Below, piece after piece: positions 1-64,000 of a DNA stretch of 64,000 bases (position 1 is the stretch's first letter; each line of letters opens with the position of its first letter). Made by a program: the position numbers and the translations under genes. Source of the stretch: Chthonomonas calidirosea (GTDB lineage Bacteria; Armatimonadota; Chthonomonadetes; Chthonomonadales; CAJBBX01). The notes beneath the pieces were generated by a model that searched no databases, was not told the origin of the DNA, and saw only the letters and a list, made by a program, of their open reading frames with translations. The stretch covers positions 47,816 to 111,815 of the forward strand of contig DYKI01000004.1 in NCBI GenBank assembly GCA_020722705.1, given 5' to 3'.

Positions 1-2
1 GC

Positions 3-1577
3 GTCGCGGCCGTCTTCCTTGCCTTCGGCATCGGCATCGCCGCCGGTCGTCCTCTCCTGAACTTCCGGTTCGCTCCCGATCAGGACCAGGGAACCGTGTC
101 CATCCTCGGCGAGCTTCCAGCCGGCACCGCATTGGAAAAGACCCGGAGGGTGGCTCTCGCCATTGAAGAGATCGTCGCAGGCATGCCTGAGGTGGAGAAC
201 ATCTTCACCAATGTTGGGGCATCCAGCGCCGGAAGCCGAGGAACGGCCGACGTCGGACCCCAGTACTTCTCTATGAACCTCAAGCTGCGCCCGAAAGTCA
301 GCTTGATGGATGCGGTGAACCCATTTGCCAAGACCGAAGGCATGCGGACGCGCCCCGCTGCCAGGGTCACCGAGGACGTACGGCGCAGGATCGGCGACAT
401 ACCGGGCGCGATTATCAAAGTCGCCGATGTCAGCGGGTTTCAGGGTGGCGGCGCACCGCTGCAGGTGGACCTTCTCGGCAACGACATGGCGAAACTGAAC
501 AGGCTCGCCTCGCAGATACTGGCCATCTTCAGGCAGACCGATGGCGTCATCAACGCTGACGTATCCAGCCGGATCGGGCGTCCGGAACAGCGGATAGAGA
601 TTGATCGAACGCGTTGCGCCGCTTACGGTCTGACCGTGGCTCAGGTGGCCCTCGCCCTGCGCACATCACTCGAGGGCGACACGAACACGGTATACAGAGA
701 AGCCGGCAACGAATACAAGATACGCGTCCACTTCGCCGAGCCATACCGCCGGAGCACTGCCACGCTTCCTACGATTGTCGTAGGCCAGATCGCAGGCGCC
801 GGCGGCGTCATGGAGCCGGTTCGTCTTGGCGAGGTGGCGCGTGTGTCGCTTGCTTCAGGCCCGACGAGCATAGACCGCATGGATCGCCAGAAGCTCGTCT
901 CAGTCACGGCCAATGTCAAGCCCGGCTTCGCACCGGGAAACCTGAGTCTGGACATCAACAAGAAGATCGCCGAAAAGAAGCTCGACTTGTCCAACGTAAC
1001 CCTGAAGTGGGGCGGAGAGAACCGTATCCAGCAGGAGGAGTCCGTGTATATGTTCTCAGCGCTGGCTCTCTCGGTTGTGCTCGTGTACATGCTGATGGCG
1101 GCACTGTTCAACAACCTTCTCTACCCGCTGGTCATCATGCTTTCGCTGCCCCAGGCCATGATCGGCGCCCTCTTGGGGCTGATGGTTGCCGGCCATGCGC
1201 TGACCATCGTCGCCATGATCGGCATCATCATGCTGGTCGGCCTCGTGACCAAGAACGCCATCTTGCTGGTTGACTACACCAACACACTCCGTGCCCGCGG
1301 CAAGACACGCACGGAGGCCATTCTCGAAGCCGGACCGACCCGATTGCGCCCAATCCTGATGACCACCATCGCGATGATCTTCGGCATGCTGCCGACCGCG
1401 CTGGGCCTGGGCCGGGGCGCCGAGTTTCGGGCGCCATTGGCGACACCCGTGATCGGCGGCCTGATCCTCTCGACGCTGCTGACCCTGGTGGTCATACCGT
1501 GCGTCTATACGTACCTCGACGACGTCGTGGAGCTATGGGCACGGCTGCGGTATCGCCGGACGGGTGCGCCGCAATGA
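3..1577 (+). CDS. RND (AcrB/HAE1-type) efflux transporter, C-terminal half, 5' end outside window
   Basis: The frame is open from the first bases of the window, so the gene is cut by the window edge; about 525 residues remain of a family that is usually near 1040. The visible part opens with a PDQDQGTVSI segment typical of the start of the second periplasmic porter domain. It ends in the last group of membrane helices, including the GLVTKNAILLVDY-type segment found in RND pumps. These proteins sit in the inner membrane and use the proton gradient to expel drugs or other small molecules through an adaptor and outer-membrane channel; substrate cannot be read from sequence. The ORF track's start at 96 is an internal GTG. 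A PII-like transporter-associated gene follows 160 bp downstream, an arrangement seen with RND pumps elsewhere. Confidence 0.9.
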   Translation, partial: VAAVFLAFGIGIAAGRPLLNFRFAPDQDQGTVSILGELPAGTALEKTRRVALAIEEIVAGMPEVENIFTNVGASSAGSRGTADVGPQYFSMNLKLRPKVSLMDAVNPFAKTEGMRTRPAARVTEDVRRRIGDIPGAIIKVADVSGFQGGGAPLQVDLLGNDMAKLNRLASQILAIFRQTDGVINADVSSRIGRPEQRIEIDRTRCAAYGLTVAQVALALRTSLEGDTNTVYREAGNEYKIRVHFAEPYRRSTATLPTIVVGQIAGAGGVMEPVRLGEVARVSLASGPTSIDRMDRQKLVSVTANVKPGFAPGNLSLDINKKIAEKKLDLSNVTLKWGGENRIQQEESVYMFSALALSVVLVYMLMAALFNNLLYPLVIMLSLPQAMIGALLGLMVAGHALTIVAMIGIIMLVGLVTKNAILLVDYTNTLRARGKTRTEAILEAGPTRLRPILMTTIAMIFGMLPTALGLGRGAEFRAPLATPVIGGLILSTLLTLVVIPCVYTYLDDVVELWARLRYRRTGAPQ

Positions 1578-1736
1578 TGGATGCTCTAACCCACAGCAAG
1601 ACGGCGCGGCATACCGAGGTATCCGGTCGGAGCCGCGAAGGTCGCCTCACAGAGGCCATGCAGTTGACACCGCCCATGACAACGACACGGAGGCCGCCTG
1701 AGGCATCCGCCACATGCACTTCGGCGAGAAGGTGAT

Positions 1737-2030
1737 ATGATGCGACTACTGTTCATCGTCTGTGAAGCCAATGTTGACGAGCGGATCATGGAGTTCATTG
1801 CCCAGGCCGGCGCCACGGGGTACACACGCCTGACCGACGCATTCGGCAATGGAGAGCATGGACGGCGTGAAGGGTCGCCGATCTGGCCAGGGCTGAACTC
1901 GGTGATCTTCGCTGCTGTGACCGATGAGCAAGCCGAAAGGTTGACCGAACTCATCGAGGGACTGCGGGTCGAGCGGGCACACCGGGTCGCCATCCGGGTC
2001 TTCTCCGTTCCGGCAGAACAACTCGTGTAG
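1737..2030 (+). CDS. PII-like transporter-associated protein (PG0541 type)
   Basis: Encodes 97 residues starting MMRLLFIVCEANVDERI, then an alpha/beta pattern compatible with the ferredoxin-like PII fold. Its size and its place directly behind an RND pump match the PG0541-type transporter-associated proteins, thought to be PII-related regulators of the neighbouring transporter; the ligand is unknown. A GAGAAGG ribosome-binding site lies just upstream of two in-frame ATGs (1737 and 1740). The family call is by motif and context, so a generic PII-like fold is the safer statement. Confidence 0.65.
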   Translation: MMRLLFIVCEANVDERIMEFIAQAGATGYTRLTDAFGNGEHGRREGSPIWPGLNSVIFAAVTDEQAERLTELIEGLRVERAHRVAIRVFSVPAEQLV

Positions 2031-2140
2031 GATCGCCGCGCACTGCGCGTATAATCCGATAGGTGCAGCACAATGGAGGCGTCGCAGCCCGTGGCGTCTC
2101 CGGAGCGCCATGGGCTGCACCGCATCCAGTGACTGCCAAC

Positions 2141-3961
2141 ATGCCTACGGAAACCATTGCCCGCAAGTACCGCATCCTCCGCGAGATAGCGCGGTCCAAT
2201 GACGTTGTCTATGAGGCGCTGGATTCCGCCATGGGTCGGCGCCTTGCGATCAAGGAACTGCTGCTTCCGCCGAACCTCACCGGCAGCGCAAGAGCTGAGC
2301 GCATCGAGCGGTTCAACCGCGAGGCCAGAGCGGCGGGCAAGCTCTCGCACCACAACATCGTCACCGTCTATGACTTTGGCGAGGATGCGGGCCGGTACTT
2401 CATTGCCATGGAGTACCTCGAGGGCGGCACCTTGCGGGATTTGCTTCAGGCGCGCGGGCAACTCGCACCACAGGAAGCTGCCGATATCGCTGCGCAGATA
2501 CTGGCGGCACTTGGCCACGCTCACGCAAACCGTGTCGTCCATCGCGACGTCAAGCCGGACAACATCCACATACTTCCTGACGGCCTCATCAAGCTCACGG
2601 ATTTCGGCATCGCGCGGCTCACCGAGGAGGCCTCGCTAACTGGCGACGGCCAGGTGTTCGGCACACCCAGCTACATGTCCCCCGAGCAGATTGCCGGTCG
2701 GTTCGTGGACCACCGCACCGACCTCTTCAGCCTGGGTGTCGTGCTGTACGAGATGCTCGCCGGAAGGAAGCCGTTCACGGGCGACAGCGTCGTCAGCATC
2801 ACGTATGCCATCATGAACGCCGAGCCGGCCCCGCTTGTCGGGGTTCCCTACCCGCTCGAGCGCCTTGTGTCGCGGGCTCTCAGCAAAGACCCGGCCATGC
2901 GCTGGCAGTCGGCGGAAGAGATGCGAACCGCCCTGAAAGAAGCCATGTCGGTGCCCGCCATGCTCGTTACGACGACCTCACCTCCGATTGGCCAATCGGC
3001 GCCGCCCCTCGCAGCGACGCAGTACACACCATGGCGGGCGCAGCCGTCTCCATGGCAGGGTCAGCAGCAGCCTTCAGTGCCGCCCGTTTATCCGGCGCAA
3101 CCTGTGGGAACGGCGCCCGGAACGGCATCCGTCGCCCCGACACCACCCGCGCCATCGGCTCCACCAGGTACGGTAGTTGGCCCCTTCGCGACATGGGGAG
3201 CGCCATCCGCGCCACCCGGGGTCCCGCCGCCCGTCGTCAGGATGCCGGCCAGGCCGATCATCGGCGAGGGCACGGCGACTTTCCTGCGCCTGCTGCTGAT
3301 CAGCTTCGTTCTCGCCGCCGCCATACTCGGCGCTGTGCTGCTCTTCGTGCGTTCCTATGAGGAGCACCGGCAGCACGGCGCGGTCATGGCAATGCGGACC
3401 CGACTGGCTGAAGCCGAACAACTCATCGCGTCAGGTGACCTCGAAGGCGCGGCAAGCCGCTACGAGCAGATACTGGTCGGCGCTCCTCAGACAGAGGAGG
3501 GTCGAGTCGCCAGGACGAACCTGGCGACGGTTCTGAACCGTCTGGGCCTGCGCGCAGCGCAGATGGGCCAAGCCGACAACGCCGCCAGCCGATTTCAGGC
3601 CGTTCTGGACCTCTATTCGCGGTACCCCGAGGGAATGAACCAGGCGGACCTGCAGGAACGGCAGAACGCATATGAGAACCTGCAAGCATTGGCGTTACGG
3701 GTCCATTCGCCGACGGGCACCGATACCTACGGCCAGAGCGCAACGCCGCCACCCGCATCCGGCGACATGGGTGGAGCCCCGGCATTGAGCGAGGCGCGCG
3801 CTCGTGAATACCTGGAGGCAGGCAACCAAGCCTATGAGGCCGGTGACATCGCGTCTGCCCGTGATCTGTGGACCCGCGCGGTCGGCGTGGCTCCCGGCAC
3901 CGAGGCGGGCATGCAGGCACAGCGCCGGATCGAGCAGACGATGCAGGTTCCGGATTTCTGA
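2141..3961 (+). CDS. Membrane-anchored Ser/Thr protein kinase with C-terminal TPR-like region
   Basis: Hanks-type kinase of about 606 residues from the ATG at 2141; the track's start at 2063 adds a low-complexity stretch. Catalytic elements are present: VAIK-like lysine K38, HRDVKPDN with D136 and N141, DFG with D154, and a GTPSYMSPEQ activation-segment end. The glycine-rich loop is degenerate (EIARSNDVVYEA), with none of the GxGxxG glycines. After the kinase domain (about 10-275) come a Pro/Ala-rich linker, one membrane helix near 383-405, and a C-terminal part with two TPR-like segments (LIASGDLEGAASRYEQIL and NQAYEAGDIASARDLW). The kinase would be cytoplasmic and the repeats on the outer face. 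Downstream genes follow closely, suggesting one operon. Confidence 0.85.
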   Translation: MPTETIARKYRILREIARSNDVVYEALDSAMGRRLAIKELLLPPNLTGSARAERIERFNREARAAGKLSHHNIVTVYDFGEDAGRYFIAMEYLEGGTLRDLLQARGQLAPQEAADIAAQILAALGHAHANRVVHRDVKPDNIHILPDGLIKLTDFGIARLTEEASLTGDGQVFGTPSYMSPEQIAGRFVDHRTDLFSLGVVLYEMLAGRKPFTGDSVVSITYAIMNAEPAPLVGVPYPLERLVSRALSKDPAMRWQSAEEMRTALKEAMSVPAMLVTTTSPPIGQSAPPLAATQYTPWRAQPSPWQGQQQPSVPPVYPAQPVGTAPGTASVAPTPPAPSAPPGTVVGPFATWGAPSAPPGVPPPVVRMPARPIIGEGTATFLRLLLISFVLAAAILGAVLLFVRSYEEHRQHGAVMAMRTRLAEAEQLIASGDLEGAASRYEQILVGAPQTEEGRVARTNLATVLNRLGLRAAQMGQADNAASRFQAVLDLYSRYPEGMNQADLQERQNAYENLQALALRVHSPTGTDTYGQSATPPPASGDMGGAPALSEARAREYLEAGNQAYEAGDIASARDLWTRAVGVAPGTEAGMQAQRRIEQTMQVPDF

Positions 3962-3984
3962 CTTACCGTTACAAGGAGGCGAGC

Positions 3985-5076
3985 GTGCCTCGACACAGCA
4001 AACCCATTAGCAAACAAAAGCCCCTTGGCTATGCAGCCGAGGTGGAGGCCCTCCTCTTGGCTGGAGACGTCAACGCAGCCGACGCTCTCGCGGCGATGGC
4101 GGAGTCAGGTCCTCCCGAAACCGCCAAGGCGGCCAGGCGAGCGCTCCATCGCTTGGAACTGCGAGGCATCCGTCCGTCCCGCCAATCGCCTAACGCCGGA
4201 AATCCGGTGCCGGCCACTCGCGATCAGAAGCACGGGATGGAGGCGGCTCGGATGGTCCAGTCAGACATGAGGGGCGAGCGAGCGTTCGTGTTGGCCCGCT
4301 CGGACAGCGCCGGGCAGGTCATCGAGTTCGTTGTCACCCCATCGGGCACCATTCGGAAGGTCACCAGGCTGCCCATCCGTCTGGATGCGTACGTTGCGGA
4401 CCATCCCGTCGAACTGGATGAGCCCCTCCTTTGCGCAAAGATACCTGCCGACTATGCGCGCTACAGAGTTCACGAGGCGGCGCGGCTGACCCGCGAGCTG
4501 AACGAGCTGCGGCCTGTTGGTCTGTCGGCTGCGCTGAGCGAGATCGGGCCGTGCGAGCGCGCCTACGAACGCTCATTGGTCTACGAACACATGCACGCAG
4601 GCACAGGCATCGTTTCGGCAGACGACGAGAAGGCCTTTCAGCGCGAAGCCATTACCATCATATTCGCATTCGATCCCCAGGGCGTCAGCGACTTCATCGA
4701 AGCATCTCTCGAGGTCCTGAACAGCCGCATTGTCCTGACCGATCAGCAGCGCGCTGACGAACTCAATCGCGTCTTGCGTTCAACCATGGGGCGCATGATG
4801 CCGGTCCCGGTCTACGAGGAGGCGCTTCGCAGGCTTGAAGACCACGCGCTGCTGTACTATCTCGAAGGCGCAACAGCCAAGGCACGCACCGTCCTGCTGC
4901 AGGCCGAGGAGGGCAGACGCGCTGATGGACCCGCGTCATGGCCTCTGGCCCAGTTTGCCGCCCGCATCGCACTTTTCCGATACGTGAGCGAGGAATCGGA
5001 AGGTCAGGAAGTGGAAATGCCAAGCATAGAGAGTGAGGACATAGCGCGTGCGCCGATCATTCATCTTCCTCGCTAG
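3985..5076 (+). CDS. Protein of unknown function, 363 residues
   Basis: Start chosen at GTG 3985 because an AAGGAGG ribosome-binding site sits at ideal spacing; the track's earlier start would read back through the kinase gene. The protein is soluble, with no signal peptide or membrane helix. It opens with a basic segment (PRHSKPISKQKP), followed by a helical part rich in Ala, Glu and Arg (VEALLLAGDVNAADALAAMAE). I do not recognise a family. It lies 23 bp after the kinase stop and overlaps the start of the next gene by 29 bp, so it is probably co-transcribed with both and could be a partner or substrate of the kinase, which is inference only. Confidence 0.75.
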   Translation: MPRHSKPISKQKPLGYAAEVEALLLAGDVNAADALAAMAESGPPETAKAARRALHRLELRGIRPSRQSPNAGNPVPATRDQKHGMEAARMVQSDMRGERAFVLARSDSAGQVIEFVVTPSGTIRKVTRLPIRLDAYVADHPVELDEPLLCAKIPADYARYRVHEAARLTRELNELRPVGLSAALSEIGPCERAYERSLVYEHMHAGTGIVSADDEKAFQREAITIIFAFDPQGVSDFIEASLEVLNSRIVLTDQQRADELNRVLRSTMGRMMPVPVYEEALRRLEDHALLYYLEGATAKARTVLLQAEEGRRADGPASWPLAQFAARIALFRYVSEESEGQEVEMPSIESEDIARAPIIHLPR

Positions 5077-5875
5077 CCTGGCCGTTGGGATTCCCATGGC
5101 ATACGGGTCCTGGCTCCTCTCGGCGACTCCCTCTCGTGCCGATCAGGCACGATCCAACCGCCGTGTTCTCGTCGCCGCGCATCGCGGAGGAGCATCCGCA
5201 GCGCCGGAGAACACGCTGGCCGCCATACGAAAGTCCATCGCGCTCGGGGCCGACTACGTTGAAGTGGACGTCCGGACAACCGCGGATGGAGTGCTGGCGC
5301 TCATGCACGATCGCACGGTGGACCGAACCACCGATGGCACCGGCGAGGTGGCGAAGCTGAGCTGGTCGGAGATGTCACGGCTCAATGCCAACGCTTCGGG
5401 GCGAGGCGGACGCCAACGGATACCCACCTTCGAGGAGGCCGCCAGGCTCTGCCGATCGCGCACGGGCCTCTACATTGACCATAAGGCAGCGTCCCCTTCG
5501 GCGGTGATCGCGGCCCTCGACAAAGCCGCATTCGCCGGCAAAGCAGTCGTCTATGGGACCCCCGAAACTCTCGCTGAGTACAGGAGAATCAGGCCGAAAC
5601 TGGCCATCATGCCGGACCATCCCGACACCGCCGACCTGATGGCGAAACTGGCCGCCGAACTCCACCCTGAGACATTCGACGGCCATTTGCGCGATTGGAC
5701 CCGCGACCAGGTTGCGCAGGCGCACCGTCTGGGAGCCGAAGTCTGGATGGATGTCATGGGCCCGACCGACACCGAACAGGGCTGGGCTCACGCCATCGAA
5801 ATGGGAGCAGACGCACTCCAGACCGACCACCCGGATCGCCTCATCGCCTATCTCCGATCACGCAAGCTCCGGTAG
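5048..5875 (+). CDS. Glycerophosphodiester phosphodiesterase, exported
   Basis: 275 residues with an N-terminal signal-like segment (RRSFIFLASLAVGIPMAYG) and the GDPD signature: AHRGGASAAPENT supplies the His-Arg pair, EVDVRTTADG the metal-binding Glu and Asp, and LMHDRTVDRTTDG the second histidine. The conserved C-terminal region ends in GADALQTDHPDRL. The family hydrolyses glycerophosphodiesters to glycerol 3-phosphate and an alcohol; export would allow scavenging of phospholipid headgroup diesters. The GTG start overlaps the preceding gene by 29 bp, indicating translational coupling. Length is normal for bacterial UgpQ-like enzymes. Confidence 0.88.
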   Translation: MRRSFIFLASLAVGIPMAYGSWLLSATPSRADQARSNRRVLVAAHRGGASAAPENTLAAIRKSIALGADYVEVDVRTTADGVLALMHDRTVDRTTDGTGEVAKLSWSEMSRLNANASGRGGRQRIPTFEEAARLCRSRTGLYIDHKAASPSAVIAALDKAAFAGKAVVYGTPETLAEYRRIRPKLAIMPDHPDTADLMAKLAAELHPETFDGHLRDWTRDQVAQAHRLGAEVWMDVMGPTDTEQGWAHAIEMGADALQTDHPDRLIAYLRSRKLR

Positions 5876-5961
5876 GCTGCTGCGGCCGATTCTGCTTCGT
5901 GCGGGGCTTCGGCGTCTCGCCGGTTTCTCACGTCCCGTCGGTCCTGCATCGTCGCCGGCGT

Positions 5962-6849
5962 TCACGCCTTGAGGGCACCCATCAGCACCGCGCCGAAGAT
6001 GATCGCGGCGATCACGAGCCCGGCATACAACAGGGCGAAGGCCTCACTGCGCGCATAGTGGAACCGCCGCCAATGCGCCGCTACCACCACAACCGCCATC
6101 GGGACCAGAGCAGGAAGACGCATGCCGGTGATGAGCACCACCAGCATGTACAGGCTCAAGACGATCGTCAGAGGCCAGACCGTGCGGCGGTAGCCCTCAC
6201 GATCTCCAGCAAAGCGGCACATCGCAGCCGTGAAGAACGCGATGAACAGGAAATCCGCAAAGCCCACCACGGCGATCGGAGCCGCACCGGACGTCGGGGC
6301 AGGCAGCTTCACGGTCATTGCCTCTGCAACCTTCTGGGCGCCAGGACTCTCGCTTGTCATGATCTGATGGACAGGTCCGCCCATCGTCACGGTCCAAAGG
6401 TCAACGAGAGCCAGGACCGCAGCCACCGGAGGCACCATGTTGACGTCTCGGAGCACCCTGGACAGCAGGATGCCGCATCCCGCGCCGAGCCCGATAAACC
6501 CCAGCTCGGCGAGACCCGGGATGACCATGATCCAGCGCCAGGGCGGAACCATGAAACCGAAGGCAGCCATCGCCCTCAGCGGCACCACCGCAGCAGCGGC
6601 ACATAGCATCAGGATCAGCGCGCCGCGCAGCGAGCGTACCGTGCGCCCGAGCGCACCGGTCAACATGACGACGAGCGCCAGGGATATGAGCGTGCTGATG
6701 AGGACCGTCCCAATCCGGTCATCGCGGATTCTCGGCGCGATCTGCCAGTAGACCAGGTACGCCGCGATCGGCCATACCGCCCCCAATGGCCCGCTGCGGT
6801 CCGGGCTCTTCGGCTGCTGCTGGCTATTCTCTACCGTTTCCTGCTCCAT
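5962..6849 (-). CDS. Polytopic membrane protein; candidate divergent presenilin-like (A22) intramembrane aspartyl protease
   Basis: 295 residues with about eight or nine hydrophobic helices and no close family that I recognise by name. Two aspartates lie in successive helices: D150 in LALVDLWTV and D199 in VGFADFLF. A PAL triplet follows at 246-248 in RLPALVPMAV. This order and spacing (49 and 47 residues) resembles the YD, GxGD and PAL motifs of presenilin and signal-peptide-peptidase proteins; the segment after D150 (AEAMTVKLPAP) also resembles the archaeal homologues. YD is VD here and GxGD is GFAD, so both motifs are off consensus. It is convergent with the GDPD gene and divergent from the ANTAR regulator. 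An unrelated membrane protein remains possible. Confidence 0.5.
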   Translation of the reverse strand: MEQETVENSQQQPKSPDRSGPLGAVWPIAAYLVYWQIAPRIRDDRIGTVLISTLISLALVVMLTGALGRTVRSLRGALILMLCAAAAVVPLRAMAAFGFMVPPWRWIMVIPGLAELGFIGLGAGCGILLSRVLRDVNMVPPVAAVLALVDLWTVTMGGPVHQIMTSESPGAQKVAEAMTVKLPAPTSGAAPIAVVGFADFLFIAFFTAAMCRFAGDREGYRRTVWPLTIVLSLYMLVVLITGMRLPALVPMAVVVVAAHWRRFHYARSEAFALLYAGLVIAAIIFGAVLMGALKA

Positions 6850-6891
6850 CTATGGCTGGCGTCCCTTCTCCTTGTCGCACGGCAACCGGCT

Positions 6892-6921
6892 TTGACTTGG
6901 CGACGCGCTGTATTGTACAAT
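6892..6921 (+). promoter_or_regulatory. Sigma-70-type promoter for the ANTAR regulator
   Basis: TTGACT and TACAAT are separated by 18 bp. The -10 lies inside the 10-bp palindrome ATTGTACAAT. It points towards the response-regulator gene, whose start is about 260 bp downstream, and is the best promoter match in this intergenic stretch. Confidence 0.6.
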
Positions 6922-7181
6922 GGAGGTGAACCGCGGTCAAGCGACCGCGCCCATACCAACCGGGTGCCGACGATGAGGACGGCGCCTCTTGCAGCATATG
7001 TCACGCCTCGGAAGGACGTGGCGCGTTGTGGTGCGTCGCACCTTATCCCCGTCGTGTCCATCCGCTTCGCATCGCACGTGCGTTCCGCCCATGGTCGCCG
7101 TCCGAGCGTCGTGCAGGGAGTTGCAACCCGCCCTTTGCCACCCACCTCGACTATAGCCTTCGCTGTTTGGAGATACGCCAA
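6922..7181 (+). promoter_or_regulatory. Long untranslated leader (about 255 nt) before the ANTAR regulator, with hairpin
   Basis: No convincing gene lies between the promoter at 6892-6921 and the GTG at 7182; the short ORFs here have no ribosome-binding site and unlikely composition. A perfect 7-bp stem with AAGC loop (CGCGGTC/GACCGCG) occupies 6932-6949 just downstream of the presumed +1. A leader this long before an RNA-binding ANTAR protein raises the possibility of RNA-level autoregulation, but the loop does not fit the known ANTAR hexaloop rule. Confidence 0.4.
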
Positions 7182-7778
7182 GTGACAGATACGAGTAACC
7201 AGAACCGACAACTGCGCATCGTGATTGCCGACGATGAGCCGGTGATTCGCATTGATCTGCGAAACACCCTCGAGGAACTCGGCTATGCCGTCGTCGCCGA
7301 AGCAGGCGACGGGCAGAAGGCTCTCGAAGCCATTCGCGCACTCAGACCCGATGTTGTAATCCTCGACATCAAGATGCCGCTGATGGACGGCATTGATGTT
7401 GCCAGGGCCATCCACGCTGAGCAGATCGCTCCTGTCCTTCTGCTGACCGCCTACACCGAGGCCGACCTCGTGCATCGCGCCAAGGACGCCGGCGTCTACT
7501 ACTACCTTGTCAAGCCCTTCAAGCAGTCGGAGGTCGTTCCGGCCATCGAGATCACGCTGAGCAGGTGGGAGGAACACCTCGCGCTCGAACGGGAGGCCCG
7601 AGACCTTGAGGACAAACTCGAGACACGCAAGTCGGTTGACCGAGCCAAGGGCATCCTGATGGATCAGTATGGTCTGAAGGAACAAGAGGCGTTCCGGCGC
7701 ATACAGCTTCAAAGCATGAACACACGCAAGACCATGCGCGACATAGCCGAGGCGATCATCCTGTCCCACAACGTCTAG
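7182..7778 (+). CDS. ANTAR-domain response regulator (AmiR/NasT/EutV type)
   Basis: 198 residues from GTG 7182, which has GGAG 10-13 bases upstream; the track's longer version reads through the leader. The N-terminal receiver domain has the acidic DDE pocket at 17-19, phosphoacceptor D62 in ILDIKMP, and the conserved Thr and Lys (LLTAYTE, VKPF). A linking helix leads to a C-terminal ANTAR domain (RKSVDRAKGILMDQYGLKEQEAF). ANTAR proteins bind paired RNA hairpins and prevent transcription termination once phosphorylated. The next gene is a HisKA_2 kinase, the usual partner of this class, 93 bp downstream, so the two probably form a two-component pair. Confidence 0.92.
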   Translation: MTDTSNQNRQLRIVIADDEPVIRIDLRNTLEELGYAVVAEAGDGQKALEAIRALRPDVVILDIKMPLMDGIDVARAIHAEQIAPVLLLTAYTEADLVHRAKDAGVYYYLVKPFKQSEVVPAIEITLSRWEEHLALEREARDLEDKLETRKSVDRAKGILMDQYGLKEQEAFRRIQLQSMNTRKTMRDIAEAIILSHNV

Positions 7779-7871
7779 CTCGAGTCGCTGATGCTTCGGC
7801 AGACCATGTCCCCATCGGTCCCGTGGATACCATAGGCTCCAGGCGCCCACGATCGTTCAGGAGGCTCTCAC

Positions 7872-9689
7872 ATGTCGGCGTTCTCCAGAAGCGGCAAGCT
7901 CCACGCGAAGTTTCGCAGCCTCTTCCGAAATCGAGCTCACGGCCCGGCGGTGGCACCGCCTGACCCCGCTTCGGCGAATGACCCAGAGGCCCTTCGTCAC
8001 GAGATCGAACTTCGCGACGCCGCACTGCGCGAGGCCGAGCAGGTCATCGGCTCGCTTCGCAGGGAGCTGGACGAGCGCCGGCTCGAGGTGGATGCGCTGA
8101 GACGCGTCGGAGAGGCCGTCGGGGCCATTTTCGACATCGAGGACATGCTCAAGGTCACGGTTGACGTAGCCATCCACGTAACCGGCACCGACTCCTGCCA
8201 GGTCTACCTCCTCGATCCCCGCACCAACGAGCTCGTGCTCCGGGCTGCCGACGAGACGGGCCGGAGCATGATCGGCCGCATCCGCTTGAAGGTTGGAGAG
8301 GGCATCACCGGCTGGGCAGCACGCGAACGCAAGCCCGTCGCCGTATCCCGCAACGCCTCCGCCGATCATCGCTTCAAGTACTTTCCGGAAATCCATGAGG
8401 AGGAATACCAGAGCATCCTCTCCGTACCCCTCCTGTCTCGCAACCGCGTCCTTGGCGTCGTCAACGTACGCACGCGCGAGCCGAGAGAATACAGCAAGGT
8501 CCAGATGCGCCTGCTGTCCAGCATTGCGGGCCAGGTCGCCGGAGCGATCGAAAAGGCCCGGCGCACCCGCGACCTGGAGCGGACCGCAGTCCAGCTTCAG
8601 CACCTTTCCGAGGTCAGCGAAGCCATCATGTCGAACGTGTATCTCGACGACATGCTTTTCAAGTTCGTCGAGATGACCGCGCGAGCGATGTCCTATCGCA
8701 TCTGCACCATCATGCTCGTAGACCATCAGTCGCAGGAGCTTGTCATCAAGGCCACGTGCGGATCCGACGGAAAAGCCCCCATTCCCGAATACGTCTCCAA
8801 GCCCCCCGTCAAGATCGGTGAGAGTATCGCCGGTCGAGCGGCACGTGAGGGTCGTGTGATGACGGTAGCGGACGTCAAGAAGCATCCCCATACCCGCTTT
8901 CCCGACATTGCCGAGCGTGCGGGGCTGACCTCCCTTGCGTCGGTTCCTCTCATGATCAAAGGCGAGGTCCTTGGCGTTCTCAACTGCTACACCGAGCGGG
9001 TCCACGAGTTCACCCCCGAGGAGCTGACCATCCTTCAGGCGTTGGGCGCCCAAGCAGCCCTGGCCATCCAAACCGCTCGCCTCATGATCAAGTCAGCCGT
9101 CATCCAGGAGATGCACCATCGCGTCAAGAACAACCTTCAGCAGATCGCCAGCCTCGTGCGGCTTCAGATGCGCTATAGCGCATACGCGACGGTTGAGGAG
9201 GCCATGAACGACACCCTGAGCCGCATTCAGGCCATTGCTGCCGTACATGAGCTCCTCCTGAGCCACGACCTCGACAGTGTCAGCATCGGCAGGCTGGCCG
9301 AGCAGATACTGACGGCAACCAAACAGAGCGTCGTCGCCCCGAGCAAGTCCATCGTAACCGAGGTGTCCGGCCCCGACGTGCGCCTCCCCCTCAGCCATGC
9401 CACCACCTTCGCGCTCGTCCTGAACGAGCTCGTCCAGAACGCGGTGGAGCACGGCTTTCGAGACACGTCTTCGGGCCGGATCGCCGTCACGACCATACAG
9501 GAAGACTCCGACATCGTCGTGACCGTCGCCAACGACGGCAGCCCCCTACCTGAGGGCTTCGATCCGACGCAGACCGGGCGTCTGGGCCTGAAGATCGTGG
9601 ACAGCCTCGTTCGGGGCGGTCTCAACGGCACGTTCGAGATGGAAAACAGCGACGGAATCGTGGCCCGGGTCAGGTTCCCGGCGCCGTAG
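7872..9689 (+). CDS. Soluble sensor histidine kinase, GAF-GAF-HisKA_2-HATPase
   Basis: 605 residues starting behind a GGAGG ribosome-binding site. Order: basic N-terminus, a coiled coil (about 38-75), a GAF domain (about 85-235), a second GAF domain (about 245-405), then the HisKA_2 phosphoacceptor helix EMHHRVKNNLQQ with the histidines at 415-416, and an HATPase domain with the N-box NELVQNAVEHGF and a GLKIVDSLV G-box. There is no membrane helix, so it senses a cytoplasmic ligand or redox state through GAF domains. HisKA_2 kinases typically pair with ANTAR regulators, as does this one with the preceding gene. The signal is not predictable from sequence. Confidence 0.92.
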   Translation: MSAFSRSGKLHAKFRSLFRNRAHGPAVAPPDPASANDPEALRHEIELRDAALREAEQVIGSLRRELDERRLEVDALRRVGEAVGAIFDIEDMLKVTVDVAIHVTGTDSCQVYLLDPRTNELVLRAADETGRSMIGRIRLKVGEGITGWAARERKPVAVSRNASADHRFKYFPEIHEEEYQSILSVPLLSRNRVLGVVNVRTREPREYSKVQMRLLSSIAGQVAGAIEKARRTRDLERTAVQLQHLSEVSEAIMSNVYLDDMLFKFVEMTARAMSYRICTIMLVDHQSQELVIKATCGSDGKAPIPEYVSKPPVKIGESIAGRAAREGRVMTVADVKKHPHTRFPDIAERAGLTSLASVPLMIKGEVLGVLNCYTERVHEFTPEELTILQALGAQAALAIQTARLMIKSAVIQEMHHRVKNNLQQIASLVRLQMRYSAYATVEEAMNDTLSRIQAIAAVHELLLSHDLDSVSIGRLAEQILTATKQSVVAPSKSIVTEVSGPDVRLPLSHATTFALVLNELVQNAVEHGFRDTSSGRIAVTTIQEDSDIVVTVANDGSPLPEGFDPTQTGRLGLKIVDSLVRGGLNGTFEMENSDGIVARVRFPAP

Positions 9690-9729
9690 CGCGCGAGGCC
9701 GTCAACCGGGTATACTCCCCGCGTTGTTC

Positions 9730-9836
9730 CGCCAAGGAACCGCCTGCCGAAGACAGCGGGAGCCATATGGCTCAATGCCGGTCCAAGACCGGGTCCCGCC
9801 GAGGAGGGAATGCCACTTTGGACCCGTTCGTAGGTC
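9730..9836 (+). promoter_or_regulatory. Ribosomal protein L10 leader
   Basis: Upstream of rplJ the sequence contains CCTGCCGAAGACAGCGGG followed by a hairpin (GCCATATGGC) and then CCCGCCGAGGAGGG. This resembles the conserved core of the L10 leader, the RNA to which the L10-L12 complex binds to repress its own operon. Edges are approximate. It lies about 110 nt before the rplJ start. Confidence 0.75.
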
Positions 9837-9944
9837 CTCTGCGCACCTGCCCCCGTCTTTCAACGCCTTCGGCATCGGTCCCCGGGTGGGTCATTGCCAA
9901 TGGATCGCGGCCATGCCGGTTCCATCGAGGAGGTGAGACGGAAC

Positions 9945-10490
9945 ATGCGAAGATCAAGCCCGCGCGCCGACAAGGTTGAGGCCGTCGCCGAACTGCGGGC
10001 ATCGCTGGAGAAGGCTGCCGGCGTAATCTTCACCAACTACCGTGGGCTCACGGTGAGTGAGATAACCACACTGCGCCGCGCCCTGCGCCCGGTCGGCGGG
10101 CAATACCACGTTGTCAAGAATACGCTCATGCTTCGCGCTCTTGGCGACAACGCCCCGGACGAGCTGGCATCGCTCCTTAAAGGGCCCACTGCTGTCGCCA
10201 TCGCGCTCGACGATCCTGTAGCTGCGTCCAAGGCGCTGCTGACGTTCCTGCGGGACCTGAGGAAGCCGGAGGTCGCTGTGAAGGGCGGCTACGTTGACGG
10301 ACGGGTGTTCGACCCGGACGGAATCACTGCCCTCTCTAAGGCTCCGCCGAAGCAGGTGCTGCAGGGACAGGTGGTGGGCACGCTGCAGGCACCGCTTACG
10401 AACTTCGCCGGCACGTTGAACGGCGTTTTGGGTGAGTTCGCAAGGACACTTCAGGCCCTGGCCGATCAACGACAGGCTCAGGCCCAATAG
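9945..10490 (+). CDS. rplJ: Large ribosomal subunit protein L10
   Basis: 181 residues. The ATG at 9945 follows GAGGAGG; an in-frame GTG 12 bases earlier sits too close to that site. Typical L10 features: an N-terminal domain with GVIFTNYRGLTVSEITTLRR and VVKNTLMLRAL (binds 23S rRNA), and a C-terminal helix (FARTLQALADQR) that carries L12 dimers. It forms the base of the ribosomal stalk and represses its own synthesis through the leader upstream. The usual rplK-rplA upstream and rpoB-rpoC downstream are not here; a histidine kinase precedes and rplL-ispE follow. Confidence 0.97.
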   Translation: MRRSSPRADKVEAVAELRASLEKAAGVIFTNYRGLTVSEITTLRRALRPVGGQYHVVKNTLMLRALGDNAPDELASLLKGPTAVAIALDDPVAASKALLTFLRDLRKPEVAVKGGYVDGRVFDPDGITALSKAPPKQVLQGQVVGTLQAPLTNFAGTLNGVLGEFARTLQALADQRQAQAQ

Positions 10491-10505
10491 CGAAAGGATA
10501 TACAC

Positions 10506-10889
<384 letters not shown>

Positions 10890-10910
10890 TTCAGTTCAGG
10901 GGGCCGGTGG

Positions 10911-11888
10911 ATGCGCCATGCGGTCCGCTGGCCCCTTCTCTCCTCGATGAACCCGCGGCAACTCCAGGGCGGCGCTCCGGATCGCGCAGTGATGCACGCC
11001 CACGCCAAAGTGAATCTCTCACTCGACGTAGGTCCCCGGCTCGACACGGGCTATCATACGTTGCGGACAGTGATGCAGACCGTCAGCCTTGCCGATACGG
11101 TCGAGGTCCAGATTGCGCCCGGACCTGGCGTCAGCCTCATCTGTACATCGGCTGCGACCGGGAAGACAGATCCCGAGATTCCTCAGGATCACCGAAACAC
11201 GGCCTATCAGGCAGCCGTTGCTGTGCTGGAACGGTCCCGGTCATCGGTCGGGGTCCGCATCCGTATTGTGAAGAGCATTCCTTCGCAGGCCGGCCTGGGC
11301 GGCGGCAGTTCCGACGCCGCTGCCGTTCTGCGTGCCGTGGCCCGGCTCATCGGATGGCAGCCGCGCTTCGACGAGCTGAGGCAAACAGCCATCGGGATCG
11401 GCTCCGACGTACCGTTTTTCCTCACGGGCGGCACGGCCCTCGTTGAGGGGATCGGCGAGTCGGTTACGCCCGTAGCCGATGCACCCGCTCTCGACGTCGT
11501 CGTGGCGAGACCCGATGCCGGAGTGTCAACGGCGCAAGCCTACCGGGCACTCGACGAGCGCCCGTCATCCCGACCGGCAAATACGCCCGAAGTGCTTGAG
11601 GCGCTGAACAGACGGGATCGGGATGCCCTGCTCCGATCCATGGGGAACCACTTCGAACGGGTCATACCCGGCCTTGTTCCCGGCGTCGCGGCACTGATGC
11701 AAGCCATGGGCGATGCCGGCGCATCCCCGGTTCGCCTCTGTGGAAGCGGTTCGGCAGTGTATGGAGTGGCCGAATCCGCTTCCCACGCCCGGCAGATCGC
11801 CGCAGCGCTCGGCGGGTCATGCCCCTACGTCGCGGTGGCGACCACGGTCGGCGCAGCAGCCTCAACGACGATGGAGACGGGCGAGTGA
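10911..11888 (+). CDS. ispE: 4-diphosphocytidyl-2-C-methyl-D-erythritol kinase
   Basis: GHMP-family kinase of the MEP isoprenoid pathway, phosphorylating CDP-ME at the 2-hydroxyl with ATP. The N-terminal AHAKVNLSLDVG segment, the ATP-binding PSQAGLGGGSSDAA loop and the C-terminal LCGSGSAVYGV glycine motif are all present; length of about 325 residues is slightly long. The ATG at 10911 follows a GGGGG stretch 21 bp after rplL; shorter starts at 10947 or 10989/10992 lack such a site, although homologues usually begin close to the AHAKVNL segment. Being behind rplL it may be transcribed with the ribosomal genes. Its stop overlaps the next start (GTGA). Confidence 0.93.
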   Translation: MRHAVRWPLLSSMNPRQLQGGAPDRAVMHAHAKVNLSLDVGPRLDTGYHTLRTVMQTVSLADTVEVQIAPGPGVSLICTSAATGKTDPEIPQDHRNTAYQAAVAVLERSRSSVGVRIRIVKSIPSQAGLGGGSSDAAAVLRAVARLIGWQPRFDELRQTAIGIGSDVPFFLTGGTALVEGIGESVTPVADAPALDVVVARPDAGVSTAQAYRALDERPSSRPANTPEVLEALNRRDRDALLRSMGNHFERVIPGLVPGVAALMQAMGDAGASPVRLCGSGSAVYGVAESASHARQIAAALGGSCPYVAVATTVGAAASTTMETGE

Positions 11889-12685
11889 CGCCTGCGGCGC
11901 AACGTCTGCCTGCCATCCTCATGGCCGGAGGCAGGGCGAGCGAGGCATTCGTCGCTGAGACAGGCCTTCCTCACCGGTCCCTTCTGCGCGTGCCCCACCC
12001 CGACACACGCGACATGGGCACCGCCACGATGCTTGAGATCGCTGCGCTTGCCTTGCGGCGTTCGAAGTATGTGTCTCAAGTGTACACGGTCACCGATCTG
12101 GACGCCCCGGACGGAACGCAGCATATCAGCGACCATGGCGGGTTCGTCGAGAACCTCTTCGCCGGCATCGCCGCATGCGTCAACTCCGATCGGGCGTGCG
12201 TCTGCACCGCCGACATGCCATTCCTGACCGCTGCATCGGTGGATGGCTTCCTTAAAGCCGCCCATGCTGTCGAAGCCGATCTGGTCTACCCGATCATCAC
12301 GGCGGAGGCATGTGAGCGGGCATACCCGGGACTGCGCAGGACATCCCTTCCTACGCGCGAAGGGCGGTTTACGGGCGGAAACATCGTGCTCATTCGGCCT
12401 GCCGCTCTGCTCGCGGCCAGGTCCTACATCGAGGCTGCACACGCCAAGCGCAAGAGCCCGCTGCAGTTGGCGATGATGCTGGGCCTGGGGGCAACCCTCG
12501 GCGTGGCGCTATCCCTTGCGACAAGACGCGGACTCGTGTCCGTAGCGGGGCTCGAGTCGGCCGTTTCCCGCCTCATCCATGCCCAGGCACGCGCCGTCGT
12601 GAGCGATGACCCGGCACTAGGGACGGACATAGATCGTCCCGAGGATGCCGCGGCGATCACCGCGCAACGCAACACCCCGCGGTGA
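11885..12685 (+). CDS. MobA-like nucleotidyltransferase
   Basis: 266 residues starting at a GTG that overlaps the ispE stop (GTGA), indicating coupling. The N-terminal LPAILMAGGRASE loop is a nucleotidyltransferase signature; the usual lysine after it appears replaced (PHRSLLRV). The ACVCTADMPFLTA segment provides the metal-binding aspartate, and GRFTGGNIVLI is typical of the MobA/GlmU-like fold. The substrate is not known. Its coupling to ispE is tempting because the preceding MEP step is also a cytidylyltransferase, but the sequence does not look like IspD. A role in nucleotide-sugar or cofactor synthesis is as likely. Confidence 0.75.
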   Translation: MTPAAQRLPAILMAGGRASEAFVAETGLPHRSLLRVPHPDTRDMGTATMLEIAALALRRSKYVSQVYTVTDLDAPDGTQHISDHGGFVENLFAGIAACVNSDRACVCTADMPFLTAASVDGFLKAAHAVEADLVYPIITAEACERAYPGLRRTSLPTREGRFTGGNIVLIRPAALLAARSYIEAAHAKRKSPLQLAMMLGLGATLGVALSLATRRGLVSVAGLESAVSRLIHAQARAVVSDDPALGTDIDRPEDAAAITAQRNTPR

Positions 12686-12694
12686 CCGGACACC

Positions 12695-12801
12695 GGCTCG
12701 GCGGGAGCCTCGCCCTCCCACGGAGCCGTCCACTCCCCGGCGGGGCTGTGCCCGATACGGCTCGGCAGGAGCCTCGCCCTCCCACGGAGCCTCGCCCTCC
12801 C
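12695..12801. repeat. Intergenic GC-rich repeat, two 33-bp units plus a partial
   Basis: A unit reading GGCTCGGCRGGAGCC then TCGCCCTCCCACGGAGCC occurs at 12695-12727 and again at 12759-12791, 64 bp apart, followed by a third partial GGAGCCTCGCCCTCCC. The same core in the opposite orientation recurs at 63947-64000 and, in part, at 49273. It lies between a plus- and a minus-strand gene (convergent). Confidence 0.75.
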
Positions 12802-12839
12802 GAACCGCGCACTCCCGAAGGTCGGCGTCGTGGGCTAAT

Positions 12840-13886
12840 CTACCCGGTCGCAGCCCAATCGGCTCGGCGATCCACGGCATCGGCGACACGAGCCACTGCG
12901 TCCATCAGCGCGTCAAACGCCGCAGGAGTCAGGGACTGCTGGCCGTCGGAGAGCGCGTGGCGCGGATCAGGATGCACCTCGACGATGAGACCATCGGCCC
13001 CGGCGGCAATGGCAGCAAGAGCCGCGGCAGGAACATAGTGCGCGTGCCCCGTGGCATGGCTCGGATCCACGATTACCGGCAGATGCGTGATCTCCTTGAG
13101 AACCGGAACGGCCGAGACATCCAGAGTGTTCCGCGTGTACGTCCGGTCCAGCGGCAAGACGCCGCGTTCGCAGAGGACGATCTGATCGTTACCCTCGTGC
13201 AGGATGTACTCGGCGGCGAATAGAAACTCGTCAATCGTGGCGCTCGGGCCGCGCTTCAGGAGAACCGGCTTTCGGCTGCGTCCGGCGGCCACGAGCAACG
13301 AGTAGTTCTGCATATTCCTCGCGCCGATCTGGAGCATGTCCGCATGCGCAGCGACCAGATCAACATCGTGTGGATCAATGACTTCCGTGACCGTCGCCAA
13401 TCCGGTCTCCCGGCCAATGTCCCGGAGCAGCTTCAAACCGTCTTTCTGAAGGCCCTGAAACGAGTACGGCGAAGTGCGTGGCTTGAAGGCCCCTCCGCGC
13501 AAGACCGCAGCGCCGGACGCTTTGACCGCATGCGCGGCTTCCAGCAACTGGTCCCTGGACTCGATGGCACACGGACCGGCCATGACGGTGAGGGCGTTGC
13601 CTCCGATCACGATATCGCCAAGGCGCACGAGCGTGGACGCGGCGTGGAACTCGCGGGAAGCCAGCTTGTAGGGCCGGCTCACATGAACGACGTTGGAGAC
13701 GCCAGGCAAAGCCCGCAACAGGTCTGCCAAGCTCTCACGTTCATCCGGAGAGATGGCGCTGGCCACGCCGATAGCGGTATGGTCGCCGCCGGGAAGCTCA
13801 AGCGGCCTCAAGCCACGGTCCGCGATCAGGTTGCTCACCGCTTCAACCTCGGTTTCCGTTGCGCCTGCATGCATGAGTACAATCAT
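12840..13886 (-). CDS. aroF: 3-deoxy-7-phosphoheptulonate synthase (AroF-type, type I beta)
   Basis: 348 residues from ATG 13886. It catalyses the first step of the shikimate pathway, joining phosphoenolpyruvate and erythrose 4-phosphate. An N-terminal ferredoxin-like regulatory domain ([17 protein letters not shown]) is followed by the TIM barrel with [46 protein letters not shown] and VDPSHATGH. This is the class related to chorismate mutase-containing enzymes. No SD lies before the start; instead a TGC-TATACT extended -10 sits six bases away, suggesting a leaderless message. The track's extension to 14027 runs into the divergent deacetylase gene. Confidence 0.95.
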
Positions 13887-13892
13887 GGTCGG

Positions 13893-13901
13893 AGTATAGC
13901 A
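13893..13901 (-). promoter_or_regulatory. Extended -10 promoter of aroF, placing +1 at the start codon
   Basis: On the minus strand TGC-TATACT is followed by six bases and then the ATG of aroF. With the usual six to seven bases between -10 and +1, transcription would begin at or within the start codon. No recognisable -35 or SD is present. Confidence 0.4.
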
Positions 13902-13977
13902 CGGAGCCGGCACATACGGGCTGCGGTCTTGATCCCGTCGGCCATGTGCTGCCGTGGGCATTGAGGAGGCAAGGGCG

Positions 13978-14808
13978 ATGGACATACTTTGCGTTGGAGC
14001 GCATCCCGACGACTGTGAGAGCGCCATGGGTGGAACGGCCGCGTTGTTCGCTCAACGAGGAGACAGGGTCCGGTTCCTGTCGGTCACCAACGGCGACAAA
14101 GGCCACTACGCGGCTGAATACATCAGCGACCCGGCTGCGTTGGCTCGACGCCGACATGCGGAAGCCATTGCAGCCTCCGCCGTAATCGGATGCGAATACC
14201 GCTGCCTGGGGCTCCACGATGGCGAGGTGTATGTGAGTAAGGAGACCACCGAGGCGATGATCCGCGCGATCAGAGGTTTCGGACCGATCGGGAAAGGCCC
14301 GGACCTGATCATCACCAATCGCCCGTGCGACTACCATCGGGACCATCGCTATACCGCCCAAATCGTTCTCGATGCCCTTTACATGCTGACCGTACCGCTC
14401 GCCTGCCCGGATACCCCGCATCTGCGCCGATTGCCCGTGGTCGCCTATTGGCAGGACGGCTTTACGGAGCACGGACCGTTTCAACCGGACATCGTCATTC
14501 CTATAGACGCATCCATCGGCCAAAAGGTCAAAGCGGTGTGCGAGCACGTTTCGCAGTTCATGGAGTGGATACCGTATAACGCCGGCTCCCACGACGCGTT
14601 TGCAGACTTCCCCAGCGACCGAAGCGAGCAGACGGCACGGATTGGCGCGCTGTATCGAGAGCGCGCCAGGCAGGTCGCCATGCAATGGTCCGAGCTGATG
14701 CCGGCCGGGCGAGAGTATGCGGAGGCATTCCAGATCAGCGACTACGGTGATCAGCCAACCCCCGCGGAACTTCGTCGCCTGTTCCCCACGTCAGGAAGCG
14801 CGGCGTAG
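13978..14808 (+). CDS. PIG-L family deacetylase (LmbE-like)
   Basis: 276 residues starting behind GAGGAGG. The zinc-site motif AHPDD is at the N-terminus (VGAHPDDCE) and the third ligand in DYHRDHRYT, as in N-acetylglucosaminyl-phosphatidylinositol and mycothiol-type deacetylases. FLSVTNGDKGHY is also typical. Substrates of this family are N-acetylated sugars; the specific one cannot be told. It is soluble, with no signal peptide, and divergent from aroF with about 90 bp between starts. Confidence 0.9.
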   Translation: MDILCVGAHPDDCESAMGGTAALFAQRGDRVRFLSVTNGDKGHYAAEYISDPAALARRRHAEAIAASAVIGCEYRCLGLHDGEVYVSKETTEAMIRAIRGFGPIGKGPDLIITNRPCDYHRDHRYTAQIVLDALYMLTVPLACPDTPHLRRLPVVAYWQDGFTEHGPFQPDIVIPIDASIGQKVKAVCEHVSQFMEWIPYNAGSHDAFADFPSDRSEQTARIGALYRERARQVAMQWSELMPAGREYAEAFQISDYGDQPTPAELRRLFPTSGSAA

Positions 14809-14832
14809 GCGGTCCATCTGAGGATCGGCTCC

Positions 14833-14848
14833 GCGGCAGTCTTGCCGC
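14833..14848. terminator. Small hairpin between convergent genes
   Basis: GCGGCA-GTCT-TGCCGC forms a perfect 6-bp stem with a tetraloop in the 57-bp gap between the PIG-L gene and the beta-helix gene. There is no T-run, so a terminator role is only suggested by position. Confidence 0.3.
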
Positions 14849-14865
14849 TGCCACGACAGGCGACC

Positions 14866-16227
14866 CTACAGGTACGCGCCTGCCGCACCGAGGTTGTCAC
14901 GTCGGGTGACTTCGGTGCAGTCCTCTTCGCGGATGTTGGCCTCGACGTTGCGGTTGAGGATGTTGCGCTCGATAACGATGCGGTCGCAGCGCGCCAACTC
15001 CACTCCGACACGGTTGTCCTGGATGTCATTCCCCAGGATGGAATGGTCGCGCAGCCTCGTAGTCATCACATCTGGCGGACCCTCACCGTCGGCATACCGG
15101 GCCGGACGGATACCGTGGTCCTGGTCGGCTGCCATTCGGATGCCTTTGCCGTTGCGCGTGATGGTGTTGCCTTCGATGCGCCAGCCGCAGCTCGTCAGAT
15201 TCTCGGGATAGAGTGCGGCGAACTGGCGGACGTGCCCCGTCCAGATGAGAATGCCATGACCGTTGGCCTGCATGTTGTTGCGCTCCACGATGAAGTCGTG
15301 TCCGTTCTCCACAGCGATGCCGGCCTGTCGGTTCATGACCATGCGATTGCCGTTCAGCGCCGTGTCCCATGAATAGCCAAGCCAGAACCCGTAGTTGCAT
15401 CGGTCGGCATAGTTGCCGCTGAACCTGTTGCCGCGGCAGAAGGTCGCTTCGAAGGCGATGTTGGGGCTCAAGGAGCCATCGTTTCCTTCGAAGAGGTTAT
15501 CGTCGCATCCGCATGGCTTTCCGTCGGGGCTCAGACCGGCCAGGAAGAACCCATCGCCGCCAAGGCGCGCCGCGTTGTTTCGGAACGTGTTGCGTGACGA
15601 TCCGTAGACGGCAAGGAATCCCGCCGCATCGGCGCCCATGTGCCCAAAGTGCGGCCCGCCCTCCCGCGGTTCGAAGCGGCAGCAGTAGTCCGCGCAGTTG
15701 CCCTCGAAGGCGCTATCGCATGTGTCCCAGAGATGGAAGCCGAAGCCGCTGTTGTACGAGGCGTTGTTGTTGGCTGCAGTCAGGTGGCGACACCGGTAAG
15801 TTAGGAGCCCGTTCTGCTGATGCTGCAGTGTGCATCCGGCAATGCGGCTTGACCGAACGCGGTCCAGTATGATCCCGGCGCCGTAGGGGTTCTCTGGTCC
15901 GCGCCATATGTCGAGAAACACCGTATTGGCCGCCACCTCTGCCGTCGCTGTGATGTCGCACCCCTCAATCACCAGGTTCATCGCGTCTGAAGCGCGAATC
16001 CCGTGCTCGAACTCCATGAGCCGGAGGTTGCGCAAGACGACGCCGTTCATGCCCTCAAGCCCGATACCGGTACCGCGCCTGCCGACGCCAACTATGAGCG
16101 CACCGGCCCCGTCCACCACTATCTCCGGAGCGCCGATCCGAAGCCCGTTCGGGAGGACATGAACCCCCTCGGCTATCCGGCAGCTCTCCCGAATGACCAG
16201 TCCGTCAGTCGGCGTGATCGTCTTCAT
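14866..16227 (-). CDS. Right-handed parallel beta-helix protein (NosD-like)
   Basis: 453 residues built largely of short repeats with Asn ladders (RNTFRNNAARL, NLFEGND, NRFSGNYADRC, NTITRNGKGI, HSILGNDIQDNRVG), the pattern of parallel beta-helix/PbH1 folds as in NosD and carbohydrate-active enzymes. No signal peptide is visible, which is unusual for an exported helix of this type. Cysteines are frequent in the middle (CDSAFEGNCADYCC). No catalytic site was recognised, so enzyme or structural role is open. It lies downstream of the TMTC-like gene on the same strand, about 70 bp away. Confidence 0.75.
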   Translation of the reverse strand: MKTITPTDGLVIRESCRIAEGVHVLPNGLRIGAPEIVVDGAGALIVGVGRRGTGIGLEGMNGVVLRNLRLMEFEHGIRASDAMNLVIEGCDITATAEVAANTVFLDIWRGPENPYGAGIILDRVRSSRIAGCTLQHQQNGLLTYRCRHLTAANNNASYNSGFGFHLWDTCDSAFEGNCADYCCRFEPREGGPHFGHMGADAAGFLAVYGSSRNTFRNNAARLGGDGFFLAGLSPDGKPCGCDDNLFEGNDGSLSPNIAFEATFCRGNRFSGNYADRCNYGFWLGYSWDTALNGNRMVMNRQAGIAVENGHDFIVERNNMQANGHGILIWTGHVRQFAALYPENLTSCGWRIEGNTITRNGKGIRMAADQDHGIRPARYADGEGPPDVMTTRLRDHSILGNDIQDNRVGVELARCDRIVIERNILNRNVEANIREEDCTEVTRRDNLGAAGAYL

Positions 16228-16296
16228 TCTTCGCTCCCTCGCCCTGAGCCGTCGCCGTTCTGCATACAGCCATTGTCCGTCCTGAACTTGCCGAGT

Positions 16297-18096
16297 CTAC
16301 CAGTTCGGTGCCGATTGCCCCTGACCCTGCAGAGCCTGCGTCAACAGGCGCATCGTGTCTGCGTTGTCGGGAGCGGCTGCGAGGGATGCCCGAAGGTGGC
16401 GCTCGGCATCGCTGTACCGGCCGGCCTGCAGATAGATCCACCCCAATCCTCGGTTGGCGTCAGGATCGGCCGGTCTCCATCGCAACGCCGTCTCGAACGC
16501 TCGGTCGGCTGTGTTCGCCGCTGCACCACCCATGCCGATCCTTGAATAGCCAAGATGCACGAACAACAGCGTCAAGTAGTCCTCGGCGTCGCCGACCGCT
16601 CCTCGATTCTGCATGACCCGAGCGTACACCCGCCAGTCCCGGCGCAGCCCCTCGACAGCCAGGTTCGGATTGCGCCAGTCCCAGGTCCGCGCGGTCCCGC
16701 TGCCGTACAGCCGATCCAGCATGCGTTCGAGGTGCCGAGCCGCATCGCGGTCGCGCCCCTCATCCACGGCCGTCCGAGCAAGCATAAAGTGGCCCACGAG
16801 CGCACCGGGATCGTACGCCACCATCGCAGTGAACAACGACTCATCGGAGTGCCATGTTTCGATGCCACGAATGGTCTGTGCCGTATACCAGCCGGCAACG
16901 GCGCAGAGAGCCGCAACGGCAGGGAGATGCGACATACCCCATAGGGACGCTCTCAGAGACAGCAGCCACCGCGCCAGAGGCACACACAACCCGATCACCG
17001 CCACAGAGGACCGGTATGGAGCGAAGAGGATGAAGGGCATCGGCAGCAGTCCCGACACCGGCACAAGCGCAAGCACAACGAACGTGATGAACCAGAGCGC
17101 AGCACGATCCGTGCGCCACAGCCTGACATACACCGCGGGCAAGGCCAACGCGACGCCGATCCCGAGCGCCATCGGCCACGGTCGCAGCTCCATGATGCGG
17201 TCGAGACTGAAAAGGTGCATCAACGTCTGGTTCGGCAGCAAGAGCAGGGCCGCGTACGCGGCAACAGTCTCAGCCGCACGCGAGAGGTGCTCCGACAGAG
17301 GCACCCAGAGTCCCGGCGGCTTCGGCATGCCCAGGTAGATGCCCATGGCGAGAAACAGCGCCGTCACCACAACGTAGGGACCAAGCGCGTACCAGCCCGT
17401 TCCGGGCAGTTCCGGACGAAGCATGCTCGGGTTGGCGCGGCTCGGACGAGACACGGCGCCTGCCTCATCGTCCGGCCTGGTTGTGCCCGCAAAGCATGCG
17501 AATGCAAGCGGAACCAGCGGAAGCAGTGCCAGACTCTGCTCCTTTGTGAAGACCGCCAGCGCGTAGGCCAGGACTGAGCCGGCAAGCGCCAGGGTTCGGC
17601 GGTCTCCCCGGCTGCGGACGGCCACGATCAGTCCCCAGGCAAACAGCGCTGTCCAGAGTGCGCCCAACGCGTCGGTACGCCCCCCTATCCACGCTGTGGC
17701 GCCGACATGAGCCGGATGGACCGCAAACAGCAGCCCGGCCGCAAGGGCAACACTCAGACGACCGAACGCCGTCAATGCCATGCCGAACACCGCCATGGCG
17801 CATGCCGCGTGGGCCACGATATTCACCCAATGACTTGCTGCGGGGCTGTCGGGCCACAGCCAGCGATCCATGTAGAAACTCAGCGAAACGAGAGGCCGGT
17901 AGTAGTGGCTCAGGAACGCTCCCGTGAAGCACCCTTTCAAGGAGCCTCCGCCGATCGCCGATCCGTCCATCAGCCCCCAATCGTCCCAGACGTAGCCGCC
18001 CCTGAGTGAGCCGACATAGACGACCAGGGATATGAGAGCCGTTGACGCGGCTCCAGCCGCAACCCCGAAAGCTCTGGTCGAGTCGGCCGGCCTCAT
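16297..18096 (-). CDS. TMTC-like polytopic membrane protein with C-terminal TPRs
   Basis: About 599 residues from ATG 18096; the track's TTG at 18219 runs through the tetR promoter. The luminal loop GGYVWDDWGLMD, the YYRPLVSLSFYMD segment and HPAHVGATAWIGGRTDALG are characteristic of bacterial relatives of the TMTC/protein O-mannosyltransferase (GT-C) proteins. About ten membrane helices follow, then a soluble C-terminal part with TPRs (DPDANRGLGWIYLQAGRYSDAERHL). The first DD pair matches the catalytic acidic motif of GT-C enzymes. A glycosyltransferase using a lipid-linked sugar is likely; acceptor unknown. Confidence 0.75.
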   Translation of the reverse strand: MRPADSTRAFGVAAGAASTALISLVVYVGSLRGGYVWDDWGLMDGSAIGGGSLKGCFTGAFLSHYYRPLVSLSFYMDRWLWPDSPAASHWVNIVAHAACAMAVFGMALTAFGRLSVALAAGLLFAVHPAHVGATAWIGGRTDALGALWTALFAWGLIVAVRSRGDRRTLALAGSVLAYALAVFTKEQSLALLPLVPLAFACFAGTTRPDDEAGAVSRPSRANPSMLRPELPGTGWYALGPYVVVTALFLAMGIYLGMPKPPGLWVPLSEHLSRAAETVAAYAALLLLPNQTLMHLFSLDRIMELRPWPMALGIGVALALPAVYVRLWRTDRAALWFITFVVLALVPVSGLLPMPFILFAPYRSSVAVIGLCVPLARWLLSLRASLWGMSHLPAVAALCAVAGWYTAQTIRGIETWHSDESLFTAMVAYDPGALVGHFMLARTAVDEGRDRDAARHLERMLDRLYGSGTARTWDWRNPNLAVEGLRRDWRVYARVMQNRGAVGDAEDYLTLLFVHLGYSRIGMGGAAANTADRAFETALRWRPADPDANRGLGWIYLQAGRYSDAERHLRASLAAAPDNADTMRLLTQALQGQGQSAPNW

Positions 18097-18198
18097 TCCG
18101 GTGCCACTTCGGAGCGCGCGCAGGAGGAGAGGCCTGCGAGGCTCGGGGCTCCGCTGAAGCCAATCGTTAGCATTTCTAACTTTTTTCACCCACAGGCC

Positions 18199-18227
18199 TT
18201 GACAAGTTGCAGCCTCCAAGGCATAAT
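18199..18227 (+). promoter_or_regulatory. Sigma-70-type promoter of the TetR gene
   Basis: TTGACA and CATAAT with a 17-bp spacer, a near-consensus match, placing +1 about 25 bases before the tetR ATG. The operator-like motif at 18244 lies just downstream of +1. Confidence 0.7.
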
Positions 18228-18243
18228 GAAGCCGTTAGGACGT

Positions 18244-18254
18244 ACTGGTACTAC
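18244..18254 (+). promoter_or_regulatory. Candidate TetR operator, copy 1
   Basis: ACTGGTACTAC, inside an imperfect palindrome TACTGGTA-C-TACCAAGTA that abuts the tetR start codon and replaces the expected SD region. The same 11 bases occur inverted on the other side of tetR at 18899-18909. Position just after a strong promoter suits repression. Confidence 0.5.
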
Positions 18255-18259
18255 CAAGT

Positions 18260-18868
18260 ATGAACAAAGAACGATCCAACACCAATAGAGCTCGCATTCT
18301 TCAGGCCGCCGGCGAGATGCTGTATCGCCAGGGCTACAACTCGACCAGCGTAGACGACATCGCCGCCGCGGCCGGGGTCAGCAAGAGCAACTTCTACTAT
18401 CACTTTCCCAGCAAAGAGGACCTCGGCCTGGCTGTCCTCGCGGTTCGCCGTGAGGAGCTTGAGCGCCTTCTGCTCGGAACTCTGCGTGATGATACCGCGT
18501 CGCCTCTCATGCGGTTGCGCCGCTTCATGAACGCCCTGCTCGACAATCAGGAAACACAACTGGAGCGACGCGGGTGCCCATTTGGCAACCTGATTGCAGA
18601 GATGACCGAGCATAGCGAGAGAATGCGGTGTTTCCTGAGCGGCGTTTTCAGTGAGCTCACCGCCGACCTTTCCAGAGTGATCCGCGAGGCCCAGAGCCGT
18701 CATGAAGTCCGTCCCGAAGCCGATGCCGAAGAGCTGGCCGGTCTGTTTGTGCATGCGATTCAAGGCATGCACCTGATGGTGAAGTGCGACCGGGACTCCA
18801 ACGCAGCCCGCACGTCCGGCAAGGTTCTGATGGACTTGATAGCGATGCCGTCGCACAGGAATAACTGA
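18260..18868 (+). CDS. TetR family transcriptional regulator
   Basis: 202 residues. The N-terminal helix-turn-helix domain (RARILQAAGEMLYRQGYNSTSVDDIAAAAGVSKSNFYYHFPSKEDL) is textbook TetR. The C-terminal ligand domain has a Cys near the front of a helix (RRGCPFGNLIAEMTEHSERMR), resembling the YxaF/LmrA-type subgroup. The ATG follows an operator-like sequence with no SD. Likely targets are its own promoter and the ECF sigma gene downstream, since both carry the same motif. The ligand is unknown. Confidence 0.92.
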   Translation: MNKERSNTNRARILQAAGEMLYRQGYNSTSVDDIAAAAGVSKSNFYYHFPSKEDLGLAVLAVRREELERLLLGTLRDDTASPLMRLRRFMNALLDNQETQLERRGCPFGNLIAEMTEHSERMRCFLSGVFSELTADLSRVIREAQSRHEVRPEADAEELAGLFVHAIQGMHLMVKCDRDSNAARTSGKVLMDLIAMPSHRNN

Positions 18869-18898
18869 AACCAACGATTATTTTGCGAGTCTCTATTA

Positions 18899-18909
18899 GT
18901 AGTACCAGT
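18899..18909 (-). promoter_or_regulatory. Candidate TetR operator, copy 2 (inverted), before the ECF sigma gene
   Basis: GTAGTACCAGT, the reverse complement of the 11-bp motif at 18244-18254, sits 30 bp after tetR and about 35 bp before the sigma factor start, in the only intergenic space between them. Flanking bases (TTAG on one side, CAGTAA on the other) extend a partly palindromic context. Confidence 0.45.
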
Positions 18910-18943
18910 CAGTAATGATCGCGCAACGCACAGGGAGGAAAAG

Positions 18944-19570
18944 ATGAACGCAACGGGGACCGTCCCGACCACATACGCCAATCGCGATTCCGAGGGCAAC
19001 ATGCACGCTGAGTTCGAACGTCTGATGGAGCGCACGAAGCGCCAGGCATACAACATGGCATACCGAATGACAGGCAACCGCGAGGCTGCCGAGGACCTGA
19101 CCCAGGAGGCTTATCTGCGAGCGTTCCGCTCGTTCGACCGCTACAATCGCAGCCTTCCTTTTGAGAACTGGCTCTTTCGGATCCTTACGAATCTGTTCGT
19201 GGATAGCCTGCGAAGGCGTCCCAAGCAAGCGCCCCTCTCTCTCGACCACGCTATGGGCGGTGAAGCTGAAGATGAGTACGCCTTCGAAATCGCAGACCAC
19301 GACAGCGACCCGGAGCAGATCATCCTCAAGGATGTGATGGACGAGAGGCTGCAGGAAGGCATCGCTGCCCTGCCGAAGCACTTCCGGACGGCAGTGCTGC
19401 TGTGCGACGTGGACGGCATGAGCTACGAAGAGATAGCGCGCGCCATGAATACGAGTGTGGGCACAGTCCGGTCGCGCATCCATCGCGGGCGCATGCAGCT
19501 CCGAAAGCACATGCAGGGCAACGCAAAGAAAACCAACGCGGCGCCGCGCTTGAGTCCGGTACCTGCCTAG
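18944..19570 (+). CDS. ECF-type sigma-70 factor
   Basis: 208 residues with an excellent GGGAGGA site. Region 2 (AYNMAYRMTGNREAAEDLTQEAYLRAFRSFDRY, SLPFENWLFRILTNLFVDSLRR) and region 4 (LPKHFRTAVLLCDVDGMSYEEIARAMNTSVGTVRSRIHRGR) are both clear, as in the SigW/SigE-like ECF group. No anti-sigma gene lies next to it. The TetR-like motif upstream suggests control by the preceding repressor instead. Confidence 0.92.
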   Translation: MNATGTVPTTYANRDSEGNMHAEFERLMERTKRQAYNMAYRMTGNREAAEDLTQEAYLRAFRSFDRYNRSLPFENWLFRILTNLFVDSLRRRPKQAPLSLDHAMGGEAEDEYAFEIADHDSDPEQIILKDVMDERLQEGIAALPKHFRTAVLLCDVDGMSYEEIARAMNTSVGTVRSRIHRGRMQLRKHMQGNAKKTNAAPRLSPVPA

Positions 19571-19632
19571 CGCCGAGATACTCGGCCATAGGCCGACAGG
19601 ACGGCCGCGCGGGTATGCCACAGGAGGCGACC

Positions 19633-20178
19633 ATGCGTCACCGCCCGAACGTGTTTGTTCGTTCATCATCGCCGAACGATGCAGCCCTTGTGGCCGACAT
19701 CGTTCGGCGTTCCTATTCGAACCTTCCGTTGACGCAGGTGCCATCCGATATGCCGATCTACCACCCCGAGTACCACGCCGACGCGATGCAGGACCCCAGT
19801 ACCCGGTGGTACATCCTTGAGGATGCCGGCGAGCCCATCGGGGTTTCCATGTGGCGCACGTTGCCGTCTCTGGCCCATCTGCACCTCCTCTTCGTGGTCG
19901 GCGACCGTCAAGGAGAGGGCTTCGGTTCGCTCCTGCTGAAGCATTTTCACGACACGGCTCAGGCTGAAGATCCATCGCTGAGGCTGCTGAGCCTGCATTG
20001 CCTTGCCGACGCCCATAGGACGCTCCGGTTCTACAGGCGGCATGGCTACGCGCCGTACCACGCAGGCGACGAAGGACGCGTCGTTGACCTCTACCTCTGG
20101 CTGGATGCTGCGAGGCGCGACGATACTTCGTGGCCTGTCAAGCACGACAAGGTACTGATGTACAAGCTCGTCCGCTGA
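19633..20178 (+). CDS. GNAT family N-acetyltransferase
   Basis: 181 residues from ATG 19633 with CAGGAGGCGA upstream. The acetyl-CoA motif appears as LLFVVGDRQGEGFGSLLLKHF, and the C-terminal part has LSLHCLADAHRTLRFYRRHGYAPY, typical of GNAT domains. The acceptor cannot be predicted. It follows the sigma factor by about 60 bp and could share its transcript. The track's longer version starts inside the sigma gene. Confidence 0.88.
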   Translation: MRHRPNVFVRSSSPNDAALVADIVRRSYSNLPLTQVPSDMPIYHPEYHADAMQDPSTRWYILEDAGEPIGVSMWRTLPSLAHLHLLFVVGDRQGEGFGSLLLKHFHDTAQAEDPSLRLLSLHCLADAHRTLRFYRRHGYAPYHAGDEGRVVDLYLWLDAARRDDTSWPVKHDKVLMYKLVR

Positions 20179-20315
20179 CGCCGAAGCATGGTCCGTGACG
20201 GACTTCGGGAACCGCAGCCCCGAATGTCCGCAGGAGATACACTTCCGGCCGCCGAATACGATTCCCGAACCATACAGCTACGGCTGCCGGGATCCACGAT
20301 TGACGAGGTTATCCA

Positions 20316-21236
20316 TTGGAGCGAGCGAGAACTGAACAACGGCCACCGAATGCGCCGATCAGTCGGCGGCGTTTCATTGGCCAGGCGGCGGCGCTGACCG
20401 GCGTTGGCGTCGGCGCTGCGCAGGCATCCGTACGTACAGGCTTACAGCGCCCGGAGGAGGAAACACGCAAGATGCGCCTCGGCTTGGTGACCTACAACGT
20501 CGCCCGAGACTGGGATTTGGCAACGATTCTGAGAATCTGCAAGGAGACCGGCATAGACGGCGTCGAGTTCCGTACCACCCATCGGCACGGCGTCGAGCCG
20601 ACGCTGGGCGCCGAGGCCCGGTCCGAGGTGCGCAAGCAGTGCGCCGACGCCGGCATCCGACAGATAAGCCTCGGCACGGTTTGCGAGTTTCACTCGCCGG
20701 ACCCAGGGGAGGTCCGGAAGCAGATCGAAGACTGCCGATCCTTTGTGAAGCTCGCACAGGATATCGGCGCACGTGGAGTGAAGGTTAGGCCAAACGGCCT
20801 CCCCAAAGACATACCGGTCGAGCGCACACTGGCACAGATTGGCAAGGCGCTGGCTGAGTGCGGAAAGATCGGCTCAGACCATGGCGTGGAGATTTGGGTC
20901 GAGGTGCATGGCGGGGGCACATCACTGCCTGCCAACATGCGAACCATCATGGATTCCTGCGGACATCCGAACGTCGGCATCACGTGGAACTCAAACGCGA
21001 CCGATGTGCGGGACGGCTCCGTCGCCGAGGCCTACCGATTGCTGGGCAGATACATTCGGTGCTGCCACATCACCGACCTGTGGAACGCGTACCCGTGGCG
21101 GGAGTTGTTTGGACTTCTGAAGGCTGACCGCTACGACCGGTACTTGCTGTGCGAGGTCGGCACGCCGGTGCCGCCGGAAGCAGGCGCGCTGTTCCTCAAG
21201 TGCTACGCAGGCCTATGGAAGGAGCTGACACGATGA
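20316..21236 (+). CDS. Tat-exported sugar phosphate isomerase/epimerase-like TIM barrel, 1
   Basis: 306 residues from a TTG with GAGG about 8 bases upstream; no in-frame ATG lies before the signal. The twin-arginine motif SRRRFIGQAAALTGVGVGAA marks export as a folded protein. The rest is a xylose isomerase-like (AP endonuclease 2) barrel: RLGLVTYNVARDWDL, ETGIDGVEFRTTHRHG, GVEIWVEVHGGG (metal-binding Glu/His), NVGITWNSNATD and a final DRYLLCEVG. Such proteins epimerise or isomerise sugars or inositols. Its stop overlaps the start of a second, related barrel (ATGA). Confidence 0.82.
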   Translation: MERARTEQRPPNAPISRRRFIGQAAALTGVGVGAAQASVRTGLQRPEEETRKMRLGLVTYNVARDWDLATILRICKETGIDGVEFRTTHRHGVEPTLGAEARSEVRKQCADAGIRQISLGTVCEFHSPDPGEVRKQIEDCRSFVKLAQDIGARGVKVRPNGLPKDIPVERTLAQIGKALAECGKIGSDHGVEIWVEVHGGGTSLPANMRTIMDSCGHPNVGITWNSNATDVRDGSVAEAYRLLGRYIRCCHITDLWNAYPWRELFGLLKADRYDRYLLCEVGTPVPPEAGALFLKCYAGLWKELTR

Positions 21237-22210
21237 CGCACCTGGCCCCGAGAGCCGAGAGCCGAGAGCTGAGAGGCGAGAGCAGCGCTCCTGTCCGGAC
21301 ACCTCTGGAAACCGTATCGCGCCGCGGGCTGTTCACCGGTGCCATCGCAACAGGTTTGGCCGCTGTGGCATCCCGGTTGGCCCAGGCATCCGACCCTCCG
21401 TCGCGCGTCGGCAAGCCGGTCATACGCGCCGGGATTGCGGCCTACTCATATCGAGAACGCTTAACCGGCAAAGCGAAGCCTGCCATGACCATGCCCGACT
21501 TCGTGAAGCAAGCCGCACTCGATGGCTGGGATGGGGTTGAACTCACGTCCTACTACATCCCGACACCGGTCACCGCAGCATATCTGGCCGACCTCAAGCG
21601 CCTATGCTTCGTCCATGGGCTGACGGTTTCGGCCACAAGCGTAGGGAACGTCTTCACGCATCCGGCGGGTGAGGCACGCGACCGGGAGATCGAAAAGGTG
21701 CGAACGTGGCTCGGGCACGCCCAGGCCCTTGGGGCTCCCGTCATGCGCGTCTTTGCGGGCGCCCCGCAACCGGGGCAGACAGCCGAGGAGGCCGAACGCT
21801 GCTGCATCGAATGCATTGAGGCATGCTGCGATAGGGCGGCGGAGACCGGCGTCATGCTCGCTCTGGAGAACCACGGCGGCATCGTGGCAGAATCAGCCGG
21901 CGTACTCCGTATCCTGAAGGCGGTCAAGTCCGATTGGTGCGGGGCGAATCTGGACACCGGCAACTTTCGAACCGAAGACCCCTATGCTGATATCGCTGCA
22001 TGTGCCCCATACGCCGTGACGACACACCTCAAGGTAGAGATAGCGCCGAAGGGCGGCAGCAGGCAGCCTGCGGACGTCAAGCGTATCGTGCAGATACTGA
22101 GGGCCTCGGGCTACCGCGGTTACCTCACGCTGGAGTACGAAGGGGCCGAGCCTGTCGCCGAGGCGGCTCCGAAGGCGCTCGCCGCGATCCGAGAGGCCAC
22201 TGCCGCATAG
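21233..22210 (+). CDS. Tat-exported sugar phosphate isomerase/epimerase-like TIM barrel, 2
   Basis: 325 residues from ATG 21233, behind GAAGGAG, overlapping the previous stop. A Tat motif (SRRGLFTGAIATGLAAVAS) lies unusually far in, about 30 residues after the start. The extra N-terminus is encoded by a GAGAGCC-like simple repeat (PRAESRELRGESS), which may be an expansion. The barrel has GWDGVELTSYY, LALENHGGIVAES (catalytic Glu/His), WCGANLDTGNF and GYRGYLTLEYEG. It is paralogous in fold to the gene before it; the two may act on one substrate in the periplasm. Confidence 0.82.
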   Translation: MTHLAPRAESRELRGESSAPVRTPLETVSRRGLFTGAIATGLAAVASRLAQASDPPSRVGKPVIRAGIAAYSYRERLTGKAKPAMTMPDFVKQAALDGWDGVELTSYYIPTPVTAAYLADLKRLCFVHGLTVSATSVGNVFTHPAGEARDREIEKVRTWLGHAQALGAPVMRVFAGAPQPGQTAEEAERCCIECIEACCDRAAETGVMLALENHGGIVAESAGVLRILKAVKSDWCGANLDTGNFRTEDPYADIAACAPYAVTTHLKVEIAPKGGSRQPADVKRIVQILRASGYRGYLTLEYEGAEPVAEAAPKALAAIREATAA

Positions 22211-22230
22211 CCGCATCCTTGTCCGGACAA

Positions 22231-22587
22231 TCAGTCAATCACAAGGCGGTCGCCCAGCCGAACCGCTGAACGTGCCAGCGTCTCGGGCAGCATCTCGACG
22301 GTCACACGCCCGCCGCGGACAGGCCAGACCACGCGCCAGGGGCTCACGCATGGCACTACCTTGACGGTGATCCCTCGGTTGTCGAGCACCACGACAGCAA
22401 TCGAGCGCCGCATGCCGAACGTGTGAACGCCGTTGCAGCGATCCAGCACAAGCGCATCGCCCACGGATAACGGAGGGAGTGTCAGCAGGCCGCCGAGGCG
22501 CTCAAGCACGCTCGTCGCGCAGAACACGCGCTGCGCAACCACCGTTCCCTGAGTCTCGTTCCTGAGAGTCTGTCCGATCCGTCCCAT
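22231..22587 (-). CDS. DUF192 family protein
   Basis: About 118 residues; the real gene is only the last part of the track's 501-residue antisense ORF. It shows the DUF192 pattern: GLLTLPPLSVGDALVLDRCNGVHTFGMRRSIAVVVLDNRG, then a Pro-Trp segment and a closing GDRLVID. The family is small, often exported or a domain of larger proteins, with unclear function. The start is uncertain: ATGs at 22587 and 22596 lie in a 9-bp repeat, and a GTG further in (near 22542) is possible. It converges on the TIM barrel gene with 20 bp between stops. Confidence 0.7.
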   Translation of the reverse strand: MGRIGQTLRNETQGTVVAQRVFCATSVLERLGGLLTLPPLSVGDALVLDRCNGVHTFGMRRSIAVVVLDNRGITVKVVPCVSPWRVVWPVRGGRVTVEMLPETLARSAVRLGDRLVID

Positions 22588-22606
22588 CTGTCCCATCCGT
22601 CCTATT
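22570..22606. repeat. 9-bp repeat TCCCATCYG, several tandem copies
   Basis: Reads TGTCCGATCCG, TCCCATCTG, TCCCATCCG, TCC in tandem between the divergent DUF192 and isomerase genes. A matching array (TCCCATCCG twice) occurs at 49301-49322. The period is a multiple of three, so it does not shift frames when translated. Confidence 0.6.
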
Positions 22607-22674
22607 GTGCCGCGCGAATCCGCCAAGAGGACACCGGCATGCCCATGCCGAACCCCTCTTCGAGGAGGAACACC

Positions 22675-24099
22675 ATGGCACAAGTCCCCCGCGTGGGTCT
22701 GTTCGCGATAGGTTTGGACACCTACTGGCCGCAGTTCGCCGGCCTGAAAGAGCGGCTGGATGGGTATCGCGCGTCCATATCGTACCGCCTCGACGAATGC
22801 GGCGCCGCCGTCGTGGACGCCGGCATGGTTGACACTGTTGAACGGGCCAGGGCCGCAGCCGACCTGTTCAAGCGTGAGGATGCGGAGATCATCTTCCTGC
22901 ATGTTTCCACGTACGCCCTTAGCTCGACGGTACTTCCCGTTGTCCAGAAGGCAGGCGTACCGACCATCGTGCTGAACCTCCAGCCCGTTCGCCGCCTCGA
23001 CTACGATGCGTTCAACGCCATTGGCGACCGAGGGACCATGACCGGCGAATGGTTGGCTCATTGCCAGGCGTGCGCAGCACCGGAGATTGCCTGTGTCTTC
23101 AACAGAGCCGGCATCCCCTATCATCTTGTGACCGGAACACTCGATGATCCCGAGGCATGGGCTGAGATAAAGGACTGGGTGGCCGCTGCCTCCGTTCGCA
23201 GTGCCATGCGTGACAACCGGGTTGGCGTTCTCGGCCACTACTACGGCGGGATGCTCGACGTTTACAGCGACATGACACAGCAGGCCGCTGTGTTCGGGTG
23301 CCACTTCGACCTGCTGGAAATGTGCGAGCTTAATCGGCTGCGCGAGGAAGTGACACACGACGACGTCATCGCCAAGCTGGAGCAGTTCCGAAAGGAGTTC
23401 GACGTCTCCCCGGAGTGCACCCAATACGAGCTGGAGCGAGCCGCAAGAACCTCTTGCGCACTCGACCGGCTGGTTGAGACTCACGATCTCGGCGCCATGG
23501 CCTACTACTACGAAGGCCAACCCGGTAACGCCTACGAGGACATCGTTACGTCGGTGATAGCCGGCAACTCGCTCCTTACGGCCCATGGGGTGCCTGTGGC
23601 CGGCGAATGTGAGATCAAGAACGTGCAGGCCATGAAGATCATGGACTGCTTCGGCGTCGGCGGATCCTTCTCGGAGCTGTACCTGATGGACTTTGACGAC
23701 GACGTAGTGCTCCTCGGGCATGACGGCCCAGGTCATATGGCCATTGCCGATGGGCCTGTCAAACTGGTTCCGTTACCGGTCTACCACGGCAAACCGGGGC
23801 AGGGTCTGTCCATTGAGATGCGTGTGAAGCACGGTCCGGCCACGCTCCTGTCCGTTGTTCAGGACGGGCACGGAAGGCTGAGCCTCCTCACAGCCGAGTG
23901 TGAGAGCGTCCCTGGTCCCATCATGCACATCGGCAACACCAACAGCCGGTACCGCTTCCCCATCGGAGCCCGCGAGTTCGTGAACCGGTGGTCGCAGGCC
24001 GGACCTGCGCACCACTGCGCCATCGGCATCGGGCACGTCGCCTCACGCATTGAGAAACTCGGCGCGCTGCTGGGAGTGGAGGTCAACCGCATATGTTGA
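22675..24099 (+). CDS. L-fucose/L-arabinose isomerase-like protein
   Basis: 474 residues from ATG 22675 behind GAGGAGGAA; the track's start 36 bases upstream is less likely. The sequence follows the FucI/AraA-like pattern: an N-terminal Rossmann-like part (VPRVGLFAIGLDTYW), HVSTYALSSTVLPVV, a middle domain (RVGVLGHYYGGMLDVYSD), and a C-terminal active-site domain with ECEIKNVQAMKIM, GHDGPGHMAIADGPV and KHGPATLLSVVQDG. The family interconverts aldoses and ketoses with a divalent metal. The following RhaT suggests a 6-deoxyhexose such as rhamnose or fucose. Confidence 0.83.
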   Translation: MAQVPRVGLFAIGLDTYWPQFAGLKERLDGYRASISYRLDECGAAVVDAGMVDTVERARAAADLFKREDAEIIFLHVSTYALSSTVLPVVQKAGVPTIVLNLQPVRRLDYDAFNAIGDRGTMTGEWLAHCQACAAPEIACVFNRAGIPYHLVTGTLDDPEAWAEIKDWVAAASVRSAMRDNRVGVLGHYYGGMLDVYSDMTQQAAVFGCHFDLLEMCELNRLREEVTHDDVIAKLEQFRKEFDVSPECTQYELERAARTSCALDRLVETHDLGAMAYYYEGQPGNAYEDIVTSVIAGNSLLTAHGVPVAGECEIKNVQAMKIMDCFGVGGSFSELYLMDFDDDVVLLGHDGPGHMAIADGPVKLVPLPVYHGKPGQGLSIEMRVKHGPATLLSVVQDGHGRLSLLTAECESVPGPIMHIGNTNSRYRFPIGAREFVNRWSQAGPAHHCAIGIGHVASRIEKLGALLGVEVNRIC

Positions 24100-24112
24100 G
24101 GAATCGCCGTCA

Positions 24113-25147
24113 ATGACCCCCAACCCGTTCCTGGGGGTGTTTCTGCACTCCATCGGCGGCCTTGCGGCTGCCAGCTTCTATGTGCCCTACAAGCGCGTGC
24201 GCGGGTGGGCCTGGGAGACGTTCTGGCTCGTCGGCGGCTTCTTCAGTTGGATTGTCGCACCGTGGGTCGTGGCGCTGGCGACGACACCCGACGCCCTGGG
24301 GATCATCCTCGCAGCGCCGCCGCGCGTCCTGTTCTGGTCGTGGTTCTTCGGTGTCCTCTGGGGCATCGGCGGCCTGACCTTCGGGCTCTCGATGCGATAC
24401 CTGGGCATCAGCTTGGGCTACGCCGTCGCGCTGGGCTTCTGCGCTGCTTTCGGCACCCTCATCCCTGCCATCCCGGGCGGCGAGCTATGGCGAATGTTCG
24501 GGACGATCGGCGGCCAGGTCACGCTGCTCGGCGTGCTGGTGTGCCTTGTGGGAATCGCGATCAGCGGTGTGGCGGGACGGCGCAAGGAACGCGAGATACC
24601 GAACGACGAGGCCACGCCCGAGATGAACGTCGGTAAGGGCCTGGCCGTTGCCACCTTCGCAGGCATCATGAGCGCGTGTATGGCGTTCGCCATGGATGCC
24701 GCGAAACCGATCGCGGCAATCGCGGTCGAACGCGGGACGGCCGAGATATGGCAGACCACGCCCAGCTTCATCGTGATCCTCTTCGGCGGCTTCGTCACGA
24801 ACTCCATATGGTGCGTGTGGCTGTCGCGCCGCAACCGCACGGGCGGCGACTACCTGGCAAAGGGACGACCACTGGCGGCCAACTACCTGCTATGCATGCT
24901 CGGCGGCACCACATGGTATCTGCAGTTCATGTTCTACGGCATGGGCACGACGCAGATGGGCCGCTACAACTTCGTGAGCTGGTCGCTCCATATGTCCGCC
25001 ATCATCGTCTTCAGCACGCTCTGGGGCATTGCCCTGAGAGAGTGGCGCGGGGTCGGCTCAGGCACCCGCCGTCTGGTCGGGCTCGGCCTGGCGGTGCTGA
25101 TCGGCTCCATGCTGATCGTGGGCCATGGCACGACTCTTTCGAAGTAG
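24113..25147 (+). CDS. rhaT: L-rhamnose/proton symporter RhaT
   Basis: 344 residues from ATG 24113, which follows TGAGGAA 13 bp after the isomerase. Ten hydrophobic helices, the N-terminal NPFLGVFLHSIGGLAAASFYVPYKRVRGWAWE, GLTFGLSMRYLGISLGYAVALG and the C-terminal WYLQFMFYGMGTTQMGRYNFVSWSLHMSAIIVFSTLWG are characteristic of RhaT in the drug/metabolite transporter superfamily. It sits in the inner membrane and imports L-rhamnose or a similar 6-deoxysugar with protons. Co-transcription with the isomerase upstream and the overlapping DUF4380 gene downstream is likely. Confidence 0.92.
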   Translation: MTPNPFLGVFLHSIGGLAAASFYVPYKRVRGWAWETFWLVGGFFSWIVAPWVVALATTPDALGIILAAPPRVLFWSWFFGVLWGIGGLTFGLSMRYLGISLGYAVALGFCAAFGTLIPAIPGGELWRMFGTIGGQVTLLGVLVCLVGIAISGVAGRRKEREIPNDEATPEMNVGKGLAVATFAGIMSACMAFAMDAAKPIAAIAVERGTAEIWQTTPSFIVILFGGFVTNSIWCVWLSRRNRTGGDYLAKGRPLAANYLLCMLGGTTWYLQFMFYGMGTTQMGRYNFVSWSLHMSAIIVFSTLWGIALREWRGVGSGTRRLVGLGLAVLIGSMLIVGHGTTLSK

Positions 25148-26066
25148 CCTGCGCCTCGCAGCGGCTGCAGCGATGCTATCGGTCTCGGCCTTCGGCGGGC
25201 CGGGGCGCCAGGCCCATACGGCCACGCGAATCACCTACCGGGGCTGGGCAGGCTCCATCCGATTGGCCAACCGGTCCGCCGAGGTCGTGGTCGTGCCTGC
25301 GATCGGTCGGATCATGCGCTTTGCCCCGGCCGGCGGGCCGAACATGCTATGGGAGAACCAGGACCTCGTCGGCCAACTGGCTGCACCCGACAGGAAAGAC
25401 TGGGCCAACTTCGGCGGCGATAAGGTCTGGCCCGCGCCTCAGGCGAGATGGGGATGGCCGCCCGATATGTCCCTGGACGGCTCACCCTGGACCGCACGTG
25501 TGCGACCGGACCGGTCCGTCGTCATGGAGAGCCCGACCAGCACGGCGATCGGCCTGCGCATACGCCGCACGATCTTCATGCATGCCACAGCCGCACGTGT
25601 CACCGTCCGCAACGCGCTCATCAACGCGAGCGACAAGCCCGCCGAATGGTCGGTCTGGGAAGTGGCCCAGGTGGACGCCGGCTCGGTTTCTATGCCGCGA
25701 AACAAGCGCAGTGCGTTTCGGAACGGTTGCTTCGAGTTCCCCGACAATCGGCCGCCTGCCGACGCGCTCACAATCCATGGAGACCGTATCGACGCACGCC
25801 GCCACGTAACCCAGGCCTACAAGATAGGCGGCGATCCGCAGGCAGCCCGGCTTACTGTGCGCAAGGGACTATGGGTTTTCAGCATCGCCGGTCCACAGCG
25901 AAGCCGCGGTGTCTATCCCGATGAAGGGTGCTCGGTCGAGGTTTACTCCAGTCCCGATCCGCCGGCATACATGGAGATGGAGGTTCTGAGTCCCATCGTC
26001 ACCATTGGCCCAGGCCGGAGCGCCGAGTTGATGACCACGTGGACGGTGAAGCACGCGAGAGACTGA
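25125..26066 (+). CDS. Exported DUF4380-like protein
   Basis: 313 residues with a clear signal peptide (MARLFRSSLRLAAAAAMLSVSAFGG). The mature part resembles the DUF4380 beta-sandwich: RLANRSAEVVVVPAIGRIMRFAP, NMLWENQDL, GGDKVWPAPQARWGWPPD. The family has a galactose-mutarotase-like fold and is found beside sugar catabolism genes; its activity is not established. It overlaps the end of rhaT by 23 bp, so it belongs to the same sugar operon and may handle a sugar outside the cytoplasm. Confidence 0.78.
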   Translation: MARLFRSSLRLAAAAAMLSVSAFGGPGRQAHTATRITYRGWAGSIRLANRSAEVVVVPAIGRIMRFAPAGGPNMLWENQDLVGQLAAPDRKDWANFGGDKVWPAPQARWGWPPDMSLDGSPWTARVRPDRSVVMESPTSTAIGLRIRRTIFMHATAARVTVRNALINASDKPAEWSVWEVAQVDAGSVSMPRNKRSAFRNGCFEFPDNRPPADALTIHGDRIDARRHVTQAYKIGGDPQAARLTVRKGLWVFSIAGPQRSRGVYPDEGCSVEVYSSPDPPAYMEMEVLSPIVTIGPGRSAELMTTWTVKHARD

Positions 26067-26297
26067 GGTTCTCAACGGTCGTCAGACAGGACGGACAAGG
26101 CATCTGGGACGCATGCTGCAGCCTTGGTGCGGATAACGGATACGGCGCACCTGCCCTGCATTGCGATTGCGCGGCGCCCGCTCCGAACGGCATGGACGGA
26201 TCGCGGAATCCAACCGGCCTAACGCCGAATGCCGCCACGATCACGCCGAGAAACAGCACACAGGAGAGCCTGGTGCGGCTTGAGGGCCGGGGGGGGC

Positions 26298-26338
26298 GAA
26301 AACACAAGAGAGCCCGCCTCATACGGAGGCCGGCTCTC
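26298..26338 (-). terminator. Rho-independent terminator, minus strand
   Basis: Arms GAGAGCC and GGCTCTC at 26308-26314 and 26332-26338, extended inside by CCTC/GGAG pairing around an ATAC loop. On the minus strand the stem is followed by TTGTGTTTTC. It would end transcripts from the ParB gene after a 3' tail of about 265 nt. Confidence 0.65.
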
Positions 26339-26430
26339 CACGATTCCATGCACCTCCATACGGTGCAGTGACTACATCATACTGGCAGCCACTTGGCACC
26401 GGTATCGGACGATCATTCATATGGGTGTAG

Positions 26431-26571
26431 GACTGGACCAGGCGCGAGGGTGCAGTCTCCTACACGATCAGCCTCTCCGATAACGCCACGACTCCCGAAC
26501 ACGAAACGGATGGCATCTGGACCACGGATAGAGCCAATGAGACGGATGTGCAGTTCACGGGCATTGCCTGC
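26431..26571 (+). pseudogene. Possible remnant of an exported beta-sandwich protein
   Basis: After a stop at 26428, the frame reads REGAVSYTISLSDNATTP and then a Trp-Thr-Thr-Asp segment, which has the Ser/Thr/Asn-rich look of an extracellular domain and not of random sequence. No start codon or ribosome-binding site precedes it, and it runs into the antisense of ParB. It could be chance. Confidence 0.25.
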
Positions 26572-26604
26572 CGAGCAGCGCTGCCGGTTGTTCGATACCC
26601 TGCC

Positions 26605-27507
26605 TCAAGACGCGCCGAGTTCCAACGCGCATTCACGCTCCAACGACTCGATGAGCATCCGCGTCTCCGCCAGTGCTGCCTGGAGTGCTCTGATCCGATC
26701 CGGACTCATTCCGACGGTTCTGACCTCGTTCAGTGCCGCGAGGCACGCCTGCACCACGTCTACCGCGTCCGAAGCGGGCGTTTCTGCAGCGGCCATGCGC
26801 TCCTCGGCAGCCCGCGCCTTGGCTTTCAGATAGCCCTGGAATGCCTCCGGCGGTGCGGTGAGTATCTCCTCCGAATACTCGGGGTTTTCGCGCAAGGCCC
26901 TTACGAGCGTCGCCGTATCGGCGCTGGTCAGTTTGTCTTCGCGCACGCGTTCAGCGACCCGGCGTTGCCGTTCCGGCTCATCGGCAAGCTGCTTGATGAA
27001 CCGGGCGTGCTTCTCGGTTAGCTGCCCGTCGGCGGGACGGTTTGGGCTCGACACGACCTGCTCACCGATATCCGCGGGCAGCTCGAGCAGATCGAGGATA
27101 TTGTTGACCGTCCGCTCGGAGACACCGAGCATGGCCGCCACATCGCGCGTCGTCGCGCCCGTCGCATCCTGCAGCGCTGCTATCCCGCGAGCGCGGTCGA
27201 GTGGCGAAAGGTCCTCACGCTGCATGTTCTCGATCAACTGCTGCGCGCGGACCTCCTCCGTCTCGAGGTCACGCACGATGCAGGGAATCCGATCCAGGCC
27301 GGCCATCGCGGCGGCGCGCCAGCGGCGCTCACCCGTAACGATCTTGAACATGCCGACGTTGTGCAGCGGCATGACGGTGATCGGGTTAAGTACGCCGTGG
27401 CGCTTGATGCTGTCAGCCAGTTCGGCGAGGGATGCTTCATCTGTGCGGCTTCGCGGTTGTCCCGTGTCCTCGACGATCTGGCTTAGCGGGATAACACGGA
27501 CGTCCAT
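26605..27507 (-). CDS. ParB/Spo0J-like partition protein
   Basis: 300 residues from ATG 27507 behind AGGAGGAG; the track's 23-residue extension lacks a site. N-terminal ParB CTPase domain with VIPLSQIVEDTGQPRS, IKRHGVLNPITV and TGERRWRAA; then the helix-turn-helix region (GATTRDVAAMLGVSERTVNNILDLLELP) and a helical C-terminal part. No ParA gene is adjacent and no gidA/gidB or dnaA neighbour is seen, so it may be an accessory Noc/ParB-like regulator and not the chromosomal ParB. No parS-like TGTTNCACGTGAAACA site was noticed. Confidence 0.88.
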   Translation of the reverse strand: MDVRVIPLSQIVEDTGQPRSRTDEASLAELADSIKRHGVLNPITVMPLHNVGMFKIVTGERRWRAAAMAGLDRIPCIVRDLETEEVRAQQLIENMQREDLSPLDRARGIAALQDATGATTRDVAAMLGVSERTVNNILDLLELPADIGEQVVSSPNRPADGQLTEKHARFIKQLADEPERQRRVAERVREDKLTSADTATLVRALRENPEYSEEILTAPPEAFQGYLKAKARAAEERMAAAETPASDAVDVVQACLAALNEVRTVGMSPDRIRALQAALAETRMLIESLERECALELGAS

Positions 27508-27603
27508 CGGCGAAGCTCCTCCTGAGCGGTGTAGGATAGAGACTGCGCGCGAACGTCGGGGCGCGACGTTCGGCAACGCATGCCGTCAGGATACCTGAGG
27601 AGC

Positions 27604-28509
27604 TTAGCGCGAAGTTCGCGGAGGAGACTGACGATTCTGTCGGGTCAACGGAGTTCCGTCATGGGGGCAGAAGGACCAAGACGGAAGCACAGGCCGCCGG
27701 CACCTCGGGCAATACCCTGCGGGATGCCCCCATGCAGGAACGCCACGGACGGTGACGAGCAGCCAGTCCGATGGCCCAACCAGTATGCTTCCGTCCATCT
27801 GCGCTTGCCACTTCAGTGCGCCGGTTCTGCCGATGGAGTCCAGCACAAGCGAGAGCGGTGTGTCGGTGAATCGCGCGGCGAGACCGATATCGGACGGAAC
27901 GCGAGGGTCGAGGCGGATCGGAACCTGAGTCTGGGCCTCAATCTGACGGAGCGCGACTTTGAGGGCCACGGGCTTGTCATCGGGTATGGCGAGGGTAACC
28001 GGCTGGTTGAACAGCGCAGCCTGATTCTGGAACACAAGCGGATTGTTAACCCGGATCGTCTCTATGCGTCCCGGCCTCTGCGTGTTCGCCGACCTCGAGC
28101 CGCCGGGTTGCCGGCCTGCCAGGTTTGAAGCCACAAGGGGCGCTTGCGACGGCGGAGCCACGGACACGGTAATCACGTCGCCTGATGTCAGGACGATCGC
28201 GGGCTTTGCCACGGATTTGAGGCTCTCCAGTATCTGATCGAGCGTCTTGTCGCGAAGAACGAAGCTGACCGGCCCCGTCACATCCTGATGGATGACGTAC
28301 TCCTTGCCGGTCTTCCGCAAGAGCGCAGCCAGCACGTCGCGGATGTCGGCGCCGTTGGCTTCGACATGGTAACGCGGCGTGCTGCCATCCGCGGCCAAGC
28401 CGGCCTCAACGATGGAAAGAGCACCCGGCCGCGCGCCGTTCTGCGCGAACGCCGACCACTCAGCCAATGTCAGAACGGCGACGAATGTCGCGAACAATCG
28501 TGTCATCAC
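27604..28509 (-). CDS. Exported STN (secretin/TonB N-terminal) domain protein with C-terminal zinc ribbon
   Basis: 301 residues with a signal peptide (MTRLFATFVAVLTLAEWSAFA). The region HVEANGADIRDVLAALLRKTGKEYVIHQDVTGPVSFVLRDKTLDQIL is an STN-like fold, and a second copy may follow (DDKPVALKVALRQIEAQTQVPIRLD). The C-terminus has CPRCRRPVLPSWSFCPHDG, a four-ligand zinc ribbon, unusual in an exported protein. It is the last gene of a sigma / anti-sigma / STN operon. STN domains in FecA-like receptors interact with anti-sigma factors, so a signalling role is plausible but unproven. Confidence 0.7.
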   Translation of the reverse strand: MMTRLFATFVAVLTLAEWSAFAQNGARPGALSIVEAGLAADGSTPRYHVEANGADIRDVLAALLRKTGKEYVIHQDVTGPVSFVLRDKTLDQILESLKSVAKPAIVLTSGDVITVSVAPPSQAPLVASNLAGRQPGGSRSANTQRPGRIETIRVNNPLVFQNQAALFNQPVTLAIPDDKPVALKVALRQIEAQTQVPIRLDPRVPSDIGLAARFTDTPLSLVLDSIGRTGALKWQAQMDGSILVGPSDWLLVTVRGVPAWGHPAGYCPRCRRPVLPSWSFCPHDGTPLTRQNRQSPPRTSR

Positions 28510-28513
28510 TGTA

Positions 28514-29494
28514 TCACTGCCTTTCCGTCTCGTCCGAGCGTTCAGGCTCCGACGACGCGCCAGTCAACGTTGAAGGCGACGGGCCAGATGGATCCGTCTC
28601 GCCATTCCGCTCCAGCGCGAGCTCCGTGGTTGCAGACACGTGGATCGAACGAAGCCGCCCGGACGCATCCCTGTCTGCTGTTCCACGAAGCTCCGTGACG
28701 GTATCGCCAATCCTGACTCGATCGCGCCATCCGCCCGCAGTAATATCGTCAAGCGCGCGCGGCAGGTGCGGTACCGGAATGGCTGGACCCCTCGACATGC
28801 CGGACGCTGACCGCGGAGCATCCGCGGCTCCCGAATCTGCTCCGGCAGCCAGGAGCATTCGCGCTGTCACGCCTCGTTTATCCGCCACATCGAGAATGCT
28901 GTCGGGGGTCGGTGCGGTATGAACGACGCGCTGTCCCCTCTTCGGCTTGGCGCGAAGTCTGTCAAAACCCTGTCGAGTCGCCTGACGCGGCTGGTCGTCT
29001 TCAGACACTCCGGAAGCCGTCATCGGACCGGAGCCGTTGGGCTGGGCAACGGTCGGGGCAGCCGGCATGACCACACCTGCCGGCGCTGCGACGCGCGTCT
29101 GCTGCGGAGTGGCGTCGCGGACTCCTGCGTCATCCGGAGCGCCGATGCCGAGACGCCGCGACCTGTTCGCAAGATATGCGGCACTCGTGACAGCCAGGAG
29201 GACGACCGCCACTGCGCCGGCATAGCGCAGACGGCGAACCGGCGATGCTTGCGGACGCTCCAGCGCCGCAATCCGGGCATACAGCCCCGCGCGAACGCTG
29301 TCAGGCATGTCTGAAGGGCGAAGACTGTGGAGGGCTCCCAGCGCCCGGCTCATTCTCTGTGCGTCTGCCCGGCACACAGGACACCGATCGAGGTGCACGC
29401 GCACTGCGGCGGCCTGGTCATCTGGAAGTTCGTGTTCGAGGTAAGCCGACAGCATGCCGGCTACGTCGCGGCAACGAATCCTATTCTCGCGCAT
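28514..29494 (-). CDS. Anti-sigma factor with zf-HC2 domain and one membrane helix
   Basis: 326 residues from ATG 29494, overlapping the sigma factor stop by 14 bp. The N-terminal anti-sigma domain has the zinc motif CRDVAGMLSAYLEHELPDD and HLDRCPVC (HxxxCxxC). A single membrane helix follows (YAGAVAVVLLAVTSAAYL), then a long low-complexity exported part. The first 100 residues would hold the neighbouring sigma factor at the membrane. The track's extra 101 residues read through the sigma gene. Confidence 0.87.
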   Translation of the reverse strand: MRENRIRCRDVAGMLSAYLEHELPDDQAAAVRVHLDRCPVCRADAQRMSRALGALHSLRPSDMPDSVRAGLYARIAALERPQASPVRRLRYAGAVAVVLLAVTSAAYLANRSRRLGIGAPDDAGVRDATPQQTRVAAPAGVVMPAAPTVAQPNGSGPMTASGVSEDDQPRQATRQGFDRLRAKPKRGQRVVHTAPTPDSILDVADKRGVTARMLLAAGADSGAADAPRSASGMSRGPAIPVPHLPRALDDITAGGWRDRVRIGDTVTELRGTADRDASGRLRSIHVSATTELALERNGETDPSGPSPSTLTGASSEPERSDETERQ

Positions 29495-30116
29495 GGGGCC
29501 CAACCACCTGATCGTAGCACTCGCGGAACTTCTGCCGCGCCCGAAACAGCCTGACCTTGGCGGCTCCGGTCGAACAGCCGAGCACTTTCGCCATGTCCTC
29601 GATGTCCATCTCCTGCAGATACCGCAGGACAAGCACCTCGCGATGCCTGGCGTCCATTCGATCGAGCACCTGACGCACTTCGTCTGCGGCGGACCGCGAT
29701 TCGATGGCATTCGCCGGATCGCTCGATGGATCGGACTTGTTCTGGAGCGTTTCACCGAACGGGACCCACCTACGCCGCCGATGCGATCGAGCCGCATCGA
29801 GCGCCCGGTTCAGGGCGATTCGGTACAGCCATGTCGAGAAGCGCGATCCGCGCCTGAAGGTATGAAGCGATCGGTAGACCTGCAGGAAGACCTCCTGTGT
29901 CACGTCGCTCGCGTCATCTTCGGACGTAAGCACACCACGCACGATGTTGTACACATAGGCTCCGTAACGCTCGAACAACTCGTCGAACGCTCCCCGGTCA
30001 CCGCTCAGGAACCGTTCAACGGCAGCCTCGTCGGGGTCAGACGAGATCGTGGCCGCCTGACGGTTCAACGCGGGCCCCCATATGAGCGGATATGTGCTCT
30101 CTCTCATGTCGGACAT
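29481..30116 (-). CDS. ECF-type sigma-70 factor
   Basis: 211 residues from the ATG at 30116 (30107 also possible). Region 2 is AFDELFERYGAYVYNIVRGVLTSEDDASDVTQEVFLQVYRSLHTFRR and SRFSTWLYRIALNRALDAAR; region 4 is LDRMDARHREVLVLRYLQEMDIEDMAKVLGCSTGAAKVRLFRARQK. No obvious SD precedes the start. Its stop overlaps the anti-sigma start, a standard arrangement. The three genes downstream of it on the minus strand form one unit. Confidence 0.9.
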   Translation of the reverse strand: MSDMRESTYPLIWGPALNRQAATISSDPDEAAVERFLSGDRGAFDELFERYGAYVYNIVRGVLTSEDDASDVTQEVFLQVYRSLHTFRRGSRFSTWLYRIALNRALDAARSHRRRRWVPFGETLQNKSDPSSDPANAIESRSAADEVRQVLDRMDARHREVLVLRYLQEMDIEDMAKVLGCSTGAAKVRLFRARQKFRECYDQVVGPHARE

Positions 30117-30221
30117 TGCGCAATGATTGCCGTCCCACCTTTCGGCACCCATTAGACGCGGAAGCACTTCCTCGGGTTACGTGCCGGCCCAGTCTCCCGC
30201 AGATGCCCCAACCGTATCCCT

Positions 30222-31783
30222 TTTCACAGCCACTTGGTGCGCGCCGTATAGGTGACGGTCGCGCTGCCGTTCTTCGGCACCTTCACCGCGAACTCCACCG
30301 TCCTCGCGTCGCGCTTCACAAAGTCCATGCTCTTCTGCGTGATCCGCCAGTCCGCCCACAGATGCTCGATCACCGACACCGTTACGTCCTCCGACTTGTG
30401 GTTCTTCACCGTCACCTCGAAGCTCTCCTCAACCTCCTTCTCCGAGATACGGCGAAAGCTCGTGCGCTTATGCTCACCGACAATGTCGAAGGCGTCGCCC
30501 ACAGTCAGGCGCACCGTCTCGTCTTTGGGGGTGTGGTCTATCTCATCTTCACCGACAAACTGCAGGCCGCCCTTGCTGTCCGCCTTGTAGAGCCGCATCC
30601 GCCCCTTCGGCAACGGAATCCCGAGGCTCGGCTTGGCGTTCTTCACCTCGATGATGACGTTCACCTTCTTGTAGTTGCTCGTGTCCCATTGCTCGCCCGG
30701 ACGAAACTCAGGATTGGAGATGCCCCAGAAACCGGTCCGCCCATCATACACAAACTTCTTCACACATGGGGCCTTGTTCGCCGACAACAGCGTCATTTGC
30801 TTCTGCTCGTTGTCGCGGACCGTGGTCGTTCCGTCAAGCGTGTACAGGTGGTACTCGAACAGGGACTCCTCCTGGAAGGCGGGAGCGGCAGCATCCATGA
30901 GCGCCTCCTGTCGGCGCACGGCCCCCCCCATGCCGCCCCGCGGCTGTATTCGCCGGACGTCGCCCGCGATGAGCTGCAGGTTGGCGTTCTCGTAGGTCGC
31001 GCCGCTCTTGTTGTCCAGCGTCACCCAGCCCGTCACGTCCACAAGTTGGTCGTCCGCGCTCAGCACGACAACATAGTCCGCGCGCCACGTCAGCCCCTGA
31101 GTCATGTACGACACCTCGGCCTCATGCCGGCCCGCCTGCTCGCTGTCAACAAGCCATAACAGCCGCGGAATCGGCACCAACCCGACAGGCATCTCATGAA
31201 GATGCGCTTCGCCCACAGGATTCAGCACGATCCGTCCATCATCCGTCTTGACCACGAGGCCGTTGTATGAAGTGCCGCCCCCACCCTCGCCCGTCTGCGC
31301 CACCTGAGCCGTCACAGGAGCCAGGATCGTCCCGGTGATCTCCTTCTGTTGACCGTTGCCGATGTTCTGCCGAATCGTCACACGCTTGCCAACCGACTTG
31401 TTCAGCATCGTCAACGGGTTGATCAAGTCGTACTGGTAGTTCTGCTCGCGAACCACGACAGCGTTCGGTGCGGTCAAGGACTTGAAATGCACCGTCGTCG
31501 GGTCTATCAACTGAGCCACGTCCTCGACGATCAGCGCCGTGCGTCCCTTCCCAAGCTCAACGGTCCGACGGTCCTTCACCACGCCGAAGTTCTGGTTATA
31601 GATCGTCAACGATACGCCGGTCGGCTTGCCGACCTTGCCCTCCTGCTGTCCAAACGCCGCAGACGCCAGTGCACCAGCCAATATCGCGGCCGACAGAAAA
31701 CGTGACATATCGAAGCCTCCTCGTTCCCGGCGGCCAGCAGCCGCCAGGCATTGGGTTAGACGATGCGACGGCCAGAAATCACT
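30222..31783. repeat. 1562-bp direct repeat, copy 1
   Basis: Bases 30222-31783 appear identical to 33071-34632 (offset 2849); I compared the lines by eye and found no mismatch. The unit starts 2 bp beyond the stop codon of the DUF4139 gene and ends 75 bp upstream of its start, so it is one gene with its 5' UTR. No terminal inverted repeat or target duplication was found. Confidence 0.9.
30224..31708 (-). CDS. Exported DUF4139-like protein, copy 1
   Basis: 494 residues from ATG 31708 behind GAGGAGG; the track's extension to 31810 leaves the repeat. Signal peptide MSRFLSAAILAGALASAAFG. The mature protein is rich in beta strands and resembles DUF4139 proteins (FGVVKDRRTVELGKG, LTWRADYVVVLSADDQLVDVTGWVTLDNKSGATYENANLQLIAG, and a Pro-free C-terminal sandwich ending in TVTYTARTKWL). 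Function of the family is not established. A 6-bp hairpin (GGCGGC/GCCGCC) sits just upstream of the ribosome-binding site. The second copy at 33073 is the same protein. Confidence 0.8.
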   Translation of the reverse strand: MSRFLSAAILAGALASAAFGQQEGKVGKPTGVSLTIYNQNFGVVKDRRTVELGKGRTALIVEDVAQLIDPTTVHFKSLTAPNAVVVREQNYQYDLINPLTMLNKSVGKRVTIRQNIGNGQQKEITGTILAPVTAQVAQTGEGGGGTSYNGLVVKTDDGRIVLNPVGEAHLHEMPVGLVPIPRLLWLVDSEQAGRHEAEVSYMTQGLTWRADYVVVLSADDQLVDVTGWVTLDNKSGATYENANLQLIAGDVRRIQPRGGMGGAVRRQEALMDAAAPAFQEESLFEYHLYTLDGTTTVRDNEQKQMTLLSANKAPCVKKFVYDGRTGFWGISNPEFRPGEQWDTSNYKKVNVIIEVKNAKPSLGIPLPKGRMRLYKADSKGGLQFVGEDEIDHTPKDETVRLTVGDAFDIVGEHKRTSFRRISEKEVEESFEVTVKNHKSEDVTVSVIEHLWADWRITQKSMDFVKRDARTVEFAVKVPKNGSATVTYTARTKWL

Positions 31784-31840
31784 CGGAGCCGACGCCGCTT
31801 CTGCGGCCATATAACCGAGCCACGACCGGGTCGAAGCTCG

Positions 31841-32998
31841 CTAGCCGGCTGCAGTAAGCGACCTACGCTGCGCTGCCAACTCGCGCACCGGCATCACGTG
31901 AACCTTCTCAGACAGGCTGTATGCCCTAACACCCGGGTAGATGACAGTTAGGCGCTCGAGTCCGAGGTCCGCCAGCGCGATGTGCATGGATTTCGTGATC
32001 CTTGGGGCATCCTCTCGCTTAACTTCCACTCCGTATCGTCGCCCCCTCGCATGCAGGAGCAGGTCCAGTTCGGCGCCCTGATGCGTGCCCCAGAAGTAGG
32101 CCTCATCGTAGGGCACGCACTTCAGAACTTCCTCGATTATGTAGCCCTCCCATGAGGCTCCACATCGCGGATGACGGAGAAGGTCGTCCAACGTGCGAAG
32201 ACCAAGCAGTGTGTGCAGCAGCCCGCTATCTCGCACATACACCTTCGGCGACCTGACCTGTCGTTTGGCCATGTTTTCATACCAGGGCCTGAGTTGCCGC
32301 ACAACGAACAGGCCGGCCAGCACATCGAGGTACCGCCGAACCGTGGTCTCGCCTATTCCAAGGGAACGTGCAGGATCGGCCGCCGACCAGACACCGCCAT
32401 GCTGATGCGCCAGCATTGTCCATAGGCGATACAATGTCTCCGAGGGCAGCCCACCGGCGACCTCTGGAACGTCCCGTTCCAGGAATGTGCGGACGAGGCT
32501 CCGCCGCCACGCATCGGAGTCCTCATCGCTCTCGGCAAGGTAGGACAGCGGAAAGCCGCCACGGAGCCAGTGCCGCTCCAGATGATCGGAACCGACCTCG
32601 CACAGGCCGAACGGGCAGAGCTCAACGATCTCGATCCGACCCGCCAGCGACTCCGAGGTGCCACGGAGGAGCCCTGGCGAGGCGCTCCCGAGGAGCAGGA
32701 ACTGCGCGGGCAGCGGAGTACGATCGCACAGCACTCGCAGCACCGAAAAGAGGCTCGGTCGGCGCTGCAGCTCGTCAATGACCACAAGGCCCCGCAAGTC
32801 GCCGAGGGCCGTCATCGGTTCGGAGAGCCGGGCGAGGCTGACCGGATCCTCCAGATCGAAGTAGTTCGCCGAGTCAGCAGGCACCAGTGTCCGGGCGATG
32901 GTCGTCTTGCCACTCTGCCGTGGGCCGACAAGCAGAACAGCACGGCTGCGGCGCAACGAGGCAGTGATCTGGGCTACGACATCCGGACGAGGAGTCAT
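31841..32998 (-). CDS. AAA ATPase with DUF4143 domain
   Basis: 385 residues. The P-loop GPRQSGKTT (about 26-34), a Walker B LVVIDELQ and a sensor segment LLLGSASPGLLRG form the ATPase. The C-terminal half matches DUF4143, with VYVRDSGLLHTLLGL and a nuclease-like motif WGTHQGAELDLLLHARGRRYGVEVKRE (D, ExK of the PD-(D/E)XK type). Such proteins are common, scattered by transfer, and of unclear role. The gene lies between the two identical DUF4139 copies, and a 41-bp palindrome sits 11 bp before its ATG. No SD is visible. Confidence 0.88.
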   Translation of the reverse strand: MTPRPDVVAQITASLRRSRAVLLVGPRQSGKTTIARTLVPADSANYFDLEDPVSLARLSEPMTALGDLRGLVVIDELQRRPSLFSVLRVLCDRTPLPAQFLLLGSASPGLLRGTSESLAGRIEIVELCPFGLCEVGSDHLERHWLRGGFPLSYLAESDEDSDAWRRSLVRTFLERDVPEVAGGLPSETLYRLWTMLAHQHGGVWSAADPARSLGIGETTVRRYLDVLAGLFVVRQLRPWYENMAKRQVRSPKVYVRDSGLLHTLLGLRTLDDLLRHPRCGASWEGYIIEEVLKCVPYDEAYFWGTHQGAELDLLLHARGRRYGVEVKREDAPRITKSMHIALADLGLERLTVIYPGVRAYSLSEKVHVMPVRELAAQRRSLTAAG

Positions 32999-33008
32999 GG
33001 AGTGATCT

Positions 33009-33049
33009 TACCATGAAATGCCACCACATTGTGGAGGGATTTCATGGTA
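33009..33049. promoter_or_regulatory. 41-bp near-perfect palindrome upstream of the AAA/DUF4143 gene
   Basis: Outer arms TACCATGAAAT and ATTTCATGGTA match perfectly; inner arms CCxCCACA/TGTGGxGG continue the symmetry, so 17 of 19 bases per side pair around a central ATT. It lies between the ATPase start and the end of DUF4139 copy 2. It could be an operator for a dimeric regulator, a hairpin in the leader, or the end of a mobile unit. Confidence 0.75.
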
Positions 33050-33070
33050 TGTGACGTATCCTGACGACCC

Positions 33071-34632
33071 TTTCACAGCCACTTGGTGCGCGCCGTATAG
33101 GTGACGGTCGCGCTGCCGTTCTTCGGCACCTTCACCGCGAACTCCACCGTCCTCGCGTCGCGCTTCACAAAGTCCATGCTCTTCTGCGTGATCCGCCAGT
33201 CCGCCCACAGATGCTCGATCACCGACACCGTTACGTCCTCCGACTTGTGGTTCTTCACCGTCACCTCGAAGCTCTCCTCAACCTCCTTCTCCGAGATACG
33301 GCGAAAGCTCGTGCGCTTATGCTCACCGACAATGTCGAAGGCGTCGCCCACAGTCAGGCGCACCGTCTCGTCTTTGGGGGTGTGGTCTATCTCATCTTCA
33401 CCGACAAACTGCAGGCCGCCCTTGCTGTCCGCCTTGTAGAGCCGCATCCGCCCCTTCGGCAACGGAATCCCGAGGCTCGGCTTGGCGTTCTTCACCTCGA
33501 TGATGACGTTCACCTTCTTGTAGTTGCTCGTGTCCCATTGCTCGCCCGGACGAAACTCAGGATTGGAGATGCCCCAGAAACCGGTCCGCCCATCATACAC
33601 AAACTTCTTCACACATGGGGCCTTGTTCGCCGACAACAGCGTCATTTGCTTCTGCTCGTTGTCGCGGACCGTGGTCGTTCCGTCAAGCGTGTACAGGTGG
33701 TACTCGAACAGGGACTCCTCCTGGAAGGCGGGAGCGGCAGCATCCATGAGCGCCTCCTGTCGGCGCACGGCCCCCCCCATGCCGCCCCGCGGCTGTATTC
33801 GCCGGACGTCGCCCGCGATGAGCTGCAGGTTGGCGTTCTCGTAGGTCGCGCCGCTCTTGTTGTCCAGCGTCACCCAGCCCGTCACGTCCACAAGTTGGTC
33901 GTCCGCGCTCAGCACGACAACATAGTCCGCGCGCCACGTCAGCCCCTGAGTCATGTACGACACCTCGGCCTCATGCCGGCCCGCCTGCTCGCTGTCAACA
34001 AGCCATAACAGCCGCGGAATCGGCACCAACCCGACAGGCATCTCATGAAGATGCGCTTCGCCCACAGGATTCAGCACGATCCGTCCATCATCCGTCTTGA
34101 CCACGAGGCCGTTGTATGAAGTGCCGCCCCCACCCTCGCCCGTCTGCGCCACCTGAGCCGTCACAGGAGCCAGGATCGTCCCGGTGATCTCCTTCTGTTG
34201 ACCGTTGCCGATGTTCTGCCGAATCGTCACACGCTTGCCAACCGACTTGTTCAGCATCGTCAACGGGTTGATCAAGTCGTACTGGTAGTTCTGCTCGCGA
34301 ACCACGACAGCGTTCGGTGCGGTCAAGGACTTGAAATGCACCGTCGTCGGGTCTATCAACTGAGCCACGTCCTCGACGATCAGCGCCGTGCGTCCCTTCC
34401 CAAGCTCAACGGTCCGACGGTCCTTCACCACGCCGAAGTTCTGGTTATAGATCGTCAACGATACGCCGGTCGGCTTGCCGACCTTGCCCTCCTGCTGTCC
34501 AAACGCCGCAGACGCCAGTGCACCAGCCAATATCGCGGCCGACAGAAAACGTGACATATCGAAGCCTCCTCGTTCCCGGCGGCCAGCAGCCGCCAGGCAT
34601 TGGGTTAGACGATGCGACGGCCAGAAATCACT
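33071..34632. repeat. 1562-bp direct repeat, copy 2
   Basis: Identical to 30222-31783 as far as I can compare by eye. Right of this copy, from 34633, the sequence reads as the 3' end of another gene. Left of it lie 21 bp and then the palindrome of the ATPase locus. Confidence 0.9.
33073..34557 (-). CDS. Exported DUF4139-like protein, copy 2
   Basis: The same 494 residues as copy 1, from ATG 34557. The track's 630-residue version adds an N-terminus read through foreign sequence outside the repeat and should be ignored. Only 75 bp of upstream DNA are shared with copy 1, so the two could have different promoters. This copy is divergent from the symporter gene. Confidence 0.8.
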   Translation of the reverse strand: MSRFLSAAILAGALASAAFGQQEGKVGKPTGVSLTIYNQNFGVVKDRRTVELGKGRTALIVEDVAQLIDPTTVHFKSLTAPNAVVVREQNYQYDLINPLTMLNKSVGKRVTIRQNIGNGQQKEITGTILAPVTAQVAQTGEGGGGTSYNGLVVKTDDGRIVLNPVGEAHLHEMPVGLVPIPRLLWLVDSEQAGRHEAEVSYMTQGLTWRADYVVVLSADDQLVDVTGWVTLDNKSGATYENANLQLIAGDVRRIQPRGGMGGAVRRQEALMDAAAPAFQEESLFEYHLYTLDGTTTVRDNEQKQMTLLSANKAPCVKKFVYDGRTGFWGISNPEFRPGEQWDTSNYKKVNVIIEVKNAKPSLGIPLPKGRMRLYKADSKGGLQFVGEDEIDHTPKDETVRLTVGDAFDIVGEHKRTSFRRISEKEVEESFEVTVKNHKSEDVTVSVIEHLWADWRITQKSMDFVKRDARTVEFAVKVPKNGSATVTYTARTKWL

Positions 34633-34751
34633 ACAAGCCCGACGGGACAGCAGACGTGAAGGACGTCCGGCATGTGGCGGCGAATGAAGCACAGCCGTTC
34701 GCGCTGACCGTGGATGCATTCGGAGGAACCCGACTTGGGCCTGTATATTGA
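34633..34751 (+). pseudogene. 3' fragment of a gene broken at the repeat edge
   Basis: Immediately outside repeat copy 2, a frame reads KPDGTADVKDVRHVAANEAQ and then about 19 residues to a stop at 34749-34751. It has typical coding composition and its stop overlaps the symporter start, as would be expected of an upstream operon partner. No start is available because the frame enters the repeat. The 5' part of this gene is not seen elsewhere in the window. I do not recognise the family from so short a piece. Confidence 0.5.
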
Positions 34752-36456
34752 CGGACTCATCATTCTGTTCTACTTCGCCTCGATCACGACTATCGGTCTC
34801 TATATGGGCCGCCGCGAGAAGAGCCTGCACGATTTCGCGCTGGGCGGCCGTCGTGTTCCGTGGTGGGCTGTGATGGCCTCGCTGATTGCGGCCGAGACCA
34901 GTGCAGCCACGTTCCTCGGCGCCCCGGGCGAAGGCTACGAGAAGCGCAGTCTCGCCTATGTTCAACTGGTATTCGGCCTTATCATTGGGCGCTACATCGT
35001 CGGTTACGCGTTCCTAAAGCCCTACTACCGCTACAAGGTCTATACGGTCTACGACTACCTGGGTGTGCGCTTCGGCGCGGTGACGAAGAACTACGTGTCC
35101 GCGTTGTTCCTGGTCATGCGAACGCTGGCGTCCGGCACGCGCCTCTTCGTGCCGTCGCTCGTGATGGTTCTCGCCTGGCGAATGTTCACGGGCGGCGAAG
35201 TGCAGTTCAGTCAGGCGGCAGTCTCGACGGTGCCCCCTTACATCGTTGCCATCGTCCTCCTCACGATCGTGACGAGCGTCTACACGGCGATCGGCGGGAT
35301 CAAAGCGGTGATCTGGACGGACGTCATACAGGCGACTCTGATGTTCACGAGCGCTCTGGTGGCGATCGGAACCCTGCTGCACCAGATCGGCGGGTTCGGT
35401 GAGCTTGCTCGGGCTGTGCCGCAGATGACGCGCCTTGAAGGGTACTTCATCACGGGCTTCGAGCCGACGAAGGTAACCGCATGGATGAAGGCGGAAGGCA
35501 TCCAAGCCATGGACGCCTGGCAGTACGTCAAACTCATCCTGGCCAGCGACTACACGGTGTTTTCGGCGCTGATCGCGACAGTCATGGCCAACATGGCGGC
35601 GTTCGGGACCGATCAGGACATGGTTCAGCGCCTGTTGACTGCAGAGACGCATCAGAAGGCTCGGCGCAGCCTCATCAGCGCAGCGTTCATGGACCTGCCC
35701 ATCGCCGCTGCGTTCACGTTCATCGGCATCCTTCTCTTCGTCTATTACACCAAGGACCCGACCTGGCGCCCAGCCGCCAATGCCGATGTGTTCGGCGCCT
35801 ATATCCTCCACGTCATGCCTGTCGGCATGAGGGGTCTGGTGCTGGCCGGCGTCTTCGCCACGGCCATGGGCTCGCTGTCGGCAGCGCTCAACGCGCTGGC
35901 CACAAGCGCGACGAACGACTGGTGGATTCCCTACTTCGCCCGCAAGAGCGACGAGGCCGGCCATGTGCGCGCTGCACGTGTCTTCACGGTGATCTTCGCG
36001 ATCCTGATGGTCGTGATCGCCGGGTTCTTCGCCTATGCCAAGGTGACCGACCCGAACGTGCGCATCATACCCGTGGTGCTGGGCATCGCAGGCTTCATCC
36101 TTGGGCCGATGCTCGGCGTGTTCCTGATCGGCATGTTCACGAAGCAGCGCGGCTCGGATCGCGGCAATGTGCTTGCCGTCACATGCGGCCTCATCGCGAC
36201 CATTGTGCTGGGCGAACTGCACATCTCGGCAGCCAACATGGTCCTGCCGTGGCTCGGATACGACACCGTCTGGGTTCGGCCGGATTGGCTGCCCCATGTG
36301 TCGTTCACCTGGTTTGCCATGGTCGGGGCAGTGACTGTCTTCCTGGTCGGAGTGCTGTTTCGGACTCCCGACCATGTGATCGCCGAGGCCGAACGCAAGG
36401 CCAGGGCCGCGGATGCAGGAGACGAGACACCGCCAGCGCTCCGTGCTGTTGCCTGA
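34735..36456 (+). CDS. Sodium:solute symporter (SSS family)
   Basis: 573 residues from TTG 34735, eight bases after GGAGGA; the track's ATG at 34714 has no site. It has about 13 helices with the SSS hallmark LHDFALGGRRVPWWAVMASLIAAETSAATFLGAPGEGY in the first part and TVYTAIGGIKAVIWTDVIQ in the middle, plus AGVFATAMGSLSAALNALATSATNDW. It imports a solute with sodium. The substrate is unknown; neighbours (DUF885 protein, sulfatase-like protein, glycerate kinase) hint at sugar or sugar acid. The gene start overlaps the broken upstream fragment. Confidence 0.9.
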   Translation: MGLYIDGLIILFYFASITTIGLYMGRREKSLHDFALGGRRVPWWAVMASLIAAETSAATFLGAPGEGYEKRSLAYVQLVFGLIIGRYIVGYAFLKPYYRYKVYTVYDYLGVRFGAVTKNYVSALFLVMRTLASGTRLFVPSLVMVLAWRMFTGGEVQFSQAAVSTVPPYIVAIVLLTIVTSVYTAIGGIKAVIWTDVIQATLMFTSALVAIGTLLHQIGGFGELARAVPQMTRLEGYFITGFEPTKVTAWMKAEGIQAMDAWQYVKLILASDYTVFSALIATVMANMAAFGTDQDMVQRLLTAETHQKARRSLISAAFMDLPIAAAFTFIGILLFVYYTKDPTWRPAANADVFGAYILHVMPVGMRGLVLAGVFATAMGSLSAALNALATSATNDWWIPYFARKSDEAGHVRAARVFTVIFAILMVVIAGFFAYAKVTDPNVRIIPVVLGIAGFILGPMLGVFLIGMFTKQRGSDRGNVLAVTCGLIATIVLGELHISAANMVLPWLGYDTVWVRPDWLPHVSFTWFAMVGAVTVFLVGVLFRTPDHVIAEAERKARAADAGDETPPALRAVA

Positions 36457-36469
36457 CGGAGGCCCAACG

Positions 36470-38128
36470 ATGACCTATGTGCCCTCTGTGCCGGCCGCAT
36501 CCACGCCTGAGGTGTTGCCGCCGGCCATTACCGTGTTTACAGCCGACAGAACGCATATCGCACGTCTCTTTGATGCGCCGTGGTCAGGTGAACGCCGCAA
36601 GCGGACCGCTGAGCTCATCCGCAGGCGGCGTCTGTGGCTTGCCGGACTGGAACCTGAGCGCCTGTGTCGTTCGGACCAACTGGACGCTGCGCTCCTGTCC
36701 AACTTGCTGGACGCCGAGGAAGTCCGACTGCGTTTGGAGGAAACTCGCTTTCGGGAGATGGCGGAAGTTTGCCCGCCCGTCGAGACACTGGTGGGCATGC
36801 TCGACGCACGACGACGCCTTGAGGGCTCAGCGCCGAGGGAGGCGGCAGGGACGCTCAGCGCCGCAGCGATCGCGATGGACGGCCTGAAGCGGCGGCTTGA
36901 GAGCGACTCGCCACCGTGCATCGGCGCAAGCCTTGCCGTCAGGCTTGCCGGTTTGCTGGCAGACCTCAAGAAGACTTTCAGCGAGTGGCACGCGTTTCGG
37001 GCAGGATATGACCCGCACTTCACCTGGTGGACGAGCGCCCCGCATCGGGACCTGGCCGCCGCCATGGACGGCCTTGCCGATTGCCTGCGCAAACGATGCG
37101 CACACGCAGACAACCCGGACGCCATTGTGGGCGATCCTGTCGGTCGTGACGCACTGATGGACGACCTGCGAGCTGCCCTGATCCCCTACACACCTGAGGA
37201 GCTGATCGCCATCGGCTTGCGCGAGATGGAGTGGTGTCGGGCGGAGATGCTCAAGGCATCACACGACAAGGGGTGCGGCGACGACTGGCACGCCGCACTG
37301 GAACGCGTCAAAGAGGATCACGTTCCACCGGGCGAACAGCCGGAACTCATCCGTGATCTGGCGCGCGAGGCAGTCGCATTCATCGAAGAGCACGATCTGA
37401 TGACGGTACCACCGCTTGCCGCGGATGGGTGGCACATCGAGATGATGTCGGCCGAGCGCCAGAAGGTGAATCCCTTCTTCCTCGGAGGCGAGACCATCAG
37501 CGTATCGTATCCCACCGATGCCATGGATCACGAGCGCAAACTGATGAGCATGCGGGGCAACAACCGCCACTTTGCCCGAGCCACGGTCCAGCACGAACTC
37601 ATCCCGGGCCACTTCATGCAGCACTTCTGCGGAGAGCGCTATCGGCCGTACAGGCGGGTATTTCAGACGCCCTTCTGGACCGAGGGCTGGACGCTCTACT
37701 GGGAACTGAGGCTCTGGGATCTGGGCTTCCCGCACACGCCTGAGGAACGCATCGGGATGCTCTTCTGGCGTATGCACCGTTGCGCCAGGATCGTTTTCTC
37801 GCTCCGGTTCCACATGGGTGAGATGAGCCCGCAGGAATGCGTTGACATGCTCGTCGTGGACGTCGGCCATGAACGGGCGACCGCCGAAGGCGAAGTCCGC
37901 CGTTCGTTCGGCGGCGACTACCCTCCCCTATACCAGTGCGCCTATATGATCGGCGGCCTGCAGATGAAGGCGCTCCATCGCGAAATGGTGCTGAACGGCC
38001 CCATGACGGAGCGGGCATTCCATGACGCGGTGATGGCGGAGAACTGCATGCCCATCGCCATGCTCCGAGCGGCGCTGAGAGGTGACCGACTCGCAGGCGG
38101 AAGCTTGGATTGGCGCTTCGCCGACTGA
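36470..38128 (+). CDS. DUF885 family protein, probable metallopeptidase-like hydrolase
   Basis: 552 residues from ATG 36470 behind GGAGG, 13 bp after the symporter. The motif VQHELIPGHFMQ matches the HExxPGH signature of DUF885, thought to bind zinc in a gluzincin-like fold, and a downstream glutamate-containing WTEGWTLYWE segment supplies the usual third ligand. There is no signal peptide, so it is predicted cytoplasmic, whereas many DUF885 proteins are exported. Likely in an operon with the symporter, perhaps acting on the imported compound. Confidence 0.83.
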   Translation: MTYVPSVPAASTPEVLPPAITVFTADRTHIARLFDAPWSGERRKRTAELIRRRRLWLAGLEPERLCRSDQLDAALLSNLLDAEEVRLRLEETRFREMAEVCPPVETLVGMLDARRRLEGSAPREAAGTLSAAAIAMDGLKRRLESDSPPCIGASLAVRLAGLLADLKKTFSEWHAFRAGYDPHFTWWTSAPHRDLAAAMDGLADCLRKRCAHADNPDAIVGDPVGRDALMDDLRAALIPYTPEELIAIGLREMEWCRAEMLKASHDKGCGDDWHAALERVKEDHVPPGEQPELIRDLAREAVAFIEEHDLMTVPPLAADGWHIEMMSAERQKVNPFFLGGETISVSYPTDAMDHERKLMSMRGNNRHFARATVQHELIPGHFMQHFCGERYRPYRRVFQTPFWTEGWTLYWELRLWDLGFPHTPEERIGMLFWRMHRCARIVFSLRFHMGEMSPQECVDMLVVDVGHERATAEGEVRRSFGGDYPPLYQCAYMIGGLQMKALHREMVLNGPMTERAFHDAVMAENCMPIAMLRAALRGDRLAGGSLDWRFAD

Positions 38129-38156
38129 CGTTTAGACAAACACACGTCGCTCTGGA

Positions 38157-38192
38157 GGGTGCGGCTCCCGCAGATCGGCAGGAGCCACGCCC
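38157..38192. terminator. Hairpin of the GGCTCC repeat type between convergent genes
   Basis: GGGTGCGGCTCC and GGAGCCACGCCC pair with two imperfect positions around a 12-base loop that contains GATCGGC. It is related to the GGAGCC-containing repeats at 12.7 kb and 64 kb. Located in the 69-bp gap between the DUF885 and sulfatase-like genes, so it may end both transcripts; no T-run. Confidence 0.45.
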
Positions 38193-38197
38193 CAATG

Positions 38198-39598
38198 TCA
38201 CTCTCTGGATTCTGCCTGCAGCTTTGCCGCCTGACCGGGATCGCCTATGTGCAGCGTGTCATAGGCCTGCTGGGATGACGTGAATGCGCCGACTCCCTCG
38301 TGCCCGTGCCAGTCGCCCTGATGGTGCATGGGATTGGGCAACCCGGTCTCTGCCTCCCGCCTGGCGATCCACGCATCCATCTGTGCGGTCAGCGCGTCCA
38401 CAACATCGGGCAGGTCCTCGGCGAGATTGCGGTTCTCGTCCGGATCCTCGATGAGGTTGTAGAGCTCCACCGGCGGCTTGAAGTGAAAGTCAGGCTCGAG
38501 CGCACGGATGAGCTTCCATTCGGGTGTGCGCCACCCATGCTTGCGCATCCAGGTGCATTCGGTGATGTAGAAGCTGCTCTCGTGAGAAGCGACTTCGCCT
38601 CGAACCATCGGAAGCAGGCTCCGTCCATCGAACTCGACGCCCGGCTCGATGCCCGCCAGTTCGAGCAACGTGGGCACCAGGTCTTTGTGCTGGTTGTAGC
38701 CGGCGACACGTACGCCCTGGGGCAAACGCTCCGGATACCGCAAGATCAGCGGCACATGCAGCGTCGTGTCGTAGATCCCATGATGATCGAACCAGCACTC
38801 GTGGTCGTAGAGCGTCTCACCATGGTCGGCGTTGATGACAACGATCGTGTTGTCGAGGATGCCAAGGCTCTCCATGGCAGTGAACAGCGTGGCCATGGCG
38901 CTGTCCATGTACGCGACGGCGCCGTCATACTGCGCGATGACGTAGTCCTTATCTGTGATGCCTGGAGGCATCCAGCTCGCGAAGAAGTCGCGGAACGGCT
39001 TGAAAGCCATCACAGGTTCCATGCTCTTGTTGGCCGGATCGCACTCGTCGCCGTGGTAGAACATCCGCTCGAATGGTGCCGGAGGAAGATACGGCGCGTG
39101 CGGGTCCATATGCCTCAAGAACAGGTAGAACGGCTCTCCACTTCGGGCCAGCCGGTCGAGCTCTGGAATGGCCACATCGTTGAGGTTCTGAGCCTTAGGG
39201 CTCCTCCCCTCGTTCCAACTGCCCCACCCGGCGAAATCCACGTAGTGGTCGAATCCGCGAGAGGCCGGGTTGCCTCTGAAGCCGACGCACACCGAGGCGT
39301 AGCCCGCAGGGCGCAAGAGCTCCGGAAGGGTGGCCACTTCGGGCCGCAATCCGCCCCGGTGGCGCAGGGCCACGATCTGCGTGCTGAAGCAGTCCATACC
39401 GGTCAGCATCGAGCCATAGCCGCTCGTCGTGGGGATGTGCGGGCAGTATGTACGCTCAAAGAGCACAGCCTCTTGCGCCAGCCGATCAATGTGCGGTGTT
39501 GTCAGGCGCGGATAGCCATAGCAGCTCATGTGGTCGGCTCGAAGCGAATCGATGCCGAAATGGACGATGTTGGGCTTTCGCCGACTGGAAGCGGTCAT
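38198..39598 (-). CDS. Sulfatase-like alkaline phosphatase superfamily protein lacking the formylglycine motif
   Basis: 466 residues from ATG 39598, whose first bases overlap the stop of the glycerate kinase gene. The metal-binding start (IVHFGIDSLRADHMSCYGYPRLTTPHIDRLA), NADHGETLYDH and the general length match sulfatases. The C-x-P-x-R-x3-LTG site is replaced: aligned on LTG (65-67), the nucleophile position is T57 and the arginine position Y61, in PTTSGYGSMLTG. It therefore would not carry formylglycine and may act as a phospho-, phosphono- or other ester hydrolase with a Thr nucleophile, as elsewhere in the superfamily. Confidence 0.85.
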   Translation of the reverse strand: MTASSRRKPNIVHFGIDSLRADHMSCYGYPRLTTPHIDRLAQEAVLFERTYCPHIPTTSGYGSMLTGMDCFSTQIVALRHRGGLRPEVATLPELLRPAGYASVCVGFRGNPASRGFDHYVDFAGWGSWNEGRSPKAQNLNDVAIPELDRLARSGEPFYLFLRHMDPHAPYLPPAPFERMFYHGDECDPANKSMEPVMAFKPFRDFFASWMPPGITDKDYVIAQYDGAVAYMDSAMATLFTAMESLGILDNTIVVINADHGETLYDHECWFDHHGIYDTTLHVPLILRYPERLPQGVRVAGYNQHKDLVPTLLELAGIEPGVEFDGRSLLPMVRGEVASHESSFYITECTWMRKHGWRTPEWKLIRALEPDFHFKPPVELYNLIEDPDENRNLAEDLPDVVDALTAQMDAWIARREAETGLPNPMHHQGDWHGHEGVGAFTSSQQAYDTLHIGDPGQAAKLQAESRE

Positions 39599-40950
39599 GC
39601 GTTCCGTCCTTCCTGAGAATGATCCTCTGATGATAGCAGAGCGACAACGATGTCGCCCACATTGCTGCCTGTCGGGCCCGTCCGGACCAGACACCCAATC
39701 CGATCGAGAAGCGGATAAGTGTCGTTGGCCGCCAGCGCGTCATCGGCTCGCAGTCCTGCCTCCGCGGCGCGGCGGGCAACGGTCGCGTCTACGATGGCGC
39801 CGGCTGCATCTGTCGGTCCATCCGTTCCGTCAGTGCCGGCTGCGAGGAGGCAGACGCCTTCCTGCCCGGCAAGGACGGGGATAGCCGCGCAGGCCATCTC
39901 CTGGCATCGGCCGCCTTTGCCATGCCCGCGAACCGTCACGGTGGTCTCTCCGCCGAACAGCAGGCAGTCTATGCCCGCTGCGGCCCTGAGCCGCGGCAGA
40001 TCGCGGGCCGCCCCGGCAACGGTCAGGCCGATCTCACGCGCCTCGCCCTGCATCATGCCCGTCACCACGATCGGAGCATGCCCGAGCTGACGCGCCCGAT
40101 CGGAGGCTGCATCGAGAGCCGTCCAGATGTCGCCGATGAGTACATGGATCGGTTCCGGGCCGGATTCCTGAGTCCATCGCGCTGCGCCGGCCCGAGCGGC
40201 GGCAGCCACCGACTGCGGCACGCCGGCAAAGAGCCCGTACTTTCGCAGCACTGCCTCGGGGTCGTCATGATCGGTTGTTCCGGTCCAGCACGGCCCGGAT
40301 CCGATGCTCTCCAAAGGACTGCCGAGCACATCCGACAGAACGAGGCAGACGGCCTGGGCGGGCGCAATCAACCTCGCCAGGCCGCCGCGCTTCAGTTGGG
40401 ACATGCACGCGCGAACTGAGTTTACTTCCTCGATGACCGCCCCGGAACGCAAGAGCAGTTCGGTCGTGACACGGATATCGTTCAGCGTGATGCCGTGGCC
40501 GGGCAGTTCCATCAGCGCCGACGCGCCGCCCGAGATCAGGACAATCACCAGGTCCCCCTGCTCGGCTGCTTCAGCCAGACCAGCTACAGCCTCGCCCCCG
40601 AATACCGATCCCTCATCGGGGACAGGATGGCCTGCCTCCAGAACCTTCGTCCGAACGGTCGGTCCGCCATGGCCATGCTTGGTGACCACGACACCTTCAG
40701 CCAGGCGAGATCCCAGAACCGCTTCGACCGCCTGCGCCATGCCGGTCGCCGCCTTGCCCGCACCAACCAGGCAGATCCTTCGGAAGTCATCGAGGGCCAG
40801 CCGATGATCGCCCGCTTGGAGGACACCATCGTTGACCCTGAGAGCCCTTTGAACCAGGCGGTCTGCCGACACTGCCGCCAGGGCCGCATCGTAGATTGCG
40901 AGCGCATCGCGAGAAGCAGAACCCAGTGGGCCTGCCACAATGGGACGCAT
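39595..40950 (-). CDS. Glycerate 2-kinase (MOFRL/GckA type)
   Basis: About 451 residues from ATG 40950, preceded by GGAG; the track's 41016 start has no clear site. The sequence follows the glycerate-2-kinase pattern: RDALAIYDAALAAVS, VGAGKAATGMAQAVE, VVTKHGHGG, EAGHPVPDEGS, LISGGASALME, LSDVLGSPLESIGSGP and the C-terminal MOFRL-like AAGTDGTDGPTDAAGA. The enzyme phosphorylates glycerate to 2-phosphoglycerate using ATP. It is co-transcribed with the sulfatase-like gene and lies near a symporter, consistent with uptake and breakdown of a small sugar acid or sugar. Confidence 0.9.
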   Translation of the reverse strand: MRPIVAGPLGSASRDALAIYDAALAAVSADRLVQRALRVNDGVLQAGDHRLALDDFRRICLVGAGKAATGMAQAVEAVLGSRLAEGVVVTKHGHGGPTVRTKVLEAGHPVPDEGSVFGGEAVAGLAEAAEQGDLVIVLISGGASALMELPGHGITLNDIRVTTELLLRSGAVIEEVNSVRACMSQLKRGGLARLIAPAQAVCLVLSDVLGSPLESIGSGPCWTGTTDHDDPEAVLRKYGLFAGVPQSVAAAARAGAARWTQESGPEPIHVLIGDIWTALDAASDRARQLGHAPIVVTGMMQGEAREIGLTVAGAARDLPRLRAAAGIDCLLFGGETTVTVRGHGKGGRCQEMACAAIPVLAGQEGVCLLAAGTDGTDGPTDAAGAIVDATVARRAAEAGLRADDALAANDTYPLLDRIGCLVRTGPTGSNVGDIVVALLSSEDHSQEGRNA

Positions 40951-41015
40951 GAGTGCCGATATCTCCAGTTCACGGTTTGGTCCGGTGTTCGCCTGTTCTC
41001 GACCGATGTCCTCCA

Positions 41016-41044
41016 TTGTCGGGCCGCTGCATTGCCGCTATAAT
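41016..41044 (+). promoter_or_regulatory. Promoter for the TPR/TPM-like gene
   Basis: TTGTCG and a perfect TATAAT with a 17-bp spacer, 129 bp before the start at 41173. It overlaps the 5' region of the divergent glycerate kinase gene. Confidence 0.45.
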
Positions 41045-41172
41045 CGGCACAAGGCGAAACCATAAGCACACTGGCGCGGTAACATGCGAGGGTGTGGGGC
41101 CAACTTCGGCTCGGCGCTCAACCACCGGCGGCTGAGTGCAACGCGTACCGATGCCCCGGCAAGGAGAAGAGG

Positions 41173-42954
41173 ATGCCCAGGACCTTTGGCGTGATCGGAA
41201 CACTTGTTCTGCTGGCAGTCTGGCCGTTGAGCGCCTCAGCGGATGCGCTCAAGGAAGGTCGCGACCTGTACAAAGCCGGGAAGTACGCGCAGGCCGCAGT
41301 CAAGCTCGAACAGGCGACGCGTGAAGACCCCAACAACCCCAAAGCATGGTGGATGCTCAACTTCGCCTACAACAAGCTTCAGCGATATGCCGATGCACTC
41401 CGGGCCGCAGAAAACGCAGGACGAATGGACCCTTCGCATGGATTCGCATCTGAGCCCGGAAAGTACGAAGAGACAATCGCCAGACTGCGCAAGAAGGCCC
41501 GCTCGAGCGGTCGTCGAGACCCCCTCGGCCGGCCCTTGCTTGGAAACGGTTCTCGATCAGCCCGAACGTCCGAGCCCCCCCTCGACAACAGCATGGTGAC
41601 CCAACTGACGTCACGCGGTATGTACCTCGAAGCAGGCATAGCCGTGGACGCCCGGAGGCTCGAGGCTGTCATCCGCGAACTGCGGCCGGTCCAGGTTCGG
41701 TTCCTCGTCTTCAACAACCGTGCGGGATCGTCGGCATTGTCGCGCGAGGCAGACCGGGTCAGGAACTACCTTGGCATTGCTGACGGCTATGTCATCGCGT
41801 GCAGCAAGGCCGGCGTGGCGGCATCGAGCAAGGCGCTCAACAAGGACACCCTCCGCGAACTGACACGGCAGGTTGCCCCACAGATGGAAGGAGGCGACTA
41901 CACAGGCGCGCTGGAGCGGCTCGCACGGAGTCTGGCGGCTACGCGCCAGGCTCAGGTGGCCCGCATGCGCACCACTGGCGCTCTGGTCGTCGGCGGCATT
42001 GGTGCCCTGGTTTTCGGATGGGTTATCTCGCGCAGGATTCGTCACAAGCGCGCCATGAAGGAGCGTCTTGCTCTCGTCGAGCATTCGAAGTCCGAGATCG
42101 TCGCCCAAATGAACTACCTGGAGGACTCACTGAGCGCAGCGCCGGCGGAGATGGCCGCAACGGTGAAGCAGGCCAGGCTGGACGCCGGCTCCAAGCTCGA
42201 TGAAGCGTCGCGCATCATCGTCCGCGCCCGATCGGAGTACGATCTCACTCGTGCACAGAAGCTGCTTGACGAGGCATCGAATGCGGTGGCCCGCGGACGC
42301 GATGCACTTGAAGGCAGGGCCACTTCCGGCGCGGCCCGAACCGGTGGTGGATTGCCGCCGGTTTACGGCGCTGCAGTGTCCCGTTCCGGCCCGGACACGG
42401 ACTGGGACGCCGTTCCCGAGGATCAGCGCGGAGTCTGCTTCTTCTGCGCTCGTCCCTCACTCCTGACCGAACTGACGCCCGTAACCGTTGAGCTCGACGG
42501 TGAGACCCGACGCGTCCTGGCCTGCTCGGAGGACTACCGGGTCATCAAGACCGGAGAGGCTCCGCGCATACGCGCTTTCGACCGCGGCGGCCGTCTGGTG
42601 CCCTGGTATGCCGACGACTCCTACGATCCCTATCGCGACTACTACGGACGCGGCTATGGCGACCGGTCCATCCTGACCGACCTGGTCATGCTCCATATGG
42701 TGGATCGTATGTTCTGGGACTGGGAGCGCCCGACATGGGGATGGGGCGGCGGCCATGGAAACTACTGGGATGGGTACGCCTTCTGGCCGGACCATCACCA
42801 TTGGCACGATCATCAAATCGAACGCGCCGCATCGAGCAGCTTCGACCGAGACGAGGCCGCAGACGCAGCCGGGACCGATTTCCTCGGGTCCGGTATGGGA
42901 AGCGACTCCTTCGATAGTGCGGGCACAGACTTCCTGGGCACAGACAACTCTTAG
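41173..42954 (+). CDS. Exported/membrane multidomain protein: TPR, TPM-like, coiled coil, CxxC and Gly/His-rich tail
   Basis: 593 residues from ATG 41173 behind AAGGAGAAGAGG. A signal peptide (TFGVIGTLVLLAVWPLSASA) is followed by TPR-like repeats (ALKEGRDLYKAGKYAQAAVKL, NPKAWWMLNFAYNKLQRYADAL). The region 180-260 (EAGIAVDARRLEAVIRELRP to GDYTGALERL) looks like a degenerate TPM domain. Then come one membrane helix (ALVVGGIGALVFGWVIS), a coiled coil (about 325-400), a CFFC pair and a C-terminal part rich in Gly, Tyr, Trp and His (DGYAFWPDHHHWHDHQ). It is probably anchored at the membrane; function unknown. Confidence 0.7.
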   Translation: MPRTFGVIGTLVLLAVWPLSASADALKEGRDLYKAGKYAQAAVKLEQATREDPNNPKAWWMLNFAYNKLQRYADALRAAENAGRMDPSHGFASEPGKYEETIARLRKKARSSGRRDPLGRPLLGNGSRSARTSEPPLDNSMVTQLTSRGMYLEAGIAVDARRLEAVIRELRPVQVRFLVFNNRAGSSALSREADRVRNYLGIADGYVIACSKAGVAASSKALNKDTLRELTRQVAPQMEGGDYTGALERLARSLAATRQAQVARMRTTGALVVGGIGALVFGWVISRRIRHKRAMKERLALVEHSKSEIVAQMNYLEDSLSAAPAEMAATVKQARLDAGSKLDEASRIIVRARSEYDLTRAQKLLDEASNAVARGRDALEGRATSGAARTGGGLPPVYGAAVSRSGPDTDWDAVPEDQRGVCFFCARPSLLTELTPVTVELDGETRRVLACSEDYRVIKTGEAPRIRAFDRGGRLVPWYADDSYDPYRDYYGRGYGDRSILTDLVMLHMVDRMFWDWERPTWGWGGGHGNYWDGYAFWPDHHHWHDHQIERAASSSFDRDEAADAAGTDFLGSGMGSDSFDSAGTDFLGTDNS

Positions 42955-42972
42955 GCCGAGGCAGTCGCACCC

Positions 42973-44070
42973 ATGCGCTATCCTCGGATTCTTTTCTACG
43001 CCATCAACGGGCTCGGATTGGGCCACGTAACCCGCTTGCTCGCCATCGGCAGAAAGCTCCGCATCCTCGTTCCTGAAGCCGAGATCGTCTATTTCACCAG
43101 CTCTGAGGCTGAGGACGTCATCTTCCGGGAAGGGTTCGCCGCATTCAAAGTTCCCTCGAAGACCCTCAGGTGCGCAGCCAAGCTTCGCCCTTCGACGTAT
43201 GCCAAGATGCTTCAGACGGTGACGCTGAACTTGGCCGCATCGTTCCATCCGCACGTGCTCGTAGTGGACACGTTCCCGGCAGGCACACTGCAGGAACTGC
43301 TGCCGGTCCTGCGCTGGGATTCGCGCAAGGTCTTCGTGTTCCGCGTTCAGCGTCCATCCGCCGCGCAATCGCCGTTGACTCAGTCGGCGCTCGCGCTCTA
43401 CGACCTTGCGATCATGCCGCATCACGAAGGGGAGGTTGAGGCGCCTCTGCCGCAAGGATTGCGCTCGGTGTGGGCCGGTCCCATCGTCATCCGAGACCGG
43501 GACGACGCGCTTCCCCGACAGGAGGCCCGAGCCAGGCTCGGATTGCCGCCGACCGGTCCAGTCGTGTACGTCACCTATGGGGGCGGAGGCGACGCTGCCA
43601 TGGACCGCGCGCTTCAGCAGACCATCGAGGCTCTGTCGGGCGAGCCATTCACGGTCGCTGTTCCCAATGCACCATTGTACAGAGGCACACTCCCGCACGG
43701 GGCTGAGTTACCGCAGAATGTGAGAATAGTGACGCACTACCCGATGGCGGAGATGTACGCCGCCTTCGACGCCGCCATCAGCGCCGCGGGCTACAACACC
43801 GCAATGGAGCTCCTGCACCATGGCGTACCGACCGCGCTGGTGCCCTTCCCGAGGCAGGTGGATGACCAGTACGCCCGAGCTTCGTCGTTGGCCGCCGATG
43901 GTGCCGCACTTATGGTTGAGGAACTGACGGTGAGCTCGCTGAAAGACGCGGCGAACGCACTGCTTGACACGTCTCGCGCCGTGGCGCTTCGGACTGCAGC
44001 TCAACGTCGTGTTCCGGCCAACGGCGCCCACGCGGCCGCTCAGGCCATTGCGGCGCTCTGGCAACCGTAG
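42973..44070 (+). CDS. MurG/GT28-like glycosyltransferase
   Basis: 365 residues, starting 18 bp after the previous gene. N-terminal INGLGLGHVTRLLAIGRKL is the glycine-rich loop of GT-B enzymes, and the C-terminal GPVVYVTYGGGGD, ISAAGYNTAMELLHHGVPTALVPFPRQVDDQYARA segment is the nucleotide-sugar site of the MurG/UGT-like group. It is soluble or peripheral. Acceptor and donor cannot be identified; GC-rich bacteria often use such enzymes for glycolipids or cell-surface sugars. Confidence 0.85.
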   Translation: MRYPRILFYAINGLGLGHVTRLLAIGRKLRILVPEAEIVYFTSSEAEDVIFREGFAAFKVPSKTLRCAAKLRPSTYAKMLQTVTLNLAASFHPHVLVVDTFPAGTLQELLPVLRWDSRKVFVFRVQRPSAAQSPLTQSALALYDLAIMPHHEGEVEAPLPQGLRSVWAGPIVIRDRDDALPRQEARARLGLPPTGPVVYVTYGGGGDAAMDRALQQTIEALSGEPFTVAVPNAPLYRGTLPHGAELPQNVRIVTHYPMAEMYAAFDAAISAAGYNTAMELLHHGVPTALVPFPRQVDDQYARASSLAADGAALMVEELTVSSLKDAANALLDTSRAVALRTAAQRRVPANGAHAAAQAIAALWQP

Positions 44071-44082
44071 CAGTTCGCAGGG

Positions 44083-44412
44083 TTACCGGCCCTGATAGCC
44101 CCCGCTCATGGTCCCACCGCCACCGCTGTACTGCCCGGCGCCACCGCTGTACTGCCCGGCGCCTCCGCTGTACTGCCCGGGGCCCCTCTGAAAGCCGCCG
44201 GAATAGGGCATTCCGCCGCTGGGCACCTGGCCACCGGATGCGCCGCTCATGCTCCGAAATGCCTCGGCGCCGCGCCTGGCGGCAGCCTCCGAGGCTTTCT
44301 TCGGATCGTATGAGGTGCGAGGCCGCTGAGCGATGAAGTACACGCCGGCAGCCACGGCCGCCAGCGCTACGATGATCAGAACAGCCACGACGGGGTTGAC
44401 TTCCCGATTCAC
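44083..44412 (-). CDS. Small single-pass membrane protein with Gly/Ser/Tyr tandem repeats
   Basis: 109 residues from GTG 44412 behind AGGAGA; the track's 44454 start is less supported. One N-terminal membrane helix (VVAVLIIVALAAVAAGVYFI) is followed by a charged stretch and then a C-terminus made of GQYSGGA repeats encoded by three 21-bp units. No family recognised. Such tails are flexible and may line a surface or scaffold. It is convergent with the glycosyltransferase gene. Confidence 0.6.
   Translation of the reverse strand: MNREVNPVVAVLIIVALAAVAAGVYFIAQRPRTSYDPKKASEAAARRGAEAFRSMSGASGGQVPSGGMPYSGGFQRGPGQYSGGAGQYSGGAGQYSGGGGTMSGGYQGR
44120..44182. repeat. Three tandem 21-bp units in the small membrane protein gene
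   Basis: CCACCGCTGTACTGCCCGGCG at 44120-44140 and again at 44141-44161, then a copy with three changes at 44162-44182. The period is a multiple of three, so the units encode GQYSGGA-like heptapeptides in the minus-strand protein. Confidence 0.85.
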
Positions 44413-44527
44413 AATGGGTCTCCTAGTTGAAGGTCGCAATATTCGCCCGGCCACACGATTCCGGTATAGAGCATATTATACAACCGCACGCCCATTCCCT
44501 TGTGTGCGGGCCGGAGTCAGGGGCGAG

Positions 44528-44536
44528 TGCTATAAT
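44528..44536 (+). promoter_or_regulatory. Extended -10 promoter of lepA
   Basis: TGC-TATAAT, a perfect extended -10, about 86 bp before the lepA GTG. The -35 region is poor, as is often seen with extended -10 promoters. Confidence 0.5.
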
Positions 44537-44621
44537 GACGCCGACCCGCGTCGTCGGCACGTGTAGCGAGTCCAGCCCCCTTGCCACCCGTGCTCTCGGA
44601 CCGCTGAAGCAGGGACGCCCC

Positions 44622-46466
<1,845 letters not shown>

Positions 46467-46472
46467 CATCCC

Positions 46473-48431
46473 ATGAGCAATGCCCCGGTCCCTGGAGACG
46501 CATCCATCCTGGTGCGTCCGATCGGGACTCACCCCACCGTCATCTACGCAGCCGAGGAGCTCGCTCGGTGCCTCGGGCGCCTGTCCGGCCACAGCGCAGT
46601 CATCGAGTGTGCCGGCGTGTACGATCCGGCCATTGCCGGCCTTTGGGTCGGAACGTCGGAGCAGATCAATGCATCTGCATGTCCACAGACGCAGAGTAAG
46701 GATGCGGACGCGATTGCCATTAAGGTTGCCGGGTCGAATGGAACCATCGTCGGGGCGAACCATCGGAGCGTTCTGCTGGCCGTCTATCGTTATCTGACGC
46801 ATCTCGGATGCCGCTGGGTGCGCCCCGGTCTTGACGGTGAGTACATTCCCGCGGGCGTCGCAGATCTGTCCTGCGAGCTGGTCGAGACACCGAGTTACAG
46901 GCACAGGGGTGTTTGCATCGAGGGCGCCGTCGGCGAAGAGCACGTCCGAAACATGATCGAGTGGCTCCCGCGCGTCGGCATGAACGCTTATTTCACCCAG
47001 TTTCGCGAGTCCTTCACGTTCTTTGATCGGTGGTACACACACTCGGCCGGCAAGACAGGACGTGACAAGCCGTTCTCCATAGATGAGGCCCGAACCATCA
47101 TGAAGCGGGTCGTGGACGAGATACGGAAGCGTTCTCTCATCTATCACGCCGTCGGGCACGGGTGGACATGCGATCCGTTCGGAATGCCCGGCCTTGGATG
47201 GGAGTTCGAAGCCGTAACAGCCCCTCCGGAAGTGGAGCGGTTTCTGGCCCTCGTCAACGGCAAGCGTCAGGTCTGGGGCGGCATCCCCCTGAATACGAAC
47301 CTCTGTTACTCGAATCCGGAAGTCCGCAGGATAATGGTTGCCGACATCGTGCGCTACGCCTCAGAGCGCCCCGAGGTGGACCTGCTCCACGTTTGGCTCG
47401 CGGACGGTTCGAACAACCAGTGCGAGTGCCCTGACTGCGCCGTGGCCAGGCCGTCGGACTTCTATGTCAAGCTCCTCAACGAGCTGGATGTCGCTCTCAC
47501 GGCCCACGGCCTGCCCCTGAAGATCGTGTTCCTCATCTATGTTGACCTGCTCTGGCCCCCACAGCACGAGCGCATTGTCAATCCGGATCGCTTCGTGCTC
47601 ATGTTTGCGCCGATCACTCGAAGCTACAGCAAATCGCTGTCGCCGGAGGCCGTCAGCGGCGACGCGGCTCTGCCTGCATATGAGCGCAACCGACTGGTCT
47701 TCCCCCGCAACATCGAGGAGAACGTCGCGTTCCTGCGCGGCTGGGAGACAGCCTTCCGCGGGGACAGCTTCGACTTCGACTACCACATGATGTGGGACCA
47801 CTACAACGATCCCGGCTATTCCCGAGCTGCCGCTGTCCTGCATGAAGACGTTCGTCGGCTCGGGCTGCTCGGCCTCAACGGGCTCATCAGTTGCCAGACT
47901 CAGCGCGCCGCGTTCCCAACCGGACTCATGCTCTATGCGATGGCTGCGGGCCTCTGGAACAAGGACCGTGCCTTCACCGCCATCGAGGAGGACTACTATC
48001 GAGCGGCTTTCGGACCCGACTGGGCCAAGGCCAGGGGCTATCTGTCGGAGCTGTCCGAGATGTTCGACCCGGAGTACATCAGAGGAGACCGCGAAGCCTC
48101 CGGAGGCAGCTCGGGGAATGTGCGGTGCGACCGGATGCCGGCCTTCGAGCGCGTGCCCGAGGCCATCGAAGCATTCCGGCCCGTCATCGAGGCTAACCTT
48201 GCACTCGCCGAGCCTGTCTGGGCCGCGTCATGGGCGTACCTGAGGGAGCATGCCGATCTCTGCGCCTGCCTCGCCCGCGCCTATGCCGCCCGTTACCGTG
48301 GCGATATGAGCGAAGCCAAGAAGTGGTGGGACGCCGCCGCGAAGCTCGCGCGGGAACGCGAACGCAAAGTCGAAGCCGTACTTGATGTATACCTGTTCAC
48401 CAATACGCTCGCTCGCCGGTTTGCGTCGTAG
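46473..48431 (+). CDS. DUF4838-containing protein (glycoside hydrolase-like)
   Basis: 652 residues from ATG 46473, 6 bp after lepA. N-terminal part with ILVRPIGTHPTVIYAAEELARCLGRLSG resembles the alpha-glucuronidase N-terminal domain, followed by TPSYRHRGVCIEGAV and the DUF4838 region (DLLHVWLADGSNNQCECPDC, FAPITRSYS). No signal peptide is visible, so it is predicted cytoplasmic. The family includes probable glycoside hydrolases acting on plant or bacterial polysaccharides; catalytic residues were not identified. The tight link to lepA is probably incidental. Confidence 0.78.
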   Translation: MSNAPVPGDASILVRPIGTHPTVIYAAEELARCLGRLSGHSAVIECAGVYDPAIAGLWVGTSEQINASACPQTQSKDADAIAIKVAGSNGTIVGANHRSVLLAVYRYLTHLGCRWVRPGLDGEYIPAGVADLSCELVETPSYRHRGVCIEGAVGEEHVRNMIEWLPRVGMNAYFTQFRESFTFFDRWYTHSAGKTGRDKPFSIDEARTIMKRVVDEIRKRSLIYHAVGHGWTCDPFGMPGLGWEFEAVTAPPEVERFLALVNGKRQVWGGIPLNTNLCYSNPEVRRIMVADIVRYASERPEVDLLHVWLADGSNNQCECPDCAVARPSDFYVKLLNELDVALTAHGLPLKIVFLIYVDLLWPPQHERIVNPDRFVLMFAPITRSYSKSLSPEAVSGDAALPAYERNRLVFPRNIEENVAFLRGWETAFRGDSFDFDYHMMWDHYNDPGYSRAAAVLHEDVRRLGLLGLNGLISCQTQRAAFPTGLMLYAMAAGLWNKDRAFTAIEEDYYRAAFGPDWAKARGYLSELSEMFDPEYIRGDREASGGSSGNVRCDRMPAFERVPEAIEAFRPVIEANLALAEPVWAASWAYLREHADLCACLARAYAARYRGDMSEAKKWWDAAAKLARERERKVEAVLDVYLFTNTLARRFAS

Positions 48432-48457
48432 CGCCGGTCACGCATACGAGGTCCCCA

Positions 48458-49270
48458 ATGACACCAAGAAGGGTTATATCGTCGGCCAATCACACCACTG
48501 CCATCAGGCCGCCGACGCGACAGAAGATCACCGAAGATGAGAAGCTGATCAACGTCCGCCGACACACACCCGATACGTTCACCCAGTCGGACCCGTGGCG
48601 GGTCCTTCGGATCATGGGCGAGTTTGTCGCCGGTTTCGATGCGCTCGCCGATCTCGGCTGCGCCGTTACGCTCTTCGGAAGCGCACGGGTTGACAAGGAC
48701 GACCCGATGTATCAGGCAACCGTCGCCACGGCCCGCCTACTGGGCGAAGCGGGATTCAGCATCATCACGGGCGGCGGCCCCGGCATCATGGAAGCCGGCA
48801 ATCGCGGCGCCATGGAGGCTGGAGCCCGATCCGTGGGACTGAACATCGAGCTCCCGTTCGAACAGCATCTGAATCCCTATACGGACACGTCACTGGAGTT
48901 CCGCTACTTCTTCGTCCGCAAGATGATGTTTGTGAAGTACGCCTGCGCGTTCGTCATCTTCCCCGGCGGCTTCGGCACATTGGATGAACTGCTCGAAGCG
49001 CTCGTGCTCATCCAGACGGGCAAGGTAAGCAACTTCCCGGTCATACTCTTCAACTCGGAGTACTGGTCGGGCCTGCTTGAGTGGCTCAAGGCGACGGTGC
49101 AGGCCTCAGGCAAGATCGCCCCAAACGACCTGGACCTGATGGCAGTGAGCGACACACCCGAAGAGGTCAGAGACATCGTTGTGCGGTCGCTTCAGGATGA
49201 TCAGTGGTGGGCTCAACGCGAGGAGGGTTCGCGGGCCCAACTGGAGCGGCATCTCTGCCCACGCACCTAA
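48458..49270 (+). CDS. LOG family protein (TIGR00730-like, lysine decarboxylase-like fold)
   Basis: 270 residues. The FGSARVDKDDPMYQ, GGGPGIMEAGNRGAMEAG and FPGGFGTLDELLEALVLIQTGK motifs define the LOG family, which cleaves cytokinin or nucleotide 5'-monophosphates (nucleoside monophosphate phosphoribohydrolase) and was long annotated as lysine decarboxylase. The N-terminal 45 residues are not part of the fold. It is convergent with the YbbR gene. Confidence 0.9.
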   Translation: MTPRRVISSANHTTAIRPPTRQKITEDEKLINVRRHTPDTFTQSDPWRVLRIMGEFVAGFDALADLGCAVTLFGSARVDKDDPMYQATVATARLLGEAGFSIITGGGPGIMEAGNRGAMEAGARSVGLNIELPFEQHLNPYTDTSLEFRYFFVRKMMFVKYACAFVIFPGGFGTLDELLEALVLIQTGKVSNFPVILFNSEYWSGLLEWLKATVQASGKIAPNDLDLMAVSDTPEEVRDIVVRSLQDDQWWAQREEGSRAQLERHLCPRT

Positions 49271-49272
49271 GC

Positions 49273-49335
49273 CGGAAGGGCGAGGCTCCCGCTCCCCTCT
49301 ATCCCATCCGTCCCATCCGTCCGATTGCGAACCGG
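49273..49335. repeat. Intergenic repeats: GGGCGAGGCTCC core and TCCCATCCG tandem
   Basis: Between convergent genes the sequence carries AAGGGCGAGGCTCCCGCTCCC (same core as at 12.7 and 64 kb) and then two TCCCATCCG units with TCC (same as 22.6 kb), ending in an ACCGGCTCGG like the 12.7-kb unit. Two repeat families therefore occur side by side. Confidence 0.6.
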
Positions 49336-49340
49336 CTCGG

Positions 49341-50285
49341 TCACTGCCCGATCCGAGAGGCGTCGTTCACGCGGATCGTCACACTCACCATCGCCTGTTC
49401 GGACTTCACGGATACGCCCCGGGGCAACTCCAGCGGAACCTGCCGTGTCGTATCCGCTTTGATCCCCTCCAGTGCGATCGCAACGGTGTTGACCGAGGTC
49501 AGGGCAAGCAAGTCCTCCGGGTTCCCCGTGAGGGTCACCTGCACCGGATCGCATACGACGGCCGTGATCACGAACGGGGCTTCGACTCGGCCCTTCAGCG
49601 CCGGGCTTACCGGCAGTGTGCGTGTCGCTGCGATGTCCTGGAGGTCCACCTCCACATAGGCTGTCGGCGGGTCCACTCGAACCTCCTCAACCGCTATCCC
49701 GGCACGGTCAACTGCAGCGATGACTGCCTGCTCGCGCAGGTCTTTGCCGGACGGGCTCAGACGCACCATGAGCGCAGCGACGCGCTGCACTGCATCACGC
49801 GGGCCTTCAACATCCGCCCACGCGGGCTCTATTCGAGGGGTCGTGTACCGCTTGCCGAACGGCGGCTCGTTCCGGTATTCGGCTCCAATCTGCATGCGCC
49901 TTCTCGCCGCAACACGGACCTCGATGGCGACCGAGCGCGTCTGTTTCGGGAAAGCAATCGCCGGCGCTTCAGGAGGCGCGGCGAAGCGGGCCACCGGCAG
50001 CGACTTCATGCCTGGACGCGCCAGACCGATATCAACAATCGCCTTGACCGCGCCGTCGGGAATCGCGTCCAACTGCTGTGTCGGACCGACGACATCCACG
50101 TTCACCATCGTCGGCTTCACTTCCACAGAGAGTCCCGGGGCGGCCGTACCCACGGTGACGACCTCGGCGACAACCTGGCGCGAGGGGGCGCCCGCACGCT
50201 CCTGACCAGCGTAGGCCCAGATCATCAGCGCCGTCGCCAGCGCGATCAGTTTGAGCAGAACGTTCTCGCGCAAGCCCCGAATCAT
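49341..50285 (-). CDS. cdaR: YbbR domain protein, CdaA regulator
   Basis: 314 residues; the start overlaps the cdaA stop by 4 bp (ATGA). An N-terminal membrane anchor (LLKLIALATALMIWAYA) precedes three YbbR-type domains (VEVKPTMVNVDVVGPTQQLD; WADVEGPRDAVQRV; VQVTLTGNPEDLLAL). In many bacteria it sits next to CdaA and modulates it at the cytoplasmic membrane. The adjacent glmM usually found in this operon is absent here. Confidence 0.85.
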   Translation of the reverse strand: MIRGLRENVLLKLIALATALMIWAYAGQERAGAPSRQVVAEVVTVGTAAPGLSVEVKPTMVNVDVVGPTQQLDAIPDGAVKAIVDIGLARPGMKSLPVARFAAPPEAPAIAFPKQTRSVAIEVRVAARRRMQIGAEYRNEPPFGKRYTTPRIEPAWADVEGPRDAVQRVAALMVRLSPSGKDLREQAVIAAVDRAGIAVEEVRVDPPTAYVEVDLQDIAATRTLPVSPALKGRVEAPFVITAVVCDPVQVTLTGNPEDLLALTSVNTVAIALEGIKADTTRQVPLELPRGVSVKSEQAMVSVTIRVNDASRIGQ

Positions 50286-51190
50286 CGAGCCGCCGTCTCC
50301 TTCTTGCTGCGACGGGTCCGGCGGCGGGCTCGCGAGGTGCTCTGAATGATCGCATCACCGACGCGAGAAGCCACCTGACCGATTGCCGTTCCGGAGATCC
50401 CCTGCGCGTCGGAAACGTCGAGCAGCTTGCGAAGCCTCTCCCGCAAGCTGTCCTCCGTGAACCCGCGCACGAGGCGACCCTCAACGGCAATGGAAATGGT
50501 GCCGGTCTCCTCGGAGACAACAACGACCACTGCGTCGCTCTCCTCCGACATACCGAGGGCAGCTTTGTGCCGGGTATGGACGGCCACATCCAGCTTGCTC
50601 GCCTCGGTGAGCGGGAGCGTGCACCCGGCGGCTACCAGCGTGTTGCCCCGGATCACCACGGCGCCATCGTGCAGCGGGCTCCCGGGGTGAAAGATCGTGC
50701 CGATCAGCTCCGATGATGTCTGCGCGTTGATGGCCGTGCCGTTGGAGATGATATCCTCCAGCTTGGTCTCACGCTCCAGCACAATCAGGGCGCCCACCCG
50801 CTTGACCGACATCGTGTTGACCGCCCTGACCACATGGTCAACCATCTCGCCCACCGTCTCCTGGCTCGTCAGGCCGAAGCTCCGCGTCCAGAAGCCCAAC
50901 CGTCCAAACTCCTCGAGCGTATGCCTCAGCTCAGGGAAGAATAGAATGACAAGCGCGACAGGACCGAAGGCGAATGTGGTTCGCAGAAGCCAGTTGAGGC
51001 CAAAGAGGTTGAGCCAGTCGGTCACGAAGACCGCGGCGAAGAAGATGAGCAGACCGCCGATGATCTGGAGCGCCCGAGTGCCCTTGGCCAACAACAGCAG
51101 GCGGTAGACGAGCCACGCAATCGCGAGCACATCTACGACGACCATGTAGTCGAACTGAGTGAGCGCGCCCAGAAGGTGACGCCAGGGCAT
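50282..51190 (-). CDS. cdaA: Diadenylate cyclase CdaA (DacA)
   Basis: 302 residues from ATG 51190; the track's 701-residue version is an artefact of reading through the divergent gene. Three N-terminal membrane helices (residues about 15-85) lead to a DAC domain with VGALIVLERETKLEDII, a DGA motif at 175-177 (PLHDGAVVI) and RHK at 207-209 where most homologues have RHR. It condenses two ATP into c-di-AMP, a messenger for cell-wall and potassium homeostasis. A basic C-terminus follows. It is co-transcribed with the YbbR gene. Confidence 0.93.
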   Translation of the reverse strand: MPWRHLLGALTQFDYMVVVDVLAIAWLVYRLLLLAKGTRALQIIGGLLIFFAAVFVTDWLNLFGLNWLLRTTFAFGPVALVILFFPELRHTLEEFGRLGFWTRSFGLTSQETVGEMVDHVVRAVNTMSVKRVGALIVLERETKLEDIISNGTAINAQTSSELIGTIFHPGSPLHDGAVVIRGNTLVAAGCTLPLTEASKLDVAVHTRHKAALGMSEESDAVVVVVSEETGTISIAVEGRLVRGFTEDSLRERLRKLLDVSDAQGISGTAIGQVASRVGDAIIQSTSRARRRTRRSKKETAAR

Positions 51191-51242
51191 GGGGAACCGA
51201 ACCTTCCTTATGGAGTCGCACACTGCGACTCTCCCAAAACAG

Positions 51243-51274
51243 AGTATAACATCACAACACGTTTGATCAACGTG
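51243..51274. promoter_or_regulatory. Divergent promoter region with inverted repeat CACGTT-N5-AACGTG
   Basis: Minus strand: TTGATC and TATACT with a 16-bp spacer point towards cdaA. The -35 overlaps a perfect 6-bp inverted repeat (51258-51274) of the shape bound by LacI-type and other dimeric regulators. The pqaA-like gene starts 22 bp to the right. Confidence 0.4.
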
Positions 51275-51295
51275 CAAAATGGAGGTGTTCCGGAA

Positions 51296-52582
51296 ATGCG
51301 TCGGATGGCTCTTGCCGCCGCCATGTGCGCGGCGTTTATACTCGGTTGTCTTGCTGAATCGCGGGCTGATTTTGCCGCATACCTGGCCAAACCCGAGCCG
51401 GTCTATCGCTGGGAGAAACGGGGCGAGCAGACCCTTACGGGCGGCAAGGTCTACGATCTCCACATGGTCTCGCAGACGTGGCAGGACATCGTCTGGGAGC
51501 ATCGCATTCAGTTGTTCGTCCCCACGGAGATGAGCGCGCCGACACAGTGCACGCTCCTCAACACGGGTGGCAGCGGAGGGGCCGAAGAGGCGGTATTGGG
51601 CCTCATGGCAGCCCGCATGTCGGGCTCGCCGTTCGCCATACTCTACAACATCCCGAATCAGCCGATCTACGGCAAGAACGAGGATGCGCTCATCGCTCAT
51701 ACGTGGCTGAAGTTCATCGAGACCGGCGACGAGAACTGGCCCCTGCACTTCCCGATGGCCAAGGCCGACATCAAGGCGATGGATGCCATTCAAGCGTTCA
51801 CGCGCGAGGCAGGTCTGACGCCGATCAAGGACTTCATCGTCACCGGGGCGTCGAAACGAGGGTGGACGACCTGGTTGGTGGGAGCAAGCAAGGACAAGCG
51901 CGTCAAGGCGATTGCGCCGATGGTCATTGACGTACTGAACGTTGCCGCACAGGTCCGGCACCAACTGGCGTCCTACGGGAAGCCCAGCGAGCAGGTTGAA
52001 GACTACAGCTCGGCGGGCTTGCTCCCCTTGATCGAGTCCCCCAAGGGCAAGCGCCTCATGGAGCTCGAAGACCCATACAGCTATCGTCGGATCATCACCA
52101 TGCCGAAACTCATCATCCTTGGCACGAATGACCGCTACTGGACGCAAGACGCACTCAACCTGTACTGGGACGGTCTCGTTGGCCCGAAGTGGATCGCGTA
52201 CATCCCCAACAGCGGGCACGGCCTCGAGGATCGCGGGCGGCTGCTCAACGTCCTGACAGCGTTCGTCCGGGCGCAGGGATCGCGCAAGCCCTTCCCCACC
52301 CCGAAATGGACCTACACCGACACCGCGGACGGCGTCACACTGACCGTGACGACTTCGGAGCCGGCAAAGGCCGCACGGCTCTTCCATGTCACTGCCCCGA
52401 CCCGCGACTTCCGTGACCAGAAGTGGACCTCACGCGATATGACCGGTTCGATGACGAAGTTCACCGCGACCTACAAGACGCCGGCCACGGGGTACGCGGC
52501 GGTATACGGTGAGTTGGTTTACGAGCGCGACGGCAAGACGTTTACGGTCACGACGCAGATCCGTATACTCGGCAAGCCGTAA
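51296..52582 (+). CDS. PqaA-type (PhoPQ-activated pathogenicity-related) exported protein
   Basis: 428 residues from ATG 51296 behind GGAGG; the track's 51176 start crosses the promoter. Signal peptide RRMALAAAMCAAFILGCLA, with a possible lipobox Cys. The sequence matches PqaA-like alpha/beta hydrolases (QTWQDIVWEHRIQLFVPTE, KDFIVTGASKRGWTTWLVGASK with the nucleophile Ser in GASKRG, and IPNSGHGLEDRG carrying the His). The family is linked to polymyxin resistance in Salmonella but widely distributed. Substrate is unknown; it is a probable periplasmic esterase or peptidase. Confidence 0.82.
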   Translation: MRRMALAAAMCAAFILGCLAESRADFAAYLAKPEPVYRWEKRGEQTLTGGKVYDLHMVSQTWQDIVWEHRIQLFVPTEMSAPTQCTLLNTGGSGGAEEAVLGLMAARMSGSPFAILYNIPNQPIYGKNEDALIAHTWLKFIETGDENWPLHFPMAKADIKAMDAIQAFTREAGLTPIKDFIVTGASKRGWTTWLVGASKDKRVKAIAPMVIDVLNVAAQVRHQLASYGKPSEQVEDYSSAGLLPLIESPKGKRLMELEDPYSYRRIITMPKLIILGTNDRYWTQDALNLYWDGLVGPKWIAYIPNSGHGLEDRGRLLNVLTAFVRAQGSRKPFPTPKWTYTDTADGVTLTVTTSEPAKAARLFHVTAPTRDFRDQKWTSRDMTGSMTKFTATYKTPATGYAAVYGELVYERDGKTFTVTTQIRILGKP

Positions 52583-52684
52583 CTGCTCTCCAGAGGAAGT
52601 GCAGCCCCGATGCCCGGCGCGGCAGGTTGCCTTGGCGCGCCGGGTTCGACTATACTGAAGGACCCACGAAGTCGTTTCCACTCT

Positions 52685-53164
52685 ATGCATGCCATCCTGG
52701 ACATACTCCAAGCCGACGCACGAACGTCACCGGCCCAGATCGCCGAACGACTCGGCATCCCGGAGGATGAAGTTCGCGACCGCATCGCGCGCTGGGAGAA
52801 TGAGGGCGTCATACGCCGGTACAAAGCCATCGTAGACCCGGAACGTATGGGCATCGAGAGGGTCGTCGCCTACATTGACGTGTCGGTATCGCCGGAGCGC
52901 GGCGCCGGCTTCGACGAGGTCGCCGCTCGGATTGCGCGCTTTTCGGAAGTGCGATCTGTCGTCCTGGTATCGGGCGGCCACGACCTGCGTGTCGTCGTGG
53001 AAGGCGAGAGCATCCGAGCAGTGTCGGCATTCGTTGCGGAACGGCTTGCCCCGCTGGATCGGGTCAAGGCGACGGCAACGCACTTTGAGCTGAAACGCTA
53101 TAAGGACGACGGTGAGCTTCTGATCGAGCCGGACACTGATCGTCGCCTGGCGGTAACGCCGTGA
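52685..53164 (+). CDS. Lrp/AsnC family transcriptional regulator
   Basis: 160 residues from ATG 52685. N-terminal helix-turn-helix (LDILQADARTSPAQIAERLGIPEDEVRDRIARWENEGVIRRYKAIVDPE) and a C-terminal RAM-like ligand domain (VVAYIDVSVSP, RSVVLVSGGHDLRVVVEG). It probably senses an amino acid. Its stop overlaps the start of the aminotransferase (GTGA), so the two are translationally coupled and it likely controls that gene. Confidence 0.92.
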   Translation: MHAILDILQADARTSPAQIAERLGIPEDEVRDRIARWENEGVIRRYKAIVDPERMGIERVVAYIDVSVSPERGAGFDEVAARIARFSEVRSVVLVSGGHDLRVVVEGESIRAVSAFVAERLAPLDRVKATATHFELKRYKDDGELLIEPDTDRRLAVTP

Positions 53165-54426
53165 GGCCGCTCAACAGGGCGGTCGCCGCCATTCCTCCAT
53201 CCGGCATACGCAGGTTCTTCGATCTGGCGGCCGCACGTCCCGATGTCATCTCGCTCGGCATCGGCGAGCCGGACTTTGTGACGCCGTGGCGCATCCGTGA
53301 GGCGGCGATATACGCTGTCGAGCAGGGCCACACGACCTACACGGCCAACTCGGGCATTCCCGAGCTTCGGCGACTGATCGCCCGGTACTGTGACGCGCGG
53401 GATGGCGTGACCTACAACCCAGACAACGAGATCGTCGTGACGGCAGGCGTCTCGGAAGCCCTTGACCTCGCGCTGCGCGCCATAACGGAGCAGGGCGACG
53501 AGGTGATTCTGTTCGAGCCGTGCTACGTCTCGTACGGACCGTGTGTCACCATAGCCGGCGGCGTCCCGGTCGCGGTCTCCACGCAAGCCGAGGAGGGGTT
53601 CGCGATCGCCCCCGACAGAGTGCGTGCCGCAATCACAAGCAGAACAAAGGCCATCTTGCTGTGCTCGCCGGGCAACCCGACGGGCGCAGTACAGCCGGGC
53701 CCCATACTGAAACAGCTCGTTGACATTGCGGTCGAGCACGACCTCTATGTGATCTCGGACGAGATCTACTCGCGCCTCGTCTACGGCGTCCCGCACACGT
53801 GTGTGGCTGGGATCCCCGGAGCCCGGGAGCGGACGATCCTGCTGAACGGCCTTTCGAAGTCCATGGCCATGACGGGATGGCGCGTCGGCTACGCCTGCGC
53901 GCCGGAACCGATCACCTCCTTGATGCTCAAGATCCATCAGTACACGACCCTGTGCGCGCCGCACGTGTCCCAGATGGCCGCCATCGAGGCTTTACGCAAC
54001 GGCGAAGCTGAGACAGAGAAGATGGTTGCGGCCTACGACGTTCGGAGAAGGTACCTGTCGTCGGCGTTGACCGACGCGGGACTGCCCTGCCCAGCGCCCG
54101 ATGGCGCGTTCTACGTGTTTCCGTCCATCGAGCCGACGGGACTTCGATCCGACGAGTTCGCTGAGCGGCTGCTGGAGGAGGCCGGTGTCGCCGTCGTTCC
54201 CGGCAGCGTGTTCGGTCCTTCCGGCGAAGGGCACGTGCGGTGCTCATACGCGGCGCCCTTCCCGGCGCTGGAACAGGCCGTGCGCCGCATCCGTCAGTTT
54301 ACGCGACAGTTGGCTGATCGTCGGTCCGACCGGCGCCGCCAGGGGATCGCAGTCGCCAACAGAGGCGGGTCGTGCACACCCGTCGCCGAGCTGTCAGGAA
54401 AAGGACGGTCCGCCACGTGCGAGTGA
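53161..54426 (+). CDS. Class I/II pyridoxal-phosphate aminotransferase
   Basis: 421 residues from GTG 53161. PLP enzyme features: ISLGIGEPDFVTP, QGHTTYTANSGIPELRRLIA, VTAGVSEALDLA, CSPGNPTGAV, YVISDEIYSRLVY, and the lysine in LLNGLSKSMAMTGWRVGY. It is most like aspartate/alanine-type transaminases. About 40 residues at the C-terminus (after RRIRQF) look non-conserved. Coupled to an Lrp-like regulator upstream and overlapping the next gene. Confidence 0.93.
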   Translation: MRPLNRAVAAIPPSGIRRFFDLAAARPDVISLGIGEPDFVTPWRIREAAIYAVEQGHTTYTANSGIPELRRLIARYCDARDGVTYNPDNEIVVTAGVSEALDLALRAITEQGDEVILFEPCYVSYGPCVTIAGGVPVAVSTQAEEGFAIAPDRVRAAITSRTKAILLCSPGNPTGAVQPGPILKQLVDIAVEHDLYVISDEIYSRLVYGVPHTCVAGIPGARERTILLNGLSKSMAMTGWRVGYACAPEPITSLMLKIHQYTTLCAPHVSQMAAIEALRNGEAETEKMVAAYDVRRRYLSSALTDAGLPCPAPDGAFYVFPSIEPTGLRSDEFAERLLEEAGVAVVPGSVFGPSGEGHVRCSYAAPFPALEQAVRRIRQFTRQLADRRSDRRRQGIAVANRGGSCTPVAELSGKGRSATCE

Positions 54427-55058
54427 AGACCATCGCGGCTCTGCTGACCTGCGCAGCCGTCGCCTCTCTGACCGCCATGGCCTGCGGCGAGCGTCTGGTC
54501 CTGGCGCCTACCGGGCGCATCGTCCTGCCAGGCAACGCGACAGGCCTGTACCTCTGGCGCGATCAGGGCAAGGGGCAGTTGGGCCGCCTCAGCCTGGGAG
54601 TGCCCAAGGACGATCTTGGCCTCGAACTGGAGATCGAGCACATCAGCACAGGCGCTCATGATGTGCAGACGCTCGGCGCCCAGTACTCGGTCATCAGTGA
54701 AGCATTCACCAACAATCTGGCTCCGGCGGTGTCGGTCGGCGTGCTTGACCTCCCAAATCGGACCCCGTTCGGACGTTCATGGTATCTGGCCCTGTCCAAG
54801 ACCATGGGCCTCAGCGCTGACCAGGAGCGGTACCTCGGCTCGTTGCGGATTCATGCAGGCTACGGCTCTCATCGCATGGGGGGAGCATACATTGGAGCAT
54901 CTGTCCAGGTGGCCGGAAGACTCGACCTTGGCGCGGAGTTGTTCATACGGCGTGTGAACGCTTCGGCCCGGCTCCAGATTGCCGGCCCCTTCGCCGCGGT
55001 GGCCCAGACGCATGATGGGTATGGCATGCTCGGGGTGCAACTGAGAGCTGAAAGGTAA
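54423..55058 (+). CDS. Exported protein of unknown function
   Basis: 211 residues from GTG 54423, which overlaps the aminotransferase stop (GTGA). Signal peptide VKTIAALLTCAAVASLTAMACG, with a Cys near the cleavage point that could be a lipoprotein site. The mature part is strand-rich with alternating polar/apolar residues and glycine (LYLWRDQGKGQLGRLSLGV, YLGSLRIHAGYGSHRMGGAYIGASVQVAGRLDLGAELFIRRVNASARL), resembling an outer-membrane barrel half. Function unknown; it lies in the operon leading to the hopanoid genes. Confidence 0.65.
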   Translation: MKTIAALLTCAAVASLTAMACGERLVLAPTGRIVLPGNATGLYLWRDQGKGQLGRLSLGVPKDDLGLELEIEHISTGAHDVQTLGAQYSVISEAFTNNLAPAVSVGVLDLPNRTPFGRSWYLALSKTMGLSADQERYLGSLRIHAGYGSHRMGGAYIGASVQVAGRLDLGAELFIRRVNASARLQIAGPFAAVAQTHDGYGMLGVQLRAER

Positions 55059-55080
55059 CAGGCGAGGAGACAAACGACCT

Positions 55081-56313
55081 ATGACTGTTTCGGCGGGTGT
55101 CCGAAGCGACGTAGAAATGGCAACAGAGAGACGTGACGCGGGACGAGAGGGGCCGGGGACCGATACGGACCGCCGCAGGGTTGTCTTGCTCAAGAGCCTG
55201 GCAACCAACAACAGGTTCTACACGCTGGTCGAGCCCGACTCCGGCCTTTCGAACGCCGGAACGATAGACGAGTTTCCGCCCAACATCGTGCTTGGCGTCG
55301 CGTATCCTTGTCTCGAGGACGGCCTGAATGACTTCGCAGTCATCCGCACCACGTTCGAGACCCTCGACTTTTTCCCCAACGATGACGAAATGCGGTCGGA
55401 GTTGTTCGAGATCATCGAAGAAGCCAAGAGCAAACTCATCAGTCGCATACGTGAGCTTCGTGACCGAACCGCAAACAAGACGGCTCACTTCCTCGGTACC
55501 GACCTCGAGGAGTTTCGCACCTACGCGATGGACATGATCCGAAGGGGCTATCCGCGGCGCAACCTTGACAGCATGATGAAGGTGAACGTGTTCGGTTCCG
55601 TCGCCGGCAGCGAACCGGTATCGAACGGGCCCGAGCCGCTGTTCCACTATGTGTTTCGCGATCCGGATTTCCTTGCCGCCAGCGGCCCGCTGTCGGCCCG
55701 CCAGTTCATAGCCGCCATGTTCGACGACATCCTCGGGGCTGTGACCGATGAAGCCTGCTACGTTTCTCGTCATGTCTTCGACCGCGATGTGTTCCAGAAG
55801 TTCATCGCCATGATGTTCGTCAACTACGCGACGACCGATCCCATCTTCTACGGCACCCACAAGGCAGACTATGGCGTCTCCGGCGACAAGACGATGGATG
55901 ATACGCCCCTGTACGTGGCCGTCGCCCGGGAACTTCGCGAGATCGAGGCGCGGCTTGCTGCGGAAGAAGAACCGACAGCGCCCCACGCTGTCCATCCAGT
56001 CGGAGAAGCCGAGGAAGTCCAGCTTGGCGAAGTGGCGCTCGACGAAGACCACGTATTGGGCCCGATTGCCTCAATCTGTGCCGTGGCACGTCGTCTGGAG
56101 CGCCTCGACAACCACGAGGCCGTCGAGAGCGCCCGCGTCATCCTCGCCGATGCCGCGATCCTTGTCCACGAACTCAAGAGCCGAGGAATCCTCTCGCCCG
56201 CAGCGTACGACCCGGCCAACAACAATCATGGGCAAGCGGTTCGGCTGTGTGCCGATACGGCTGCGGCCGCCGATCTTCACGGCGACTGCCCCCGGATGAC
56301 GAGTGACGCCTGA
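55081..56313 (+). CDS. Protein of unknown function, 410 residues
   Basis: Starts at ATG 55081 with GAGGAG upstream. It is predicted soluble, with a long helical stretch (DEMRSELFEIIEEAKSKLISRIRELRDRTANKTAHF), a mid region (FDDILGAVTDEACYVSRHVFDRDVFQKFIAMMFVNYATTDPIFYG) and an acidic/Ala-rich C-terminal part. No family recognised. Its position, 22 bp after an exported unknown and 73 bp before shc, suggests the same transcript as the hopanoid genes. Confidence 0.7.
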   Translation: MTVSAGVRSDVEMATERRDAGREGPGTDTDRRRVVLLKSLATNNRFYTLVEPDSGLSNAGTIDEFPPNIVLGVAYPCLEDGLNDFAVIRTTFETLDFFPNDDEMRSELFEIIEEAKSKLISRIRELRDRTANKTAHFLGTDLEEFRTYAMDMIRRGYPRRNLDSMMKVNVFGSVAGSEPVSNGPEPLFHYVFRDPDFLAASGPLSARQFIAAMFDDILGAVTDEACYVSRHVFDRDVFQKFIAMMFVNYATTDPIFYGTHKADYGVSGDKTMDDTPLYVAVARELREIEARLAAEEEPTAPHAVHPVGEAEEVQLGEVALDEDHVLGPIASICAVARRLERLDNHEAVESARVILADAAILVHELKSRGILSPAAYDPANNNHGQAVRLCADTAAAADLHGDCPRMTSDA

Positions 56314-56386
56314 CAGACAGCGTCCGGACAGAACCCGAGGTATCGAGACGCTTCGCACTAAACCACCGGCGCAGGGACCCGGAAGG

Positions 56387-58393
56387 ATGCCTATTACCGA
56401 AGCCGACAGCACTCACGAGACGACTGAGCGACAACCGCCCGACGCTGTGTTGGGCGGCGTGTCAGTATGCTGTGCACCGAACCGACCGCCCGATCTCGAC
56501 ACGGCCATCCGCGCGGCCCGGTTGCGGCTGCAGTCCCTGCAGAATCCCGACGGGCACTGGGCCGGTGAACTCGAAGGCGACTCGATCCTGGAGACAGACT
56601 ACGCCCTGATGCTGCAGTTCCTCGGCAGGGCCGATATCGGGAAGCTCCGGGAGCTATGCCGATATGCGCTCGGGCAATGGCAGCAAGCCGACGGAGGTCT
56701 GCCCATCTATCCTGGAGGCCCGTCGGACGTCAGCGCCTCCGTCAAGGCCTACTTCGCATGCAAGCTGGCAGGCCACACGGCCGATGAGCCTCGCATGGCC
56801 CGCCTGCGCGAGCGAATCATGGATATGGGCGGCATCACACAGTGCAACACGTTCACGAAGCTCTACCTGGCTATGTTCGGGCAGTACGACTGGGACCGAG
56901 TACCGACGATCCCTCCTGAGTTGATGCTTGCCCCGGGGTGGTTCTACGTCAACATCGGCGCGATGTCTGCATGGTCGCGCGCAATCCTGATCCCGCTGGC
57001 CATCATCAACGCAACGCGGCCCGTCCATCAGGTCCCTCCCCAAATGGGTATCGAGGAGCTCCACCTGGAGCCGACACACAGGAGCCGGGAGTCACGGTCG
57101 CCGCTGCAAGGCGGGTACGGGCAAGCAGCGTGGCGCAACCTCTTCCTCATGGCGGACCGCCTGCTCAAACTCTATGGCCGTCGGCCGATCAGACCAATCC
57201 GGCAGGCTTCCATGCTCCGAGCCGAACGCTGGATACTCGAACACCAACGCGGCTCGGATGGCATCGGAGCGATCCTGCCGGCGATGACGCATTCGGCGAT
57301 GGCGCTGAAGTGCCTCGGGTACCCCGACGACCATCCTGCCATCGAACATGAGCTCTGTCATTTGCAGCGGTTCGAGATTCACGATGAGCGCGGCATTCAC
57401 GTGCAGCCCTGCCTTTCGCCGGTCTGGGATACCGCCATCAGTCTGAACGCGCTGGCAGCATCCGATGACGGCGCGAGAGAACAAGGCTCGCGCCGTGCGG
57501 CTGTGGACTGGCTTCTCGATCACCAGATCCGCACCGAGGGCGATTGGTCGAACAACGTGCGCGGAGTCCAACCCGGCGGCTGGGCGTTCGAGTATCGCAA
57601 CCCCTGGTATCCGGATGTGGACGACACCGCGATGGTCGTCATAGCCCTGAACCACAGCAGGCCCGGAGCCGGCAGGCATGACAGTCTCGATGAGGCCATC
57701 GAGCGCGGTGTTGGCTGGATGCTGGCCATGCAGTCGCGGAACGGAGGCTGGGCATCGTTCGACAAGAACAACACACGCATGCTGCTCCAGTACGTCCCCT
57801 ACGCAGATCACAACGCGATGCTGGATCCGCCGACAGTGGATGTAACCGCCCGCGTCATTGAGGCCCTGTGCTCGGTTGGCGTGCCGCCGTCAAGCCGTCC
57901 AATCCGGCGAGCCGTCCGCTTCGTGCTGGAGAACCAGGAACCCGACGGGTCGTGGTTCGGTCGGTGGGGCGTGAACTACATCTACGGCACATGGCAGGCC
58001 ATACGAGGGCTATTGCGAGCGGGCATGTCACCGCAGGATTCGGCCATACGCAAGGGGGTTGCCTGGCTCATGAGGATTCAGAACGAGGACGGCGGCTGGG
58101 GCGAGGGATGCGGCTCATACGCCGATCCGTCCATGAAGGGAATCGGCCCCAGCACGGCCTCGCAGACCGCATGGGCGCTGCTGGCTCTGATCAGCGGCGG
58201 GGAAGCCCGGTCGGACGCATGCCGTCGCGGCATCAACTACCTGCTGGCGAACCAGTCCTCCCATGGAGGATGGGACGAGACCTGGTTCACCGGCACCGGT
58301 TTCCCGCGCGTCTTCTACCTTCGGTACCACCTGTACAGCCTCTACTTCCCGCTGTGGGCGCTGGGCGAGTACCGGCGCAGTCTGGGGAACTGA
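56387..58393 (+). CDS. shc: Squalene-hopene cyclase
   Basis: 668 residues from ATG 56387, with AGGGA nearby; the track's earlier start adds 28 residues without a site. It has repeated QW motifs (LQSLQNPDGHWAGELEGDS, QWQQADGGLP, MQSRNGGWASFD, IQNEDGGWGE, NQSSHGGWDETW) and the DVDDTA catalytic motif at 410-413, where the second Asp protonates the terminal double bond. It cyclises squalene to hopene/diplopterol at the membrane surface, making hopanoids that order membranes. Followed within 6 bp by hpnH. Confidence 0.97.
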   Translation: MPITEADSTHETTERQPPDAVLGGVSVCCAPNRPPDLDTAIRAARLRLQSLQNPDGHWAGELEGDSILETDYALMLQFLGRADIGKLRELCRYALGQWQQADGGLPIYPGGPSDVSASVKAYFACKLAGHTADEPRMARLRERIMDMGGITQCNTFTKLYLAMFGQYDWDRVPTIPPELMLAPGWFYVNIGAMSAWSRAILIPLAIINATRPVHQVPPQMGIEELHLEPTHRSRESRSPLQGGYGQAAWRNLFLMADRLLKLYGRRPIRPIRQASMLRAERWILEHQRGSDGIGAILPAMTHSAMALKCLGYPDDHPAIEHELCHLQRFEIHDERGIHVQPCLSPVWDTAISLNALAASDDGAREQGSRRAAVDWLLDHQIRTEGDWSNNVRGVQPGGWAFEYRNPWYPDVDDTAMVVIALNHSRPGAGRHDSLDEAIERGVGWMLAMQSRNGGWASFDKNNTRMLLQYVPYADHNAMLDPPTVDVTARVIEALCSVGVPPSSRPIRRAVRFVLENQEPDGSWFGRWGVNYIYGTWQAIRGLLRAGMSPQDSAIRKGVAWLMRIQNEDGGWGEGCGSYADPSMKGIGPSTASQTAWALLALISGGEARSDACRRGINYLLANQSSHGGWDETWFTGTGFPRVFYLRYHLYSLYFPLWALGEYRRSLGN

Positions 58394-58398
58394 CCGCC

Positions 58399-59400
58399 AT
58401 GCGATTTCCGCTCGGATTCACTCTGGCCCAGTTCAATCATCGCCGGAGAATGCTGCGCCAGGGCCAACGGCGGTTCCCCACAGTGCTGATGTTGGAGCCC
58501 CTCTACACCTGCAACCTTCAGTGCTTGGGATGCGCCGGCGAGCGGCATACGGGCAAACTTGCCGACCGGCTGACCATCGAGCAATGCCTGCAGGCTTCTG
58601 ACGACTGCGGCGCTCCGATCGTCAACATCTGCGGCGGTGAGCCCACGCTCTATCCCGAGCTTCCCGAGCTCGTGGCAGCGCTCATCGCCCGCCGACGCTA
58701 CGTTCTGCTCTGCACCAACGCCATCCGCCTGCAGGACCGCATTCTGGGGGTGATCGGGCCGGATCCTCACCTGTTCCTGATGATCCACCTCGACGGTATG
58801 CGGCAGACGCACGACATGATATGCCGGCGCGAGGGAGTGTTCGACACCGCCATCGAGGGCATTCGCGAAGCCAAAGCGCGAGGCTACACGGTCATGGTGA
58901 ACACGACGGTGTATCGCGAAACAGACATCGGCGAGGTGGAGGAGCTATGCCGCCTGGCTGCCTCTCTGCGAACGGACGGCGTCCTCATCTCACCCGGATA
59001 TGAGTTCGACACGGCGGAGGCGGGACTCTTCCTCAACGACGACGAGCGCAATGCCAAGTTCCTACGGATTCGCGAGTTTGCCCCAAGGTACAAGGTCAAC
59101 GTCACGCCGGTGTTTCTCGACTTCGCCGCCGGGCTGATCGAACTGCCCTGTTCACCGTGGTCCACGGTGAACTTCAGTCCAAACGGATGGCGAGGCCCAT
59201 GCTATCTCATCGGCGCGACACAGCACCAACGGTGGCAGGACTTCTGGGAGCAGACCGACTGGGACTACTGGGAGAGCCGTTCGGATGCTCGATGTCGGCA
59301 CTGCAGGATGCACAGCGGATTTGAGCATAGCGCGGTTGAGCACGCAATGGCAACTCCGACCGGCAGGATCAGACTCGGCATCTGGACCATCTCGAGGTAG
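58399..59400 (+). CDS. hpnH: HpnH, radical-SAM adenosyl-hopene synthase
   Basis: 333 residues from ATG 58399, 5 bp after shc; the track's longer ORF starts inside shc. The radical-SAM Cys motif is CNLQCLGC (C38, C42, C45); ICGGEPTLYPEL is the GGEP SAM motif, and the C-terminal region has DFAAGLIELPCSPWSTVNFSPNGWRGPCYLIG. HpnH joins adenosine to hopene, the first step in side-chain extension. Normal length. Confidence 0.95.
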   Translation: MRFPLGFTLAQFNHRRRMLRQGQRRFPTVLMLEPLYTCNLQCLGCAGERHTGKLADRLTIEQCLQASDDCGAPIVNICGGEPTLYPELPELVAALIARRRYVLLCTNAIRLQDRILGVIGPDPHLFLMIHLDGMRQTHDMICRREGVFDTAIEGIREAKARGYTVMVNTTVYRETDIGEVEELCRLAASLRTDGVLISPGYEFDTAEAGLFLNDDERNAKFLRIREFAPRYKVNVTPVFLDFAAGLIELPCSPWSTVNFSPNGWRGPCYLIGATQHQRWQDFWEQTDWDYWESRSDARCRHCRMHSGFEHSAVEHAMATPTGRIRLGIWTISR

Positions 59401-59407
59401 CGCTTCG

Positions 59408-60436
59408 ATGCCTGATACGGTCCTGGTTCTCGGCGCATCGGGCTTCGTCGGATACCACATCGCGCGTGCCCTTGTGGGGCGTGGCGTTCGGGTGCGGGGG
59501 CTGGTGCGCCCCACTAGCCCTCGCGAGGACCTTGACACATTGGGGGTGGCGTGCGCGGTCGGCAACCTGTTGGAGCCGGAGAGTCTCGTTCGCGCCATGG
59601 ACGGCTGCGCCAGTGTTTATCATGCCGCTGCCGATTACCGGCTCTGGGCACGGGACGTTCGAAGCCTTTACGAGACCAACGTGACAGGAACGGCCAATGT
59701 CATCCGTGCCGCCCACCAAGCCGGAGTCTCCAAAGTCATCTACACCAGCACAGTCGGCGCGCTTGGTCTGCCCGCCGACGGGGGCGTAGGCACCGAAGAC
59801 ACACCGGTTAAGCTCGCCGACATGATCGGCCACTATAAGAGAAGCAAGTTCCTCGCTGAGAGAGAAGCACGGAACGTCGCCGGTGAACTCGGCGTCCGAC
59901 TATATGTGGTCCACCCCACCACCCCGGTCGGTGAGAGGGACATCAAGCCGACGCCGACCGGCCAGATCATAACGGACTTCCTGCGCGGGCGGATGCCAGC
60001 CTATATCGAAACGGGCCTGAACATCGTGGATGTACGGGATGTTGCGGAGGGCCACATTCTGGCCGGATCGAGGGGACAGCCGGGTCGGTCATACATTCTG
60101 GGCTGCAAGAACATGACACTGAAGCAGATACTGGACACGCTGAGCTCGGTGTCAGGACGCAAGCCTCCATGGGCACGACTGCCGTACGCCGTTGCGTATG
60201 GAACCGCGGTCCTCGACACCTGGATCAGCATGGCGATCCCGGGTCGTGAGCCCCGCGCTTCCCTTGAAGCGGTTCGCATGGCGGCCAAGCGCATGTTCTT
60301 CGATGCTTCGCGTGCCGTCTGCGAGCTGGGCATGCCCCAATCGCCCGTAGAGGAGGCGCTCGAACGGGCAGTCCGATGGTTCATTGACCACGGCTATGCG
60401 CCTGCTCCGCACACAGGAGGAGTTCGACAGATATGA
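59408..60436 (+). CDS. hpnA: HpnA, hopanoid-associated NAD-dependent epimerase
   Basis: 342 residues from ATG 59408. SDR features: LGASGFVGYHIARALV (NAD loop), YHAAADYRLW, the YTSTVGALG segment and YKRSK (YxxxK). Hopanoid clusters carry HpnA in this position; its role in vivo is unsettled, possibly sugar modification of the side chain. It follows hpnH by 7 bp and precedes ispH. Confidence 0.9.
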   Translation: MPDTVLVLGASGFVGYHIARALVGRGVRVRGLVRPTSPREDLDTLGVACAVGNLLEPESLVRAMDGCASVYHAAADYRLWARDVRSLYETNVTGTANVIRAAHQAGVSKVIYTSTVGALGLPADGGVGTEDTPVKLADMIGHYKRSKFLAEREARNVAGELGVRLYVVHPTTPVGERDIKPTPTGQIITDFLRGRMPAYIETGLNIVDVRDVAEGHILAGSRGQPGRSYILGCKNMTLKQILDTLSSVSGRKPPWARLPYAVAYGTAVLDTWISMAIPGREPRASLEAVRMAAKRMFFDASRAVCELGMPQSPVEEALERAVRWFIDHGYAPAPHTGGVRQI

Positions 60437-60455
60437 CACGGGCCGGAAGAACAGG

Positions 60456-61403
60456 ATGATGTTGCCGCCGATGATATCCGCCGCAGGGCGCACGATCGAG
60501 GTCGCCGACGAGGTAGGGTTCTGCTTCGGCGTCCGGCGCGCAATCAGCCTGACCGACCACGCGCTTGAAGCCGGCGGCCCCGTCTACATTTACGGGGACC
60601 TTGTGCATAACCGAAACGTCACCGACGAGCTCGAACGCAAGGGACTTCGCAAGGTCAAGAACGTGGACGGCGCATCGGGCGGGACGATGGTGATCAGGGC
60701 GCACGGTCTGCCGCAGGTCGAGGTGGCTCATGTGCGCTCAAAGGGCCTCGACATTGTGGATGCGACCTGTCCCATCGTCTTGCGCGCTCAGGAGGCGGCG
60801 CAGACCCTCGAGGACCGCGGCTGCCAGGTAGTGATCGTCGGCGACGCCCATCATGCGGAGATCAAGGGGATCATCGGCGCATTGCGCAAGCCGGCGCTCG
60901 TCGTGGATTCGGTAGAGGAGCTGCGTGCTGCCAAGGCCGAGCGGAGACTTCGCCGAAAGGTTGGCGTGATCTTCCAGACCACTCACGCGCTGGAGCTGTG
61001 CAAGGATATCCTTGGCGAGCTGGTTTTCATGTGCAAGGAAGTGCAGATCATCAACACCATCTGCCGGCCCGTGCAGGCTCGGCAGAACAATGCCCTCGAT
61101 CTTGCCGAGCGGAACGACTTGATGCTGGTGGTGGGCAGCACGACCAGTGCGAACACCGTCGAGCTGGCCGAGCTGTGCCGCCTCCACAACCCGTGCACGG
61201 TGCAGATACAAAGCGCCGACGAGCTGCGGGACGAGGACTTCGAGTGGGCGTCCAGCGTGGGGATCGCCTCGGGGCTCTCAACACCGGTTGACCTTGTTGT
61301 TGCGGTTCGCGACAAGCTTCTCGCTTCAACCGCGCCTATCAGGCCCGATCGGCGCCCGGAGCGGTGCTGCCATCCGGAAGCCGAGGCGACAAATGAGATG
61401 TGA
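60456..61403 (+). CDS. ispH: 4-hydroxy-3-methylbut-2-enyl diphosphate reductase
   Basis: 315 residues from ATG 60456 with GGAAG upstream. Cysteines C23 (GFCFGV), C105 (DATCPIV) and C203 (TICRPVQAR) supply the [4Fe-4S] ligands; the histidines in HNRNV and RAHGL bind substrate. The SSN segment reads TTSANTVEL. It makes IPP and DMAPP, the last MEP step, feeding squalene synthesis. Embedding between hpnA and hpnG links precursor supply to hopanoid production. Confidence 0.94.
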   Translation: MMLPPMISAAGRTIEVADEVGFCFGVRRAISLTDHALEAGGPVYIYGDLVHNRNVTDELERKGLRKVKNVDGASGGTMVIRAHGLPQVEVAHVRSKGLDIVDATCPIVLRAQEAAQTLEDRGCQVVIVGDAHHAEIKGIIGALRKPALVVDSVEELRAAKAERRLRRKVGVIFQTTHALELCKDILGELVFMCKEVQIINTICRPVQARQNNALDLAERNDLMLVVGSTTSANTVELAELCRLHNPCTVQIQSADELRDEDFEWASSVGIASGLSTPVDLVVAVRDKLLASTAPIRPDRRPERCCHPEAEATNEM

Positions 61404-61406
61404 CCC

Positions 61407-63932
<2,526 letters not shown>

Positions 63933-63946
63933 GGTCGTGCGAGCAC

Positions 63947-64000
63947 GGGAGGGCGAGGCTCCGTGGGAGGGCGAGGCTCCGTGGGAGGGCGAGGCTCCGT
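63947..64000. repeat. 18-bp tandem repeat, three units, continues beyond window
   Basis: GGGAGGGCGAGGCTCCGT three times without a mismatch, ending at the window edge. It is the inverse of the core at 12.7 kb. It lies 14 bp upstream of the amtB start, so it would be in the promoter or leader of amtB-glnB. Confidence 0.92.

Follow-up and report, generated by a model that had tools for sequence, protein, structure and literature searches.

We identified, in a 64,000-nucleotide stretch of DNA from Chthonomonas calidirosea (the window), a gene, P0001, the product of which we interpret as a diverged bacterial intramembrane aspartyl protease of the presenilin/signal peptide peptidase (SPP) kind. We put the probability of this reading at about 85%; activity is inferred, and catalysis is very likely, if unproven. 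Presenilin is an Alzheimer's-linked protease that cuts proteins inside membranes, and enzymes of this type have been described in eukaryotes and archaea. The original prediction, made from the DNA alone, had proposed the same identity, and it is now supported by invariant aspartates and by an A22-like predicted fold, with proteolytic activity and the distance between the two aspartates still untested. The assignment suggests what a conserved protein, unnamed in Pfam and NCBIfam, may do and, if true, provides small stand-alone presenilin relatives for structural work, including natural Gly-to-Ala active sites, and bears on the origin of presenilin and SPP.

P0001 contains presenilin-like motifs

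The translation of P0001 (295 amino acids) bears out the coordinates at which a membrane-protein ORF had been predicted; what the prediction had omitted is that the gene lies on the minus strand (Table 1), the plus-strand frame over the same interval being interrupted by a stop. Because an in-frame TAG precedes the ATG at 6849, this ATG is the first possible start. A search for RNA structure upstream of the gene revealed nothing (z-score 0.01), and as a single query P0001 found no match in Pfam, NCBIfam or the PDB.

D150 in LALVDLWTV, D199 in VGFADFLF and PAL at 246-248 (RLPALVP), on which the predicted identity had relied, are exactly these residues in the translation. The two aspartates are 49 residues apart and P246 follows D199 after 47, compared with 58 and 56 (to the PAL equivalent) in the archaeal homologue PSH and 128 and 48 in presenilin-1. 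Of the archaeal spacing "58 and 41" given with the prediction, the first figure is therefore right and the second, measured as 56, is wrong. The presenilin-1 and PSH sequences that served as yardsticks were verified letter for letter over their full length (PDB chains 5a63_B and 4hyc_A).

Table 1. Features of P0001 and adjoining genes, in window coordinates.
Feature	Position	Strand	Basis
Presenilin-like membrane protein P0001	5962..6849	-	ORF, translation, relatives, predicted fold
Helix 136-155, TM6 equivalent, first catalytic Asp D150 (codon 6400-6402)	6385..6444	-	Invariant Asp; helix in model
Loop 156-196 between catalytic helices: amphipathic helices 159-165 and 169-177 (TM6a-like), strands 179-181 and 194-196	6262..6384	-	Model secondary structure
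G196-F-A-D199 (GxGD-type motif) and start of helix 197-214, TM7 equivalent	6208..6264	-	G196/D199 invariant; aligned with presenilin-1 GLGD385
PAL motif, residues 246-248	6106..6114	-	P/L conservation; aligned with presenilin-1 PAL
E269, near-invariant acidic residue, start of last helix	6043..6045	-	Row counts
ANTAR response regulator, divergent from P0001	7026..7778	+	Pfam Response_reg and ANTAR
GAF-GAF-HisKA_2 sensor kinase adjoining regulator	7872..9689	+	Pfam

The putative catalytic residues are conserved across the family

Conservation was assessed with profile A1, an alignment of 69 family members with a mean column identity of 28%, in which D150, G196, D199 and E269 are invariant. In a larger count, which includes some duplicates as the same gene was taken from overlapping loci, D150 was kept in 130/130 rows and G196 and D199 in all 129 rows covering them; P246 was present in 123 and L248 in 119 of 129 rows, and the middle PAL residue was Ala in 87 and Gly in 35 of the 129. 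The invariance of D150, G196 and D199 holds down to about 20-30% identity and extends to two other phyla. Conservation of D150, D199 and PAL in homologues had been named as a check on the prediction; no homologue lacks either aspartate, and the Pro and Leu of PAL are each kept in over 90%. The residue before the D150-type aspartate is V, I, M, A or F in the family and not Y, as against the YD/FD motif of GxGD intramembrane aspartyl proteases. Residue 269 is Glu in 126 and Asp in 2 of 129 covered rows. To our knowledge, E269 is not a known A22 feature and is without a counterpart in presenilin; a possible partner is the conserved R212.

Since P0001 reads GFAD, it meets the GxGD motif only in the widened form Gx[GA]D, which is present in all rows, with Gly at residue 198 in 72 and Ala in 57 of 129. 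The "altered GxGD" of the prediction is thus borne out: Ala replaces the second Gly in Chthonomonadales and several other clades, and other clades keep GxGD. Members from other phyla read GLGD, GVGD, GMGD or GVAD, literal GxGD being found in all but one, and have PAL or PGI. On a tree of 112 distinct rows of at least 200 amino acids each, the distribution of Gly and Ala needs five changes, at least three of which are forced by supported branches, with the aspartate unchanged. G384A of presenilin is a familial Alzheimer mutation, and the switching between Gly and Ala at residue 198 mimics it. Both presenilin G384A and PSH G219A were slowed but not dead (PMC2947513), so Ala at this position does not rule out catalysis.

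Profile and fold comparisons link the family to presenilin

When profile A1 was compared with 177,635 PDB sequences, the presenilin-1 CTF was the sole match (E 0.0086), and the alignment keeps both GLGD and PAL in register. The score against presenilin-1 was 15.9 bits, whereas no control, among 1,000 block-shuffled sequences and 114 other membrane ORFs, scored above 3.2 bits. After enlargement of the profile with members from other phyla, the TM7-PAL part scored 13.6 against presenilin-1, and a second segment, weak when taken alone (2.8 bits), aligned D150 with D257 in the right order. Presenilin was also the Pfam family touched by most members (4/69, best E 0.055), and one member from another phylum matched PF01080 with E 0.0033 over model positions 327-395, that is, from GxGD to PAL. 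Genuine archaeal PSH itself matched the PF01080 model at only E 0.0039, and hence the distance between the family and presenilin is about that between accepted A22 branches.

The curated PF01080 cut-off of 34.3 bits was reached by no single member, the best being E 0.055 in Armatimonadota and 16.7 bits in another phylum. PF06550 (cut-off 23.9 bits) was found in 0/101 Armatimonadota genomes and 0/80 other bacterial lineages, with archaeal controls detected. Profile A1 did not reach archaeal PSH, and hhalign against the single PSH sequence gave no significant match. We conclude that the family is best classified outside the existing Pfam families, as a new branch of the presenilin/SPP kind in bacteria.

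AlphaFold2 with A1 yielded a model of P0001 with a mean pLDDT of 90.2 and a pTM of 0.87. It places helices at 25-40, 46-70, 74-97, 113-130 and 136-155, the last containing D150, followed by 197-214 with D199 near its start, 216-241, 248-258 directly after PAL, and 267-294. Structure prediction was a further check that had been proposed, with a fold unlike A22 as the refuting outcome, and in a Foldseek search of the PDB ranks 1-13 were all presenilin-1, presenilin-2 or SPPL2a (best E 0.011; probability 0.97-1.00 for the top ten), the first unrelated protein following at rank 14 with E 0.98. These matches have a TM-score of about 0.4 and a large rmsd, and none reaches E 0.001; compared with presenilin, the model lacks one helix ahead of the D150 helix and has an additional one behind PAL. 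In gamma-secretase with bound substrate, TM6a is present, and TM6 and TM7 give rise to two induced strands, which pair with the substrate (PMC7248309); in the predicted model loop 156-196 matches this TM6a/beta1/beta2 layout. Modelling of a PDZ-bearing member reproduced the membrane part (pLDDT 88.9). The fold search with this second model returned PDZ proteins only, mostly HtrA/Ctp proteases, and is uninformative on the membrane part because it was swamped by these matches.

Membrane orientation and domain fusions

The loop between the aspartates lies outside in SPP and on the opposite side in presenilin. In the family, the N-terminus and loops 2-3, 4-5, 6-7 and 8-9 have a high mean density of K+R, and loops 1-2, 3-4, 5-6 and 7-8 a low one, a pattern that by the positive-inside rule puts the inter-aspartate loop outside. 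This inference from loop charges suggests an SPP-like orientation, opposite to that of presenilin; the contrast in orientation between SPP and presenilin is described in PMC2947513. Against an outside C-terminus stands the C-terminal tail, which is fairly positive.

Two kinds of fusion bear on the same question. In family f15, a PDZ domain follows the last helix (PDZ_2, 1.4e-6; the fold matches HtrA/Ctp PDZ), and PDZ-like C-termini were seen at L119, L118, L110, L111, L113, L114, L116 and L120, by Pfam match for L119 and L111 and by alignment and eye for the other loci. In f17, a leader-like stretch and a carboxypeptidase-regulatory-like domain (PF13620) precede the protease domain, and a large soluble part comes after it. 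Both fusions are compatible with a C-terminus on the outside, unlike the positive tail.

The f17 fusions lie at L143:2041-4890 (-), L144:1924-4932 (-) and L145:2220-5177 (+); their C-terminal region resembles, by eye, a degenerate alpha/beta hydrolase, and in L143 the gene stands directly after a cyclase-AAA-TPR gene. In f32 (L106:2449-2949 (+), L103 and L108), a C-terminal extension of about 170 residues has no Pfam match.

Distribution and gene neighbourhood

Sequence searches found relatives of P0001 in 90/101 related genomes, and with profile A1 the family was detected in 269/291 Armatimonadota genomes (186/194 of the high-quality ones), usually in one copy. It also occurs in two other small bacterial phyla, in 3/3 and 4/10 genomes. 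Beyond these, no convincing member was found among 80 sampled bacterial lineages, and searches of plasmid and viral contigs returned zero relatives. Weak matches in other phyla (G327, G388, G357, G298 and G346) were not confirmed as members. One f16 genus and one small-genome f14 genus (G043, G056, G069, G193 and G194) are apparently without the gene.

An ANTAR response regulator lies divergently within 1.3 kb of the gene in 23/48 loci studied, with a GAF-HisKA_2 kinase next to it in 22/48; any functional link between P0001 and this neighbouring two-component system would be inference only. The arrangement belongs mostly to Chthonomonadales and is also found in families f5, f8 and f19. leuS lies downstream in nine loci, two of them from the same genome; in several families (L125, L127, L131, L132, L137 and L147) it closely follows the gene in the same orientation. 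In a different phylum, serS follows the gene (L165), and in one other-phylum genome (L169:1513-6999 (+)) the gene comes directly before a run of pseudopilin-like genes. Because the neighbours differ outside the ANTAR and leuS loci, we did not read function from them. We rejected a replacement of site-2 proteases by the family, as S2P is present in 20/20 genomes tested, also where the family is missing.

Alternative explanations

P0001 might have the presenilin fold without being a protease, serving as a channel, chaperone or binding protein in which the aspartates bind ions or protons. Half of the rows have Ala in GxGD, a replacement that makes presenilin and PSH slower (PMC2947513), the near-invariant E269 is without an A22 counterpart, and there is no known substrate. 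However, both aspartates, G196 and PAL are kept together without or nearly without exception, also in the clades with GxGD, the Gly-to-Ala change slows PSH without abolishing its activity (PMC2947513), and the PDZ fusions fit proteolysis; we regard a non-proteolytic role as unlikely.

Low overall identity, the TM-score of about 0.4 and a helix count that differs at both ends would also suit an unrelated multi-helix protein in which conserved aspartates arose by convergence. We hold this to be very improbable, since GxGD and PAL are colinear with presenilin-1 at nearly the same distance (47 versus 48 residues), presenilin is the only PDB profile match, the top of the fold list consists of presenilin/SPPL alone and the TM6a/beta pattern recurs. 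There is only the slightest chance that the family is related to the GxGD prepilin peptidases (A24) and processes pseudopilins, an explanation that fold and profile have already largely refuted: the PAL motif is present, no prepilin peptidase is among the 50 fold matches listed and P0001 has no Pfam A24 match. A24 enzymes likewise use two aspartates and GxGD, and L169 has the gene just before pseudopilin genes, but pilin neighbours were seen in that locus only.

Proposed mechanism and origin

As an intramembrane aspartyl protease, P0001 would have D150, on the TM6-like helix, and D199, at the N-terminal end of the short TM7-like helix, facing each other in the membrane; we infer this facing from the fold match and the colinear alignment. 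The PAL loop would complete the active site, and the two short strands before TM7 may receive the unwound substrate segment by strand pairing. With the inter-aspartate loop outside the cell, the SPP orientation inferred from loop charges, the substrates to be expected are type II (N-in) segments, for example remaining signal peptides or the anchors of membrane regulators. In f15, the PDZ domain that follows the last helix may control the entry or choice of substrates, as PDZ domains do in other envelope proteases. The removal of signal peptides or type II segments is a likely role, inferred, like the activity and the substrates, without experimental data.

Rhomboids, site-2 proteases and signal peptidases are the main subjects of reviews on intramembrane proteolysis in bacteria. 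A 2025 review mentions presenilin for mammals and an archaeal homologue (PMC12067869). We found no description of a bacterial presenilin in the open-access literature searched, subscription papers being outside the search, and because of this limit we do not claim a first in bacteria. We lean, with some reserve, towards an ancient and vertically kept bacterial presenilin/SPP lineage, near-universal in Armatimonadota and present in two further phyla, that has PDZ forms and repeatedly evolved the equivalent of G384A, in which case an archaeal-only origin of presenilin and SPP is to be reconsidered.

Comparison with known systems

Like presenilin (PF01080, MEROPS A22A), the family has an Asp on TM6, a TM7 GxGD followed by F-[LIV]-F, an LPAL sequence ahead of the last part, TM6a and two short strands before TM7, and nearly the same distance from D to PAL (47 in P0001 versus 48). 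It differs in having VD, ID or AD in place of YD, aspartates 49 and not 128 residues apart with no long cleavable loop, Gly or Ala before D199, the opposite predicted orientation and scores below the Pfam cut-off. With archaeal PSH/MCMJR1 (PF06550) it shares a prokaryotic, stand-alone form, GxGD and a similar D-D distance (58 versus 49), whereas PSH has PPL where the family has PAL. SPP/SPPL2a (A22B, PF04258) resembles P0001 by the SPPL2a fold match and the predicted outside position of the inter-aspartate loop, but no N-terminal protease-associated domain was seen in P0001. The FLF after GxGD in P0001 is presenilin-like and not SPP-like. The site-2 protease RseP (M50) has zinc chemistry and an unrelated fold, and site-2 proteases coexist with the family; RseP is nevertheless, as in f15, a membrane protease with an envelope PDZ, and likely shares with the family work on signal peptides and regulators.
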